A DNA stretch of 52,368 bases, from contig JACMPQ010000020.1 in assembly GCA_014377425.1 (NCBI GenBank), forward strand, positions 1-52,368, given 5' to 3'. Within the stretch, counting starts at the first letter, position 1; each line of letters starts with the position of its first letter. The DNA comes from Microbacteriaceae bacterium. Lineage in GTDB: Bacteria > Actinomycetota > Actinomycetes > Actinomycetales > Microbacteriaceae. This document shows positions 1-52,368 of the stretch, piece after piece. The notes under the pieces are model-generated. The model did no database searches and was not told the origin of the DNA. It saw nothing but the letters and a program-made list of their open reading frames with translations. The translations under genes were made by a program, and so were the position numbers.

Positions 1-889
1 CCAGGGCAAGAATGGTGCCGCCGGTAAACGCGGCATGGGAGAAAAGGTGCGGGGAAACCAGCGGTGAGGAGCCGCGGCGAGCGAGGGAGATTTCCCAAAA
101 CGCAAAGAGCACCAGCAGGATTACGCCCGCGATGAGGGAGAGATAGGTCCATAACGGCCAGCCCTGATCCTGGCCCTGAATTAGGGGAACCAGGATGGCC
201 ACGAGGCTCCCGGCAAGCAGCACGAGACCCACAAAGTCCATGGCGGCTTTCTTGCCGGCAATGATTTTCGGAATCACAACCACGGCCACCACGAGCGCAA
301 TGACGCCGATCGGGATATTCACAAAGAAGATGTAGCGCCACCCGGTTTTTTCGCCGATCGCCTGAATGAGCAGGCCACCCACCACCGGCCCGAGCGCGGT
401 GGAGACACCCAGAACGGTGCCGAGAATCGCGAACGCCTTGCCGCGCTTCAGCGGCGGAAAAAGCAGTTGAATGAAGGCGGTAACCGCGGGAAAGAAAATT
501 CCACCGCCGAGACCCTGCACGATGCGCGCGATGATGAGCTGGGTGGAGTCTTGCGACAGCCCGGCGAAGAGACTGGCCAGGGTGAAGATGGCGAGCCCGG
601 TGATAAATACCCACCTGTGACCGAAGCGATCGCCCACACGCCCGGCCGGGATGAGGGCGAGCCCGAAGGCAAGGGCATAGCCGGAGATAATCCAGGCGAG
701 GGTTGCCTCCCCGGCGTTGATGCTGTCGCGCAGGGTGGGCAGCGCCACATTCACGATGGTGGTGTCAAGAAGCGCCATGAACATGCCGATAAGCAGCACG
801 GCGAGCGCCGCCCACGCGCGCTTGTCGCTTACGCCGGGGGGTGCCGTCCACGCGGGCGGGCCACCTGCGGTCTTGGTTTCGGTAGACAT
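1..889 (-). CDS. MFS drug efflux transporter, DHA2/EmrB type (C-terminus outside window)
   Basis: Multidrug or toxic-compound proton antiporter of the 14-helix DHA2 family in the cytoplasmic membrane. Read on the minus strand from the ATG at 887-889, the frame is open to the window edge, about 296 codons. It begins MSTETKTAGGPPAW. It continues with a first helix rich in Ala/Leu/Met ending LLDTTIVNVALP, the classic EmrB/QacA motif, then the loop motif GRVGDRFGHRW after helix 2 and a motif-C-like GVSTALGPVVGGLL in helix 5. The last third of the family is missing only because the window ends. It is divergent from a TetR gene 212 bp away, a usual arrangement for repressor-controlled efflux. The substrate cannot be told from sequence. 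Confidence 0.93.
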   Translation of the reverse strand, partial: MSTETKTAGGPPAWTAPPGVSDKRAWAALAVLLIGMFMALLDTTIVNVALPTLRDSINAGEATLAWIISGYALAFGLALIPAGRVGDRFGHRWVFITGLAIFTLASLFAGLSQDSTQLIIARIVQGLGGGIFFPAVTAFIQLLFPPLKRGKAFAILGTVLGVSTALGPVVGGLLIQAIGEKTGWRYIFFVNIPIGVIALVVAVVVIPKIIAGKKAAMDFVGLVLLAGSLVAILVPLIQGQDQGWPLWTYLSLIAGVILLVLFAFWEISLARRGSSPLVSPHLFSHAAFTGGTILAL

Positions 890-1027
890 GGGTGATGGCC
901 TTTCCTGGCAAGGTGCCGCCGGGTGTCGGCGAAGAACTGTGGAGCGTCCCGGGGATGCCACTGGTAATGGTCGCAGCGAATGGTGACAGTTCGGCTGCCG
1001 CTCGTTTACGCAGCGTCCCTTTCGCAA

Positions 1028-1045
1028 AAAGAACGTTCATTCTTT
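1028..1045. promoter_or_regulatory. Likely TetR operator in the efflux/tetR divergent promoter
   Basis: AAAGAACGTTCATTCTTT holds the arms AAAGAA and TTCTTT around a perfect 8-bp palindrome GAACGTTC. It lies between the divergent MFS and TetR genes. A possible -10 for tetR, TATAGT at 1045-1050, directly follows it, so the palindrome would fill the promoter spacer; the -35 match is poor. GAACGTTC-centred sites are common for TetR repressors. Binding by the neighbouring regulator is inferred. Confidence 0.6.
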
Positions 1046-1101
1046 ATAGTGGAGGGGAAGGGGAGGGTTGTCAAAATGATCAGCACAGTCGCGGTGATTT
1101 C

Positions 1102-1695
1102 ATGCCGAAAGTGACCGAGGAATACCGCGTTAGCAAGCGTGCTGAAATTACCTCCGCCGCCATGCGCGCGTTTCGGCGCAAAGGTTTTCACGCGACATCC
1201 ATGGCCGACATCATCACCGAGTCGGGGCTGTCTGCTGGCGCCATCTACGGCCACTTCGGAGGAAAAAACGACATCGTTCTCGAAGTTGCCAGCAGAGTGA
1301 TCGACGCCCGGATCGGCAAAGTAGAGGAGCTCTCCTCGGCACGCCCCCTGCCGGCACCGGCGGAATTACTGCGGCTGTTGGCATCCGGACTCGCTCACGA
1401 CCTCGGAAGACCCGCAATGCTCGTGCAACTGTGGGGTGAGGCCGTGACCGAGCCGGCCCTGCGCGCTCTCTGGGGCCTACTCGTCGGAAGGCTACGCGCC
1501 GCCTACTGCTCGTATCTTTCGCTGTGGCACCAGAGTGAACATGGCGCAACGGTGGCCGACGCCGACCGGCTCGCCGCCGAGCAGGTCGTACTGTTTCTCT
1601 CCTGCGCGCAGGGCTACATCTTGCAGTCAGCCCTCGTTACGGAGTTTGACGGCGAGGCGTTTTTGCGAAGCATGGAGCTGCACCTGCCGCGCTAG
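1102..1695 (+). CDS. TetR/AcrR family transcriptional repressor
   Basis: DNA-binding repressor of 197 residues, probably controlling the divergent efflux gene and itself. The N-terminal helix-turn-helix covers about residues 10-56, with AFRRKGFHATSMADI and SGLSAGAIYGHFGGKNDI, the typical TetR signature. The C-terminal part is the ligand-binding helical domain. The ATG at 1102 (MPKVTEEYRV) gives a normal N-terminus; the longer open frame upstream, from 892, runs through the operator and is not expected to be translated. The stop codon lies in a CTAG shared with the stop of the convergent reductase gene. The ligand is unknown. Confidence 0.9.
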   Translation: MPKVTEEYRVSKRAEITSAAMRAFRRKGFHATSMADIITESGLSAGAIYGHFGGKNDIVLEVASRVIDARIGKVEELSSARPLPAPAELLRLLASGLAHDLGRPAMLVQLWGEAVTEPALRALWGLLVGRLRAAYCSYLSLWHQSEHGATVADADRLAAEQVVLFLSCAQGYILQSALVTEFDGEAFLRSMELHLPR

Positions 1696-2324
1696 CCTGC
1701 CGTGCCCGTCATCTCCCCGGTGGCGGGAACCGAGCCCGTCGGCCCGTACCGCAACAGCACGGTTCCACTCCCCGAGACGACCGGTGGCGCGAGCAATCGC
1801 AGGGCAGTCGGCGGCCCGTCGACACCGAACAGTCGCTTGCCTGAGCCGAGCACGATCGGGTACACCCAAAGATTCAGCTGGTCGAACAGATTGTCGGCAA
1901 TCAGGGTACGGGCAAAATCGATGCTGCCGATCACGTGGATGTCTTGGTGACGCTTGCGCAGAGCTGCAACCCCAGCTGCGACATCTGACCCGAGCAGATA
2001 CAAGTCTTTCCAACTCAGCGAGGGCTCCCCACGAGAGGCCACGTATTTGGGAATCACATCAAACGCCCGCGCGATTTCGGCGTCGGGACCGTCACGCTGC
2101 CCAGGCCAGTACTCGGCAAAAATGTCGTAGGTGCGCCGACCCAGCAACAGGGCATCCATCGACCGGATGCCCGCCATGATTTGCTGCCCGTCGGCATCGT
2201 AGATCAGCGGCACCTGCCAACCTCCGAAGGCAAACCCGTCGGTGGTGTCTTCGTCGGGTCCGCCCGGGGCCTGAGACACGCCGTCGAGGGTAGTAAAGAG
2301 GTCAATCTGAATTCGGCCCACCAC
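1692..2324 (-). CDS. Dihydrofolate reductase family protein (RibD C-terminal-like)
   Basis: Probable cytosolic NADPH-dependent reductase of 210 residues with the RibD C-terminal/DHFR-like fold. Visible signatures are IQIDLFTTLDGVSQ at the start, ALLLGRRTYDIFAEYW near residue 70, a nucleotide-binding stretch DIHVIGSIDFARTL, and WVYPIVLGSGKRLF near the C-terminus. The start is a GTG at 2322-2324, with GAAAGGGG five bases upstream; a second GTG directly follows. The longer frame to 2396 lacks a ribosome site. It converges with tetR and diverges from tenA. The substrate of these stand-alone proteins is generally unknown; a role in folate or riboflavin synthesis should not be assumed. Confidence 0.85.
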   Translation of the reverse strand: MVGRIQIDLFTTLDGVSQAPGGPDEDTTDGFAFGGWQVPLIYDADGQQIMAGIRSMDALLLGRRTYDIFAEYWPGQRDGPDAEIARAFDVIPKYVASRGEPSLSWKDLYLLGSDVAAGVAALRKRHQDIHVIGSIDFARTLIADNLFDQLNLWVYPIVLGSGKRLFGVDGPPTALRLLAPPVVSGSGTVLLRYGPTGSVPATGEMTGTAG

Positions 2325-2435
2325 GGTGGCCCCTTTCAGTGACGGCTGGTTCAGAGCGATCAGGTGCGCACCGGTCAACAGACGCGTGGCTTCCAAAATT
2401 CTGCGTCAGCCGCCTCACCGTGTCAACATTCGCAG

Positions 2436-3155
2436 ATGAGCTTTCGCGCCTCCGAGCTATTCGATCACCCCACCACCGAACCCCCCGCGGGCGCGGTCTT
2501 CGGCCCTGTGACCGCCGAATCAATCACCGCCGGCTGGTGGGATGCCATCGAACCGGTGCGGTCGCGCATCGACGTGCTCCCGTTCGTGCGGGGGCTCGGC
2601 GACGGAACGCTTGACCTCCCGACCTTCGGCACCTACCTGGTTCAAGACGCCCTTTACCTGCGCGACTACTCACGAGTGCTTGCCCGTGCCAGCCAATTGG
2701 CACCCACCACGGGCGAACAGGCGTTCTGGGCAGACTGCGCAAGCGGGGCGATCACGGCCGAGATGGAGCTGCACCGCACCTGGATTGCCGCCCACGTCGT
2801 CGTGGGCGCCGAAGCCGAGCCGGTCGCGGCAACCACCGCCTACCTCAACCATCTTCTCGCCACCACCGTCAGCGCACCGTACGAAGTCGTTATTGCAGCC
2901 CTTTTGCCCTGCTTTTGGATTTACCAAGATCTGGGCGAGCGGCTCCAAGCCCGATCGCATCCCAGGCACCCCTTTGCCGCCTGGCTGGGGACCTACGCGG
3001 ATCCGGCGTTCGCCCGGTCGACCGAGCACGCGATTGTGCTGGTGGGAGCGGCCGCAGAAGTTGCGTCACCTGTTGAGCGCGAACGGATGAGACGGGCATT
3101 TTTAACATCATCGGATCACGAGGAATCGTTTTTCGCAGCGCATGGCGGGAAGTAG
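2436..3155 (+). CDS. tenA: TenA family protein, thiaminase II
   Basis: All-helical TenA/THI-4 family protein of 239 residues, cytosolic. Family members hydrolyse 4-amino-5-aminomethyl-2-methylpyrimidine to salvage the pyrimidine half of thiamine. Signatures include FGTYLVQDALYLRDYSRVLA (family YLxQDxxYL) and LLPCFWIYQDLGE with Cys159, which matches the position of the catalytic cysteine once the N-terminal extension of about 22 residues is discounted. The ATG at 2436 was chosen over the frame opening at 2364 because the latter would run into the divergent reductase promoter; no strong ribosome site is seen. No TPP riboswitch or other thiamine gene is nearby, so the salvage role rests on family membership. 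Confidence 0.88.
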   Translation: MSFRASELFDHPTTEPPAGAVFGPVTAESITAGWWDAIEPVRSRIDVLPFVRGLGDGTLDLPTFGTYLVQDALYLRDYSRVLARASQLAPTTGEQAFWADCASGAITAEMELHRTWIAAHVVVGAEAEPVAATTAYLNHLLATTVSAPYEVVIAALLPCFWIYQDLGERLQARSHPRHPFAAWLGTYADPAFARSTEHAIVLVGAAAEVASPVERERMRRAFLTSSDHEESFFAAHGGK

Positions 3156-3445
3156 GGGGCTGGTTGGGGCCGCGGTCGCGGCCCTGCCCAAGTGAACTGG
3201 CACGGGACCCTCGTTGATCGGTATCGAAAGTTCTCAGTGTTTGACGCTTCCGCGAATGTCACTGCCGCCAAGCGTGAGGTGATGCTGCCCGGTGACCGAG
3301 ATTAGTCCACACCCTCTGCGGCTTAATCGCCCTTGGGACCCCTGGACACATGTGAAACACGAATCAACCGTGCCCCTTACGATTTCTGCAGAACCCAACG
3401 TGAAGGGTACTAGTTGGAGCGTGCAATCGGGGTCAAAGGAAACAG
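3156..3445. other. Gene-free stretch between tenA and the catabolic cluster
   Basis: No convincing coding frame in about 290 bases. It opens with a GC-rich hairpin, GGGCCGCG and CGCGGCCC at 3167-3184, just after the tenA stop. With no following T run this could be a weak terminator for tenA. The rest shows no recognisable signal. It separates the core genes on the left from the LacI-controlled cluster on the right. Confidence 0.5.
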
Positions 3446-4165
3446 CTAATTCAGGCGGACTTCCATCGCGATAACGGTCGCTCCGACCGACTGGATGCAC
3501 ACGGTTCCGAGTTCGCCGAGACGGACGAGTACCTCTCGGAAGTTGGTGTCCGTCTCTGGCAGCGCAACGAGGCGCGCGGCGACACTGAGGCAGAGAATAG
3601 GCAGGCCTCCGGTACCGATATGATCCGGGAGATCGACCCAGTGGCGCGCTGCCACCCGTCGCGTCAGCTCGGCGGGTATCGGAAGTATTCGAATGTGATC
3701 GCGGTGGGGAGCTTGCGACACTGATTTCGCTAGTTCTATAAGTACATGATCCACCCGGGTTGGATCAGAACCATCGATTGTGACGACGGTGGTCCCGGGA
3801 TTCATGAGGGCGTCGGACCAGCATCCTGACGCGACAGGCGTTGACCCGACCGAAGGTGCTGCACTGACCCTGATCGTGCGGCGTCGATCAAGAATTGGTG
3901 TCTCGCCGGAATCGCTGAGGTGCCCGTCCGGTGCGGTCGTGGCGTCAACCTGGGCGACGCGTGCGAGTACGGTCACGGACGGCACCAGATGGGTCGACCC
4001 TGTCGGCATGACGACTTGCCAGCCGTTCGGGGCGGGGAGCACTCGGATGCCGCGGACGCGGGATAGCCGCTCCGCTGCCCTCGCGATGAGGGTTGCGGAG
4101 CGGCTACCGGCCAACCATGGCCACGACCAGTCCCTGGGAAGGTAGTTGCCGCAGGCTCCACACAC
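3446..4165 (-). CDS. Unrecognised protein with N-terminal CxxC motif, last gene of the catabolic cluster
   Basis: A 239-residue protein I do not recognise. It starts MCGACGNYLPRDW from a GTG at 4163-4165, with GGAAGGA eight bases upstream. Residues 2 and 5 form a CxxC pair at the very N-terminus, and there are further cysteines near the middle and C-terminus. No signal peptide or membrane helix is evident; the rest alternates short beta-like segments (VLIELAKSV, ILCLSVAARLVAL) as in a globular cytosolic protein. It follows the MFS gene by 51 bp on the same strand and so probably belongs to the LacI-controlled operon. The N-terminal cysteines could bind zinc or a redox partner, but this is speculation. 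Confidence 0.6.
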   Translation of the reverse strand: MCGACGNYLPRDWSWPWLAGSRSATLIARAAERLSRVRGIRVLPAPNGWQVVMPTGSTHLVPSVTVLARVAQVDATTAPDGHLSDSGETPILDRRRTIRVSAAPSVGSTPVASGCWSDALMNPGTTVVTIDGSDPTRVDHVLIELAKSVSQAPHRDHIRILPIPAELTRRVAARHWVDLPDHIGTGGLPILCLSVAARLVALPETDTNFREVLVRLGELGTVCIQSVGATVIAMEVRLN

Positions 4166-4216
4166 GTCGGGTTTCCTTCCGGTCAGAACTGTTCGCTGGT
4201 CGCCTACGGGCGTTTA

Positions 4217-5581
4217 CTACTTCGCTGCGAGAGCTGCCTCGATGGCAGCGTCCTCGGCGCGGGTGACGTTTGGAACGTCCTTGCGGCATCCCATGATCAG
4301 CAGTCCGGATGCGACTGTGCCGAGCGCTCCGACGATGAATGCGGCGGTGGTGATGTCTGCACCTGCCGTGAGCATCGTGGTGATGATGATTCCACCGACC
4401 ACAGCGCCGATTTGTCCGAGAGCGTTGACGAAAGTGGTTCCGGTTGCGCGTGACTTCGTGTCGAACGAATCGGCCATGAAGTAGAGCAGCGCGCTGTAGG
4501 CACCGATCTGGAAGAACAGACCGAGACTCATGAACAGGACCACCATCACGGCGCCCTGGGCGAGCGTGGTCATGATCGCGAAGGAGATCCCGCCGAGGAT
4601 CCACGCCACGGCGATGACGTTCCGACGGCTGAAACGGTCGCCGAGCCAGCCGTGGAAGATGTAACCGAAGAAGGCCACAAGATTCGACAGGATCAGGATG
4701 ATGAGCGCGTTAGTGAAGGTCACGTGCTTGCCCTCGGTGAGGACCGTCGTGCCAAGGATGCTGAATGTCAGCGTGCCAAACCAGTTCATAAAGAACGCCA
4801 GCGAAAGGAATATGGTGTTTCTCCGCTTTCCGAGCGCGAAGATCGCAGCCAGCGGCGTGCGATCATGCTCCACCGGGACGTTGTAAACGGCTGCCAGTTC
4901 GTTGGCCTCCCCAATGTCGCCCGCCTTGACCAGGCTGCTGATGCGCTGCTGCACCTGGAATTGCGGGGTTTCCTTCATACGCCGGCGCATGATGAGAAGC
5001 AGGATCGCGGGGAACGTTGCCACAAGGAAGCTTCCGCGCCACCCAATAGTCGGAAGGAAGATGGCCGCCAAAGCCGCCGACAGCAGTACGCCTACGGGCC
5101 ACCCACCCTGCACGATGCTGTAGATAAAGCCACGATTGCGCTTGATGAACTTATCGGTGGTGACGTCGTAGATCTCATTGAGGTAGGTGGCGTTGATTGC
5201 CTGCTCGCTGTACCCGAGCCCCGCGATGCTTCGGACCCCAATTAGGTAGAGCGGGTTGAACGTCAACGCTGTCGCCACGGAGGCGAGGGCTGTTCCGCCG
5301 ATGGTAAGCATCATGCCGCGCTTTCGGCCGATCCGGTCGGCCACGAGGCCGAGCAGAATGGCGACCACGAAGGTGCCTACCGACACCCATGTGTTGATCG
5401 CGGTGCTTGTGGCCGGCGACCAGCCAAAGTCCTTCGCCATCGCCGGCAGCATGGTGCCGAACAAGACGAAGTCGTAGACCGCGAACGTCCAGGCGAAAAA
5501 GGCCAGGACGGTGGCGAATCGCGCATCCTTGGGTGTGATGACGTTCGGCTTCCACGTCGCTGTACTAGCTGTTGTTGTCAT
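4217..5581 (-). CDS. MFS transporter, probable organic acid or amide importer
   Basis: Twelve-helix major facilitator of 454 residues in the cytoplasmic membrane. The N-terminal half has [16 protein letters not shown], the MFS motif A between helices 2 and 3; the second half repeats it as [14 protein letters not shown]. The overall layout, with a long cytoplasmic loop around residues 205-250, recalls the sugar-phosphate/aromatic acid symporter branch (AAHS/SHS) rather than drug exporters. The start ATG overlaps the stop of the upstream hydrolase gene by four bases (ATGA), so the two are translationally coupled. In context it probably imports the substrate of the two hydrolases. The chemistry of that substrate is inferred only. 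Confidence 0.85.
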
Positions 5582-6471
5582 GCTTTTGCTTCCTTCCAGG
5601 GGTTTTTGTTGTCGTAGTCATCTGCCATCTCGTCGAACGTGGCCCACCGAATCCCGTCATGGGAGTTGATGTGTTCGATCAGTCGCTCAAGCATGAGCAG
5701 TACTTGGGGACGTCCTGAGACGTCCGGGTGAATTGTGAATGTGAAGGTTGCCTGGTCGTTTTCGCGGTAAACCCAGTCGAACTGGTCCCGCCACATCTCT
5801 TCCAGGTGGCGCGGATTGACGAAGCCGTGGCTGTTGGGCGAGCTTTTGATGAACATCATCGGAGGCAGGTCGTCCAGGTACCAGTTAGCCGGGATCTCGA
5901 TCAGCTTTGTTTCCACACCTCGCTGCAGAGGCTTCATCCATGTCTCGGCTGGCTGCGAGTAGTCGATGGGCGTCCAGGAGTCGCCCACCCGCACCCGATA
6001 GGGGTGGAAGTCGTTATGCATCAGAGAGTGGTCATACTTAATGCCTCGCTCCAGCAGCAACTCGTTGGTGACGCGGGAGAACTCCCACCATGGCGCAACA
6101 TAGCCGGTGGGTCGACGGCCCGTGACGCCCTCGATCAGGGCGATGCACCGATCGAGGACCGCCGTCTCCTGCTCGCGGCTCATCGCGATCGGGTTCTCGT
6201 GGCTGTAACCGTGGATGCCGATCTCGTGACCTTCATCGACTATTCGCCGAAACTGGTCCGGGAAGGTCTCGATGGAATGGCCGGGTACGAACCATGTGGT
6301 TGGCAGGTTGTATTTTTTGAACAGGTCGAGTAGGCGCGGTACGCCGACTTCGCCGGCGAACATTCCCCGCGAAATATCGTCGGGCGAGTCTTGGCCTCCG
6401 TAGGAGCCCAGCCACCCGGCGACCGCGTCGACATCGACCCCGAATCCGACAAGTATCTCTTTCTTCGCCAT
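5578..6471 (-). CDS. Polysaccharide deacetylase-family hydrolase, cyclic imidase/PuuE-like
   Basis: Cytosolic metal-dependent amidohydrolase of 297 residues with the NodB (CE4) fold. The metal and catalytic region shows [15 protein letters not shown] near the start, [11 protein letters not shown] around residue 90 and [31 protein letters not shown] lies near the C-terminus. No signal peptide is present, so it is not an exported chitin or peptidoglycan deacetylase. This signal-less branch includes Helicobacter HpPgdA, PuuE-type allantoinases and bacterial cyclic imidases. Beside an asparaginase-like amidase and an importer, I favour ring opening of a cyclic imide or similar ureide. It starts 13 bp after the asparaginase gene and overlaps the MFS gene. 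An allantoinase role is the main alternative, but no other purine-degradation gene is present. Confidence 0.8.
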
Positions 6472-6484
6472 GCTGATTCCTCCG

Positions 6485-7489
6485 TTAATTCTGTTCTGGG
6501 TGGACGGTTGTGAGAAAGTGCGTTAGCGCAGTCCGCGCCGACTCGGGCGAGTCGGCGGTACCGAGCGCCACCATGGTGAGGATGCGCAGTTGGGGTGCTC
6601 GATAGAGCCCCCCGAGCACGGCACCGCGGCGGACAAGTTCGGCGCCGCCGCCGTCACCGTAGATTCCGGCCGGGCGCCCGGCCGCCACGCGCGAGGTAAG
6701 AACCACGGGCATGCCTGCTTCGAGCAGCGGGACAAGCGCCCGTACCAAATCTCGACCGGGATTACCCACCCCCATGCCCTCGATGACGAGGCCGGCAGCC
6801 CCCGCTGCGACCACGGCATCCAGGGCCACCGTGTCGACGCCGGGGTAACACGAGACGATGTCGACGCGGGGCAGGGCGCCACTTGTCAGCCTCGTCGCGG
6901 AGAAGAGGCGGCGTCGGGTTGGGCGGCGATTGATGATGATTTCGCCGCCCAGGATGCTTCCGACCGAACCAAGCGGTGAATCGAATGCGGCACTGGACAG
7001 TGTGTTGGCTTTCCTCGTAGCCGGCACCGCCCAAATTTCACCGTCGAACACGATCAGCACGCCAAGTCCGCGACTGCACTCATCAGCTGCCACCACGACA
7101 GCGTTTTGGATGTTGCGCGCGCCGTCCGGCGCCAAGTCGCCTGAGGAACGCTGCGCTCCGGTAAGGATCACCGGCTTGGTGGAGTCCAGAAACAGACTCA
7201 GGAAGAAACCCGTCTCCTCCATGGTGTCCGTGCCGTGAGTAATGACACACCCGCAGATTTCCGGGTCGGATAACACCTGTTGTACTCGACCAAGGATGTG
7301 CGCCATGTCAGCCGGTGACAAGTTGAAGCTGTTGAGCTGAAACAGCTGCTCGACGTGCACCTCGACGCCGACAGGGATGGACACGGCACTGAGCAGGTCG
7401 CTACCGGAAACCGCAGCGACAGCATCACCCTCGGCATTTTGCGCGCTAGCGATCGTGCCACCCGTCGCGAATACCACGACCTTCTTCAC
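6485..7489 (-). CDS. Asparaginase/glutaminase family amidase
   Basis: Cytosolic amidohydrolase of 334 residues in the bacterial type L-asparaginase family, which cleaves a primary amide to acid and ammonia using a threonine nucleophile. The sequence shows FATGGTIAS with Thr12, [10 protein letters not shown] with Thr87-Asp88, and Lys160 in [16 protein letters not shown], the full catalytic set of the family. No signal peptide is seen, so it is unlike secreted type II enzymes. It is the first gene of the minus-strand operon, starting at a GTG with two LacI-type operators just upstream. Linkage to an imidase-like hydrolase suggests it could hydrolyse a half-amide such as succinamate instead of free asparagine; that is inference. 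Plain asparaginase activity remains possible. Confidence 0.88.
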
Positions 7490-7520
7490 CCGAATACCCC
7501 TTTGTGTTCCTGGCTACCTT

Positions 7521-7575
7521 CGCCAAACGATTGGCGCTGACCGAAAGGGTATAGGCAATCGTTTGGCGATGTCAA
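7521..7575 (-). promoter_or_regulatory. Promoter with twin LacI-type operators for the amidase operon
   Basis: Minus strand: -35 TTGACA (7570-7575), 16-bp spacer, -10 TATACC (7548-7553). Operator O2 (7553-7568, AGGCAATCGTTTGGCG as read on the plus strand) fills the spacer. Operator O1 (7521-7536, CGCCAAACGATTGGCG) lies just past the predicted start of transcription. O1 read in reverse complement matches O2 at 14 of 16 bases; centres are 32 bp apart, three helical turns. The divergent LacI gene is the obvious regulator, so repression with inducer release is expected. Confidence 0.8.
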
Positions 7576-7633
7576 TGCGGGTTATTTGCGGGTAGTGCGC
7601 CAAGATGGGAACCCGCGAGAAAGAAGGGCGATC

Positions 7634-8710
7634 ATGTCGATCCCTGAAGTGTTGCCAAGCGGTGCTCGCGGCAGTCGAGTTACCCTGCGTACGATCGCAG
7701 AAACGGCCGGTGTGCATGTCTCAACAGTTTCCCGAATCCTCAATAATCAGCTCGGCGACTCACAGCACACAGCATCACCAGAGACCGTCGATCGCGTATT
7801 GACAGTTGCTGCCGAGCTCCGCTACACCCCGGACCCGTCGGCCAAGAGTCTGCGAACACGCCGCAGCAGCCACATCGGCGTCCTCGTCCCGACACTGACT
7901 GATATCGTCCTCGCGACGATCTATGAGGGGATTGAAGACGCTGCCGAGCGGCACGGCTATTCGACCTACGTTACCAATTCACTCGATAACCCGGTCCGTC
8001 GCGAGCGCCAGACGGCCACCATGCTCGCGCGACACCCGGATGCGATGATCTTCGGCGATGCCGACTTTCACAGTGACTTCCTTGAACGGCAGAGGCGCAA
8101 GGGCGTTCTCTTCTGCCTGGTTTCGCGTCGGGCCGAAGGATTTCTCTCGGCGACCACCGACGATTATCGTGGCGGACAGCTCGCTGCGGAGCATCTCCTG
8201 AACCTCGGTCTCATCCACGCTGCGGTGCTCGCGGGCAAACCCTTCGCAAGCACGGCAATCGACCGAACCGCGGGCTTCGTCGACACCTTCCGCAATGCTG
8301 GCCACCCCATTCCGAAACAACTGATCCTCTACGGAACATTCGACACAGCCGGTGGACGCGAAGCGATGCAGTCAATCCTGGCGGCTGGGGTTAACCTCAA
8401 CGCAGTCTTCGCCACAAACGATTTCGCCGCGATCGGAGCGATGGGCGCACTTCGCGACGCGGGACTAGTCGCTGGCGCCGACGTCGCCGTCATCGGCTAC
8501 AACGACGTTCCACTCTCAGCGTCGCTACCCATTCCCTTGACCTCGATCTACTCCGCCCACAACCAGATGGGGCAGGAGGCCGTTGAGCTGATCGTGAAAC
8601 TGCTCAATGGGGAGAAGCCGGCCTCCGTGCTCTTGCCTCCAACATTGGTTGCTCGGGAATCCACGCTCGGAGTGACCGCCGCGCGAGCGGCCGGCTACAG
8701 CCGGGCATAA
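7634..8710 (+). CDS. LacI family transcriptional regulator
   Basis: Repressor of 358 residues. The N-terminal LacI helix-turn-helix reads VTLRTIAETAGVHVSTVSRIL, followed by the hinge region ending PDPSAKSLRTRRSSHIGVLVP. A periplasmic-binding-protein-like effector domain then runs to the C-terminus, with VFATNDFAAIGAMGAL and VAVIGYNDVPLSASLPIPLTSI typical of the family. The ATG at 7634 follows AGAAGGGCG at a good distance and is preferred over the TTG at 7586. It is divergent from the amidase-imidase-MFS operon, whose promoter carries two operators. The inducer is probably the imported substrate or a product; effector residues do not look sugar-specific enough to name one. Confidence 0.92.
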   Translation: MSIPEVLPSGARGSRVTLRTIAETAGVHVSTVSRILNNQLGDSQHTASPETVDRVLTVAAELRYTPDPSAKSLRTRRSSHIGVLVPTLTDIVLATIYEGIEDAAERHGYSTYVTNSLDNPVRRERQTATMLARHPDAMIFGDADFHSDFLERQRRKGVLFCLVSRRAEGFLSATTDDYRGGQLAAEHLLNLGLIHAAVLAGKPFASTAIDRTAGFVDTFRNAGHPIPKQLILYGTFDTAGGREAMQSILAAGVNLNAVFATNDFAAIGAMGALRDAGLVAGADVAVIGYNDVPLSASLPIPLTSIYSAHNQMGQEAVELIVKLLNGEKPASVLLPPTLVARESTLGVTAARAAGYSRA

Positions 8711-8924
8711 CGAAAAGACGACTTGCCCGGCACTCCGGGAGTCCATGAGGAGCTTCTGCCAAACGAGACAACCGTGGAGAACGGCATCTCGAACTCTTGA
8801 TTCGAAGACTCGGTTGACTCCTCGATTCTGCGCACAAAAAATTGAAAGTGCGGGGTTCATGCGGGGAAAGCACTTAGGCCGAGCTGTTCACGCTCAAGAA
8901 TCCCAGCAAAACATTGACGATTTG

Positions 8925-8998
8925 TAGCGAGGGCGGGACTCGAACCCGCGACACCACGATTATGAGTCGTGTGCTCTAACCACCTGAGCTACCCCGCC
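8925..8998 (-). tRNA. tRNA-Met (CAT anticodon)
   Basis: A 74-base cloverleaf on the minus strand: acceptor GGCGGGG pairing with CCTCGCT (G-U at 1-72), D-arm AGCTCAGGTGGTTAGAGC, anticodon stem ACGAC/ATCGT with CAT at 8962-8964, and T-arm GCGGGTTCGAGTCCCGC. CCA is not encoded. The elongator methionine form is most likely; CAT could also be a lysidine-modified isoleucine tRNA. Confidence 0.93.
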
Positions 8999-9050
8999 GG
9001 GCGTCACCCTCGCCGCGCCGGTCTGTTACCCGCCGGGCAGCTAAAGAGGA

Positions 9051-9125
9051 TGGAGCCCCCTGTGGGAATCGAACCCACTACCTCTTCCTTACCAAGGAAG
9101 TGCTCTACCGATGAGCTAAGGGGGC
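9051..9125 (-). tRNA. tRNA-Thr (GGT anticodon)
   Basis: A cloverleaf on the minus strand: acceptor GCCCCCT/AGGGGGC, D-arm AGCTCATCGGTAGAGC, anticodon loop TTGGTAA between CTTCC and GGAAG with GGT at 9091-9093, and T-arm GTGGGTTCGATTCCCAC. The 3' end carries an encoded CCA after the discriminator T. It sits 52 bases upstream of tRNA-Met and is probably cotranscribed with it. Confidence 0.95.
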
Positions 9126-9233
9126 GTGACCGTAAGGCTTTTCACCGACCGGCACTTTTTGAGACTAGCAGTAACGCGGGTCTGTCAATGTCGCGACGCA
9201 AGCCGGTAATACCCCATGCAATAGGGTTTTCGC

Positions 9234-10991
9234 ATGACAATTACCCAATCCGAGGGCACCGCGGCAGTGGCAAATTCGGTTCTTCCCGCACGAATTCCGA
9301 CCGTTCCCGGCACCGAATGGTGGCGCAGCGCCGTCATTTATCAGGTCTACCCGCGCTCTTTTGCGGATGCCTCCGGCGACGGCATCGGTGACCTGCAGGG
9401 CATCACGAGCCGACTGCCCCACCTCGCACAGCTGGGTATTGATGCCGTCTGGCTCTCCCCCTTCTTCACCTCGCCGCAGCGCGACGGCGGCTACGACGTG
9501 GCCGACTACTGCGACGTCGACCCGCTTTTTGGAACCCTCGACGATTTCGCCGCGTTCGAGGATGCCGCCCATGAGCTTGGCCTCAGGGTGATCGTCGACC
9601 TCGTGCCCAACCATTCCTCCAGTGACCATGTGTGGTTTCAGGAGGCACTGGCGGCAGCCGAAGGCAGCCCCGGGCGGGCGCGCTACCTATTTCGTGACGG
9701 CAAAGGCCCGGAGGGCAACATCCCGCCCAACAACTGGGACTCGGTCTTCGGCGGCCCGGCCTGGACGCGCACCACTAACCCGGACGGCAGTGCCGGCCAA
9801 TGGTACCTGCACCTCTTTGACAGCTCGCAGCCCGACTTCGACTGGCAAAACCCGTGGGTGCGGGAGCAGTTCCGCGCGGTGCTGCGCTTTTGGCTCGACC
9901 GCGGCGTGGACGGCTTCCGGGTGGATGTCGCGCACGGCATGATCAAGGCCGAGGGCCTGCCCGACTACACCGCCCCCGCCGACTCCGGCAGCATGGGCGG
10001 CGGTCAGGTTGACCCGCTGGGGCTTGAGCCCGAAGTGCAGGTCACCGAGGCCGCCCCCACCCCGCCCTATTGGGCGCAAGACGGCGTGCACGAGATTTAC
10101 CGCGACTGGCGCGAACTGCTCGACGAGTACTCGGGTGACCGCGTGCTGGTGGCGGAAGCCTGGGTGGACCCGATGGCGAAGCTGGCCCAGTGGGTGCGCC
10201 CCGACGAAATGCACCAGGCCTTCAACTTTGCCTACCTCGGCACCACGTGGACCGGTCCGCGCATGCGCCGCGTCATCGACGAATCCCTCGAGGTCTTCTC
10301 CAGCGTCGGAGCACCGAGCACCTGGGTGCTCTCCAACCACGATGTGGTACGCCACGCCAGCCGTTTGGCACTCACCGCCGAGAACCCGCAGGGCCACGGT
10401 ATCGGGCCGGCATCGCCCGGGCAGCCCCTTCCCGAGCTAGGGCTGCGACGTGCGCGGGCGGCATCCGCCCTGATGCTCGCCCTGCCCGGCAGCGCCTACC
10501 TCTACCAGGGCGAGGAGCTCGGCCTTCCCGAGGTCATTAACCTGCCCGACGAGTCGCGCCTCGACCCGACCTGGTTTCGCACCAATGGGGAGCGCTATGG
10601 CCGCGACGGATGCCGCGTGCCGCTGCCCTGGGAGGCAAACGCCACCGCGTTCGGTTTCAGCCCCACCGGCGAGAGCTGGTTGCCGCAGCCGGCCGACTGG
10701 GCGCCCTTTGCCCGTGACTCGCAGATCGGGGTGGCCGGTTCCACCCTGGAGCTCTACCGTCTCGCGCTTGCGCTGCGTGCGGAGTACCAGCTCGGCTTTG
10801 GCAGCATTGGGTGGCTTCCCGGCTACGGCGAGGAAGTTGTCGCACTGCAGAACGGCCCGGTCACGGTGATCGCGAACACCGGCACAGTACCGGTGGAGCT
10901 TCCGGTCGGCGAGTTGCTGTTGTGCTCGGAGGAGTTGGTCGGCGGCATTCTGAGCCCCGACGCCACGGTCTGGCTACTCGCGGCCCACTAG
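9234..10991 (+). CDS. Alpha-glucosidase / glycoside hydrolase family 13
   Basis: Intracellular retaining glycosidase of 585 residues. The GH13 conserved regions are clear: VIYQVYPRSFADASGDGIGD near residue 37, VIVDLVPNHSS, GFRVDVAH with nucleophile Asp230, VAEAWV with acid/base Glu308, and VLSNHDVVRH with Asp370. There is no signal peptide, so it acts on imported maltose, trehalose-type or short alpha-glucan oligosaccharides. The arrangement with WWRSAVIYQVYPRSF and the SNHDV block fits the actinobacterial oligo-1,6/alpha-1,4-glucosidase group. No sugar transporter or regulator is beside it. A bidirectional terminator follows the stop. Confidence 0.93.
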   Translation: MTITQSEGTAAVANSVLPARIPTVPGTEWWRSAVIYQVYPRSFADASGDGIGDLQGITSRLPHLAQLGIDAVWLSPFFTSPQRDGGYDVADYCDVDPLFGTLDDFAAFEDAAHELGLRVIVDLVPNHSSSDHVWFQEALAAAEGSPGRARYLFRDGKGPEGNIPPNNWDSVFGGPAWTRTTNPDGSAGQWYLHLFDSSQPDFDWQNPWVREQFRAVLRFWLDRGVDGFRVDVAHGMIKAEGLPDYTAPADSGSMGGGQVDPLGLEPEVQVTEAAPTPPYWAQDGVHEIYRDWRELLDEYSGDRVLVAEAWVDPMAKLAQWVRPDEMHQAFNFAYLGTTWTGPRMRRVIDESLEVFSSVGAPSTWVLSNHDVVRHASRLALTAENPQGHGIGPASPGQPLPELGLRRARAASALMLALPGSAYLYQGEELGLPEVINLPDESRLDPTWFRTNGERYGRDGCRVPLPWEANATAFGFSPTGESWLPQPADWAPFARDSQIGVAGSTLELYRLALALRAEYQLGFGSIGWLPGYGEEVVALQNGPVTVIANTGTVPVELPVGELLLCSEELVGGILSPDATVWLLAAH

Positions 10992-11012
10992 GCGCACTGA
11001 GCCCGATAGAAC

Positions 11013-11049
11013 AAAAAGGCGAGCGGCTCATTGAGCAGCCCGCCTTTTT
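11013..11049. terminator. Bidirectional intrinsic terminator
   Basis: AAAAAGGCG (11013-11021) pairs with CGCCTTTTT (11041-11049) around an inner, less perfect stem. The A and T runs at the two ends make it work in both directions, between the convergent glucosidase and M23 peptidase genes. Confidence 0.85.
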
Positions 11050-11094
11050 GGCGTTTGAAGACAGAGGCTTTTGGCGATTAGGGCCAGAAACGCG

Positions 11095-12270
11095 CTACTT
11101 CGCGTTTGCCGTCAACCAGATGTAGGGGTCAACCGGAACCCCACCGAGATGGATTTCGAGGTGAAGGTGGGAACCGGTAGAAATTCCGGTACTGCCCACC
11201 TCGCCGATAACCTGCCCGACTGTAACTCGTTGGCCCATTGCCACGGTGATTGAGCCGTACTGCATATGCGCGTAGACGCTCTGCACCACCTGCCCGTTGA
11301 TCACGTGATCGATCGCAACGTGGTTGCCGAGCGCACCGCCGAGGTCGACCAGGCTCACAATGCCGTCGGCGACCGCATGAATTGGGGTTCCGGAGCCGGG
11401 GGTGAAATCAAGACCCTCATGGAAAGTTGAGCAGGCCGAACAATTGGCTACGCGCCGTGGCCCGAAACCGCTGGAGATCGGCGAACCCTCCGGGAATGGC
11501 CACTGGATGGCACCGGTGGGGTTACCGACGTAGCTGTACACCTTGTCTCTGCTCACCGCGCTGGCTTTTTGCTTCGCCGAGACCACTGTGTAGGCGTCAC
11601 GGGGCACGGCGGCACCGGGGGCGATTACGACCGCGAGGGTTTGCGTAGATTCCCCGTTGCTCAGCACGTTACTAATCGACGACTGGGTCTCAGACACGCG
11701 CACGAAGGCGTTGGCGGGCACCGTGGTCGAGATGAAAATGAGGCCGACACCTGCCATCGCGCCCACGGTGACAAGCTTCGAAATAATGCGACGTCGCATT
11801 CCGGATGCCGGCGCTGCGGCCATTCGAGCGTCCGCGGTCTTCGTGCCTGCTCTCGTGCCAGCTGCGCGGGAGTTCGGGCCGATCGGGCGGGCTGCGGCCG
11901 TGCGGGCGAGTGCGGACTGGGCTGACGAGATGCGCGCGTAGCGGGCAGGTGCCGTTCGAACGGCGGCCGGTGCGGGGAGAACGGCTACTGCGGGGGCTGA
12001 AAGAACGGTCGCGGGTGCTGTTGCCGTGCGAGCGGCGGGTGTCTTACGAGCGGAAGTGGCGGTGATCGCTGCGGCGGCTTCCAACGCGCGAAGTTCACGG
12101 CGGGTGGCCGGCTGGTACTTCACCGGAGTCATTGGGGCAGGGCTGGGCGCGTGCACAACACCTACTGGCTGAGACGTTTCGACGGTTTCCTCCACTGCAT
12201 CGGTCACGGCAGTTGCCGTGGGCAGCTGGTTCGCGTCGTGCTCGGTAGTACTCGGGGTTGTCTTTTGCAC
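11095..12270 (-). CDS. M23 family metallopeptidase, cell-wall endopeptidase
   Basis: A 391-residue LytM/lysostaphin-like protein. Residues 1-160 are an Ala/Pro/Thr-rich, low-complexity cytoplasmic segment with scattered Arg. A single hydrophobic segment at about 163-183 ends VPANA and serves as signal anchor or cleaved signal. The C-terminal third is the M23 domain: SSGFGPRR, the zinc ligands in HEGLDFTPG, YAHMQYGS and HLHLEIHLGG. The zinc-site residues are all present, so it is probably active on peptidoglycan cross-links, or on activation of another hydrolase. The start is a GTG with GAGG upstream. A free 217-bp region on its 5' side should hold its promoter. Confidence 0.9.
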   Translation of the reverse strand: MQKTTPSTTEHDANQLPTATAVTDAVEETVETSQPVGVVHAPSPAPMTPVKYQPATRRELRALEAAAAITATSARKTPAARTATAPATVLSAPAVAVLPAPAAVRTAPARYARISSAQSALARTAAARPIGPNSRAAGTRAGTKTADARMAAAPASGMRRRIISKLVTVGAMAGVGLIFISTTVPANAFVRVSETQSSISNVLSNGESTQTLAVVIAPGAAVPRDAYTVVSAKQKASAVSRDKVYSYVGNPTGAIQWPFPEGSPISSGFGPRRVANCSACSTFHEGLDFTPGSGTPIHAVADGIVSLVDLGGALGNHVAIDHVINGQVVQSVYAHMQYGSITVAMGQRVTVGQVIGEVGSTGISTGSHLHLEIHLGGVPVDPYIWLTANAK

Positions 12271-12487
12271 TGTTAGTCAAACCTCAGAAATATCTATTGG
12301 GTCCGAAGAACAGCCGAAATAACGCGCCGGAGCGGCAATCTACGTATCTACTCGAACACCCAATCGACCTAAGTTGCGTGGCCGACTAGCTTCGTTACCC
12401 ATGAAGTTCCGGGCTATTTGCTCGGAAGATAACGAATTCATAAAGAGTAGCCCACTGGTTTCCCGGTGGCAAACCCCCCAAGCGGGC

Positions 12488-13279
12488 TCAGTCGCTTGTC
12501 AAAATTCGCTCAATTTTGTCGGCCAACGACGCCGGTGCCGCCAGCAGGAACTCGGCAGAGGCCACCGTTCCGGCCAATCCGGCAACTACGGCGCCCGCCT
12601 CGCGCGCAATGAGGGCACCCGCGGCGTGATCCCACGGCTTTAGCCCACGCTCATAAAAAGCGTTCACCCGACCGCAGGCCACGGCACATAGATCGAGGGA
12701 TGCGGTGCCGGTGCGACGAATATCACGCACCTGAGAAATGAGCCGGGCGAGGGTTGCGGCCTGCTCGGAACGCACCGACGCCTGGTAGGAGAAACCGGTG
12801 GCCACCAGGGCGAGCGACAGCTCCGCCTCCACAACGCGCAACTGTCGGCTGCCCAAAAATGCGCCACCGCCCCGGGTAGCGGTAAAAACCTCGTTGATCA
12901 CCGGGTTCACCACAGCACCGGCGAGCGCCGTCCAGGTGGTCGGCTCGGGGTCACCCTCCACCACGGCGATGCTTACCGCCCAGTGCGGTGCGTCGTAGAG
13001 GTAGTTGACGGTACCGTCAATGGGGTCCACCAACCAGGTGAGCCCACTGCTGCCGGCATCCGCACCCGTCTCCTCACCGAGGAAGCCGTCGTCCGGCCGG
13101 GCCTCGGCCAACATGGTGCGAATCAACGCCTCGGTTTCGCGGTCGGCGTGGGTAACGACATCTTCCGGCGACGACTTGCTGGCGGCGATCTGCACCCCCT
13201 GAGCCCTGCGGCGCGCAGCCAGTTCACCGGCGGCAACGGCCACTCGGCGAGCAATGTGCAACAGATCGGTCGTGGTCAT
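12488..13279 (-). CDS. Inositol monophosphatase family protein
   Basis: Mg-dependent sugar or nucleotide phosphatase of 263 residues, cytosolic. Metal-site motifs are FLGEETGAD, LVDPIDGTVNYLYDAPHWA and the C-terminal KPWDHAAGALIAREAGA. The ATG at 13277-13279 with GGAGGAGT just upstream is the start; the longer open frame would run through tRNA-Tyr. Substrates of the family include inositol-1-phosphate, histidinol phosphate and PAP; none is favoured by context here. It lies 53 bases downstream of tRNA-Tyr on the same strand. Confidence 0.9.
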   Translation of the reverse strand: MTTTDLLHIARRVAVAAGELAARRRAQGVQIAASKSSPEDVVTHADRETEALIRTMLAEARPDDGFLGEETGADAGSSGLTWLVDPIDGTVNYLYDAPHWAVSIAVVEGDPEPTTWTALAGAVVNPVINEVFTATRGGGAFLGSRQLRVVEAELSLALVATGFSYQASVRSEQAATLARLISQVRDIRRTGTASLDLCAVACGRVNAFYERGLKPWDHAAGALIAREAGAVVAGLAGTVASAEFLLAAPASLADKIERILTSD

Positions 13280-13332
13280 TACAACTCCTCCAGAAACGAC
13301 GAAAGGCCCGGCGAGTGCCGGGCCAGATCGTG

Positions 13333-13414
13333 TGGCAAGTGCGAGATTCGAACTCACGAAGTCTAAGACGGCTGATTTACAGTCAGATCCCTTTGGCCAC
13401 TTGGGTAACTTGCC
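13333..13414 (-). tRNA. tRNA-Tyr (GTA anticodon)
   Basis: An 82-base class II tRNA on the minus strand. The acceptor GGCAAGT pairs with ACTTGCC, the anticodon stem CTGAC/ATCAG (last pair wobble) encloses GTA at 13378-13380, and a long variable arm GCCGTCTTAGACTTC precedes the T-arm GTGAGTTCGAATCTCGC. CCA is not encoded. Confidence 0.94.
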
Positions 13415-13517
13415 AGGTGCGCACCCGACCGAATGTAATCACCAACCGGAGGCGCGGGTCAAGGATACAGCCCCCGCGACTTCTCTCGCGACGAAGCCCG
13501 TCTCCTAAACTGCTCTC

Positions 13518-14006
13518 ATGGCAGATTCCACATTCGATATCGTCAGCAAGGTCGACAAAATGGAGGCCGACAACGCGGTCAACCAGGCGCAGAAGGAGAT
13601 CGCGCAGCGGTACGACTTCAAAAACGTCGGGGCCTCCGTGGAGTGGAGCGGCGAGAAACTTCTTCTCAAAGCAAGCGCCGAAGAACGGGTGAAGGCCGTT
13701 CTGGAAGTGCTTGAGGCCAAATTCATCAAACGCGGTATCGGGCTGCGCAGCCTCGACGCCGGGGAGCCCTTCCCCTCCGGCAAGGAATACCGCATCGAGG
13801 TGAGCCTCAAAAACGGAATCTCCTCCGACGACGCCAAAAAGATCGCCAAAATTATTCGCGACGAGGGCCCCAAAGGGGTCAAGAGCCAGATTCAGGGCGA
13901 CGAGTTGCGGGTTGCCTCGAAGAGTCGCGACGAACTGCAGGAGACCATGTCGCTCTTGCGCGGCAAAGACCTCGACGTGGCGCTGCAGTTCATCAACTTT
14001 CGCTAA
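13518..14006 (+). CDS. YajQ family nucleotide-binding protein
   Basis: A 162-residue protein of the YajQ/DUF520 family, two ferredoxin-like domains that bind nucleotides; some homologues bind cyclic di-GMP. Recognisable are the N-terminal STFDIVSKVDKMEADNAVNQ, EIAQRYDFKN, VLEAKFIKRGI and the C-terminal KDLDVALQFINFR. The full family length is present. It stands alone after tRNA-Tyr. No cyclic di-GMP enzymes are in the window, so signalling use is not supported by context. Confidence 0.93.
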   Translation: MADSTFDIVSKVDKMEADNAVNQAQKEIAQRYDFKNVGASVEWSGEKLLLKASAEERVKAVLEVLEAKFIKRGIGLRSLDAGEPFPSGKEYRIEVSLKNGISSDDAKKIAKIIRDEGPKGVKSQIQGDELRVASKSRDELQETMSLLRGKDLDVALQFINFR

Positions 14007-14086
14007 CCCCGAAACACGGCTCACGCTATCGCTGCAAAGTTCGGCAACCGGTGCACTGACAGACCAGCGCGCCTAGGCTTCGCAGA

Positions 14087-15550
14087 ATGGATACCGGCTG
14101 GATCACCCCCACCCTCGCGATCGGCGCACTCGTCGTCGATGTGACGGTGCGGGTGGTTTCCCTGGTGGTCATCCCGATCAATCGACGACCGCAAACCGCC
14201 GCCGCGTGGTTGCTGGCGATATTTCTCATCCCCTACGTTGGCTTCATTCTGTTTCTGCTCATCGGCAGTACCAAGTTGCCGATGCGGCGGCGCAAAAAGC
14301 AGCAGGAAATCAATCGCTACATCATCGAAACCACCGATGGAATCGAGGATGTCAAGCGCGACCACAGCTGGCCCGCCTGGCTCGACTCGCTGGTCGAGCT
14401 CAACCGCACGCTCGGCGCGATGCCGCTGGTCGGAGGCAATACCGCAACCCTGTACGTGGATTACAACGAGACCATTCGTGCGCTCACGGCAGCGGTTAGC
14501 ACGGCCAAAAACTACCTGCACGTGGAGTTTTATATTCTGTCGTTGGATGCCACTACCGCACCGTTTTTCGACGCTCTCGAGGCTGCCGTGAAACGCGGCG
14601 TGACCGTGCGGGTGCTGCTGGATCACATCGCGTCTCTGCGCTCGCCCGGCTATCTGCGCACCATCCGAAAACTGAAGAAAATTGACGTTGACTGGCGCCT
14701 GATGTTGCCGGTGCAACCGTGGCGCGGACGCTACCAGCGACCCGATTTACGCAACCACCGTAAATTGCTGATTATCGACGGCGAAACGGCTTTCACCGGC
14801 TCGCAAAACATGGTGGACCAGAGCTACAACAAGCGCAGCAACATTCGCCGCGGGCTGAAATGGCAAGACCTCATGGTGCGCTTTGACGGGCCAATTGTGG
14901 CCGGGATCAACGCCCTGTTCGTGACCGATTGGTACAGCGAAACCAACGAATTACTGCTGAGGGAGACCACCGAGCGGCTCGAGCCGAGAGGCATCAGCCT
15001 GCTCGACGCCCAGGTGGTGCCGAGTGGCCCGGGCTTTGCCGGCGAAAATAATCTGCGGCTGTTTAACGCATTGCTCTACAACGCCCAGCAGCGCATCGTG
15101 ATCACGAGCCCCTACTTTGTTCCGGATGAATCGCTGCTCTACGCGATTACGACGGCAGCCCAGCGCGGCATCGATGTGCAACTCTTCGTGTCTGAAGTGG
15201 CCGATCAGCCCGTGGTCTACCACGCACAGCGCAGCTACTACGAGGTGCTGCTGCGGGCCGGGGTGCGCATTTGGCTGTATCCGGCACCCACCGTGCTGCA
15301 CGCCAAGCACGTGACCATTGACGATGAGGTGGCGGTGATCGGCTCCAGCAACATGGACATGCGCTCGTTCAGCCTCAACCTCGAAATCACCGTCATGGTG
15401 CGGGGCGAGTCGTTTGTGCGGGCGCTACGCGGGGTCGAAGAGGGCTACCGGGGCCTCAGCCGGGAACTCTTCATCGACGAGTGGATGCAGCGCCCCGCCC
15501 GCTCCAAGGTGCTCGACAACCTGGCGCGGCTCAGCGCCGCCGTACAGTAG
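14087..15550 (+). CDS. cls: Cardiolipin synthase
   Basis: Membrane enzyme of 487 residues that joins phosphatidylglycerol to a second phospholipid to make cardiolipin. Two N-terminal helices (about residues 8-30 and 37-60, PLDc_N-like) are followed by two phospholipase D domains. The first HKD motif is in DLRNHRKLLIIDGETAFTGSQN and the second in LHAKHVTIDDEVAVIGSSNMD. It ends FIDEWMQRPARSKVLDNLARL, as in known Cls. It is transcribed alone, 80 bp after YajQ. A polymer-like run of GC-rich repeats follows the stop codon. Confidence 0.93.
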   Translation: MDTGWITPTLAIGALVVDVTVRVVSLVVIPINRRPQTAAAWLLAIFLIPYVGFILFLLIGSTKLPMRRRKKQQEINRYIIETTDGIEDVKRDHSWPAWLDSLVELNRTLGAMPLVGGNTATLYVDYNETIRALTAAVSTAKNYLHVEFYILSLDATTAPFFDALEAAVKRGVTVRVLLDHIASLRSPGYLRTIRKLKKIDVDWRLMLPVQPWRGRYQRPDLRNHRKLLIIDGETAFTGSQNMVDQSYNKRSNIRRGLKWQDLMVRFDGPIVAGINALFVTDWYSETNELLLRETTERLEPRGISLLDAQVVPSGPGFAGENNLRLFNALLYNAQQRIVITSPYFVPDESLLYAITTAAQRGIDVQLFVSEVADQPVVYHAQRSYYEVLLRAGVRIWLYPAPTVLHAKHVTIDDEVAVIGSSNMDMRSFSLNLEITVMVRGESFVRALRGVEEGYRGLSRELFIDEWMQRPARSKVLDNLARLSAAVQ

Positions 15551-15643
15551 CGGCTCAGCGCCGCCTGCAGTTGTCACCAGCCCGGCCGCGCTGGCCGTGC
15601 TGGCCGCGCTGGCCGCGCAGTAACCGAGCAACCGTCTAGCCGC

Positions 15644-16990
15644 TTAGCCGCGGGAGATGGCCACCATCTCGTCGCGCGCCACGACCTTGATGCGGGTGCG
15701 GCCCACCGCTTCGCCGATGGCGAGCTCGTGCTGGTCGAGGTTGTGCCAGCCGTTGAGGTTGGTGAACTTCACCCCGCGAGTGTCAAGCAACTCGATCACC
15801 GACGCCTCACTCGGCGACTCCGGCATCCACCAATTGGCCTGGTCATTTATCACGTGCGCCACGGTTTCCATCGCGTCGCTCTTGGTGTGACCGATGAGGC
15901 CCACCGGCCCGCGCTTGATCCAGCCGGTGGCGTACACCCCGGGCACGGGTTGGTCGGCATCGTCGATGACCTGACCCTCGCGGTTCGGGATGACCCCGCG
16001 CTTGTCGTCAAACGGAATCTCCAGCACGGGCGAGCCGAAGTAGCCGACCGCCCGGTACACGGCCTGCACAGCGACCTCGCGAAACTCGCCGGTGCCGGTG
16101 ACGCCGCCCGCGGCATCCGGAACCGTGCGCTCATACCGAAACGCCTCAACGGCGTCGGTTCCCACGATTTCGACGGGCTTGGCCCAGAAGTGCAGGTGCA
16201 GCCGGCGGGATGCGCCGGTCGATTCCCGGGTACGCCAGGAGTTGAGCACCCGGTTCAACACCATGATCTGCTTATTGGTTTCGATCGCGGCGATGGAGGC
16301 GGCGTCGAGGTCGAAGTCTTCGTCGTGAACGATGATGTCGACATCCCGCATTTCGCCGAGCTCCCGCAGTTCAAGCGGAGTGAACTTCACCTGGGCGGGA
16401 CCGCGGCGACCGAACACGTGCACGTCGGTTACCGGAGATGCCTTGAGCCCGTCGTAGACGTTGCCCGGAATCTCTGTCGGCAGCAGGTCATCCGCGTGCT
16501 TGGCCAAAGTCCGGGCCACGTCCAGCGCCACGTTGCCGTTGCCGATCACCGCGACCTCACGGTGCGTCAGCGGCCATTCGCGGGGAAAGTCGGGGTGACC
16601 GTCGTACCAGCTCACGAACTCGGCGGCACCGAAGCTCCCCGGAAGCTCGATGCCCGGGATGTTGAGGTCGGCATCTTTCACCGCTCCGGTGGCAAAAATA
16701 ACGGCGTTGTAGTGCTTCTTCAGGTCGGCGAGGGTGATGTCGCGCCCGTACAGCACGTTACCAAACAAGCGAATGCGACCGGTGTCCAGCACGTCGCGGA
16801 GGGCGTTGATGATGCCTTTGATGCGCGGATGATCCGGCGCCACGCCATAGCGCACGAGGCCGTAGGGCGCGGGAAGGTGCTCAAACAGGTCAATCGACAC
16901 GTCGAATTTGCGCTCGGCCTTGAGCAAAATGTCGGCGGCGTAGATACCGGCGGGGCCGGCGCCGACGATGGCCAGTCTCAGAGTGGTCAT
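15644..16990 (-). CDS. FAD-dependent ferredoxin-NADP reductase (FprA-like)
   Basis: Cytosolic flavoprotein of 448 residues of the adrenodoxin-reductase type, moving electrons between NADPH and ferredoxin. The FAD Rossmann motif LRLAIVGAGPAGIYAAD opens the protein, followed by PYGLVRYGVAPDHPRIK. The NADPH motif is VAVIGNGNVALDVARTL, then HVFGRRGPAQVKFTP. The C-terminal GVYATGWIKRGPVGLIGHTKSDAMETV block is diagnostic of the actinobacterial FprA group. A likely partner ferredoxin is not in the window. It is a single-gene unit, convergent with cls. Confidence 0.93.
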   Translation of the reverse strand: MTTLRLAIVGAGPAGIYAADILLKAERKFDVSIDLFEHLPAPYGLVRYGVAPDHPRIKGIINALRDVLDTGRIRLFGNVLYGRDITLADLKKHYNAVIFATGAVKDADLNIPGIELPGSFGAAEFVSWYDGHPDFPREWPLTHREVAVIGNGNVALDVARTLAKHADDLLPTEIPGNVYDGLKASPVTDVHVFGRRGPAQVKFTPLELRELGEMRDVDIIVHDEDFDLDAASIAAIETNKQIMVLNRVLNSWRTRESTGASRRLHLHFWAKPVEIVGTDAVEAFRYERTVPDAAGGVTGTGEFREVAVQAVYRAVGYFGSPVLEIPFDDKRGVIPNREGQVIDDADQPVPGVYATGWIKRGPVGLIGHTKSDAMETVAHVINDQANWWMPESPSEASVIELLDTRGVKFTNLNGWHNLDQHELAIGEAVGRTRIKVVARDEMVAISRG

Positions 16991-17079
16991 GAAGATCCTT
17001 ATCGGGATGCGAACGCACAGCTGGTTAACACGTCGCGTAGCTCAGGGTAGCGCGGCGACCAGAACTGGCCGGCGGGTGG

Positions 17080-18168
17080 TCAGTGGGTGCGCGCGACGAT
17101 GGAATCGGCAAACCGGGTGAGCGCCTTCTTCACCGGCCCGTTTGGCAGCGGCGTGATCGCGTCGACCGCTTCGCGGGCCCAGCGCTGTGCCTCGGCGAGC
17201 GTTTGGCGCGTGACCTCGTGGTTGCGTAGTTCGTCGATAGCGAGGGTGAGGTCGGCGTCATCCGCTGATCCTGGGCCAGCGCCGGTATTCACGGCGGTCA
17301 CATCGCGCTCGAGGCGAGCCAGGAGCCCCTCGGCGGCGGGATCAGTCACGGCTCGCTGACGCAAGAACAACATCGGCAGGGTCGAGACACCGGAGCGCAG
17401 GTCGGTGCCGGCCTTCTTGCCGGTGGTCTCCACCAGGGGCGAGAGGTCGATGACGTCGTCGATGAGTTGGAAGGCGATACCGATCTTCTCGCCAAAGACG
17501 GTGACTGGTTTTTGGTAGTCGCGGGAGGCACCCGACAAAATTATTCCGGTTTGTGCGGCCGCCGCGATCAACGACCCGGTCTTGTCCGACAACACCTGCA
17601 GGTAGTGCGCAACCGGGTCTTCGTCGTCGCGCGGGCCGATCGTTTCGTGCAGCTGACCGAGACAGAGACGCTCGAAAGTGTCGGACTGCAGACGAATGGT
17701 CTCTTCACCCAGGGAGGCTACGAGCTTGCTGGCGCGGGCGAACAGCAGGTCACCGGTGAGGATCGCCACCGAATTACCCCAGACCGCCTGCGCGCTCGGC
17801 ACGCCGCGGCGAACGACCGCCTCGTCCATCACGTCGTCGTGATAGAGCGAGGCAAGATGAGTGATTTCGATTGCGGCAGCCGCAGAAATCACCGCCGGCT
17901 CGTTGCCATCACCGAGCTGAGCGGTGAGCAACGCTAGGGTCGGGCGCACGCGTTTGCCGCCAGCCACCAGCAGGTAGCGGCTGGTGACATCCGCCAGATT
18001 GTCGGTGAAAGACATCTCGCTAAAGAGGCGTGCCTCGACCGCTTCGAGCCCCTCCTCGACCGCAGAAACGAAACGACGTTCCTCGGCAGAGGAAAAAACC
18101 CTGTCGGCGAACCCGAGGGTTGCGCTCAGGCTTTTTCCCGAACGGATGCCGGGAAGTGCTGCGTTCAC
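17080..18168 (-). CDS. Polyprenyl diphosphate synthase (menaquinone side chain)
   Basis: Trans-prenyltransferase of 362 residues that elongates farnesyl or geranylgeranyl diphosphate with isopentenyl diphosphate to the menaquinone tail. The first Asp-rich motif is LYHDDVMDEAVVRRG and the second QLIDDVIDLSP; AGGKRVRPTLALL and KAGTDLRSGVSTLPMLFL fit the family. The GTG at 18166-18168 overlaps the menG stop (GTGA), so it is translationally coupled; the longer frame upstream lies inside menG and is spurious. Chain length is not predictable by eye. Placement after menG and beside the other men genes supports a quinone role. Confidence 0.93.
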   Translation of the reverse strand: MNAALPGIRSGKSLSATLGFADRVFSSAEERRFVSAVEEGLEAVEARLFSEMSFTDNLADVTSRYLLVAGGKRVRPTLALLTAQLGDGNEPAVISAAAAIEITHLASLYHDDVMDEAVVRRGVPSAQAVWGNSVAILTGDLLFARASKLVASLGEETIRLQSDTFERLCLGQLHETIGPRDDEDPVAHYLQVLSDKTGSLIAAAAQTGIILSGASRDYQKPVTVFGEKIGIAFQLIDDVIDLSPLVETTGKKAGTDLRSGVSTLPMLFLRQRAVTDPAAEGLLARLERDVTAVNTGAGPGSADDADLTLAIDELRNHEVTRQTLAEAQRWAREAVDAITPLPNGPVKKALTRFADSIVARTH

Positions 18169-18929
18169 GCGTCCGGTCCGGTCGGCGTTGCGGGGGTCGT
18201 CGGCACACTCGCGGTAGCGGTCGCGCGCGATCCCGAGGCAGGCTTGCGCCCACGGTGAAGGGCAACAACGCCCGCGGTGAGATTGCGGTGGGCAACTCGG
18301 GTGAACCCGGCCCCGCGAATCCAACGACTCAAAGTTTCTTGGTCGGGCCAGTCGGCGATGGACTCTGAAAGATAGGCGTAGGCGACAGCATCGGAGCTGG
18401 CAATCTTGGCGATGACCGGCATCACAAACCGTGAGTAGGCCGCGTAACCGGCACGGAATACGGCGCGCGGCGGCTTGCTGAACTCGCAAATCACCAGGCG
18501 CCCGCCCGGCTTGAGCACCCGAAACATCTCGGCGAGGGCCCTCTTCGGCTCCATCACGTTGCGCAGACCAAAGGAGATGGTGACGGCGTCGAAGATCGCG
18601 TCGGCAAAGGGGAGCGCCGTGGCATCCGCTTCAATGAATTCGATCTCCGGGTGTTTCTTTCGACCGACCGCAATCATCTGCGAGGAGAAGTCAACGGCGG
18701 TGATGGTCGCGCCGCTCTTGGCGAAGGCAACCGAACTGGTGCCGGTGCCCGCGGCGATGTCGAGAATAAGCTCGCCGGTTTGCGGTGCAACGGCCTTCAC
18801 CGTGGCGTGGCGCCAGAGGGCATCGTTGCCGACGGACATGATGGCGTTGGTGCGGTCGTAGCCCGAGGCGACTTGGTCAAACATCGACGCAACCGCACCG
18901 GGTTGTTTGCTTAAATCGGCTCTGGACAC
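18165..18929 (-). CDS. menG: Demethylmenaquinone methyltransferase
   Basis: SAM-dependent C-methyltransferase of 254 residues, last step of menaquinone synthesis. The family motif VASGYDRTNAIMSVGNDALWR is near residue 20, the SAM-binding DIAAGTGTSSVAFAKSGA follows, and ISFGLRNVMEPKRALAEMFR with VLKPGGRLVICEFSKP is diagnostic for UbiE/MenG. The C-terminus has an extra Thr/Ala/Pro-rich tail of about 25 residues. Start is GTG. It is the first gene of a two-gene operon with the prenyl diphosphate synthase and is divergent from menF across about 200 bp. Confidence 0.95.
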   Translation of the reverse strand: MSRADLSKQPGAVASMFDQVASGYDRTNAIMSVGNDALWRHATVKAVAPQTGELILDIAAGTGTSSVAFAKSGATITAVDFSSQMIAVGRKKHPEIEFIEADATALPFADAIFDAVTISFGLRNVMEPKRALAEMFRVLKPGGRLVICEFSKPPRAVFRAGYAAYSRFVMPVIAKIASSDAVAYAYLSESIADWPDQETLSRWIRGAGFTRVAHRNLTAGVVALHRGRKPASGSRATATASVPTTPATPTGPDA

Positions 18930-19128
18930 GCCACGAGTCTACTTGCGACTGACCGAACGGTTGCTGCGTGCGGGCCGAATGACCGGTCTCGGCAACAACG
19001 TGCCGGAGGCCAAAATCGCGTCGGTAAATGGCCGCCACAGTGCACAATCGGGTGCCGAAGCCGGGGTCGAATGTGGGCGGTTAGCAGTACCCTCGAAAGC
19101 GTCAGGAGCCGTCGGTTAGGCTCGCATC

Positions 19129-20376
19129 GTGAAATCTTCGGACCAGCCAACACCCGTGCTGACCGCCGAAACCACAGAAGAAATCGACCCCGGCAGGCTG
19201 ATTCCGCTCCTCGACGCCGAACAACCGCTGCTCTGGATGCGCCGTGGCTTTGGTCTGGCCGGAATCGGGGTGGCCCTGCGGCTGGAATTCACCGGACCGA
19301 ACCGGATAGCCATTGCCGCCGCCACCTGGCAGAACATCGTCGGCGCAGCCCGAGTCACCGACCCGCTCGCGTTCACCGGAACGGGGCTCATTGCCTTCGG
19401 CTCCTTCGCCTTCTCAGACACCTCAGCGCTCACCAGCGTGTTGATCGTGCCCTCGCTGGTGGTGGGGCGCACGGCGGAGCGCAGCTGGGTTACCCGGATC
19501 GCGGTCGGCGAGCTACCGCCGGCCACCGTTCCTCCGCTGCGCCCGTTCGGAGCGCAGTTTCACGTGGAACTTTCGGCGGGGGCGCAGTCTGCGGCGGCCT
19601 ACCGCGACGTTGTTGAGACGGCGGTGAGCGATATCCGCAATCATCGTCTCGAAAAAGTGGTCTTGGCACGGGACATAGTGGGGCAGCTGCCGGCCGGCGC
19701 GGACCTTCGACGCGTGCTCAATGAGCTTGCGCTCGGCTACCCCGATTGCTGGACCTTCGCGGTCGACGGCTTTATCGGCTCCAGTCCGGAGACCCTCGTG
19801 ACGGTGTCGGGCGGACTCGTGACCGCGCGGGTGCTCGCCGGTAGCGCAGGGCGGGGAACGGATGCCGCCTCCGACCAGGCAGCCGCCACCGAGCTGGCGA
19901 CCTCCAGCAAAGATCTCGACGAGCACCGCTTTGCCGTGCAGAGTGTGCTCGCCTCGCTGCACCCGCACAGCCCCACCGTTACCGCGAGCGAACTGCCGTT
20001 CACCCTGCGACTGCCGAACCTGTGGCATCTCGGTAGCGACGTGGAGGGCACGCTCGTTGACGGTTCTACGGCGCTCGATTTGGTGGCGGCACTGCATCCG
20101 ACCGCTGCCGTAGCCGGAACACCCACCGCCACGGCGCTGGACTACATTTCCGACGTCGAGCCCTTCGACAGAGGTCGCTACGCCGCTCCAGTCGGGTGGA
20201 TTGCCGCAAACGGCGACGGAGAGTGGGCGGTAGCCGTGCGCTCGGCCCAGGTTGCCCGCGACGGCACGGTCACCGCCTATGCGGGCGCAGGGATCGTCGC
20301 CGACTCGGTGCCCGAGCGCGAACTGATCGAAACCCGACTCAAATTTCGGCCGATCGTTGAGGCGTTTCGGCAGTAG
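19129..20376 (+). CDS. menF: Isochorismate synthase
   Basis: Converts chorismate to isochorismate, the first step of menaquinone synthesis; 415 residues, chorismate-binding fold. Visible are the central KVVLARDIVGQLP, FIGSSPETLVTVSGG, AGSAGRGTD and the C-terminal block VAGTPTATALDYISDVEPFD followed by GWIAANGDGEWAVAVRSAQV. The start is a GTG with no strong ribosome site, in the divergent region shared with menG. A siderophore-type EntC role is less likely because all flanking genes are men genes. Confidence 0.93.
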   Translation: MKSSDQPTPVLTAETTEEIDPGRLIPLLDAEQPLLWMRRGFGLAGIGVALRLEFTGPNRIAIAAATWQNIVGAARVTDPLAFTGTGLIAFGSFAFSDTSALTSVLIVPSLVVGRTAERSWVTRIAVGELPPATVPPLRPFGAQFHVELSAGAQSAAAYRDVVETAVSDIRNHRLEKVVLARDIVGQLPAGADLRRVLNELALGYPDCWTFAVDGFIGSSPETLVTVSGGLVTARVLAGSAGRGTDAASDQAAATELATSSKDLDEHRFAVQSVLASLHPHSPTVTASELPFTLRLPNLWHLGSDVEGTLVDGSTALDLVAALHPTAAVAGTPTATALDYISDVEPFDRGRYAAPVGWIAANGDGEWAVAVRSAQVARDGTVTAYAGAGIVADSVPERELIETRLKFRPIVEAFRQ

Positions 20377-20419
20377 GAGCGGTGCGGGGGTTCGCGATGC
20401 GGGAGTCGCGGGTAAGGCC

Positions 20420-22303
20420 TCAGCGGGCGAGCGGCACTTCGATGATTGTCGTACCGTCTACAGAGCTGAGGGCCTCGTCTAGCTCACCGCGGTTGGTGGC
20501 GCGGTGATAGTTCCAGCCGTAGGCCGAAGCGAGCGACTTCACGTCTACCGCGTGCGGGGTATAAAGCACTCGGTTAATCGACTCGGCGTCGGCAGTGTGC
20601 GCCACCTCGAGACTGTCGAAGATGGTACCGCCGCCGTCGTTGCCCACGATCACCTGCAAGCGCGGTCGCCGCTCGCCGATACCGAAGAGCAATGCTCCCA
20701 CGTCGTGCAACAGGGTGAGATCGCCGAGCAGCACCCGGGTGACGCCGATCGAACCCGCGGCTTCGCTCGCCAACGCGATACCGGCAGATGTTGCAATCGT
20801 GCCGTCGATTCCGGCCAGCCCACGGTTGGCGTGCACCGTGATCTTCTTGCCCGGCAGCACCTGGTCGGCCTCGCGAATCAGCCGGGACGCACCAAAAATC
20901 AGCCGATCGTGCGGCCAGGTAACGCTCCACACTGCGGCAACCAGCATCGTGCGGGTTACCGTTTGCCGAAAGACGCCCATTTGGGCAAGGGCGAACGCAG
21001 CCTTCTCTCGTCGCACGGCCCGGTCGTCGGTTTTGGCCGCGCCGAGTGAGTTCTCACCGTGTGCATTCGCCCCGGAATCCCTAGCCTCGAAGGCCTCTGG
21101 GGCCAACGCCTCGCCCTGTGACGGCTCGTACGAGTCGCTTTGTCGATCGATCTCGGCCGCGAGAATGTTGCGACTGGTGTGCACCCAGCTTCCCAGCCAG
21201 GCCCGTTCGGCTGTGCCAATCGGATAGGTGCCAACTGGCGGGCTGCCAATCGGATGGCTGCCAACCGCAGGGCTGCCAACCGCAGGGCTGCCGCCCACTG
21301 AAACGCTCCCAACAATGTGCTGCGCCCGGTGTCCCGGGTTGTAGGCCTCAAACCCCGGGCCCCGCACGACGATTACCGCAACATCGTCGCGCTGCAGCAA
21401 CGCCGGAATCTCGCGACTCAGCGTGGGATGACCAAACACCACAACTCGGCGCACCTGCGCACCGAAGGCGTCATCACGCAACAGCTGTCGATAGGCCACG
21501 ACCAGATTCGGTCCAAAACGCGCGCCGCTACTCACCTCGGCGATCAGCGGAACCCCGAGCGCACGCGCGAATGCTTCGGCCCGACTGCCCGCACCGTGGC
21601 CGGCGATCACGATCGTGCCCGGCATCGCATCGAGCAGGAGTTCGGCGGATGCAACGGATGCAGCGGCTGCTTCGGCTGCCCCGGCAGCGATCGACCCGGC
21701 AAACACCGGTGGCACCACCCGACTGGCAGCGGATGAAAGCGGCTCCCGAAACGCGAGGTTGAGCTGCACCGGACCGGGTGCGGTCGAATAACCGGGTGCG
21801 GCCGAATGCCCGGCGGCAGCAGAAAACGCCTCCTGAGCCAACTCGGACGGATATTCGATGGCGAACCCGGCGGGAGTCGGAGCGGCAACGTCGCGCACGA
21901 AGTTCACGGCCGAACCAAACATCCCGGGCTGATCGGTGGTTTGGTTGGATCCGATGCCGCGCAGTTCGGTGGGCCGGTCGGCAGAGAGCACAATGAGCGG
22001 CACTCCGGAGTGGTGCGCTTCGAGAACGGCCGGGTGCAGATTGGCGACCGCCGTGCCCGAGGTGGTGACGATGAGCACCGGTATGCGGCTCTCCAACGCC
22101 AACCCGAGTGCCAGAAATCCGGCCACCCGTTCGTCAATGCGCACCGAAAGTTCGATGAGTCCTGCCCGCTCGAATTGCGCGGCGGCCAGTGCCAACGCCT
22201 GAGACCGAGCGCCGGGGCAGAGCACCACGTGGCGTACTCCGAGGGTCACAAACGCGCCGAGCAGTTCCACCGAAAAGTCGGTGGCCGGGCTTGACTGCGA
22301 CAT
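20420..22303 (-). CDS. menD: SEPHCHC synthase (thiamine-diphosphate enzyme), with repeat insertion
   Basis: 2-Succinyl-5-enolpyruvyl-6-hydroxy-3-cyclohexene-1-carboxylate synthase, 627 residues, the ThDP-dependent second step of menaquinone synthesis. The N-terminus ELLGAFVTLGVRHVVLCPGARS is diagnostic. LIVTTSGTAVANLHPAVLEA, LSADRPTELRGIGSNQTTDQ and the C-terminal ANRGLAGIDGTIATSAGIAL, GDLTLLHDVGAL and VIVGNDGGGTIFDSLE follow. It is longer than the usual 540-590 residues because of a repeat of the type V/I-G-S/T-x-A/P between residues about 338 and 363, in the middle-domain region. It starts directly after the stop of the small membrane-protein gene (TAG-ATG). Confidence 0.95.
   Translation of the reverse strand: MSQSSPATDFSVELLGAFVTLGVRHVVLCPGARSQALALAAAQFERAGLIELSVRIDERVAGFLALGLALESRIPVLIVTTSGTAVANLHPAVLEAHHSGVPLIVLSADRPTELRGIGSNQTTDQPGMFGSAVNFVRDVAAPTPAGFAIEYPSELAQEAFSAAAGHSAAPGYSTAPGPVQLNLAFREPLSSAASRVVPPVFAGSIAAGAAEAAAASVASAELLLDAMPGTIVIAGHGAGSRAEAFARALGVPLIAEVSSGARFGPNLVVAYRQLLRDDAFGAQVRRVVVFGHPTLSREIPALLQRDDVAVIVVRGPGFEAYNPGHRAQHIVGSVSVGGSPAVGSPAVGSHPIGSPPVGTYPIGTAERAWLGSWVHTSRNILAAEIDRQSDSYEPSQGEALAPEAFEARDSGANAHGENSLGAAKTDDRAVRREKAAFALAQMGVFRQTVTRTMLVAAVWSVTWPHDRLIFGASRLIREADQVLPGKKITVHANRGLAGIDGTIATSAGIALASEAAGSIGVTRVLLGDLTLLHDVGALLFGIGERRPRLQVIVGNDGGGTIFDSLEVAHTADAESINRVLYTPHAVDVKSLASAYGWNYHRATNRGELDEALSSVDGTTIIEVPLAR
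21214..21288. repeat. 15-bp tandem repeat inside menD
   Basis: Five copies of a 15-bp unit (TGCCAACCGCAGGGC and variants TGCCAATCGGATGGC, TGCCAACTGGCGGGC). Fifteen bases keep the frame, giving a five-residue protein repeat. Two adjacent copies are identical. Confidence 0.9.
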
Positions 22304-22639
22304 CTACTCTTTTTTGCCGGCGTCGTCGTCTAGGTCAGCGATCTCTTTCTCGAGACGCTGGATGCGACGCTCCTGCTCCTTTTGCGAACCGAGTCCACGC
22401 AAAAAATCGGGGTCATCGTCCGGCGCCATCGGGCGACGCGCGTTGGATTTTGAACCACGGTCCTTGCCGAGGGTAAACCAGAGAACCACGCCGAGTACCG
22501 GTAGCAGCAGGATGATGAAGAACCAAGCGATTCGCGGAACACCGCGCACGCGACGTTTGTTTGTCATGAGCGCGTCAACTGCGCCATAAACCATGAGGGC
22601 AAGAATGATGACGCCCCCGACGATATATACCTTGGGCAT
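22304..22639 (-). CDS. Small membrane protein with PLDc_N domain
   Basis: A 111-residue protein with two membrane helices, about residues 5-24 and 36-57, the second in the pattern IAWFFIILLLPVLGVVLWFTLGK, the PLDc_N (phospholipase D-nuclease N-terminal) module found alone in many actinobacteria. The C-terminal part is charged, with a heptad-like stretch QEQERRIQRLEKEIADLDDD that may coil. Function unknown. It directly precedes menD with no gap, so the two are cotranscribed, but a role in quinone synthesis is not known. The catalytic HKD domains of phospholipase D are absent. Confidence 0.85.
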   Translation of the reverse strand: MPKVYIVGGVIILALMVYGAVDALMTNKRRVRGVPRIAWFFIILLLPVLGVVLWFTLGKDRGSKSNARRPMAPDDDPDFLRGLGSQKEQERRIQRLEKEIADLDDDAGKKE

Positions 22640-22728
22640 AGCCTGATTCTAAACCTCCCTGCTGCATGAGGCCTGCGTCGGAAGGCCCGCCGGAGGTGCC
22701 CGGAGGGCCCGCGCCTAAACTAGGAATC

Positions 22729-23043
22729 GTGAAAACGTCGCGTCGCTGGATTTTGTATTCGTTGTTGAGGGTCGGCATCTTCGCCGCCATCCTCGCGCTG
22801 TTGCTGGCCCTGAAGGTCGAACCGTGGATGGCCGCGGTCGTGGCTGCCGTGGTGGGGCTGTGCGTGTCATACATTTTCTTCCGACCACAGCGAGACGCCC
22901 TCGCCCTCAGCGTGGCGAGATTCCGCCAGAGCGAGAAGCGGGATGCCGACAGCGATGCCGAAAACGCCGCGCTGGATCTGCGGGAGACGGCTACCGCGCC
23001 GCTAAAAAGCGAGGGCAGCGGCGAGGCCCACCCCGAAAATTAG
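22729..23043 (+). CDS. DUF4229 small membrane protein
   Basis: A 104-residue protein with two hydrophobic helices at about residues 9-26 and 31-50, starting MKTSRRWILYSLLRVGIFAA. It fits the actinobacterial DUF4229 family, of unknown function, which is habitually next to men genes. The GTG at 22729 was chosen because the upstream part of the frame (from 22666) encodes a Pro/Gly-rich stretch unlike the family. Its 3' end overlaps the convergent menA gene by 42 bases, an unusually long antiparallel overlap. Confidence 0.8.
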   Translation: MKTSRRWILYSLLRVGIFAAILALLLALKVEPWMAAVVAAVVGLCVSYIFFRPQRDALALSVARFRQSEKRDADSDAENAALDLRETATAPLKSEGSGEAHPEN

Positions 23044-24024
23044 TGCGGTGAGGCTGGTGAGCTTCAGTACCAGAATGAACTCGGCCGGCGTTTTTCCGGT
23101 GAGGGTGATGATCACGGCGGGAATAGCTGCCAGCAGCGCGAAAAAGACGTAGTTTGCGTTCGGGTAAAGCACACCGAAACCGGCGAGCGCCACAAACGGC
23201 AAGAGCGTGAAGACGCTGAACAGAATGCGCGACGGCCAGTTGCCGACCAGCACGGCTAGGGTCCGCTTTTTCGCGAATTTGTCTTGCTGCGCATCGCGGA
23301 TGTTGTTGACCATAAGCACCGCGCAGGCCAGCAGCCCGATCGCCACCGCAGCGACCCACGCTTCGACGTTCACCGTTTTGACCTGAACAAACATCGTGCC
23401 GACCGTGGCCACGAGGCCGAAGAACAGGAACACGAACACCTCACCGAGTGCGTAATACCCGTACGGGTGCTTTCCTCCGGTATAGAAGTACGCGGCCACG
23501 ATGCAGGCGACACCCACAATAATCAGCCAGGGGAAACCACTGAGAACGCTCACGACCGCTCCGGCGATCCCGGCCAAGGCAAAAAAGACCAGGGCAACGG
23601 TCAAGACGGAGCGCGCGCTGGCAGCCCCGGAGCCGGTCAGCCGAGACGGCCCGACCCGATAGGCGTCGGTGCCGCGGATGCCGTCGGAATAGTCGTTGGC
23701 GTAGTTGACGCCGATCTGAAGGCCCACGGCCACGGCGAGGCACAGCAGCGCTCGTACCCAGTGCCAGCCCGCGGAATGGTCGGCGAGGTAGGCCGCTCCG
23801 GTGCCGAGCGCTACCGGGGCGATGGCGAGCGGGAGGGTGCGCAGTCTGGCGCCACCGATCCAGTCACGGGCGGTGGCCTTCGGGGTCTTTCCCGCCTTCG
23901 GCGGCCGACCCCCGGGTCGTCCCGAGCGCGCATCACCCCTCGGCTTCGGTGTTGCCGACCCGGTGTCTGCTGCGGGTCCGCGCGCGTTGGTCGGACGGGA
24001 AGCGGAAGTGTTGGAAATAGCCAC
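23002..24024 (-). CDS. menA: 1,4-Dihydroxy-2-naphthoate polyprenyltransferase
   Basis: Integral membrane UbiA-family prenyltransferase, 340 residues, attaching the polyprenyl tail to DHNA. The diphosphate-binding motif is NYANDYSDGIRGTDAYRVGP and is preceded by the WIGGARLRTLPLAIAPVALG entry that typifies MenA. Eight or nine hydrophobic segments follow. The first 50 residues are a basic, Pro/Gly-rich extension that may be partly untranslated if an internal start is used. It is 28 bases upstream of the next minus-strand gene's end (menE), and its 3' end overlaps the DUF4229 gene. Confidence 0.94.
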   Translation of the reverse strand: MAISNTSASRPTNARGPAADTGSATPKPRGDARSGRPGGRPPKAGKTPKATARDWIGGARLRTLPLAIAPVALGTGAAYLADHSAGWHWVRALLCLAVAVGLQIGVNYANDYSDGIRGTDAYRVGPSRLTGSGAASARSVLTVALVFFALAGIAGAVVSVLSGFPWLIIVGVACIVAAYFYTGGKHPYGYYALGEVFVFLFFGLVATVGTMFVQVKTVNVEAWVAAVAIGLLACAVLMVNNIRDAQQDKFAKKRTLAVLVGNWPSRILFSVFTLLPFVALAGFGVLYPNANYVFFALLAAIPAVIITLTGKTPAEFILVLKLTSLTALIFGVGLAAALAF

Positions 24025-24051
24025 TCGTTGAGTCTAGTTTGGAGCGAAAGT

Positions 24052-25299
24052 TCAGCCGCTGATGAGCGCCCGCACGGCCAGCCGATCCGGTTTGCCACTG
24101 GCCAGCCGGGGAATCTGGGGCACAACGACAAAGCGAGCGGGGGCAGCCGCACGACCGAGGGCAGTAACGAGAGCTGCGCTAACGGTTTCGAGGGTCGCGG
24201 CGGTGTGACTCACGGCAGCGGTCGCAGCAGCCTCGATCTCGGTCGCGGTCTCGTATGTCGCGGCCGCGGCGACGGCGCCGACGACGACAATCCGTTCGCC
24301 CCACTCCGGGTCGGGCTGAGAAAGCGCCACGGCATCGCAGAGCCCGGGCAGCTCGCCCAATACCCGCTCGACGGCATCCAGTGAGACCTTGATCCCGCCG
24401 GAGATGATGACCCGGTCGAGGCGTCCGATAATCGACAGGGTTCCGTCAACGAGCAGCTCACCGCCGTCGCCGGTGCGGTACCACCGCTCACCGCCTTCGT
24501 CGATTACAAAACTCGCCGTTGTGCGCTGCGCATCGCCCAGATAGCCCTCGGCGAGTATTGCGCCACTCAGCTCGATTTGGCCGTCACGGATGCGGGCGGC
24601 GACCCCCTGCAGCATCCGTCCGTCGTAAACGCATCCTCCCGCCGTCTCGCTCGAACCGTAGCTGCGCGTCAGGGCGAGTCCGAGCGCTACGGCACGGGCC
24701 AGCAGCGCGGGCGGTGTGGACTGGCCTCCAACCAGAATGCCGTCGAACCGACGCAGGGCTGCCGCCGTCGCGCTTTCCGCCTCGGCGGCGCTCACCAGTC
24801 GCGCCAATTGCACCGGAACCACCGAGGTGTAGTGGCGCAGCGTGCGGTCCATGCCCGCGGCGGTTTGAATAAAGCGTTCCGCGGTGAAGGTGCCCCCGGC
24901 GAGCACGACCGGCGAGCTGTCGGCGGCAATCGAGCGCACTAACACGTTGAGCCCTGCGATGTAGTGCAGCGGAAGGGCCAGCAACCACTGACCCGGCCCG
25001 CCGAGAGCGCTGTCGGATGCGGCGGCACTCGCCAACAGCGCATTCGCACTCAGCATCACGCGCTTGGGTGCCCCCGACGATCCGCTGGTTTCGACCACCA
25101 GGGCCACTCGCCGGGGCACCTCTGCCGGAAGGCTGAACTCTGTAAAAAGTCCAGTCCCTCGCGGGCGCCCGCCCGAATTCATTCCCGCAGCGGGCAAGAT
25201 CGCCGGGCCGTCGCCACTGAGTGCGGCGCGCAACGCCGTGAAGACGACCTCGGAATCGGCCGAATCGGTGGCACGGAGGGACAGCAGCGGGCGCGTCAT
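24052..25299 (-). CDS. menE: o-Succinylbenzoate-CoA ligase
   Basis: AMP-forming ligase of 415 residues that activates o-succinylbenzoate with CoA. Motifs are VVETSGSSGAPKRVMLS (P-loop-like), RSYGSSETAGGCVYDG, RWYRTGDGGELL, IIGRLDRVIISGGIKVS and a C-terminal LASGKPDRLAVRAL with the catalytic lysine. It is shorter than typical 450-550-residue MenE but is within the actinobacterial range. The ATG at 25297-25299 lies four bases after the menB stop; the longer frame upstream runs through menB out of phase and is spurious. Cotranscribed with menB and probably menA. Confidence 0.93.
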   Translation of the reverse strand: MTRPLLSLRATDSADSEVVFTALRAALSGDGPAILPAAGMNSGGRPRGTGLFTEFSLPAEVPRRVALVVETSGSSGAPKRVMLSANALLASAAASDSALGGPGQWLLALPLHYIAGLNVLVRSIAADSSPVVLAGGTFTAERFIQTAAGMDRTLRHYTSVVPVQLARLVSAAEAESATAAALRRFDGILVGGQSTPPALLARAVALGLALTRSYGSSETAGGCVYDGRMLQGVAARIRDGQIELSGAILAEGYLGDAQRTTASFVIDEGGERWYRTGDGGELLVDGTLSIIGRLDRVIISGGIKVSLDAVERVLGELPGLCDAVALSQPDPEWGERIVVVGAVAAAATYETATEIEAAATAAVSHTAATLETVSAALVTALGRAAAPARFVVVPQIPRLASGKPDRLAVRALISG

Positions 25300-25303
25300 C
25301 CGG

Positions 25304-26212
25304 CTAAAACTGCCAGGGGTAGGGCGACCAGTCCGGTTCGCGCTTCTCAAGGAAGGCGTCGCGGCCCTCGACCGCTTCGTCGGTGCCGTAGGCAAGGCGG
25401 GTGGCTTCGCCGGCGAAGACCTGTTGGCCCACCATGCCGTCGTCGACGGCGTTGAACGCAAACTTGAGCATGCGAATGGCCGTCGGTGACTTGGTAAGGA
25501 TTTCGTTCGCCCATTCGTAGGCGGTGGTCTCGAGGTCGGCGTGAGGCACCACGGCGTTAATCGCCCCGGTATCGAGGGCGCGCTGCGCATCGTATTCCCG
25601 GGCGAGGAAGAACACCTCGCGGGCAAACTTTTGCCCCACCTGGCGGGCGAAGTAGGCGCTGCCGTAGCCGGCGTCGAAGGAGCCGACGTCGGCATCCGTC
25701 TGCTTGAATTTTCCGTGCTCGCGGCTCGCGATCGAGAGGTCGCAGACCACGTGCAGGGAGTGTCCACCGCCGGCCGCCCAGCCTGGGATGACGGCAATCA
25801 CCACTTTCGGCATGAAGCGAATGAGCCGCTGTACTTCGAGAATGTGCAGGCGTCCGGTGCTCGCCGGTGCTGGCGCTCCTTCGGGCGCCGCCCCCTCGTA
25901 CTGATACCCGTTGCGGCCGCGGATGCGCTGGTCGCCACCCGAGCAGAAGGCCCAGCCGCCGTCCTTGGCACTCGGTCCGTTGCCGGTGAGGAGCACCACC
26001 CCGATGCGGGAATTTTGCCGGGCATCGTCGAGCACCGTGTACAGCTCGTCAACGGTATGCGGCCGAAAGGCGTTTCGCACTTCGGGTCGGTTGAAGGCGA
26101 TGCGCGCTACCCGACCGGTGGTGTCGTGGTGGTAGGTGACATCGGTGAGGTCGGTGTGGCCGGCAACCGGCTGCCACACACGGGCGTCGAACAGTTCAGA
26201 AACCTCGGGCAT
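25304..26212 (-). CDS. menB: 1,4-Dihydroxy-2-naphthoyl-CoA synthase
   Basis: Crotonase-fold enzyme of 302 residues closing the second ring in menaquinone synthesis. The sequence shows VTYHHDTTGRVARIAFNRPEVRNAFRP, the oxyanion-hole segment WAFCSGGDQRIRGR, AVIPGWAAGGGHSLHVVCDL, and the MenB-specific DVGSFDAGYGSAYFARQVG. The C-terminal EGRDAFLEKREPDWSPYPW completes it at the usual length. First gene of menB-menE-menA, divergent from menC. Confidence 0.96.
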   Translation of the reverse strand: MPEVSELFDARVWQPVAGHTDLTDVTYHHDTTGRVARIAFNRPEVRNAFRPHTVDELYTVLDDARQNSRIGVVLLTGNGPSAKDGGWAFCSGGDQRIRGRNGYQYEGAAPEGAPAPASTGRLHILEVQRLIRFMPKVVIAVIPGWAAGGGHSLHVVCDLSIASREHGKFKQTDADVGSFDAGYGSAYFARQVGQKFAREVFFLAREYDAQRALDTGAINAVVPHADLETTAYEWANEILTKSPTAIRMLKFAFNAVDDGMVGQQVFAGEATRLAYGTDEAVEGRDAFLEKREPDWSPYPWQF

Positions 26213-26316
26213 GGCCCCAGTTTAGAGACGGTGGGCGTCGCAGAGCTGCGGAGCGTGGTACCGGTGACCCCGCGCCGATATCGCCATTCGGGGGACGTTG
26301 GGGCCAGACTGGTGCG

Positions 26317-27312
26317 ATGCTGCCGCCGATGACCGACCTGACCGAAACGGCGCGCGTCGTCGCCCTCCCGCTGCGCCAGAAATTTCGGGGCATTACCACC
26401 CGAGAGGCCCTGGTGTTTCGAGGTCCGGAAGGGTGGAGCGAGTTCTCACCGTTTCTGGAATACGATGATTGTGAAGCCTCCCTCTGGCTGGCTGCGGCGA
26501 TCGAGTTCGCCTTTGAGCCGACGCCCACGGCCCTGCGGGATCGCATCCCGGTGAATGCCACCCTTCCCGCCGTCTCCCCCGATCAGGTCGCCACCGTTCT
26601 CGACGCTTTCCCCGGCTGTCGCACCGTCAAGGTGAAGGTGGCCGATATTGGCCAGCAGTTGAGTGACGACGTGGCCCGCGTGGCTGCGGTGCGCGCTTAC
26701 CTCGGGCCCGAAGGGCGCATCCGAATTGACGCCAACGCCAACTGGAATGTGGATGAGGCTGAGCACGCCATTCACGCTCTAGCCGGCTTCGACCTTGAAT
26801 ACGTCGAACAGCCCTGCGCCTCCATCGACGAACTCGCCGAGATTCGAGAGCGGGTGAAGTACATGCTCATTCCGATCGCTGCGGATGAAAGCGTACGACG
26901 TGTCACCGACCCGTTGGACGTTGCGCGAGCCGGAGCCGCAGACCTACTGGTTCTGAAAGCGCAGCCGCTCGGTGGGATTCGGGCAAGCCTTGCCATTGCC
27001 ACCGCGGCCGGGCTGCCGGTGGTGGTGTCCAGTGCCCTCGACACCTCGATCGGTCTCGCCCTCGGCGCCCACCTGGCCGCAGCCCTGCCCACCCTCGAGT
27101 TTGATTGCGGGCTCGGTACGGCAGCGCTGTTAGCAGCAGATGTGTGCCGCAGCCCGCTGCTTCCCGTCGATGGGTACATTCCGGTGTGGCGTCCGAATGT
27201 CGACCCGGAACTGCTCCACCAGAACGCGGTCTCCCCGGAGCGAACCGCCTGGTGGCTGGCCCGGCTCGAGCGGTGCCACGAGCTGCTGGCAGCCGAACAC
27301 GGCGTGAACTGA
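26317..27312 (+). CDS. menC: o-Succinylbenzoate synthase
   Basis: Enolase-superfamily dehydratase of 331 residues forming o-succinylbenzoate. Catalytic residues are present: the KVKV lysines in CRTVKVKVADIG, the metal ligands in RIRIDANANWN, YVEQPC and IAADESVRRVTD, and Lys in LLVLKAQPLGG. The start could be the ATG at 26317 or the one at 26329; neither has a clear ribosome site. It is divergent from menB over about 100 bp and is followed by a short hairpin overlapping the end of ccsB. Confidence 0.93.
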   Translation: MLPPMTDLTETARVVALPLRQKFRGITTREALVFRGPEGWSEFSPFLEYDDCEASLWLAAAIEFAFEPTPTALRDRIPVNATLPAVSPDQVATVLDAFPGCRTVKVKVADIGQQLSDDVARVAAVRAYLGPEGRIRIDANANWNVDEAEHAIHALAGFDLEYVEQPCASIDELAEIRERVKYMLIPIAADESVRRVTDPLDVARAGAADLLVLKAQPLGGIRASLAIATAAGLPVVVSSALDTSIGLALGAHLAAALPTLEFDCGLGTAALLAADVCRSPLLPVDGYIPVWRPNVDPELLHQNAVSPERTAWWLARLERCHELLAAEHGVN

Positions 27313-27320
27313 GGCTTCCC

Positions 27321-27340
27321 GCCTACAGTCCGCTGTAGGC
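27321..27340. terminator. Hairpin between convergent menC and ccsB
   Basis: GCCTACAG and CTGTAGGC form a perfect 8-bp stem around TCCG, nine bases after the menC stop. It includes the last codons and stop of ccsB. No T run follows, so it is a modest terminator at best. Confidence 0.45.
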
Positions 27341-28402
27341 GTGCAACCCCTTGAAGAATAGGTTCACGACGGTGAAGTTGAACATCACTGCGGCGAACCC
27401 GATGATCGCAAGCCATGCGGAGCGGGCTCCCCGCCAGCCGCGGGTGGCGCGGGCGTGCAGGTAGCCCGCGAAGATGGTCCAGATGATGAAGGTCCAAACC
27501 TCCTTGGTGTCCCAGCCCCAGTACCGGCCCCAGGCCCGCTCGGCCCAGATGGCACCGGCAATGAGGGTGAAGGTCCAAAAAACGAAGCCGACCACAATGA
27601 CGCGGTAGGCCAGGTTTTCGAGAACCTCCGCCTTGGGCATGGTCTGCAGGAAGCGCAGTGCCCGCGCCGGCACTCCGGCTGTTCGAGCCTGTAGGAGCTG
27701 TACGAGCGAGAGACCGGCACCGAGGGAAAAGAAAGACGTGCCGAGGATTGCTACGAAGACGTGGATAACGAGCCAGGCCGACTGCAGTGCCGGCGGCAGC
27801 GGCTTGATGTCGACGTAGAAGTTGACGGTGCCGACGCCGAGAACAATGAGCGCAAAACCGGTGATGTAGGCACCGAGAAATTTGAGGTTCTGCCAAACCT
27901 GAACCGCGATAAATACCCCGACGATGATCGCGGAGGAGGTGAGGGAGAATTCGAACATGTTCGACCACGGCACGTGACCCTGGGCCAGCCCACGAAGGAT
28001 CACGCTCGTGAGGTGAACGAGCCACGCCAGCACGGTGAGCGAGAACGCGATGCGTTCCAGTCGCAATGAGAGCGGCTGGGGTGCGCCGGACGCGGTGCTG
28101 GTACGGTCCAAAACGGCGGTGCCGCCGGAGCCAGCCGCGCGCCGAGCTGACCCCTGTGCCACTGACCCCTGCGCCACTGACCCCTGTCCCGCCAACTCGT
28201 CTGCGACTGACCCCTGCGAACGGGCCTGGTCGGAGCGCTGTGCCGAGGCGAGTTCCCCGGCCAGAAGAGGGTTTTTTTCTTTTTGCTGCTGGGCCCAAGC
28301 GGAACGCTTGGCGAGGTCGAGAGTGAAACCGATGAATGCGAGGGTATAAATTCCCATCGCCGACCACACGGCTACGACGGAGGGAAAAACGAGTTCTATC
28401 AC
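27323..28402 (-). CDS. ccsB: Cytochrome c biogenesis protein CcsB (ResC)
   Basis: Multi-helix membrane protein of 359 residues; with ResB it forms the System II synthase that carries haem outward and attaches it to apocytochrome c. The periplasmic-side WWD-type motif is WGRYWGWDTKEVWTFIIWTI, with histidines in HVFVAILG and YLHARATRG as possible haem ligands. Hydrophobic segments span most of residues 120-355. Between residues 55 and 95 there is a cytoplasmic low-complexity repeat (QGSVA, QGSVAD) encoded by a 15-bp tandem array. It is the last gene of the his-phosphatase-tlpA-ccdA-resB-ccsB operon. Confidence 0.94.
   Translation of the reverse strand: MIELVFPSVVAVWSAMGIYTLAFIGFTLDLAKRSAWAQQQKEKNPLLAGELASAQRSDQARSQGSVADELAGQGSVAQGSVAQGSARRAAGSGGTAVLDRTSTASGAPQPLSLRLERIAFSLTVLAWLVHLTSVILRGLAQGHVPWSNMFEFSLTSSAIIVGVFIAVQVWQNLKFLGAYITGFALIVLGVGTVNFYVDIKPLPPALQSAWLVIHVFVAILGTSFFSLGAGLSLVQLLQARTAGVPARALRFLQTMPKAEVLENLAYRVIVVGFVFWTFTLIAGAIWAERAWGRYWGWDTKEVWTFIIWTIFAGYLHARATRGWRGARSAWLAIIGFAAVMFNFTVVNLFFKGLHAYSGL
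28147..28221. repeat. 15-bp tandem repeat inside ccsB
   Basis: Five units of 15 bp, three clearly alike (CTGACCCCTGTGCCA, CTGACCCCTGCGCCA, CTGACCCCTGTCCCG), one diverged, then CTGACCCCTGCGAAC. They encode a five-residue repeat of the type Q-G-S-V-A in the N-terminal loop of CcsB. Confidence 0.9.
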
Positions 28403-28480
28403 CGACTCAGCCTAAGGCCGAGATGCTGCACGAGAACTGTCCGCACTGGTGCGAGGCCCGCGCCATCCGCGCATCGCGGC

Positions 28481-30331
28481 CTACGCACGCGCATCGGCGC
28501 TGGATTCTGCGACGGTAGGTTCTCCCGCGGAAAATTCTGCGTCGGTGAAGTTTGCGTCGGTGAATTTTGCGTCGGCGGAGTTTGCGTCGGCAGGTTCTGT
28601 GGCGCTGGATTCCTCATCGCTGAAGCCCGCAGCGGTGTCCGTGGGTATACCGAGACCGCGCCCGTGGCGTTCAGCAATTTCCTGCACGGCTTTCACGAGG
28701 GTCGGGTCGTCGCCGCGGGCGAGTCCGGCATATTCCAGCCGGAGTGCGCCATCGGCGGACTCACTGGCCTTCACCCACACTCGGCGCCGGGGGATAAACA
28801 GCGATGTCAGAAGGCCGCCGAGCACCAAAATGGCGAACGCCAGCACCCACGCCTGACTCGGGTCGCGGTGAATATCGAGGCTGACGAAGCGCGGAACCGA
28901 CTTTGACAAGTCGTTCACCGGGGCCTTCGGGGTTGCGTTTTCGAACGTCACCGAGCCAACGCCCCCGGGAAGTGGCGAGGTTTGCCCGGGCGACAGCTCA
29001 ATGGAGGGTGTTGCCACGTTTCGTCCTGCGATCTTCACGAGCTTGTCGGTGTTCAGCGAGTAGACCGAGCGGGGAATCCCGCCGTCGAGTCCGAGGTCGC
29101 CTGTGTAAACCTGAAGGCTCAGCACCGGATTGACCAGATCGGGATAGTTCGAAGTGGAGGCCCCGGTCATCAGCTGCGTCTTCGAGGGGTAGAAGAACCC
29201 GATCATGCCGATCTGTTTGGGCAGGGCATCCGGAACCTTGATCACACCGATCGAGGTGAGGTTGGCGTCTTGCGGCAGAAACGGAACGGCGTTATGGAAG
29301 GCGACCTTGCCACTGGCATCGCGCACGGTGATGATTGGCGCGTAGCCATTCCCCAAAAGGTATATGTCGTTTCCGCCAAGGCGAAGGGGTTCGTTTACTT
29401 TGATTTCGCCCGGGATGCCCGACGTCAATTTTCCACTGGCGTCGGGCAGGAAGGTGGTCACCTTGGCGGAGTAGTCGATGGCCATCCCGTAGGCCGCCCG
29501 ATTGGTGCGCTCGTACGAGGCCGTAAAGCTGTCGAGGCTCAATCGGTAGGGCTCCAGTGAGGTTTCGTTGAAGAAGCGTCCGGGGAGAAATGACTCGTAC
29601 GACAGCAGAACGTTGGCGAAGGAATCCCCGGCCACAATTACTTTTTGGCCACTGTAGCCAAACCCACCACCGATTCCCACCGAGATCAGCACGCCGATCA
29701 GGGCGGTGTGAAACACGAGGTTTCCGGTTTCGCGGGTGTAGCCGCGTTCCGCGCTCACCGAGAGATCCCCGGCGGCGCCGTGGAAGACCCGCACTCGATA
29801 ACCGCTCCGGCGTAATATACGTCGAGCGGCATCAATGGCAATCGCTGCGCCACCGGCGGGAACGTTGGCCGGGGCCACGTTCACCAGTTCATAGGCCTCG
29901 AGTCGCTCCAGTCGTGCCGGCGTCTGGGGAGGTTTCGCCCGCAGCGCGCGGAAGTGATGCACGGAGCGGGGGATCACGCAGCCGATGAGCGAGATGAAAA
30001 GCAGGAGGTAAATCGCGGAGAACCAAGCCGAACTGTAAACGTCGAAGGCCTGAATCGAGTCGAGGATTGGAGCAAGCCGCGGGTTGGCGGTGAAGTACTG
30101 CAGCACGCCGTTTGGGTCGGAACTACGCTGCGGCACGAGGGAGCCCGGTACGGCGCCGACCGCCAAAAGCAACAGCAGAAACAGGGCCGTGCGCATACTG
30201 GTGAGCTGTCGCCAGAAGAAGCGGACGTAGCCGACAACGCCCAGGGAGGGCTGAGTGATGGGGGCTGAACCGCGCGCCGAGTCTTTAGTGATCGGCGAAC
30301 GGGAGTCGATGTGATCAGAGGGCCGGGACAA
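28481..30331 (-). CDS. resB: Cytochrome c biogenesis protein ResB
   Basis: Membrane protein of 616 residues, partner of CcsB in System II cytochrome c maturation. Helices lie near residues 47-65 (MRTALFLLLLLAVGAVPGSL), 105-122, 215-232 and 510-530, with a large extracytoplasmic domain between the last two. FLPGRFFNETSLEPYRLSLDSF and the C-terminal AFAILVLGGLLTSLFIPRRRVWV are typical. The start codon is a TTG overlapping the ccdA end by 17 bases. The last 40 residues are an acidic repeat (A-D-A-x-F/T) encoded by 15-bp units, absent from ordinary ResB. Confidence 0.93.
   Translation of the reverse strand: MSRPSDHIDSRSPITKDSARGSAPITQPSLGVVGYVRFFWRQLTSMRTALFLLLLLAVGAVPGSLVPQRSSDPNGVLQYFTANPRLAPILDSIQAFDVYSSAWFSAIYLLLFISLIGCVIPRSVHHFRALRAKPPQTPARLERLEAYELVNVAPANVPAGGAAIAIDAARRILRRSGYRVRVFHGAAGDLSVSAERGYTRETGNLVFHTALIGVLISVGIGGGFGYSGQKVIVAGDSFANVLLSYESFLPGRFFNETSLEPYRLSLDSFTASYERTNRAAYGMAIDYSAKVTTFLPDASGKLTSGIPGEIKVNEPLRLGGNDIYLLGNGYAPIITVRDASGKVAFHNAVPFLPQDANLTSIGVIKVPDALPKQIGMIGFFYPSKTQLMTGASTSNYPDLVNPVLSLQVYTGDLGLDGGIPRSVYSLNTDKLVKIAGRNVATPSIELSPGQTSPLPGGVGSVTFENATPKAPVNDLSKSVPRFVSLDIHRDPSQAWVLAFAILVLGGLLTSLFIPRRRVWVKASESADGALRLEYAGLARGDDPTLVKAVQEIAERHGRGLGIPTDTAAGFSDEESSATEPADANSADAKFTDANFTDAEFSAGEPTVAESSADARA
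28509..28613. repeat. 15-bp tandem repeat at the 3' end of resB
   Basis: Seven 15-bp units of the type GCGTCGGTGAAGTTT / GCGTCGGTGAATTTT / GCGTCGGCGGAGTTT. On the coding strand they give a pentapeptide-like protein repeat (FTDAN, FTDAE, FSAGE) at the ResB C-terminus. Confidence 0.9.
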
Positions 30332-31058
30332 ATCCGCCGATCACCGACCCGAGGTGAGAGACGAGGGAGCGCCAAAGCCCCGACACCATAAGGAGTCCAA
30401 TGAGAATGAGCATGCTCCCACCAACAATGTTAATTGTACGAATATGGTCCTTGAGCCAAGCAACCGAACCGGTCACCCAGTTGAGGCCAAGAGCAACCAG
30501 TAAGAACGGCACCCCGAGCCCGAGGCAGTAGGCGACGCCGAGCCACACGCCCCGATCGGCCGAGGCGCCGTCGAGACTGAGGCTGAGCACGACCCCGAGG
30601 GTGGGGCCGATACAGGGTGCCCAGCCGAGGCCGAACACTATGCCTAATAGAGGCGCACCGGCGAGCCCTGTCGCCACCTTCCATCCCGGTTTAATGGTGC
30701 GCTGCAAAAAAGTGAGTTGGCCGATAAACACCAGACCCATCGTGATGACCAGCACACCAACTAGGCGGGTGATGAGGTCAAGCCACGGGGTTAGCAACAG
30801 CCCGGCGATCGAAAAAATCAAGTTGAAACTCACAAAGACAACGCTGAAGCCGAGCACGAACAGCGCTACACCCAGAAGCAACCGGCGGCGATCGGTGCGT
30901 TCGTTCACGGATGCGAGCCCGCCGATGTAGCCCAAATACCCGGGCACGAGCGGCAGCACACAGGGTGAAGCGAACGATACAAATCCCGCGGCGAGAGCGA
31001 TCGGCAGTGCGACGAGCAGGTTTCCGGAGGCGACGAGATCGCCGATGCCAGACGCCAC
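30315..31058 (-). CDS. ccdA: Cytochrome c biogenesis protein CcdA
   Basis: Six-helix thiol-disulfide membrane carrier of 247 residues that passes reducing power from cytosolic thioredoxin to the exported TlpA-like protein. The active cysteines are in FASPCVLPLVPGYLGYIGG (helix 1) and GLGWAPCIGPTLGVVL (helix 4), each followed by proline-rich turns as in the DsbD/CcdA family. The GTG start overlaps the tlpA stop (TAGTG). It is the middle gene of the cytochrome c operon. Confidence 0.95.
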   Translation of the reverse strand: MASGIGDLVASGNLLVALPIALAAGFVSFASPCVLPLVPGYLGYIGGLASVNERTDRRRLLLGVALFVLGFSVVFVSFNLIFSIAGLLLTPWLDLITRLVGVLVITMGLVFIGQLTFLQRTIKPGWKVATGLAGAPLLGIVFGLGWAPCIGPTLGVVLSLSLDGASADRGVWLGVAYCLGLGVPFLLVALGLNWVTGSVAWLKDHIRTINIVGGSMLILIGLLMVSGLWRSLVSHLGSVIGGFVPAL

Positions 31059-31651
31059 TAATCACCCTCCTTGATGAGGTCCGAAATCAGGGTGTCCAGG
31101 ATGGAGCGACCCTGAAGCTCACCCAAAATGCGGGCCGCGACTCGGCCCTTCTTGTCGAGCACGAAGGTGGTCGGCACGGCGTTGGGGGAAATGCTCCCGG
31201 CGAAGGCGAGGCGCACGGTGCCGGTTTGCCCGTCGAGCACCGAGGGGTAGCTGATGCCGAAGGTGCGGGCGAAGGCGAGTGAGGTGTCGGCCGTGTCGTA
31301 GATATTGACCCCGACGAAAGAGGCACCCTTGTCGCGATATTTCGTCGACAGCGCCTCAAGGTCTGGTGCTTCGGAACGGCAGGGCGCACACACCGAATAC
31401 CAGAAATTCACGACCACCACCTGCCCCGGAAAGTCGGAACGATTGAGAGTGGTTCCGGTGTCGGTGGTTCCGGTGAAGACGATCGGGGCGGCGCGATCAG
31501 CTTTGGCAACTTCCACCAGCCCGCTGCCCGAAATATAGTTCTTAGTTCCACCCTTGAGATAGTCCTGCGCCAGCGGGTCGTTGCTGCAGCCGGCCAGAGC
31601 CAGCATCGTGAGTGCTGCGGCGACGACGGCCGTAACCATCCGGCGCGTCAT
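31058..31651 (-). CDS. TlpA/ResA-like thioredoxin lipoprotein
   Basis: Exported thiol reductase of 197 residues that reduces the CXXCH cysteines of apocytochrome c before haem attachment. The signal peptide ends in the lipobox LALAGC (cysteine about residue 22), so it should be lipid-anchored outside the membrane. The thioredoxin domain has VVVVNFWYSVCAPCRSEAPDLE with the CAPC active site and the cis-proline in AVPTTFVLDKKGRV. It overlaps the upstream phosphatase gene by four bases (ATGA) and the downstream ccdA by one, so all are coupled. Confidence 0.93.
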   Translation of the reverse strand: MTRRMVTAVVAAALTMLALAGCSNDPLAQDYLKGGTKNYISGSGLVEVAKADRAAPIVFTGTTDTGTTLNRSDFPGQVVVVNFWYSVCAPCRSEAPDLEALSTKYRDKGASFVGVNIYDTADTSLAFARTFGISYPSVLDGQTGTVRLAFAGSISPNAVPTTFVLDKKGRVAARILGELQGRSILDTLISDLIKEGD

Positions 31652-32304
31652 ACCGCACCCGAATCGATCGCGGTGGCCAATAGCGGCAGGGCCGGTTCGG
31701 CATAGTTGACCTCGCGATAGCGGGATGCTCCGGATGCCGCATCCGTCACTCGCTCAAAAGTGGTGATGCTCGACAGCGTGCAGCGACGCAGGCGTGGGTC
31801 ATGCCAGAGGTGCTTGCCGGCCACCGAGCGCTGCACCATCACGATGGGCATTTGGTGACTGACAAGCACGGCTTCTCCGGTTTCGGTTGACTCCCACGCG
31901 GAATCGAGCGCCGCGAGCATCCGGCTGGCGACACTCACAAAGGGCTCGCCCCAGCTCGGGCGGAACGGGTTGATGATCCACGGCCAGATTGCGGGCTTGG
32001 TGAGCACCGCCGGTCCAAACTCGAAGGTCTTGCCCTCGAAGCGGTTGGACGGCTCGATCAGGCGGTCCTCGGTGGTGATTTCGAGCCCGAAGCCGGCGGC
32101 CCAGGGAGCTGCCGATTCCTGTGCGCGTTGCAGGGGGCTGGCGAAGAGAGCGGTGACGGGTCGCGCAGCGAGGTGTTCTGCCGCGGTCTCGGCCATCCGT
32201 TGCCCGAGTTCGGAGAGATGAAAACCGGGAATGCGTCCGTAGAGAATTCCGGTGGGGTTGTAGACCTCACCATGGCGAACGAGGTGAAGAAGGGAGGCTA
32301 CCAC
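31648..32304 (-). CDS. Histidine phosphatase family protein
   Basis: Phosphoglycerate-mutase-like phosphatase of 218 residues. The catalytic RHG motif is HLVRHGEVYNP at the N-terminus; ALFASPLQRAQESAAP follows with the second arginine, and VLVSHQMPIVMVQ carries the second histidine. Substrate unknown; members act on small phosphometabolites or proteins. It opens the cytochrome c maturation operon, an arrangement widely shared among actinobacteria, but a role in that process has not been shown to my knowledge. Confidence 0.9.
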   Translation of the reverse strand: MVASLLHLVRHGEVYNPTGILYGRIPGFHLSELGQRMAETAAEHLAARPVTALFASPLQRAQESAAPWAAGFGLEITTEDRLIEPSNRFEGKTFEFGPAVLTKPAIWPWIINPFRPSWGEPFVSVASRMLAALDSAWESTETGEAVLVSHQMPIVMVQRSVAGKHLWHDPRLRRCTLSSITTFERVTDAASGASRYREVNYAEPALPLLATAIDSGAV

Positions 32305-32440
32305 CTCTCTATTCTACGTTTCGACCGACAACCCGATCACCGATCCGGCCCGCGCACGATATGAAATTGCCCTGTATTTGCACGCCAGAAGCGCCGACCG
32401 CGCCGCCCGCGAGGAGCCCCGGCGCTAAACTTGCCGCATT

Positions 32441-33751
32441 GTGAACAAACGTACCCTCATCAAAGATCTTGCTGCCTCCACTGACGGACCGGTTTCGGTT
32501 TCCGGTTGGGTAGAAACCGTTCGTGATCAAAAAAAGGTGCAATTCGTTGTGCTTCGTGACGAATCGGGCGCCGTTCAACTGGTGAACCCTCGCGGCGAAG
32601 AGGCGGATGCCGTCTCCGACACCATCTCGGCGCTCAGTCAGGGCAGCTTCCTCACCGCCACAGGCGAACTCAAGCACGACGAGCGCGTGAAGCTCGGCGG
32701 GGTGGAGATCAAGCTCGCAGCGCTGGATGTCGCTTCCTTCGCCATTGCGGAGACGCCGATCGCCGACGACTCCGGGGTCGACAAGCGCATGGACTGGCGC
32801 TTTCTCGACCTCCGCGTTCCCAAGAACGCTCTCATCTTCAAGATTCAGACCACCCTCGAGCACGCCTGGCGCACCTATTGGGTCGACAACGACTTCATCG
32901 AGCTGCACACGCCCAAGCTGATGGCGAGTGCGAGCGAGTCCAAGGCCGAACTGTTCAAGGTTGAGTACTTTGATGGCGCCGCCTACCTCGCGCAGAGCCC
33001 GCAGTTCTTCAAGCAGATGGCGCAGCCGGCCGGATTCGGCAAAATTTTCGAGGTCGGCCCCGCCTTCCGTGCCGACCCGAGCTTCACCAGCCGCCATGCC
33101 ACCGAGTTCACCAGCGTCGACAGCGAGATCAGCTGGATCGACAGCCACGAAGACGTCATGAAGCTGCACGAGGAGCTTCTCGTGGTGGGTTTCCAGGCGG
33201 TTAAAGACAAGCACGGCACCGAAATTGAGGCCTTCTGGGGGCTCGAAGTTACCGTGCCGACCCTGCCGTTTCCGCGAATCCCGCTTGCCGAGGCGAAGCA
33301 GATCATCGCCGACCGCGGCTACGAGGTGCCGCGCAGCGACGACGACATGGACCCGGAGGGCGAGCGCCAGATTGCAGCCTACGTGCAGGAAACCTACGGG
33401 CACGAGTTCGTTTTTCTCACCGACTACGCCTCTAGTATCCGACCGTTTTATCACATGCGCCACGCGGATGACGCGAGCCTCACCAACAGCTACGACCTCA
33501 TCTTCAACGGGGTGGAAATCTCCACCGGGGCCCAGCGCGAGCACCGCATCGACGTGCTCGTGGAGCAGGCCAAAGCGAAGGGACTCGACCCGGAGGAACT
33601 CGACTTCTACCTCGACTTCTTCCGCTACGGCGTACCGCCGCACGGCGGTTTCGGCATGGGGCTCAGCCGCGTGCTGATGCTCATGCTGCACCTGCCGAAC
33701 CTGCGCGAGGCAACCTATCTGTTCCGTGGGCCGACCCGCCTGCTGCCCTAG
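32441..33751 (+). CDS. aspS: Aspartate-tRNA ligase, archaeal/eukaryotic-type
   Basis: Class II aminoacyl-tRNA synthetase of 436 residues. An N-terminal OB fold (about 15-105) is followed by the catalytic core: motif 1 around FIELHTPKLMASASESKAELF, motif 2 FEVGPAFRADPSFTSRHATEFT, and motif 3 GFGMGLSRVLMLML. It lacks the large GAD insertion of bacterial AspRS (about 590 residues) and matches the short archaeal form, which often charges tRNA-Asn as well and then needs GatCAB. The SRHATEFT stretch favours aspartate over asparagine specificity, but AsnRS is the alternative to exclude. Start GTG. A strong hairpin follows. Confidence 0.88.
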   Translation: MNKRTLIKDLAASTDGPVSVSGWVETVRDQKKVQFVVLRDESGAVQLVNPRGEEADAVSDTISALSQGSFLTATGELKHDERVKLGGVEIKLAALDVASFAIAETPIADDSGVDKRMDWRFLDLRVPKNALIFKIQTTLEHAWRTYWVDNDFIELHTPKLMASASESKAELFKVEYFDGAAYLAQSPQFFKQMAQPAGFGKIFEVGPAFRADPSFTSRHATEFTSVDSEISWIDSHEDVMKLHEELLVVGFQAVKDKHGTEIEAFWGLEVTVPTLPFPRIPLAEAKQIIADRGYEVPRSDDDMDPEGERQIAAYVQETYGHEFVFLTDYASSIRPFYHMRHADDASLTNSYDLIFNGVEISTGAQREHRIDVLVEQAKAKGLDPEELDFYLDFFRYGVPPHGGFGMGLSRVLMLMLHLPNLREATYLFRGPTRLLP

Positions 33752-33767
33752 CCCTTTTGCGGGCTCC

Positions 33768-33797
33768 GGGGTGCTCCGTCGAAACGTGGAGCACCCC
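33768..33797 (+). terminator. Hairpin downstream of aspS
   Basis: GGGGTGCTCC and GGAGCACCCC form a perfect 10-bp stem, 16 bases after the aspS stop, with a 10-base loop. No T run follows; it may terminate weakly or protect the transcript end. Confidence 0.6.
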
Positions 33798-33830
33798 CGC
33801 CGTTTGCGCCTAACTGCTACCGTGGCCCAC

Positions 33831-34415
33831 ATGAGCAGCAATCAAACCCCAGACGCCCGCACCGCCGCTATCGAAGCCGGAGAGGCCCTCCTCGCCCTCG
33901 TTCGCCTGCACGTCGACCTCATCAAGAGTGGAAAAGAGATCGACGACGCCGCCGAAGAAATCGACCGCGACCTGTGGGATGCCGTGGCCGCCTACGGTGA
34001 TGCCCTCGACGAGCTGTACGAGGATGAAGACGACGACGACGAGGAAGACGACGAGCCGAAAGAGCTCACCTTCACCGTGCGAACCCGTTACGACTACACC
34101 GTCATCGACGAGAAGGCGTTCCTCGCCGCCGGAACCGGAATTGGCGGTGCCGTTGAGGCCCTGCTGCAGAGCGCCGGTGGACGCGTTCTCCCCGCGCTTG
34201 AGGTCGACTCGCTCGAAACCGGTAGCGGTCTAATCACGGTGCACCTCAACGAGGAGCTTCTTGAGGTCGCCGACTTCGAGGGTGCCGAGGAGCCCACCGA
34301 CCTGCTGTTGGTTGACCCCGACGAGTCCCTTCAGTGGGTGCTGAACGAGCCCGTCTACGGTTCGCGTGCCGAGGCTGAAGCCGCCGCTCGCGATGCAGGC
34401 GCGGTCGCCGAGTAA
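33831..34415 (+). CDS. Acidic hypothetical protein
   Basis: A 194-residue protein I cannot assign. Residues 1-60 look helical (ALLALVRLHVDLIKSGKEID); residues about 64-75 are almost all Asp/Glu; then comes a more globular region (ELTFTVRTRYDYTVIDEKAF). No signal or membrane helix. The ATG at 33831 follows the aspS hairpin; the longer frame from 33726 would overlap aspS. Such strongly acidic proteins are common in Microbacteriaceae. It ends at a bidirectional terminator. Confidence 0.75.
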   Translation: MSSNQTPDARTAAIEAGEALLALVRLHVDLIKSGKEIDDAAEEIDRDLWDAVAAYGDALDELYEDEDDDDEEDDEPKELTFTVRTRYDYTVIDEKAFLAAGTGIGGAVEALLQSAGGRVLPALEVDSLETGSGLITVHLNEELLEVADFEGAEEPTDLLLVDPDESLQWVLNEPVYGSRAEAEAAARDAGAVAE

Positions 34416-34430
34416 CACTTCCTCCTGACC

Positions 34431-34473
34431 GACCAAAGGCCGCCCTTGGATCATCCGGGAGCGGCCTTTGGTC
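34431..34473. terminator. Strong inverted repeat terminating two convergent genes
   Basis: GACCAAAGGCCGC (34431-34443) pairs perfectly over 13 bp with GCGGCCTTTGGTC (34461-34473). It lies between the acidic protein gene and the convergent Dabb gene. No long T run, but the AAA/TTT within the arms makes it plausible in both directions. Confidence 0.7.
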
Positions 34474-34503
34474 GTACGGTGTTACCGAGATTTAACAGGT
34501 GGT

Positions 34504-34803
34504 TCAGATTTCAAAATCAACCACTGCCCGTGCCGACACGAGCGGCACGATAATCTTCACCACACGCTGGTGCTCGGGATGATCAATGTAGCTCTGCAGA
34601 GCTGCCTCATCGGCATAGTCGGCCACCAGCACCACATCCCAGTTCTTCGGCACTGCGGTCGAGTTTGTCGAGACCGTCAAGCTCAAAATCTCGGGAATGT
34701 GCGGCAGCAGGCTGGTTAGCGCCGAGCGAATCGTGGCGACATCTCGCTCCTTCGTGGCGCTGTCGTCGGCGGCAAGTTTCCACATAACGATGTGTCTCAG
34801 CAT
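34504..34803 (-). CDS. Dabb (stress-responsive alpha/beta barrel) domain protein
   Basis: A 99-residue dimeric alpha/beta-barrel protein of unknown role. The family pattern is MLRHIVMWKLA at the start, then HIPEILSLTVSTNSTAVPKN, DVVLVADYADEAALQSYIDH and the ending HQRVVKIIVPLVSARAVVDFE. The ATG at 34801-34803 has AAAGGGG upstream, so the longer frame to 34887 is not used. Some homologues act in stress or polyketide metabolism; nothing here decides it. It follows the glutaredoxin-like gene by 29 bp on the same strand. Confidence 0.88.
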   Translation of the reverse strand: MLRHIVMWKLAADDSATKERDVATIRSALTSLLPHIPEILSLTVSTNSTAVPKNWDVVLVADYADEAALQSYIDHPEHQRVVKIIVPLVSARAVVDFEI

Positions 34804-34832
34804 GGCTAAACCCCTTTTTGTCATGACGTGCG

Positions 34833-35108
34833 CTAATTTGCGGCCGCAATCAGCGCGGCCTGAAGTCGTTCCGGATCGATCCGCCACTGATTGTGCACCC
34901 GACCGTTGATGAGCACCACCGGAATTTCCTCGATGTACTCAGCGAGAAGTGCCGGGTCGTCGAGAATCGACAGCTCGGCGAAACTAATTTCGCCCCGAAC
35001 GGATGCGGTGTAGCTCAGTCTCGCGAGAACATCCAGCACCACAACCCGCGCATCGTCGCACAGGTGACAGCCCGGTTTTGTGAGCAGGGTGACGGATGTT
35101 TCGGGCAC
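34833..35108 (-). CDS. Glutaredoxin-family protein
   Basis: A 91-residue thioredoxin-fold protein of the actinobacterial glutaredoxin-like family (DUF836 type). The redox centre is TKPGCHLCDDAR with a CxxC, and the cis-proline is in IEEIPVVLINGRV; the C-terminal RIDPERLQAALIAAAN is typical. It probably uses mycothiol or thioredoxin reductase rather than glutathione in this clade (inference). It lies between a terminator and the Dabb gene. Confidence 0.9.
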   Translation of the reverse strand: MPETSVTLLTKPGCHLCDDARVVVLDVLARLSYTASVRGEISFAELSILDDPALLAEYIEEIPVVLINGRVHNQWRIDPERLQAALIAAAN

Positions 35109-35128
35109 GCCCCCGAGCCTAGGGCAGC

Positions 35129-35158
35129 AAAAAACGCCGAGCCCGTGGGCTCGACGTT
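35129..35158 (-). terminator. Intrinsic terminator of the bS22 transcript
   Basis: On the minus strand, CGAGCCC and GGGCTCG form a stem extended by AACG/CGTT, followed by TTTTTT (35129-35134). A textbook intrinsic terminator 21 bases after the bS22 stop. Confidence 0.88.
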
Positions 35159-35179
35159 CGATGCACTGCGTTGTGGCGC

Positions 35180-35278
35180 TTACTTCTTGTTGCGACGCTG
35201 ATGACGCGTCTTGCGCAACAGCTTGCGATGCTTCTTCTTCGCCATACGCTTGCGACGCTTTTTGATTACGGAGCCCAT
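35180..35278 (-). CDS. Small ribosomal protein bS22 (32 residues, AURKAIP1/COX24-like)
   Basis: A very basic 32-residue protein: [18 protein letters not shown], then [13 protein letters not shown]. This matches the tiny actinobacterial 30S protein bS22 described in mycobacteria, next to the decoding region of the ribosome. It is too short for usual ORF cut-offs. The ATG at 35276-35278 is preceded by GTGAGG at about the right distance, and an intrinsic terminator follows. The linkage bS22 - BldC-like - proC is the same as in Mycobacterium (Rv0500-Rv0500B region), which adds support. Confidence 0.92.
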
Positions 35279-35416
35279 ATTAACCTCACTGATTCTTGAA
35301 CGGTTCACCGGGTCCGTTCAGAACCTCGGAAAATTACCTCGGGACAGTCTATCCCCCGCTGGGGGCAAAGCTGCGGCCACGAGTGCTTCAGCCGTTGGGC
35401 GGTGCAACGGCCGAGG

Positions 35417-35632
35417 TCATCCGGTTTCGGTTATCGGCGAATCGATGATCGCGCGCACGGCAGATTCGAGCACACGAAACGACCGACCGAATCGAATGGC
35501 GGGAAGCTCTCCCGAGTGTACGAGCCGGTACACGGTCATCCTCGATACCCGCATCATGTCGGCAACTTCCGCAACGGTCAAAAACTTCACCTCGGCGAAC
35601 TCGGCCAGGTCTCGGGGCATCGCTGTTTCCAT
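35417..35632 (-). CDS. BldC-family helix-turn-helix regulator
   Basis: A 71-residue MerR-like DNA-binding protein. The domain reads EVKFLTVAEVADMMRVSRMTVYRLVHSGELPAIRFGRSFRVLESAV, close to BldC of Streptomyces and the homologue beside proC in mycobacteria. BldC binds direct repeats cooperatively and controls development genes there; its targets in a non-sporulating relative are unknown. Two starts are possible, the ATG at 35632 or that at 35620 (MPRDLAEF). It precedes bS22 on the same strand by 138 bp. Confidence 0.92.
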   Translation of the reverse strand: METAMPRDLAEFAEVKFLTVAEVADMMRVSRMTVYRLVHSGELPAIRFGRSFRVLESAVRAIIDSPITETG

Positions 35633-35715
35633 TCCTGACCGTTCGCTCCGGCCAATTCCCGGCCCGGCCGCCCCTCGTCCCGGTTACGGGTGTGACAGGA
35701 GTGCTGTTTCAGAGG

Positions 35716-36276
35716 CTAGAGCGAGCGCCGCGTCAAAACAAGAGCCAAGCGGTTGAGAGTCGACCGGATGCCGTCGTGACCGCCGCCCAGATACCTGCCA
35801 AGGGCGTGACCGGTGGCGGCGGAATTCTGTAGGGATTGAGCGATCCGACGAACCGGCGACGGGATGCTGGGCGCGGTGAAGGCCGCGAATACCGGGGTTC
35901 CGTCACCGAAGCTTGCGTCATCCGTTGGTCCCTCGCCGCTCGCGGCAGGCGTGGCCGCGGCGGTCGCCGGCTGCGCGGTGTCTGGCGCGTCAAGGAACGG
36001 ACCGAGGAAGCCCTGCATCGCTTCAAGTGGTGCAGAATCGAGGCGATACAGGCGGTGCTGGCCCACCTCTCGAACCTGTACCAAATGATGATCGCGCAAC
36101 ACCCGGAGGTGCTTCGACACCGTGGGTTGGCTCAAACCGAGCAGCTCGACGAGCTCCCCGACACTCAGTTCGCCCGCGTTGGGCTCCCCGACTCGCGGCG
36201 CGCTCGAACTCTCGCGCAGTGCCGAGAGGAGGTCGCGGCGCGTTGAATCCGCGAGCACGTCAAAGATGTCAGCCAT
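35716..36276 (-). CDS. ArsR-family regulator with long C-terminal extension
   Basis: Winged-helix repressor of 186 residues. The N-terminal ArsR domain shows MADIFDVLADSTRRDLLSAL, the recognition helix LGLSQPTVSKHLRVLRDHHL and the wing VQVREVGQHRLYRLDSAPLEAM. No metal-binding cysteines are visible in the classic alpha-3 or alpha-5 positions, so it is not an obvious metal sensor. The final 85 residues are Ala/Pro/Ser-rich and not part of the fold. The ATG at 36274-36276 is preferred over the frame opening at 36330. Confidence 0.85.
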   Translation of the reverse strand: MADIFDVLADSTRRDLLSALRESSSAPRVGEPNAGELSVGELVELLGLSQPTVSKHLRVLRDHHLVQVREVGQHRLYRLDSAPLEAMQGFLGPFLDAPDTAQPATAAATPAASGEGPTDDASFGDGTPVFAAFTAPSIPSPVRRIAQSLQNSAATGHALGRYLGGGHDGIRSTLNRLALVLTRRSL

Positions 36277-36331
36277 GTCTCTGAGGGTAGTCCGACGCCG
36301 TACCGATGCCTGCTGCCGGTCGTCCGTCATC

Positions 36332-36380
36332 TGTCGCCCGTCGCCTGTCGCCTGTCGTCTGTCGCCTGTCGCCTGTCGTC
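36332..36380. repeat. 7-bp tandem repeat between proC and the ArsR gene
   Basis: Seven copies of TGTCGCC or near variants (CGTCGCC, TGTCGTC) end to end, 49 bp. Intergenic, 5' of the ArsR-family gene and 3' of proC. Confidence 0.88.
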
Positions 36381-36404
36381 GTGGCCGGTTACCGGCTGCG
36401 TTCC

Positions 36405-37232
36405 CTACCCGGCAGCAAGTTCCCGGGCGCGGGCGAGGGCCGCTGCGGTAGCCCGATCGAAAACGCCCCCTAATTCAGCACCTTCCAACACCGCGATGGC
36501 CCGCTCGGTGGTGCCGTTGGGGCTCGTCACACGGCGACGAAGCTCCCGCGGATCCAGGTCTCCCGCGGCCAACAGCTCGGCCGCACCGAGGAACGTGTTC
36601 TCGACCATCAATCGCGCATCAGACTCGGTAAAGCCCATTCGCATTGCACTGCCGGTGAGGGCCTCGATGAGCAGAAAGACGTACGCCGGGCCCGACCCGG
36701 AGACGGTACTCAGCGCGTCAATCTGATGCTCGGGCACGGTAATAACGGTCCCGACCGTCTCGAAAAGTGCGGATGCCAGCGCCAGCTGCTGCGCGCTAAC
36801 CCGGGTGCCGGCGCTCAAGCCGGTAACTGCGCGCCCAACGGTCGCCGGGGTGTTCGGCATCGCCCGCAGCACGGCGCCGGGAAGAATCACTTCCATGGTG
36901 GTCAGGTTCACCCCCGCGGCGACACTGATCACGATCGCGTCGGCGGCGAGCGCCGGTGCGATCTCTCGCAGTACTTCGGCAACCATTGCGGGCTTGACGG
37001 CCACCACCACGATGCGGGCCCCGGTGACCGCGAGCAGGTTTGCCCGCGGATCGGTCTCGCTGGCCGTGCTGATTACGGCCGGGGACTGAAGCGCTGCGGC
37101 TTTCGCCGCAGAGCGATTGGTCACCCGAATCTGCCCGTCCACTGTTACAGCAGGTGATAGCAAACCGCTGAGGATCGCCCCTCCCATAGATCCGGTACCG
37201 ATAATTGCGGTTGTGGGCAGCGAAACAGTCAT
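36405..37232 (-). CDS. proC: Pyrroline-5-carboxylate reductase
   Basis: Last step of proline synthesis, cytosolic NADPH enzyme of 275 residues. Rossmann motif TTAIIGTGSMGGAILSGLL at the N-terminus; RIVVVAVKPAMVAEVL; IVISVAAGVNLTTME; RAMPNTPATVGRAVTG; and the C-terminal SGSGPAYVFLLIEAL with PNGTTERAIAVLE, all diagnostic. Full length. The ArsR, BldC and bS22 genes follow on the same strand. Confidence 0.96.
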   Translation of the reverse strand: MTVSLPTTAIIGTGSMGGAILSGLLSPAVTVDGQIRVTNRSAAKAAALQSPAVISTASETDPRANLLAVTGARIVVVAVKPAMVAEVLREIAPALAADAIVISVAAGVNLTTMEVILPGAVLRAMPNTPATVGRAVTGLSAGTRVSAQQLALASALFETVGTVITVPEHQIDALSTVSGSGPAYVFLLIEALTGSAMRMGFTESDARLMVENTFLGAAELLAAGDLDPRELRRRVTSPNGTTERAIAVLEGAELGGVFDRATAAALARARELAAG

Positions 37233-37242
37233 GGTCCCCAGT

Positions 37243-37254
37243 GTGGTGCACCAC
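37243..37254. promoter_or_regulatory. 12-bp palindrome in the proC/CDF divergent promoter
   Basis: GTGGTGCACCAC is a perfect palindrome 11 bases upstream of the proC start and 38 upstream of the CDF gene. A repressor could control both genes from here; the protein is unknown. Confidence 0.35.
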
Positions 37255-37291
37255 CGCGCAGGCTTCGAGTTTCCGCTCCTAGACTCGCCTC

Positions 37292-38254
37292 ATGAGCGCA
37301 TCCGGCGGAAACAAGGCAATAGTCGCGGCACTGTTTGCGAATTTGGGCATCGCGATCACCAAGTTCATCGCATTTTTTGTCTCCGGATCAAGTTCGATGC
37401 TCGCCGAGGGGGTTCATTCCCTCGCCGACACCAGCAACCAGTTGCTGCTGTTGCGCGGCGGCAGACTGGCAAAGAAGTCGGCCACGCCGGAGCATCCCTT
37501 CGGTTTCGGTCGCGAGCGCTACATCTACGCCTTCGTCGTGTCAATCATTTTGTTTAGCGTCGGCGGTGTCTTCTCGCTCTACGAGGGCGTCGACAAACTG
37601 CAGCACCCACACGAGCTGGCCAATGCCTGGCTGCCGATGGTCGTGCTGGTGATCGCCATCGTGCTGGAATCGTTTTCGCTGCGCACCGCCGTGCGGGAGG
37701 CGAACCAAGTGCGGGGGGCGCAGACCTGGGTGGAGTTCATCCGTCGGGCAAAAGCGCCGGAGCTTCCCGTTGTGCTGCTGGAAGATCTTGCTGCCCTGCT
37801 CGGTCTGGCCCTCGCCTTCTTCGGGGTGGGACTCACCATCATCACCGGCGACAGTGCGTTCGATGCCGTTGGCACACTCGCCATCGGGGTGCTGCTGATT
37901 CTGGTGGCCGTAGTGCTGGGAGTGGAGACCAAAAGCCTGCTGATCGGCGAGGGGGCAACGCCCGGCGACGCCAATCGCATTCGGGACGCCATCAACGCCG
38001 AGGAGTCGGTTGAGGCCATCATCCACATGAAGACCCTCTACCTCGGCCCGGATGAGCTGTTGGTCGCGGCCAAGATCGCGTTCGCGCGCAGCACCCGCCT
38101 TGTTGACGTGGCCGCCAGCATCGATTCTCTTGAGGCCCGCATTCGAGAGGCGGTTCCGGTGGCCCGCACCATTTATATCGAACCGGATGTCTGGGCAGGG
38201 CCTGACGACGCCCACCCGGCCACCGACGCCTTCGTGATCAAGGCGGCGGACTGA
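37292..38254 (+). CDS. Cation diffusion facilitator family transporter
   Basis: Divalent-metal/proton exporter of 320 residues with about six membrane helices and a cytoplasmic C-terminal domain. Signatures: FFVSGSSSMLAEGVHSLADT (helix 2 metal-site region), FGRERYIYAFVVSIILFSVG, SAFDAVGTLAIGVLLILVAV (helix 5) and EESVEAIIHMKTLYLGPDELL in the dimerising C-terminal domain. The branch looks like the actinobacterial relatives of zinc or manganese exporters; the metal cannot be named from sequence. The downstream amidotransferase gene overlaps by one base. Confidence 0.92.
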   Translation: MSASGGNKAIVAALFANLGIAITKFIAFFVSGSSSMLAEGVHSLADTSNQLLLLRGGRLAKKSATPEHPFGFGRERYIYAFVVSIILFSVGGVFSLYEGVDKLQHPHELANAWLPMVVLVIAIVLESFSLRTAVREANQVRGAQTWVEFIRRAKAPELPVVLLEDLAALLGLALAFFGVGLTIITGDSAFDAVGTLAIGVLLILVAVVLGVETKSLLIGEGATPGDANRIRDAINAEESVEAIIHMKTLYLGPDELLVAAKIAFARSTRLVDVAASIDSLEARIREAVPVARTIYIEPDVWAGPDDAHPATDAFVIKAAD

Positions 38255-39054
38255 TGTCTCATCTCGCCGAAGCCCTCGAAGCTCCTGAACCCGCCGTTGC
38301 TCCCGAACCCGCCGCCACCCCGAAACCCGCCGCGGTTGCCGACGCTCGGGAAGTTTCCGCAGCGCTCGCCCGCCCGATCGCGCTCGTTTTGCAAAACGCC
38401 AAGCTTGCCCACCTCGGAAGTTTCGCTGCGGTGTTGGAGTCGCGCGGCTACGAAATTCGCTATCTCCCGGCCGAGCAGATTGCCGATGCCCCGGATGACG
38501 CTGCCGTCGTGATTGTGCTCGGCGGCGACATGGGCGTCTACGAGAAGGTGGCCTTTCCGCACCTCGTGGGCGAGGTGGCGTTTCTCGCTCACCGTCTCGC
38601 TGCGGAACGCCCCACCCTCGGAGTGTGTCTCGGCGCGCAGTTGATGGCCGAAGCTCTGGGTGCGAGCGTGACCCGCGGGAAGACCACGGAGATCGGTTTT
38701 CGCGCCATCATTCCCACGGAGGCCGGCCGCGACTCGCCGCTTCGCCACATCGCCGGAATCCCGATGATGCAGTGGCACGGCGACACCTTCGGGCTGCCCG
38801 CCGGCGCCACCCGCCTGGCCAGCTCGGCGGCCTACAGCAACGAGGCGTTTCGGCTCGGTGACTACGCTCTGGCCGTGCAATTTCATCCGGAATTGGCCGA
38901 CTCAATGTACGAGGAGTGGATGGCCGACGGAGCCGCCGAAATGGCGGAGCACGGCGTGGATCCCGCCGATCTGCGTGCCCAGCGCGACGCCCACGGTGCG
39001 GCGATGCAGACCGCCGCGGCCGCCATGCTCGGCGAGTGGCTCGACGGGGTATAG
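38254..39054 (+). CDS. Class I glutamine amidotransferase (GMP-synthase-like)
   Basis: A 266-residue cytosolic protein. The triad of the family is present: Cys in LGVCLGAQLMAEALGA, His and Glu in LAVQFHPELADSM. The N-terminal 35 residues are a repeat of Pro-Glu-Pro-Ala type (EPAVAPEPAATPKPAA) before the fold begins at RPIALVLQNAKLAHLGSF. It lacks the synthetase half of GMP synthase, so it is a stand-alone amidotransferase or glutamyl-hydrolase of unknown substrate. Its start overlaps the CDF stop. Confidence 0.88.
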   Translation: MSHLAEALEAPEPAVAPEPAATPKPAAVADAREVSAALARPIALVLQNAKLAHLGSFAAVLESRGYEIRYLPAEQIADAPDDAAVVIVLGGDMGVYEKVAFPHLVGEVAFLAHRLAAERPTLGVCLGAQLMAEALGASVTRGKTTEIGFRAIIPTEAGRDSPLRHIAGIPMMQWHGDTFGLPAGATRLASSAAYSNEAFRLGDYALAVQFHPELADSMYEEWMADGAAEMAEHGVDPADLRAQRDAHGAAMQTAAAAMLGEWLDGV

Positions 39055-39067
39055 CGGTTGGCGGGGT

Positions 39068-39532
39068 TTAGCGTTTGTCGGCAAAAAAGTCGGTGAGTAG
39101 CTCCGCACAAGCCTCTTCTTCGACGCCTGCGTAAACCTCGGTCCGATGCGGCAGCCGGCGGTCGCGCAACAGGTCATAGACGCTGCCGCTCGCGCCGGCC
39201 TTCTCATCCCAGGCCCCAAAGACCACCAGCGGTACCCGTGCGGCGAGGATCGCGCCGGCACACATCGGGCAGGGTTCGAGGGTCACAACGAGTGTGGTGT
39301 TGGTGAGTTGCCAGCTGCCAGTGGCCACGGCAGCTGCTCGAAGCGCCAGAATTTCGGCGTGCGCGGTGGGGTCTTGGCGCAATTCGCGCTCATTGCGTCC
39401 CGCCCCGAGGAGGGCCGAATCCGGGCCAAAAACGAGGGCCCCCACGGGAACATCACCATGGGCACGTGCTCGTTTTGCTTCGACAATGGCGGCGAGCATC
39501 CATTGCCGATATTGCTCCGGCGTCTGCCCCAT
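39068..39532 (-). CDS. tadA: tRNA adenosine(34) deaminase
   Basis: Zinc deaminase of 154 residues that makes inosine at the wobble base of tRNA-Arg(ACG). The zinc and catalytic motifs are DPTAHAEILALRAA (His and the proton-shuttling Glu) and LEPCPMCAGAILAARVPLVVFG (two Cys). The C-terminal FFADKR end is normal. It is divergent from upp across 26 bp. Confidence 0.94.
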   Translation of the reverse strand: MGQTPEQYRQWMLAAIVEAKRARAHGDVPVGALVFGPDSALLGAGRNERELRQDPTAHAEILALRAAAVATGSWQLTNTTLVVTLEPCPMCAGAILAARVPLVVFGAWDEKAGASGSVYDLLRDRRLPHRTEVYAGVEEEACAELLTDFFADKR

Positions 39533-39558
39533 GGTATCCCCTTCGGTAGGTTGAGCCT

Positions 39559-40191
39559 ATGCGAGTTCATGTTGCCGACCACCCGCTCATCACTCACAAG
39601 ATCACGGTGCTGCGCGATAGAACCACCCCGTCGCCCACCTTCCGGGCTCTCACCGAGGAGCTCGTGACCCTTTTGGCCTACGAGGCGACCCGCAATGTGC
39701 GGGTTGACGTCGTGACCGTTGAGACCCCGGTGGCTCTCGCCCAAGGTCTCGCGATCAGTTCGCCGCGCCCGTTAGTGGTGCCGATTTTGCGTGCCGGGCT
39801 CGGCATGCTCGAGGGAATGGTGAAACTCGTACCGACCGCCGAGGTGGGTTTTCTCGGCATGGTGCGCAACGAAGAGACGCTCCAGCCGGATATCTACGCC
39901 GAGCGCCTCCCGGATGACCTGTCGAACCGACAGTGTTTCGTGCTTGATCCCATGTTGGCCACCGGAGGCTCTCTCATTGCCGCGATCACGTACCTCTTCG
40001 ATCGCGGCGCTGTCGACGTCACCGCGGTGTGTCTTCTCGGTACGCCCGAGGGGCTCGCAGCAGTGGAGAAGGCGACTCAGGGGCGCGAAGTGACCATCGT
40101 GCTCGGTGCCCTCGACGAAAAACTCAACGAATTTGGTTATATCGTGCCGGGGCTCGGCGACGCGGGCGATCGGTTGTACGGCACGGTCTAG
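39559..40191 (+). CDS. upp: Uracil phosphoribosyltransferase
   Basis: Pyrimidine salvage enzyme of 210 residues converting uracil and PRPP to UMP. The family block [20 protein letters not shown] begins the protein; [23 protein letters not shown], the PRPP loop [16 protein letters not shown] and the uracil-binding [17 protein letters not shown] at the C-terminus follow. Full length. No uracil permease is beside it. Confidence 0.96.
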
Positions 40192-40226
40192 TGCGGCGAC
40201 CCGCGCGTTCGATTTAGCTCACCCTC

Positions 40227-40255
40227 TTTACATCGACCACCCTGTGGTCGATAAT
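40227..40255 (+). promoter_or_regulatory. Promoter with perfect palindromic operator in the spacer
   Basis: -35 TTTACA (40227-40232), 17-bp spacer, -10 GATAAT (40250-40255). Within it, ATCGACCAC (40232-40240) and GTGGTCGAT (40244-40252) form a perfect 9-bp inverted repeat around CCT, reaching into the -10. A bound protein would block RNA polymerase directly. It points toward the winged-helix regulator gene; autoregulation is possible but untested. Confidence 0.75.
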
Positions 40256-40261
40256 TCATGC

Positions 40262-40345
40262 ATGACTGTGTCTGGAATCGCTTCTGCCTGCTCTCGGGCT
40301 GATTCAGCGATCCGACTCGTCAACTGCTGTCGAATGCCTGGCTAA
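40262..40345 (+). CDS. Possible leaderless upstream ORF with cysteine codons
   Basis: A 27-residue frame whose ATG begins seven bases after the predicted -10, so the message would start at the A of the ATG. The peptide has Cys at positions 10, 22 and 23, the last two in a row near its end (VNCCRMPG). Leaderless cysteine-containing uORFs that couple translation to cysteine supply are known in mycobacteria. Between its stop and the regulator ATG at 40498 there are 152 bases with no other gene. Coding status is a prediction from promoter geometry only. Confidence 0.45.
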   Translation: MTVSGIASACSRADSAIRLVNCCRMPG

Positions 40346-40497
40346 TCGCCCAAAACTGGTCGCGCTTCGTGGAATCCATGAGTTGCTCGGGCTCCTCCCT
40401 CATAACGGATGACCGCTCGCACCGAATTACAGCACTACCCCCGAAGGATCACCCCCTCACCATCAGAGGACCTTCAGCCCAGCCAAGGATTTCGTCC

Positions 40498-41190
40498 ATG
40501 TCACTGATCGCAGCCAACAACCTTTCGAACGATCGGCCCACAGAGCCCGTTGTCCTTCCCTCCGCTCCCCGCCGCCTCAACTCCGTTCCCGACGGCTCGG
40601 AGGCACGCGGCTTTGTGCTCTATGTCGGAATTGACGAAGGGAAGGCGAGAGCCGCCGGCACTACCCTCGCAGAGGTTGTTTCGCGACTGAAAGAGTTGGC
40701 TGCCGAACTCGTCCCCAGTTCGGAGACCTACGCCGCCGTCGCTTTGGCACCGGCCGGCTCCGGTGGGAGGGATGTCGACGTGGTGCGTCTTGCCCTCGGG
40801 GATCCGTCTGCGCTCACCCAGCACCGTCCGGTTGCAGAAGTTGCTGAGCCGAAACGCGACGGTGTAGTCATCGACCTTTCCCGCAAACGTCTACTGCTCA
40901 ACGAGGACTCGGCGGGGCTCACCTACAAAGAGTTCGAGCTGCTGCAGTATTTGGTGCTTCGGGAGGGCCGCACCATCGAACGGGCCGAGCTCATCACCTC
41001 ACTCTGGCCCGACGATAGCGACGAAGCCCCGAACGAACGAACCATCGACGTGCACGTGCGACGGTTGCGCTCGAAGCTTGGCCACTACGAGGACATCGTG
41101 CGTACCGTTCGCGGGGTCGGTTACCGGTTTGATCGCCACGCCGACGTGTCGATTCGTTACTCCTCCACCCCGAGTCCGGACGTCTTCTAG
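40498..41190 (+). CDS. Winged-helix (OmpR/PhoB-type) transcriptional regulator without receiver domain
   Basis: A 230-residue DNA-binding protein. The C-terminal winged helix (about 130-215) reads LTYKEFELLQYLVLREGRTIE, then WPDDSDEAPNERTIDVHVRR and IVRTVRGVGYRF, the OmpR family pattern. The N-terminal part has no phosphoacceptor receiver; it holds RGFVLYVGIDEGKARAAGTT and SETYAAVALAPAGSGGRDVD, a conserved actinobacterial module of unknown role. The ATG at 40498 with AAGGA upstream is chosen over the longer frame from 40369. The stop shares CTAG with the convergent PAP2 gene. Long 5' leader, see promoter and uORF. Confidence 0.88.
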   Translation: MSLIAANNLSNDRPTEPVVLPSAPRRLNSVPDGSEARGFVLYVGIDEGKARAAGTTLAEVVSRLKELAAELVPSSETYAAVALAPAGSGGRDVDVVRLALGDPSALTQHRPVAEVAEPKRDGVVIDLSRKRLLLNEDSAGLTYKEFELLQYLVLREGRTIERAELITSLWPDDSDEAPNERTIDVHVRRLRSKLGHYEDIVRTVRGVGYRFDRHADVSIRYSSTPSPDVF

Positions 41191-41888
41191 CCGCTGAAGC
41201 CGCGCTTCTCACGAGTAGACAGCCGTTTCACGTCGGGAGAGTCGGCTCTGCGCTCGCGCTCTAAATAGGGCCCGACGAGTCCAAAAAACACCAGCGGGAT
41301 GCCGAGGCCAATGAGTGCGCCACCTATCGTGTCGCTGAGCCAGTGCACCTCGAGATAGGTGCGGCTAAGCATCATCAGCGGAAGATAAATCGCCCCGGCC
41401 GCGTACAGCCACCGCCTCCGGATCAGAAGGCCCAACAGCACAAACAGGGTGGCCGCGTTGGCGGCGTGTCCAGAAGGAAACGACCCCACAATTGCGCCCA
41501 GAGAATCCACACCGGGCCGCGGGCGATCGAAGAAAAGCTTGAGGAGCACAACGCTTTCGTCGCTCACTAGGGTCACGACCGCGAAAAAGCCTGCTGCCCA
41601 CGGGCGACGGAACACCCCAAAAAGGGCCACGATAATCAGCGGGACGATCACACCGCCGATAATTCCGCCGCCGACGTCGGCAAGAAACTGGGAGGCAGTT
41701 GACGCCGGGGGGCTCTGGTGCTGCCGGAGAAACATCAGCCAGGAAACATCCGTCGCCAGCGGCGCTTTATCGCGTGCACGAGAAATGAGAGCGCCCAGCA
41801 CCACACAGCCGAGCACAGCGAACATCCCCGCATAGAGATAGCCACGAGAAAGGGCCCGCATCGATGACCCTCGCCTCGACATTTTCAT
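41187..41888 (-). CDS. PAP2-family phosphatase, membrane-bound
   Basis: Lipid phosphatase of 233 residues with about six membrane helices. The three PAP2 motifs are KLFFDRPRPG, SFPSGHAAN and RTYLEVHWLSDTIGG, with the catalytic histidines in the last two. Likely substrates are phosphatidate, phosphatidylglycerol phosphate or undecaprenyl diphosphate outside the membrane. It ends in a shared CTAG with the regulator gene and is divergent from the WxL-partner gene. Confidence 0.92.
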   Translation of the reverse strand: MKMSRRGSSMRALSRGYLYAGMFAVLGCVVLGALISRARDKAPLATDVSWLMFLRQHQSPPASTASQFLADVGGGIIGGVIVPLIIVALFGVFRRPWAAGFFAVVTLVSDESVVLLKLFFDRPRPGVDSLGAIVGSFPSGHAANAATLFVLLGLLIRRRWLYAAGAIYLPLMMLSRTYLEVHWLSDTIGGALIGLGIPLVFFGLVGPYLERERRADSPDVKRLSTREKRGFSG

Positions 41889-42090
41889 GGAATTCTACGA
41901 TAGGCCGAACGGATAGGCGCGCGCTGGGCCCGTTGTGTTGGCCGATTGCACGGCCCAGTTTCAGCGGAAGGGCCCACATCGACAATACTGTTCTTGTCAC
42001 ATCTGACACTCAGCACCGTTTTTGCGCAACAGATTCGGCAACGGTCACCCGACCTGTCGCGAGAATTCAAGGCATGGAAGGTTGACCGTG

Positions 42091-42870
42091 ATGCTTATCG
42101 CCGTCACTGGCCCTCCCCGCCACCGTTCAACAGCACTGCGCGCCGGTCACAATTTTGCCAGAACTCTCACTGCGGGGCTGGCGCTGACATTGGCCGTAGC
42201 CGGCGCAGTTACTCTGGCTCCCGCGCTGTCGGTGACGCCTGTGCCAGCCGCTCGGGCCATTGACAACGGCGCGCTCGGTATCCGTCCATCCAACGGCTCC
42301 GACTTCTTCCGCCTGCGACTGGCCCCGGGTTCGAGTGTGAAAGCCGTGGCGATTGTTACCAATCACACGGCGCAACCGGTGACGCTGGTGACCTACCCCG
42401 TCGACGGGGCAACCACTGCGAACGGCAGTTTCATTCTGAATCCGCGGGCGGCGTCGCTGAACCAGGTGGGTCGCTGGGTGCAACTCGGCTCATCCCGGCT
42501 CGAGCTGCCGGCGCGGTCAGAGAAACCGCTGTTGTTTACGATTCAGGTTCCGCAGAATGCGTCAAAAGGCGAATACGCCGGCGGAGTCATCATTGAAACC
42601 CTCCCTGTCGACGGGGTAACCCAGGGAACCGGAACCGCGGCGCGCGTAGACGTGGTGTACCGGCAGGGTGTGCGAATTTATTTGACGGTAGCCGCGGATG
42701 ATTTACCCCGGTCGTCACTCGTAACAACGCCCAAGTCTCCGCCCCCAGTCGGCGAAAATCTGCTCGGGCCCGCGGCGCTTCTGATCGTCACTGCCCTCAG
42801 CGGATGGGGTTTTGTAGCCTGGCGCGCGCGAAGCAAAAAATCGAAGCGTCCGGCTGGAGCACACCGTTAG
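42091..42870 (+). CDS. DUF916-like WxL-partner protein, exported and membrane-anchored
   Basis: A 259-residue exported protein. A basic start with a long hydrophobic signal (LTAGLALTLAVAGAVTLAP) ends near AARA. The ectodomain resembles the peptidoglycan-binding WxL-interacting module (DUF916): IRPSNGSDFFRLRLAPGSSVK, VAIVTNHTAQPVTLVTYPVDG, LELPARSEKPLLFTIQVPQN and GEYAGGVIIE. A C-terminal helix LLGPAALLIVTALSGWGF then ends in RARSKKSKRP, placing the tail in the cytoplasm. The ATG at 42091, or the GTG just before it, follows GGAAGG. It sits 49 bp before the ice-binding gene, whose C-terminal WxL-like domain would be its partner. A fold-level assignment from reading, not a search. Confidence 0.75.
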   Translation: MLIAVTGPPRHRSTALRAGHNFARTLTAGLALTLAVAGAVTLAPALSVTPVPAARAIDNGALGIRPSNGSDFFRLRLAPGSSVKAVAIVTNHTAQPVTLVTYPVDGATTANGSFILNPRAASLNQVGRWVQLGSSRLELPARSEKPLLFTIQVPQNASKGEYAGGVIIETLPVDGVTQGTGTAARVDVVYRQGVRIYLTVAADDLPRSSLVTTPKSPPPVGENLLGPAALLIVTALSGWGFVAWRARSKKSKRPAGAHR

Positions 42871-42919
42871 CCGGCGTGCTCGCGGCCGGGCGCGTCTCAC
42901 CCTCGGCACCGTTGCTACC

Positions 42920-45274
42920 GTGTGCCTTGCCCTCGTGGCCAGCCTGCTCTCCGTGCCGCTAACCGCACAGGCAGCGACCGCAACCATAGCTCTGGGCAGC
43001 GGCGCCAGCTATTCGGCGCTCGGCGGAACCTCGGTATCGAACTCCGGCTCCACCGTGGTGATGGGAAGTGTGGGCGCCGGAAGCAGCGGCTCAATTAGCG
43101 GCTTCCCACCGGGCAAAGCAACCGGAAGCCTGCACTCCGGCGACACCGCTGCGGCGCGCGCGCACACCGACCTGGTCGCTGCCTACCGGGACGCCGAAAG
43201 TCGCATACCAACCGCCACCATCACCGGGGATTTGGCTGGCTTGACATTGGTTTCCGGCGTTTATGGCGCAACAGCCGCCGTTTCTCTCAGCACCACCTTG
43301 ACCTTGGACGGCCAAGACGATCCCACCTCGGTGTTCATCTTTCAGATTCCGGCGGCGTTTAGCGCCGCCGCGGCCACTCAGGTCAAGCTGATTCGTGGAG
43401 CGCAGGCGGGCCGAGTTTTTTGGCAGGTGACCGGGGCCGTGACCCTCGGGGCCGACGCCACTTTTACCGGCAGCGTGCTGGGGTATGCCGCAATCACCGT
43501 CGGGGCGAGTGCCGCCGTGGTCGGTCGCGTGCTCTCAGTAAACGGCTCCGTCACCCTCAGCTCCAACGCCATCAACCCGGAAAGCCCGGTTCAACTGGGA
43601 ACCGCCGGCAGCTACTCGGCGCTCGGCGCGGTGGCGGTAACCAATACCGGGGGAAGCACCATGAGCGCCAACGTGGGGGTGAGCCCCGGGAGCAACATCA
43701 CCGGGTTCCCTCCCGGGTTGACCTCTGGATCGCTTCATCCGGGCGATGCCGAGGCAAATCAGGCGCAGGTCGACCTGCACGCGGCGTTTGCAGATGTCAG
43801 TGCCCGGGAGAAAACCGCGAGCCTCTCCGCGAGCTTGAACGGGCTGGTTCTCACGGCGGGCGTCTATCAGGCGGTAGGAAGCGTGGCGCTGTCGTCGGCG
43901 ATCACCCTCGACGGTCAGTCGAACCCCAACTCGATTTTCATTCTTCGCATTCCGGGCGGTCTGAGCGTGGCCGCGAACAGCCGCGTTGTGCTGCTCAACT
44001 CCGCCAGCCCCGACCGGGTCTTTTGGCAGATCGCCGACGCCACAGATATCGGAGCCACGAGCAACTTTTCCGGCACGGTTCTGGGGCTCGGGTCGATCCA
44101 TTTGGGCACCGGCACCCATTTCACCGGCCGTGCACTCAGCCTCACCAATTCAATTGTGATGGATGACATCGCGCTAGAGACCCTCGTGCCGGTGGCGATC
44201 AACACGGCCGTCAACTACTCCCTCTTGGGCGGTACAGCGCTGAATAACACCGGGGCGACGGTGGTGAACTTCAACGTCGGAACCAGCCCAAGCGCCGCGG
44301 TAAGCGGATTTCCACCCGGAATCAGCACCTCGGGTGCGGTTCATCAGGCTGACGAAAACGCGAGACTCGCTCAGGCAGACGCCCAGACGGCCTACAGCGA
44401 TTCGCTGGAGCGGCCGCCAACCCTGGTTGTCACGGGCGACCTCGCCGGCTTGACCCTCCAGTCGGGAGTGTTCTTCTCTGCAGCCGCACTGTCCCTCAGT
44501 GGCACTCTGGTCTTGGACGGCCAAAATAATCCGAACGCCGTTTTCATTTTCAAGGTAAACGCCGCCTTCGGTACCGCCGCTTATAGTGTCGTTCGCCTGA
44601 TCAACGGCGCCCAGCTCGACCGAGTGTTCTGGCAGGTCAGCGGCGCTGCCACCCTCGGTGCCAACTCCATCTTCTACGGCAACCTGGTCTCCCCCGCCGC
44701 CATTGCACTGGGCCAAAACATGACTTTGCACGGTCGCGTGATCAGTCTCAACGGGGCGGTGAGCTGTTCCACCGCCTCTGTACTGAGCCCCAGCCCCGAC
44801 CCCGGCACGCTCACCGCCACAAGCGACAGCGTTACCCTCACCGGGGTTTTACTCAACGGAACGAGCACGCAATATTCCACCGGGCAGTCGAAGGGTTGGT
44901 CGATCGCCGACCTGCGCGACAGCGGGGCCGGCTGGACAATGTCGGTCTCGGCCACCGACTTGGTCAGTGCCGGCGGGTCGGTGGAATCCGTAGCGCGCGT
45001 TTTGCCACCGGCGAACCTGGAAATCGATCCCGGCACCATCACCTCCTCGAGCGGTGCCGACACGACGGCGAATCTCACCTCGACCTCGCTGATGATGAGT
45101 GGTGCCTCCCAGTCGATGGTGGCCTCCAGCGGGTCGAGTCGGGGAACCTACGCCTTCAACCCCACCTTCCGGCTGTCAATACCGGCGGAGGCATTTCGAT
45201 CCAACTTTTCGGGCGAAATCAACGCTTCGCCCCTGAACCCGTACATCACAGTGTTGACCGTCACAATTTCCTGA
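42920..45274 (+). CDS. Secreted ice-binding protein: three DUF3494 domains plus C-terminal WxL-like domain
   Basis: A 784-residue exported protein. Three tandem beta-helical ice-binding (DUF3494) domains lie at about 23-215, 222-417 and 424-615. Each opens with SYSALGG-type sequence, has a SGFPPG motif, a GDLAGLTL..GVY stretch, LDGQ.NP.S.FIF, VFWQ, and ends near GR.LS.NG/T. The C-terminal domain (about 630-784) has GWTMSVSATDL and GTYAFNPTFRLSIPAEA, like WxL wall-binding domains. The encoded GTG gives a signal with little positive charge; an in-frame Arg-rich stretch upstream suggests a non-standard start (see findings). The family inhibits ice recrystallisation or fixes cells to ice. Wall display through the neighbouring DUF916-like protein is inference. 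Confidence 0.85.
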   Translation: MCLALVASLLSVPLTAQAATATIALGSGASYSALGGTSVSNSGSTVVMGSVGAGSSGSISGFPPGKATGSLHSGDTAAARAHTDLVAAYRDAESRIPTATITGDLAGLTLVSGVYGATAAVSLSTTLTLDGQDDPTSVFIFQIPAAFSAAAATQVKLIRGAQAGRVFWQVTGAVTLGADATFTGSVLGYAAITVGASAAVVGRVLSVNGSVTLSSNAINPESPVQLGTAGSYSALGAVAVTNTGGSTMSANVGVSPGSNITGFPPGLTSGSLHPGDAEANQAQVDLHAAFADVSAREKTASLSASLNGLVLTAGVYQAVGSVALSSAITLDGQSNPNSIFILRIPGGLSVAANSRVVLLNSASPDRVFWQIADATDIGATSNFSGTVLGLGSIHLGTGTHFTGRALSLTNSIVMDDIALETLVPVAINTAVNYSLLGGTALNNTGATVVNFNVGTSPSAAVSGFPPGISTSGAVHQADENARLAQADAQTAYSDSLERPPTLVVTGDLAGLTLQSGVFFSAAALSLSGTLVLDGQNNPNAVFIFKVNAAFGTAAYSVVRLINGAQLDRVFWQVSGAATLGANSIFYGNLVSPAAIALGQNMTLHGRVISLNGAVSCSTASVLSPSPDPGTLTATSDSVTLTGVLLNGTSTQYSTGQSKGWSIADLRDSGAGWTMSVSATDLVSAGGSVESVARVLPPANLEIDPGTITSSSGADTTANLTSTSLMMSGASQSMVASSGSSRGTYAFNPTFRLSIPAEAFRSNFSGEINASPLNPYITVLTVTIS

Positions 45275-45614
45275 GGCCTTGTAGTACCTCGGCGTCGCTG
45301 AGAAGCAGGATCTCTCGAACATGGCGGTAGCGGGCAAGAACTCTCGTGGCCAATGCCCGTCCTGCTTCCGAACGCTGAGCCGCCGAGTGGACGAGAGTGT
45401 CCTCGATGTATCAGATGGATGCGTCGTCCGAGATCGCGCGAGCGAGACCGACGAGGATTTTCTCTGCTGATCGCGGAGTCACCATATAACCCGACCCGAT
45501 GAGCGCTCGACTCAGCGTCCCGCGGCTGTTCGTGTAGCTCGTCCATCTAACGCTTGAATAAAGTTCCTCGGCCTCGTCGATGCCGGGAATGGTTGCATCC
45601 GAGATCGTGTGCAT
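45261..45614 (-). pseudogene. Remnant of a GNAT acetyltransferase gene
   Basis: Frame from the ATG at 45614 (GAGAGG upstream): the product MHTISDATIPGIDEAEELYS, then VRWTSYTNSRGTLSRALIGSG and VGLARAISDDASI, matches the N-terminal half of GNAT acetyltransferases. A TGA at 45411-45413 interrupts it. In the same frame beyond the TGA the family continues (YIEDTLVHSAAQRSEAGRAL, RHVREILLLSDAEV), so a single substitution broke the gene. The remaining family C-terminus (the usual AFYESLGF region) is missing; the frame ends at 45261. The remnant overlaps the last 14 bases of the ice-binding gene. Confidence 0.8.
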
Positions 45615-45788
45615 GGTGCATCCTCTCGCTCTCAATGGACAAGAACGGACACTGGGCAAAAATATAGGAAAAATAACGGTTGCGTAACTGGCGCTCGTTA
45701 CCCGACTGTTATACATTGTGAGAGCGGAAGTTGTTTGCTGTGGCAACCGAAGCGGAATGTGATTGCAGGACACTCTTGGTGCAAGGGA

Positions 45789-45822
45789 GAGGGTCGGTTT
45801 CGTGCCTCTGAAACCGACCCTC
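45789..45822. terminator. Perfect 13-bp hairpin upstream of the MarR gene
   Basis: GAGGGTCGGTTTC (45789-45801) and GAAACCGACCCTC (45810-45822) form a perfect 13-bp stem with an 8-base loop, without a T run. It stands 58 bases before the MarR start. It could be a terminator, an attenuator or an operator; the sequence does not decide. Confidence 0.55.
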
Positions 45823-45879
45823 AATCCCGTTACGCGGCTGTTTCTGCAGACTGCGCCGAGCGCCTCCTAGAGTTTGATC

Positions 45880-46365
45880 ATGAGCGAAACAACAGCGGCA
45901 GAGCCAACCCACGAGGCTGTTTCCTCAAAAAACTTGGCGATCAACGCCTGGGAAGCGCTTTTTCGCGCGCAGGTCGCGGTGCTGCGCGACCTGAACGAAG
46001 ATTTTCCCGGAACCTCGCTGTCGTTCAACGAGTACGACGTGATGCTCAACCTCTCCCGCCAGCCCCAGCGGCGGGCACGAATTCGTGAACTCAATCGCCA
46101 TCTGCTCCTCACCCAGCCGAGCGTGAGCCGACTCATCGACCGCCTGGCCCTGCGCGGTTTGCTGAGCAAAGAACCCGACCCCTGCGACCGTCGCGGCACC
46201 ATAGTTCGACTTACAGATGAGGGCTACGCGCTGTTTCTGCGCGTGGCGACAATCCACGCCAAAACGATCCGAGCTCGAGTGGGCGGCCCCCTGAGCGCCG
46301 ATGAGTTGCGGCTGTTGAGCACGCTGTGCGAGAAGCTGCGGCAGGGGGGTATCGCCGGCGATTAG
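45880..46365 (+). CDS. MarR family transcriptional regulator
   Basis: Dimeric winged-helix regulator of 161 residues. The core reads SFNEYDVMLNLSRQPQRRARIRELNRHL, recognition helix LTQPSVSRLIDRLALRGLL, then the wing DPCDRRGTIVRLTDEGYALF, all MarR-typical. The ATG at 45880 is preferred to the TTG two codons earlier. It is followed by a photolyase gene 58 bp downstream on the same strand and may control it or act elsewhere. The ligand is unknown. Confidence 0.9.
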   Translation: MSETTAAEPTHEAVSSKNLAINAWEALFRAQVAVLRDLNEDFPGTSLSFNEYDVMLNLSRQPQRRARIRELNRHLLLTQPSVSRLIDRLALRGLLSKEPDPCDRRGTIVRLTDEGYALFLRVATIHAKTIRARVGGPLSADELRLLSTLCEKLRQGGIAGD

Positions 46366-46423
46366 CCCGGCCCGACGGCCCCGTCGACACCACGCTTCCA
46401 GTGGCAACTTCTAAAGTGACACT

Positions 46424-47806
46424 ATGACGGCACCGCAAAATTCTCCTGCCCCGGCCATAGTCTGGCTCCGCGACGATCTGCGGGTGGCCGACAATCCAGC
46501 GCTGGTTGCGGCTGTTGAGCGGGGCGGGGCGGTGGTGGTGCTGTATCTGCTTGACGAGGTAAGCGCGGGCATCCGGCCCCTCGGCTCGGCGAGTCGCTGG
46601 TGGCTGCACCACAGCCTCGAATCGCTGGCCTCGGCGATCTCCACCCTTGGTGGGCAACTGGTTTTGCGGCGCGGTGCCGCCGCCGAAGAACTGCCGCGAC
46701 TTGTGGCCGAACTCGACGCCGGTGCGGTGTTCTGGAACCGGCGCTACGGTGCCTCCCGCGACATCGATGCGGCTCTAAAGTTGCGCCTGCGAGCCGACGG
46801 GGTCGAGGTGCAGAGCTTTCAAGCAAGCCTGTTGTTTGAGCCGTGGACGGTAACCACCGGCGACGGAAACCCGTACCGGGTGTTCACGCCGTTCTGGCGG
46901 GCGTGCTTGTCCCGCGGGGTGGCACGGTCGCCGCTGAGCGAGCCCACCGCCATCACCGCCCCAAGAGACACGCCAGCCGGCGACACCCTCGCCGACTGGG
47001 CGCTTCTGCCTACTCGGGACTGGTCGGTGGGCCTGAGTGAGAAATGGAGCCCGGGAGAGGATGCCGCCCACGACGCCCTCGAACACTTCGCCACCGACAT
47101 CTTGGAGAACTACCACCGCCGCGACGAACCCGGAGTCGAATCAACCAGCGGCCTCAGCCCGTATTTGCGCTTCGGCGAGCTCAGCCCACTTCAGGTGTGG
47201 CATCGCCTGCAGGCGCCTCTGATCCCGGCGGCGCAGAAGAACGCCGCGCACTTTTTGAGCGAAATCGGGTGGCGAGAGTTCAACTGGAATATTTTGTATT
47301 TCTCGCCCGAGCTGCACACGAAAAACTATCGACCGGCGTTTGACGCGTTTCCGTGGCGTACAGACCGCGAGCGGCACCTACGGGCCTGGAAGCACGGTCG
47401 CACCGGCATCCCGTTGGTCGACGCGGGCATGCGCGAACTGCGGCAGAGCGGCGTGATGCACAACCGCATTCGCATGGTTACGGCCAGCTTTTTGATCAAG
47501 AATCTGCTCATCGATTGGCGCGTGGGCGAAGCCTGGTTCTGGGACACCCTCGTTGACGCCGACGAGGCATCGAACCCGGCCAACTGGCAGTGGGTGGCCG
47601 GCAGCGGAGCGGATGCCGCACCGTACTTTCGCGTCTTCAACCCGCTGCTGCAGGCCGAGAAGTTCGACAAGCAGCGTCGCTACGTGGTGCGCTGGGTGCC
47701 GGAGGTAGACAGCAGCGACTACGCCAAACCGATCGTTGACCTGAAACTGTCACGCCAAGACGCGCTGGCCGCGTACGACGTGATGAAGGCGGCCGAGGCG
47801 CGCTAA
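46424..47806 (+). CDS. DNA photolyase (deoxyribodipyrimidine photolyase family)
   Basis: FAD- and light-dependent repair enzyme of 460 residues acting on UV pyrimidine dimers. An N-terminal antenna domain begins PAIVWLRDDLRVADNPALVA. The helical FAD domain has FLSEIGWREFNWNIL, AFPWRTDRERHLRAWKHGRTG, MRELRQSGVMHNRIRMVTASFLIKN and GSGADAAPYFRVFNP. This fits the class I CPD photolyase/cryptochrome group; CPD repair is most likely, though cryptochrome-like members exist. UV repair fits a cold, light-exposed life. Confidence 0.93.
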   Translation: MTAPQNSPAPAIVWLRDDLRVADNPALVAAVERGGAVVVLYLLDEVSAGIRPLGSASRWWLHHSLESLASAISTLGGQLVLRRGAAAEELPRLVAELDAGAVFWNRRYGASRDIDAALKLRLRADGVEVQSFQASLLFEPWTVTTGDGNPYRVFTPFWRACLSRGVARSPLSEPTAITAPRDTPAGDTLADWALLPTRDWSVGLSEKWSPGEDAAHDALEHFATDILENYHRRDEPGVESTSGLSPYLRFGELSPLQVWHRLQAPLIPAAQKNAAHFLSEIGWREFNWNILYFSPELHTKNYRPAFDAFPWRTDRERHLRAWKHGRTGIPLVDAGMRELRQSGVMHNRIRMVTASFLIKNLLIDWRVGEAWFWDTLVDADEASNPANWQWVAGSGADAAPYFRVFNPLLQAEKFDKQRRYVVRWVPEVDSSDYAKPIVDLKLSRQDALAAYDVMKAAEAR

Positions 47807-47808
47807 AA

Positions 47809-47892
47809 GCGGGCAGTTCGCGCTACTGGCTCGCGAGAGGCGGGCAGTTCGCGCTACTGGCTCGCGAGAGGCGGGCAGTTCGCGCTACTGGC
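47809..47892. repeat. 31-bp tandem repeat, 2.7 copies, downstream of the photolyase gene
   Basis: Two identical 31-bp units (47809-47839 and 47840-47870, each beginning GCGGGCAGTTCGCGC) and a third of 22 bp before divergence. Each full unit contains the palindrome CTCGCGAG. It begins three bases after the photolyase stop, in the gap before the convergent psuK gene. Confidence 0.92.
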
Positions 47893-47946
47893 AGGCACGA
47901 GGCGCACTATTGTCGCAATTCGCGCGATTCGCGAGAAATTCGCGCG

Positions 47947-48870
47947 TTATCCAACCCGGGGGCGCGCCCCCAATTGGGTGATGGCCAGGGCGGCTACCCG
48001 CATGCCGGCGCGGGCGGCGGTTGCGGCATCCGGTGCGACAAGCCACTGGTGAAGAAAGCCCGCCGAAAAGCCATCCCCCGCACCCGTCGGATCGATCAAC
48101 TGAACCGGTCCGGCAGGGATGAGCGGGCCAACGACGCCGTTTGAAGCCACAATCACTCCGGCGCGATCGCAGGTCACCGCGACCACTGCAAAGTGTTGGG
48201 TGAGCGCGAGCGCTGCCTCGTGCGGCTCCGTGCGGCCAGTCAGGGTTTGAGCCTCGTCGAGGTTGGGGAACACAATTGTGGCGCCCGTAACCTGAGCCAG
48301 AAACCGTTCCACGCCATGGTCGCGCAAGAAACCACTGGAACCGGGATCCACCGTAACGGTCACCCCGGCAGCGCCCGCCCGCGCGATGAGACTGACAATC
48401 GGGGCGGGGTCGAGGCGCCCGAACAGGCTGTAGCCGGTGAGATGCAGGAGGCTCGCGGATGCCAGAAGATCGGCGGTGACGGCATCCGGAGTCAACTCGG
48501 GGTTGGCGCCACGCTCGGTGAGCATGGTGCGCTCGTTCCCATCGACAATGACCACGATGGTTCCGGTTGGCAAACTCTCGTGAGCGGTGAGGTGGGCGGT
48601 GACCCCGGTCTCTTCCAGCAGACGGGTGTGCCGGGCGAGATCATCCCGGCCCACAATTCCGACAAAATCTACCGCCGTGCCCAGAAAACCGAGCCACGCC
48701 GCGGTGTTGGCGGCAGACCCGCCAGGGTAGGAATGAATTGAACTTTTGGTGTCGGTGTCAACCCGGATGCCGCCGCTGGGTACCACCACCACGTCATCGA
48801 TGACATCGCCGAACACGATCACGCGCTGCCGGCTCGGGTCACGATCGGCCCAGGTCGACCGCTCAACCAT
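47947..48870 (-). CDS. psuK: PfkB-family carbohydrate kinase, probable pseudouridine kinase
   Basis: Kinase of 307 residues. PfkB signatures are RVIVFGDVIDDVVV at the N-terminus, YPGGSAANTAAWLGFLG, and the C-terminal active-site block LIDPTGAGDGFSAGFLHQWL with the catalytic Asp. Linkage to psuG, with an 8-base overlap, points to phosphorylation of pseudouridine to the 5'-phosphate. A ribokinase-like role is the fall-back if the neighbour is coincidental. Start ATG at 48870. Confidence 0.85.
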   Translation of the reverse strand: MVERSTWADRDPSRQRVIVFGDVIDDVVVVPSGGIRVDTDTKSSIHSYPGGSAANTAAWLGFLGTAVDFVGIVGRDDLARHTRLLEETGVTAHLTAHESLPTGTIVVIVDGNERTMLTERGANPELTPDAVTADLLASASLLHLTGYSLFGRLDPAPIVSLIARAGAAGVTVTVDPGSSGFLRDHGVERFLAQVTGATIVFPNLDEAQTLTGRTEPHEAALALTQHFAVVAVTCDRAGVIVASNGVVGPLIPAGPVQLIDPTGAGDGFSAGFLHQWLVAPDAATAARAGMRVAALAITQLGARPRVG

Positions 48871-49804
48871 TGAGCTCCGACCACGCGAGCGCGATCAGCC
48901 CGGCCACCCGCACGTTGTTGCGAGCCAAATCAAGGTTCACCTCAAGGCTGCGGCCCCCAGAGGCCTCCACGATGTAGAGCAGCAGAAACGGCGTCACGGC
49001 CTTACCGCGCACCCCGGCGGCGTCGGCGGCGGCGAGCGCCTCCATCAGTACCCGGTCGTGTTCGCTCGGATCCCACTGCTGAGAATAGGGAATCGGATTT
49101 GCCACAATGATGGCGCTGTCGCGGCCGAGGCGATCCTGGGCGCGCATTATGGCTGCCACCTCGGCGGGGGAATCCACCGACCAGTCGAGCGGATGCTGCG
49201 ACTCCCGCAACCAGAAACTCGGAAAGATCTGCGTCCCGTACCCGACGACTGGCACACTGAGAGTTTCGAGGCGTTCCAGAGTCGCCGCAATGTCGAGCAC
49301 CGATTTGACCCCGGCTGAGACCACGGTGATCGGGGTCACCGCGAGCATCGAGAGATCGGCCGATTCGTCGAAGCTGCTGCTGGCACCGCGGTGCACCCCG
49401 CCGAGCCCGCCGGTGGCAAAGACCCGAATGCCGGCCCGGGTGGCTAGGTGGGCGGTGGCGGCCACGGTAGTGGCGCCGCTGCCCCCGGATGCCAGAAGCA
49501 TCGGCAGATCGCGCACGCTGGCCTTAGCGAGATCGTCTTCGGCGATACGGCGCACCCCCTCGGCGTCGAGGCCGATCTGCGGCACCCCGTCGAGCACCGC
49601 GATCGTGGCAGGGGTCACCCCCGCCGAGCGAAGTAAATCCTCAAATTCTTGTGCTGCCTCGTGATTGCGCGGGCGTGGCAGCCCGTGCGAGATGATCGTG
49701 GATTCCAGGGCAACCACCGGACGCCTTTCGGCGAGAGCCTCCGAGACCTCGGCGGAAACAGTGACGTGCTGATTGCGAGTGGCGTGTCGCGCGATGTCAG
49801 GCAT
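48863..49804 (-). CDS. psuG: Pseudouridine-5'-phosphate glycosidase
   Basis: Enzyme of 313 residues splitting pseudouridine 5'-phosphate into uracil and ribose 5-phosphate, for recycling of RNA-derived pseudouridine. Family blocks: RPVVALESTIISHGLPRPRN, PATIAVLDGVPQIGLD, KASVRDLPMLLASGGSGATT, VFATGGLGGVHRGA, LSMLAVTPITVVSAGVKSVLD, VPVVGYGTQIFPSFW and AVTPFLLLYIVEASGGRSL. The ATG at 49804 is used; the longer frame to 50014 has an extension unlike the family. It overlaps psuK. Freed uracil could feed the upp enzyme coded elsewhere in the window. Confidence 0.93.
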   Translation of the reverse strand: MPDIARHATRNQHVTVSAEVSEALAERRPVVALESTIISHGLPRPRNHEAAQEFEDLLRSAGVTPATIAVLDGVPQIGLDAEGVRRIAEDDLAKASVRDLPMLLASGGSGATTVAATAHLATRAGIRVFATGGLGGVHRGASSSFDESADLSMLAVTPITVVSAGVKSVLDIAATLERLETLSVPVVGYGTQIFPSFWLRESQHPLDWSVDSPAEVAAIMRAQDRLGRDSAIIVANPIPYSQQWDPSEHDRVLMEALAAADAAGVRGKAVTPFLLLYIVEASGGRSLEVNLDLARNNVRVAGLIALAWSELNG

Positions 49805-50052
49805 TGGCCGCAAACTTACTGGGCTTTGCGGTGCTGCGGGAAAAAACTTTTGCCCGGACCCAGACCCAATTTGTCCTCGTTTTCTTAGATCGCGAAAAAA
49901 GACTTTTTGCTTTAACGCTGAAGAAATACCGCTGAGTTGCTGACCGGCAACTGGCGGGACCCTCAAAACGCAGGGGTGACCCACTGTGGTTGACGACAGT
50001 GAGTGAGGGCGCAATTTTGGCCCACATCCGCTCCAATTGAAAGCAGAACCCC

Positions 50053-50592
50053 GTGCCCAGCAAACTGTTTCTCACCCTCGCCGGATCGGCGATTGTCATC
50101 GTTGGTCTCACCGGATGCTCCGCCGGCGCGAGCACGCCTGCGGCATCGGCGAGCGCCTCAGCACCCATGATGGCCTCCCCCTCGGTGATGGCGTCCCCGA
50201 TGGCCTCCCCCTCAATGGCCGCGACGATGAGCGACCTCTCCACCGGCAAAAGCGCCCTCGGCGACATCGTGGTTGATGGCAAGGGCATGACCGCCTACGT
50301 GTTCGACAACGACGTGCCTGGCTCGGGCGCGAGCATGTGCACCGGAGCCTGCGGAATGGTCTGGCCGGCCGTGGTTGCCTCTTCCGCAATGCCGAAGGTC
50401 ACCGGCGTGATGGGAACGGTCGGCACGATTCCCGGCGCCAATGGCACCATGCAGCTCACCATCAACGGCATGCCGCTGTATACCTTCACGAAGGATATGG
50501 CTCCGATGGATGCCAAGGGCCAAGGGGTAAAGGGTGTCTGGCACGCTCTCGCCCCGAGCGGCGCGAAGGTCATGGCACCGGCCGCCGGCTAA
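50053..50592 (+). CDS. COG4315-type lipoprotein with secreted repeats
   Basis: Exported lipoprotein of 179 residues. The signal ends at the lipobox GLTGC (cysteine about residue 21). A linker of Ala/Ser/Pro with many methionines (residues about 37-62, MMASPSVMASPMASPSM) precedes two copies of the secreted-repeat (PF03640-like) unit: GKGMTAYVFDNDVPGSGASMC with GACGMVWPAVV, and ANGTMQLTINGMPLYTFTKD with GVKGVWHALAPSG. Function unknown. The paired Cys and Met-rich linker recall metal or redox proteins, but this is not shown. Start GTG. Convergent with the NRAMP-like gene. Confidence 0.85.
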   Translation: MPSKLFLTLAGSAIVIVGLTGCSAGASTPAASASASAPMMASPSVMASPMASPSMAATMSDLSTGKSALGDIVVDGKGMTAYVFDNDVPGSGASMCTGACGMVWPAVVASSAMPKVTGVMGTVGTIPGANGTMQLTINGMPLYTFTKDMAPMDAKGQGVKGVWHALAPSGAKVMAPAAG

Positions 50593-50615
50593 GGTCCTAG
50601 AACTGAGACGACTGG

Positions 50616-50645
50616 CCTCGGCCCCACCGATAGCGGGGGCTGAGG
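50616..50645. terminator. Hairpin between the lipoprotein and NRAMP genes
   Basis: CCTCGGCCCC and GGGGCTGAGG form a 10-bp stem with one G-U pair, 24 bases after the lipoprotein stop and 18 before the convergent stop. No clear T run. Confidence 0.55.
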
Positions 50646-50662
50646 CTGGTTCTGTGTGCGGT

Positions 50663-51931
50663 TTAGGGGCCGCCCAAGATACCGACGGCGGCCGAATACA
50701 CGCCGAGGGTCGCGGTGGCGAGGATGACGCCAAGCACTACCCAGCGGTACCGGCCGGCGAGACGATGTGGTTCGGGCAGTGCCCGGCGCGCGAGCAGGTA
50801 GAGGAAGGTCAACACGATCGGCAGCAGCAGCGCATTCATTACCTGAACGGACAGGTTGAGCTGAATGAGGTTGACCCCCGACAGCACAACCAACGCTCCG
50901 GCCAGCACTACGGAAATGAAAACCAGGTAGAACCACGGGGCTTCGCTGGGACGGTGCTGCAGGGATCTTTTGTACCCGGTCACCTCGCCGATTCCCCAGG
51001 CGGCGGTGAGGCTCGCGACGATCGCCGCAATGAGCGCTGCTCCCACCATCCCGAGCGAAAAAAGCACCTTGCCGGCGAATTGGCCGAGGTAGGGCGTGAG
51101 GGAATCCGAAATCTGCTGCACGGTATCGAGCCCGGCACCCTTTTGGTTGTGCGCCCAGAGGGTTGCCGCCACGGTGACCAGCATGCCCACCATGATCAGC
51201 TGGGTGACGACGGCGCCGATGCCGGTATCCCAGCGGGCGGAGCGCAGATGCGACACGTTGAGGCCCTTGTCGACAACGGCCGACTGCTGGTAGAAGACCA
51301 TCCAGGGCATGATGACGGCCCCGATATTTGCCGCGACCAGAAAGAGATAACTGGGGTTGGTGATCGGTGCGGTGAGGAGTCCCCGCCCAACCTGGCCGAC
51401 ATCGGGGCCGGCCAGCACCATCGTGACCAGAAACACCAGCTCAAAAAAGCCCAAAGCGATGGCGATGCGTTCGACCCGGCGATAGTTGCCGCTCACCACC
51501 ACCGCGATGAGAAAAACGGCCACGATCGCCACGCTGACCGCCGGGCGCACGCCCCACATCAGACCCACCCCGGCGATGCCGCTCATCTCGGTGACGATGG
51601 CCCCGGCGCAAGCGACCACCAGAGTAGCCACCGACAACCAAGCCCAACCGGCACCGAAGCGCTGACGAATCAGCTCGCCGTGGCCCATTCCGGTAACGAG
51701 TCCGAGGCGAACCGTAAGTTCTTGCACCATGAAGACCACCGGAATCAGGATGACCTGAACCGAGAGCAGCCCGTAGCCCCAGGTTGCGCCGCTCTGAGCT
51801 GCGGTGATGAGGCTGCCGGCATCGGTATCGGCCAACATCACGACAAGCCCTGGCCCGGCAACGGTGAGCCACATGAGCAACGCCGTTTTTGCCGTTACGC
51901 GTCGCCGGGTGGTTGGCATAACCATGTTCAC
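50663..51931 (-). CDS. NRAMP-like divalent metal transporter with altered metal-site motifs
   Basis: Membrane protein of 422 residues with about 11 helices and the NRAMP layout: helix 1 VAGPGLVVMLADTDAGSLITA, helix 6 ANIGAVIMPWMVFYQQSAVV. The family normally has DPGN in helix 1 and MPH in helix 6; here they read DTDAGS and MPWM, so the aspartate and methionine stay but the asparagine and histidine are changed. Such variants include NRAMP-related Mg or Mn transporters. The GTG at 51931 is used; the ATG two codons on is possible. A DtxR-type box and a -10 TATACG lie upstream, suggesting metal repression. Confidence 0.85.
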   Translation of the reverse strand: MNMVMPTTRRRVTAKTALLMWLTVAGPGLVVMLADTDAGSLITAAQSGATWGYGLLSVQVILIPVVFMVQELTVRLGLVTGMGHGELIRQRFGAGWAWLSVATLVVACAGAIVTEMSGIAGVGLMWGVRPAVSVAIVAVFLIAVVVSGNYRRVERIAIALGFFELVFLVTMVLAGPDVGQVGRGLLTAPITNPSYLFLVAANIGAVIMPWMVFYQQSAVVDKGLNVSHLRSARWDTGIGAVVTQLIMVGMLVTVAATLWAHNQKGAGLDTVQQISDSLTPYLGQFAGKVLFSLGMVGAALIAAIVASLTAAWGIGEVTGYKRSLQHRPSEAPWFYLVFISVVLAGALVVLSGVNLIQLNLSVQVMNALLLPIVLTFLYLLARRALPEPHRLAGRYRWVVLGVILATATLGVYSAAVGILGGP

Positions 51932-51952
51932 CCGGAGCCTCAGATTCCCTAG

Positions 51953-51971
51953 TTAAGTAAGACTCACCGTA
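51953..51971 (-). promoter_or_regulatory. DtxR/IdeR/MntR-type operator upstream of the NRAMP-like gene
   Basis: TTAAGTAAGACTCACCGTA matches the DtxR-family consensus TWAGGTTAGSCTAACCTWA at 14 of 19 positions, including the TnAnGTnAG...CTnACC core. It is 21 bases upstream of the transporter GTG and overlaps a -10 TATACG (51968-51973 read on the minus strand). The regulator is not in the window. Confidence 0.5.
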
Positions 51972-52077
51972 TATGTTGCCGGGTGGGCGTTTGATGCGGC
52001 TAGAGCGTAGGCATCCCGCGAGAGCCCCGCGACGACCCTGAAATCGGCACAGAAGCGGCCACAAAAGCGGGCGCAAA

Positions 52078-52110
52078 CAAGCCCCGTGAATATCATGTTC
52101 ACGGGGCTTG
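52078..52110 (-). terminator. Strong hairpin after the dipeptidase gene
   Basis: CAAGCCCCGTGAA (52078-52090) and TTCACGGGGCTTG (52098-52110) form a perfect 13-bp stem with loop TATCATG. On the minus strand it follows the dipeptidase stop by 32 bases and is followed by TTTG. Confidence 0.75.
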
Positions 52111-52142
52111 AAGTGGTGATCCCGGAGGGTTGTGAGCCTTCC

Positions 52143-52368
52143 CTAGAGGCGAGAAAGTACTTCCTTCACCAGAGGCCACACGCGTTCGACAGACTTGTAA
52201 TTCACTTTTTCATCAAATGAGTGGAGCGCGTGAAGTTCGGTGCCGATGGAGATGATGTCGGCGACAGGTACTCGGCGGCTGAACATCCCCAGCTCCAAGG
52301 AGCACTGCGAAACCTCAACCGCAGCGTCTGTCCCCATCACGAACCGGTAGGCGTCCGACGCAATCGCC
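52143..52368 (-). CDS. C-terminus of an M20-family dipeptidase (PepD-like), start outside window
   Basis: The frame is open to the window edge; 74 codons visible. The end reads YRFVMGTDAAVEVSQCSLELG, RRVPVADIISIGTELHALHS and ERVWPLVKEVLSRL, matching the C-terminal metal-binding domain of PepD-type (M20C) aminoacyl-histidine dipeptidases, where the pattern is HxGLECG ... DxISIGP ... H(S/T)PxE. Here the first motif is QCSLELG, a departure; the rest is intact. Cytosolic peptide breakdown is expected. The short frame from 52340 is only its tail. Confidence 0.7.
   Translation of the reverse strand, partial: AIASDAYRFVMGTDAAVEVSQCSLELGMFSRRVPVADIISIGTELHALHSFDEKVNYKSVERVWPLVKEVLSRL

Follow-up and report, generated by a model that had tools for sequence, protein, structure and literature searches.

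Why would blocks of the ice-binding type be fused to a docking module that displays host adhesins in gut bacteria? This question is raised by two adjacent genes on the forward strand of a contig from a Microbacteriaceae bacterium (GenBank assembly GCA_014377425.1, contig JACMPQ010000020.1, positions 1 to 52,368; this whole stretch of 52,368 nucleotides is the window). The fusion suggests that the protein may grip ice and not a host, and the reading that we favor, and regard as fairly probable from sequence comparison, is that the products of both genes form an ice adhesin shown at the cell surface on a WxL display platform.

The two genes and their domains

The downstream gene P0001 (42920..45274, + strand; 784 codons from the listed GTG, aligned with 13 relatives) encodes three tandem DUF3494 domains, as the initial annotation had proposed. 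Three segments of the protein match the Pfam profile PF11999 (DUF3494; E 2.2e-134, 446.1 bits, cut-off 28.7), and our own HMM set the domain limits at residues 22-218 (domain 1, 42983..43573, +), 222-419 (domain 2, 43583..44176, +) and 424-619 (domain 3, 44189..44776, +), followed by a C-terminal WxL-like domain (residues 626-784, 44795..45271, +). The best solved sequence match of P0001 is IBPv (5uyt, E 5.7e-43); 6bg8, presumably the Shewanella frigidimarina ice-binding protein, is also among the solved matches. The earlier statement that such proteins usually carry one DUF3494 domain and sometimes two holds insofar as three are uncommon, but the triple architecture is already known and makes up 1.64%/1.51% in Arctic MAGs (PMC9957290).

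The coordinates and architecture given for both genes were borne out with one correction. The listed GTG at 42920 is an internal codon of the signal peptide, whose basic n-region (RRARGRAR...) is encoded 5' of it in an in-frame upstream extension (42854..42919, +) that is open from 42818 and contains GGAG at 42856-42859. No ATG, GTG or TTG is found between the in-frame stop at 42815 and the n-region, nor before 42920.

The upstream gene P0002 (42091..42870, +) encodes a WxL-interacting protein (WxLIP/DUF916) of 259 aa in a reduced form, with a signal peptide, a PGBD, a predicted membrane helix and a basic tail. Its previous designation as DUF916-like is confirmed by PF06030 (WxLIP_PGBD; 38.8 bits, cut-off 27.3), which matches every WxLIP in an alignment of 27 (the window protein and those from 26 of the 27 named loci, L094 being excluded), and by the AlphaFold2 model, whose best structural match is 9i25_C, a WxLIP bound to a long WxL protein (Z 14.7, 133 aligned residues, 2.9 A), followed by 9i1y_A (Z 13.2) and a further row at 11.2. 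Foldseek ranks a human PapD-like domain first and a WxLIP second. The PGBD (DUF916) domain spans residues about 59-205 (42265..42705, +), of which 59-203 align structurally with the Enterococcus faecium WxLIP; pLDDT amounts to 93-98 per 10-residue block between residues 61 and 170 and to 96 for 191-200, whereas the loop 171-190 is poorly determined. In comparison with the E. faecium protein (9i25), to which it shows 16% identity, P0002 consists of the first of two Ig-like domains only. The second one (HBD/DUF3324) is missing according to Pfam and to an alignment gap relative to six other WxLIP proteins, the relatives having a second region at this position; PF11797 is matched by none of the aligned WxLIP members at E 0.01. 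The description as an exported protein with one C-terminal membrane helix and a basic tail agrees with the hydropathy profile: the best N-terminal hydrophobic stretch of 19 residues begins at residue 30, and residues 224-242 reach a mean Kyte-Doolittle value of 1.84 over 19 residues before the basic tail (42760..42867, +). The membrane helix is a prediction from hydropathy, AlphaFold2 giving no confident helix at this segment.

Conserved pairing and the reduced window locus

The pairing of the two genes is conserved. Of 27 named loci, 13 (11 from Cryobacterium, one from Frigoribacterium and one from a MAG) have a gene for three DUF3494 domains and a WxL domain directly downstream of the WxLIP gene, and two have a gene for one DUF3494 and a WxL domain directly upstream. 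Many holders belong to Cryobacterium, described as an inhabitant of cryospheric environments (PMC10067761). Genome searches, which scored at most 12 WxL and 7 WxLIP candidates per genome, placed a WxLIP no more than 2 kb from three DUF3494 domains in tandem in six of 299 Microbacteriaceae genomes (compared by eye). Of the 297 genomes in the order-wide sample, 19 had DUF3494 and 63 had WxLIP-like proteins (E <= 1e-10); a comparison by eye found the two side by side in G000, G078 and G141 only and thus revealed no additional case outside Microbacteriaceae. The IBP genes of the relatives are under purifying selection (dN/dS 0.11-0.20 in the six closest pairs). The ice-binding proteins of Subtercola vilae, with 380-389 aa and an unexplained second half (PMC6518244), could be of the type with one DUF3494 and a WxL domain.

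Every one of the 13 related three-domain loci includes one or more small WxL genes that stand alone, and 10 of them have two. Judged by their gene content, these loci represent a classical WxL cluster in which ice-binding-type domains replace the host adhesins. The window locus comprises one WxLIP and one WxL gene, and a search of the 52-kb window with our own HMMs in six frames retrieved no significant small WxL gene or remnant besides the tail of P0001. The window copy is therefore a reduced form of the cluster, lacking the second Ig-like domain of the WxLIP, a small WxL gene in the window and an ordinary start codon. The notion of a "two-gene system" accordingly stands for the pairing, but not as a description of the complete cluster.

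These same deviations could also reflect decay. It is conceivable, but rather unlikely, that the window locus is a degenerating copy of a Cryobacterium-type cluster whose function has been lost in the window species: eight of the nine relatives listed (of 13 relatives of P0001) start in an ATGA/GTGA, while no ordinary start is available for the full signal peptide of P0001, and the first WxL motif, which 48 of the 53 aligned domains have as W-x-L, reads W-T-M (W-x-M; 44933..44941, +) in the window, in addition to the missing WxLIP domain and small WxL gene. The 784 codons of P0001 are nevertheless open, with all three DUF3494 domains and the tail intact, and in P0002 the hydrophobic segment and the basic tail have survived the domain loss. 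Moreover, the genome keeps a small WxL and a full WxLIP on contig C97 and another small WxL on C7, and the comparison with LF-bin-143 (dN 0.41, dS 1.39) likewise speaks against decay.

Ice-face residues and the role of the DUF3494 domains

The first face row examined here is the small-residue row of the ice face mapped in IBPv (PMC5673226), and the position of the second was deduced from T214, two residues past A212, in the same protein. Among the 28 copies of domains 1 and 3, 24 have Ala, Gly or Ser at all five positions of the first row, against a maximum of 13 of 28 on sliding columns; the same is true for one of 14 domains 2 and for neither of the two single-domain variants. Ser, Thr and Asn account for 3.21 of 5 residues in the second row, a value that is not unique, another offset giving 3.36; the row reads T-T-T-T-T in both single-domain variants. 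According to these alignments the small-residue row is kept in domains 1 and 3 but mostly not in domain 2 across the family (the DUF3494 domain tree carries no support values). Domains 1 and 3 would thus probably provide the main ice-binding faces, with domain 2 more of a spacer. The window protein was inspected for a degeneration of the ice face common to all three domains, and its rows do not bear this out: the first row consists of small residues throughout (S-S-A-A-A, A-S-S-A-G and A-A-A-A-A in domains 1 to 3), accompanied by the second rows S-T-T-T-S, T-V-H-D-S and N-S-A-T-G.

Characterised DUF3494 proteins are mostly antifreeze proteins or recrystallisation inhibitors. We therefore considered that the window proteins are surface-bound modifiers of ice growth, protecting the cell near its wall as recrystallisation inhibitors without a role in ice adhesion. 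A molecule with two faces, on domains 1 and 3, would suit this activity, and the window genome has three further DUF3494 proteins. However, 15 of 27 loci retain a fixed membrane partner, which is a display arrangement, and free secretion would presumably guard a larger volume, which makes this alternative improbable.

Less probable still is an ordinary adhesin whose DUF3494 domains recognise not ice but another ligand, such as a polysaccharide or the surface of a eukaryote. DUF3494 is present in 102 of 299 Microbacteriaceae genomes and also on Streptomyces and Curtobacterium plasmids, so that its presence by itself is no proof of ice binding or of a cold niche, and the WxL clusters of Bacillota are assumed to be host-binding (PMC10599100, PMC9772566). 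The small-residue row in domains 1 and 3, the threonine row of the one-domain variants and the many Cryobacterium holders argue against such a ligand, as do the nearest solved relatives of the P0001 domains, which are ice-binding or antifreeze proteins.

The WxL-like domain and the proposed display of ice-binding domains

The assignment of the P0001 tail to the WxL families depends on profile comparisons. PF13731 scores the tail at 19.7 bits within the full protein and at 24.5 bits alone, both just below the cut-off of 25; of four relatives scanned singly, two lie above (34.6 and 25.8 bits) and two below (19.5 and 23.2 bits). The profile is matched at E <= 0.01 by 48 of 53 aligned WxL-like domains (the alignment excludes the short match of 122 residues in L083 and that in L094). 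Our own WxL profile scores the domain at 214 bits, and hhalign relates the WxL-like profile to three Bacillota WxL proteins with 97.9% (E 4.8e-13, 130 columns), compared to 2.3% for the WxLIP control. AlphaFold2 models the domain with a pLDDT of 93.3. The second WxL motif lacks its Trp in all 53 aligned domains, hence the family does not show two W-x-L motifs. Among solved structures Foldseek found no match at E <= 0.001; the VIA-align matches listed are mostly pilin-like folds with Z <= 7.8, possibly sharing only a common arrangement, and do not include the WxL chain of 9i25; a search of the PDB with the WxL-like sequence profile gave nothing meaningful (best E 0.37). The tail is nevertheless WxL-related, as previously suggested. 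That it is an unrelated pilin-like beta-sandwich beside a coincidental WxLIP, as the scores below the cut-off, the pilin-like neighbors and the missing Trp might indicate, is highly improbable and largely refuted by the PF13731 matches, the two relatives above the cut-off, the hhalign result and the constant pairing with a WxLIP.

The initial interpretation is hence partly supported, and the ice adhesin would operate as follows. P0001 would be exported, and its three DUF3494 beta-solenoids would form an arm that contacts ice. Its WxL-like domain may dock onto the PGBD of P0002, whose C-terminal hydrophobic segment would tie the complex to the membrane at the surface of the cell; WxL and PGBD may additionally touch peptidoglycan, as proposed for Bacillota. 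Ice would thereby fill the role that host surfaces have in known WxL clusters.

The ice domain of MpIBP from Marinomonas primoryensis has a fold other than DUF3494. The Shewanella frigidimarina protein has one ice domain, and we know of no WxL or WxLIP associated with it; this protein with tandem beta-sandwich domains, proposed as a new type of ice adhesin, shares the DUF3494-type ice domain with P0001 but differs in its beta-sandwich extender. MpIBP has the same proposed job, namely a surface protein holding the cell to ice, but it belongs to the RTX-type adhesins, measures 1.5 MDa, comes from a Gram-negative bacterium and is anchored in a way wholly unlike that of P0001 (PMC5014055). IBPv shares tandem DUF3494 domains and comparable face rows; it has two domains and was studied as a soluble protein, and the available text of PMC5673226 describes no WxL domain. 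The WxL clusters of Bacillota (small WxL, large WxL and WxLIP = DUF916/DUF3324; PMC9772566, PMC10599100) have in common with the present system the C-terminal WxL domain and the WxLIP partner with a membrane helix, and with the related loci, but not the window, the stand-alone small WxL proteins. The differences are the occurrence in Actinomycetota, the N-terminal DUF3494 domains in place of host adhesins, the second motif without Trp and the window WxLIP without its second domain.

WxL clusters, which occur mainly in Bacillota, have been interpreted as devices for host adhesion and virulence (PMC9772566), and the Gram-negative MpIBP was called the sole known example of an ice adhesin in 2016 (PMC5014055). 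Against this background we tentatively put forward a wider reading, to which we give slightly less than even chances: the locus would represent the first Gram-positive ice adhesin system, and WxL/WxLIP a ligand-neutral platform with an exchangeable arm that cryosphere Microbacteriaceae have loaded with tandem DUF3494 domains. In the window species the platform would have been trimmed to a PGBD-helix anchor, which would imply that the "host-binding domain" is dispensable for ice as a ligand. The idea is open to direct testing in the named Cryobacterium strains with the cluster. If it is true, the conserved Cryobacterium cluster would make the WxL platform a general display device and provide a Gram-positive counterpart to the Gram-negative adhesin for which the holding of cells on ice has so far been shown.

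The gene pair and its WxL-related tail

The gene for the WxL-interacting protein P0002 (positions 42091-42870, forward strand) is located directly 5' of the gene for the DUF3494 protein P0001 (42920-45274, same strand, numbered from the listed GTG), and the preceding PAP2 family gene (41187-41888) lies on the strand opposite to P0002. P0002 ends at 42870 and the P0001 frame is open already from 42818; the pair therefore looks like a single transcription unit. The initial annotation had assigned three tandem DUF3494 domains to P0001 and a DUF916-like domain to P0002, and both assignments were borne out by profile matches (PF11999 three times in tandem, E 2.2e-134; PF06030, 38.8 bits versus a cut-off of 27.3).

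The third assignment, a WxL-like tail of P0001, stands as a family relationship and falls short of the strict WxL definition. The C-terminal domain (44795-45271), modelled as all-beta with a mean pLDDT of 93.3, reaches 19.7 bits against PF13731 in the whole protein and 24.5 bits when scanned alone (cut-off 25). Four relatives scanned singly are found above (34.6 and 25.8 bits) and below (19.5 and 23.2 bits) this cut-off, the last value belonging to a paralogue from the window's own genome (contig C97). We aligned the window domain with 52 domains, drawn from all named loci but one (26 of 27; n=53; short matches in L083 and L094 omitted); 48 of these 53 match PF13731 at E <= 0.01. In a profile-profile comparison the resulting profile matched three proteins annotated as WxL in Paenibacillus and Terribacillus with a probability of 97.9%, and the control against WxLIP gave 2.3%. 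The first motif reads W-x-L in 48 of the 53 domains, W-x-V in four and W-x-M in the window; the Trp of the second motif is absent from all 53 aligned domains. The strict definition of PMC9772566 comprises two motifs. Judged by the PF13731 matches, the profile comparison and the motif state, the tail is WxL-related at the sequence level, though outside this strict definition.

All 27 aligned WxLIP proteins (the window and 26 of the 27 named loci) match PF06030, and their profile retrieved the WxLIP of Enterococcus faecium from the PDB at E 0.0015. For the P0002 model, the top Foldseek hit was a human PapD-like domain (E 1.7e-9), with the 9i25 WxLIP in second place (E 1.2e-8). For the same predicted structure, VIA-align placed WxLIP structures first and set them apart from other folds: 9i25_C, a WxLIP complexed with a long WxL protein, is the top hit (Z 14.7, 133 residues, 2.9 A), followed by 9i1y_A (Z 13.2), and unrelated Ig folds and chaperones appear only from 11.2 downward. 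The model (mean pLDDT 74.7) is confident in its core and not confident in the loop 171-190 and the C-terminal part. PapD-like chaperones are further structural neighbours of this model (Z about 10), and the model of the WxL-like domain is similar to pilin subunits (Z under 8), a match that is not significant; together the two models hint at docking by strand donation.

Distribution of the cluster

A scan of genome contigs with the WxLIP alignment yielded 27 loci, whose genes were then called with HMMs built here. In 13 of them a gene for three DUF3494 domains plus WxL is located directly downstream of the WxLIP gene, namely in 11 Cryobacterium loci (L073, L074, L075, L077, L079, L081, L082, L083, L086, L092, L093), Frigoribacterium sp. 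CG_9.8 (L090) and the MAG LF-bin-143 (L068). Two loci harbor a one-DUF3494-plus-WxL gene directly upstream of the WxLIP gene (L078:4500-5732, Cryobacterium sp. Y11; L087:4610-5794, C. levicorallinum), and in one the DUF3494 gene is cut by the contig end (L089). Nine contain WxLIP and WxL genes with DUF3494 unmatched in the stretch examined (L069-L072, L076, L080, L084, L085, L091), including L070 and L071 from Cryobacterium; one encodes another large WxL protein (L088) and one is fragmentary (L094). At least one small WxL gene is present in all 13 three-domain loci. Ten of these loci are flanked by small WxL genes on both sides, if a truncated match in L083 is included along with an L092 gene that lies about 1.8 kb away from the WxLIP gene. 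This is the same make-up as in the Bacillota clusters of PMC10599100. In a sample of 299 genomes from the family, 77 encode a WxLIP and 102 a DUF3494 domain; in six, read by eye, less than 2 kb separates a WxLIP from a tandem array of three DUF3494 domains (the window's own genome, G000, and G078, G139, G141, G193 and G243, the latter five overlapping with the 27-locus set).

Further genes of both families are found elsewhere in the window's genome. Contig C97 (L017:6774-8644, reverse strand) carries a gene for a small WxL-like protein of 200 aa, which scores 23.2 bits with PF13731 (below cut-off), and after it one for a full-length WxLIP of 421 aa, an order that resembles Arthrobacter loci without DUF3494. 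A further small, stand-alone WxL-like protein of 229 aa is encoded on C7 (L015:1153-1842, forward strand), a contig with no reported PF06030 match. On C55 (L016:1721-7689, reverse strand) a 1631-aa protein with beta-propeller matches adjoins a WxLIP; its C-terminus is possibly WxL-like (24 bits, below cut-off). The 1165-aa protein of C100 (L018:6970-10464, reverse strand), in which a single DUF3494 domain precedes seven Ig-like stretches of the Big_13 type, is a candidate second ice adhesin of the same genome.

Putative ice-binding face and domain history

For the two-domain DUF3494 protein IBPv (5uyt), PMC5673226 names five first-row ice-face residues per domain, and we transferred these positions through the 5uyt alignment onto 44 domains. 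The first row consists entirely of Ala, Gly or Ser in 12 of 14 first and 12 of 14 third domains, in one of 14 second domains (the window's own) and in neither single-domain variant (L078, L087; second row T-T-T-T-T), counts that are drawn from related sequences and thus not independent. Sliding the columns from -5 to +7 left at most 13 of the 28 domains 1 and 3 all small, versus 24 of 28 in register. The second row contains 3.21 Ser/Thr/Asn of five, and another offset is equally rich (3.36); the argument therefore rests on the first row.

In the domain tree, the window domains 1, 2 and 3 each pair with the LF-bin-143 domain of the same position, which on sequence grounds makes the triplication older than the split of the two lineages. 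The dN/dS ratio is 0.11-0.20 in the six closest pairs of putative ice-binding proteins and 0.17-0.27 in the six closest WxLIP pairs; the window and LF-bin-143 differ by a dN of 0.41 and a dS of 1.39.

The window copy and a proposed surface complex

P0002 comprises 259 aa, the WxLIP proteins of its initial alignment (n=6) range from 329 to 421 aa, and the alignment gap takes out the second Ig-like region. A complete signal peptide of P0001 requires codons 5' of the listed GTG; a frame scan of 42815-42920 retrieved no ATG, GTG or TTG before its basic n-region. A GGAG is located upstream at 42856-42859, and eight of the nine relatives compared start inside ATGA or GTGA. Within the 52-kb window there is no significant WxL match besides the P0001 tail. 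This copy reflects either a trimmed anchor combined with an unusual start codon in the species, or decay of the locus, or an assembly error. The WxLIP of Cryobacterium sp. Y57 (L083:6217-6984) is read as only 255 aa with a late frame start, a shortening unlike that of the window.

In the best supported arrangement the WxL-like domain would dock on the PGBD, the first Ig-like domain of P0002, which would be held in place by the hydrophobic C-terminal segment, and the three DUF3494 solenoids would point outward. The docking is argued from homology to 9i25 and from the conserved gene pairing, and we infer surface display and ice contact of P0001. A literature search, with subscription journals and preprints outside its scope, retrieved no paper on DUF3494 or ice binding together with WxL. 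DUF3494 and WxL/WxLIP are each known already; their joining in a conserved cluster appears to be new.
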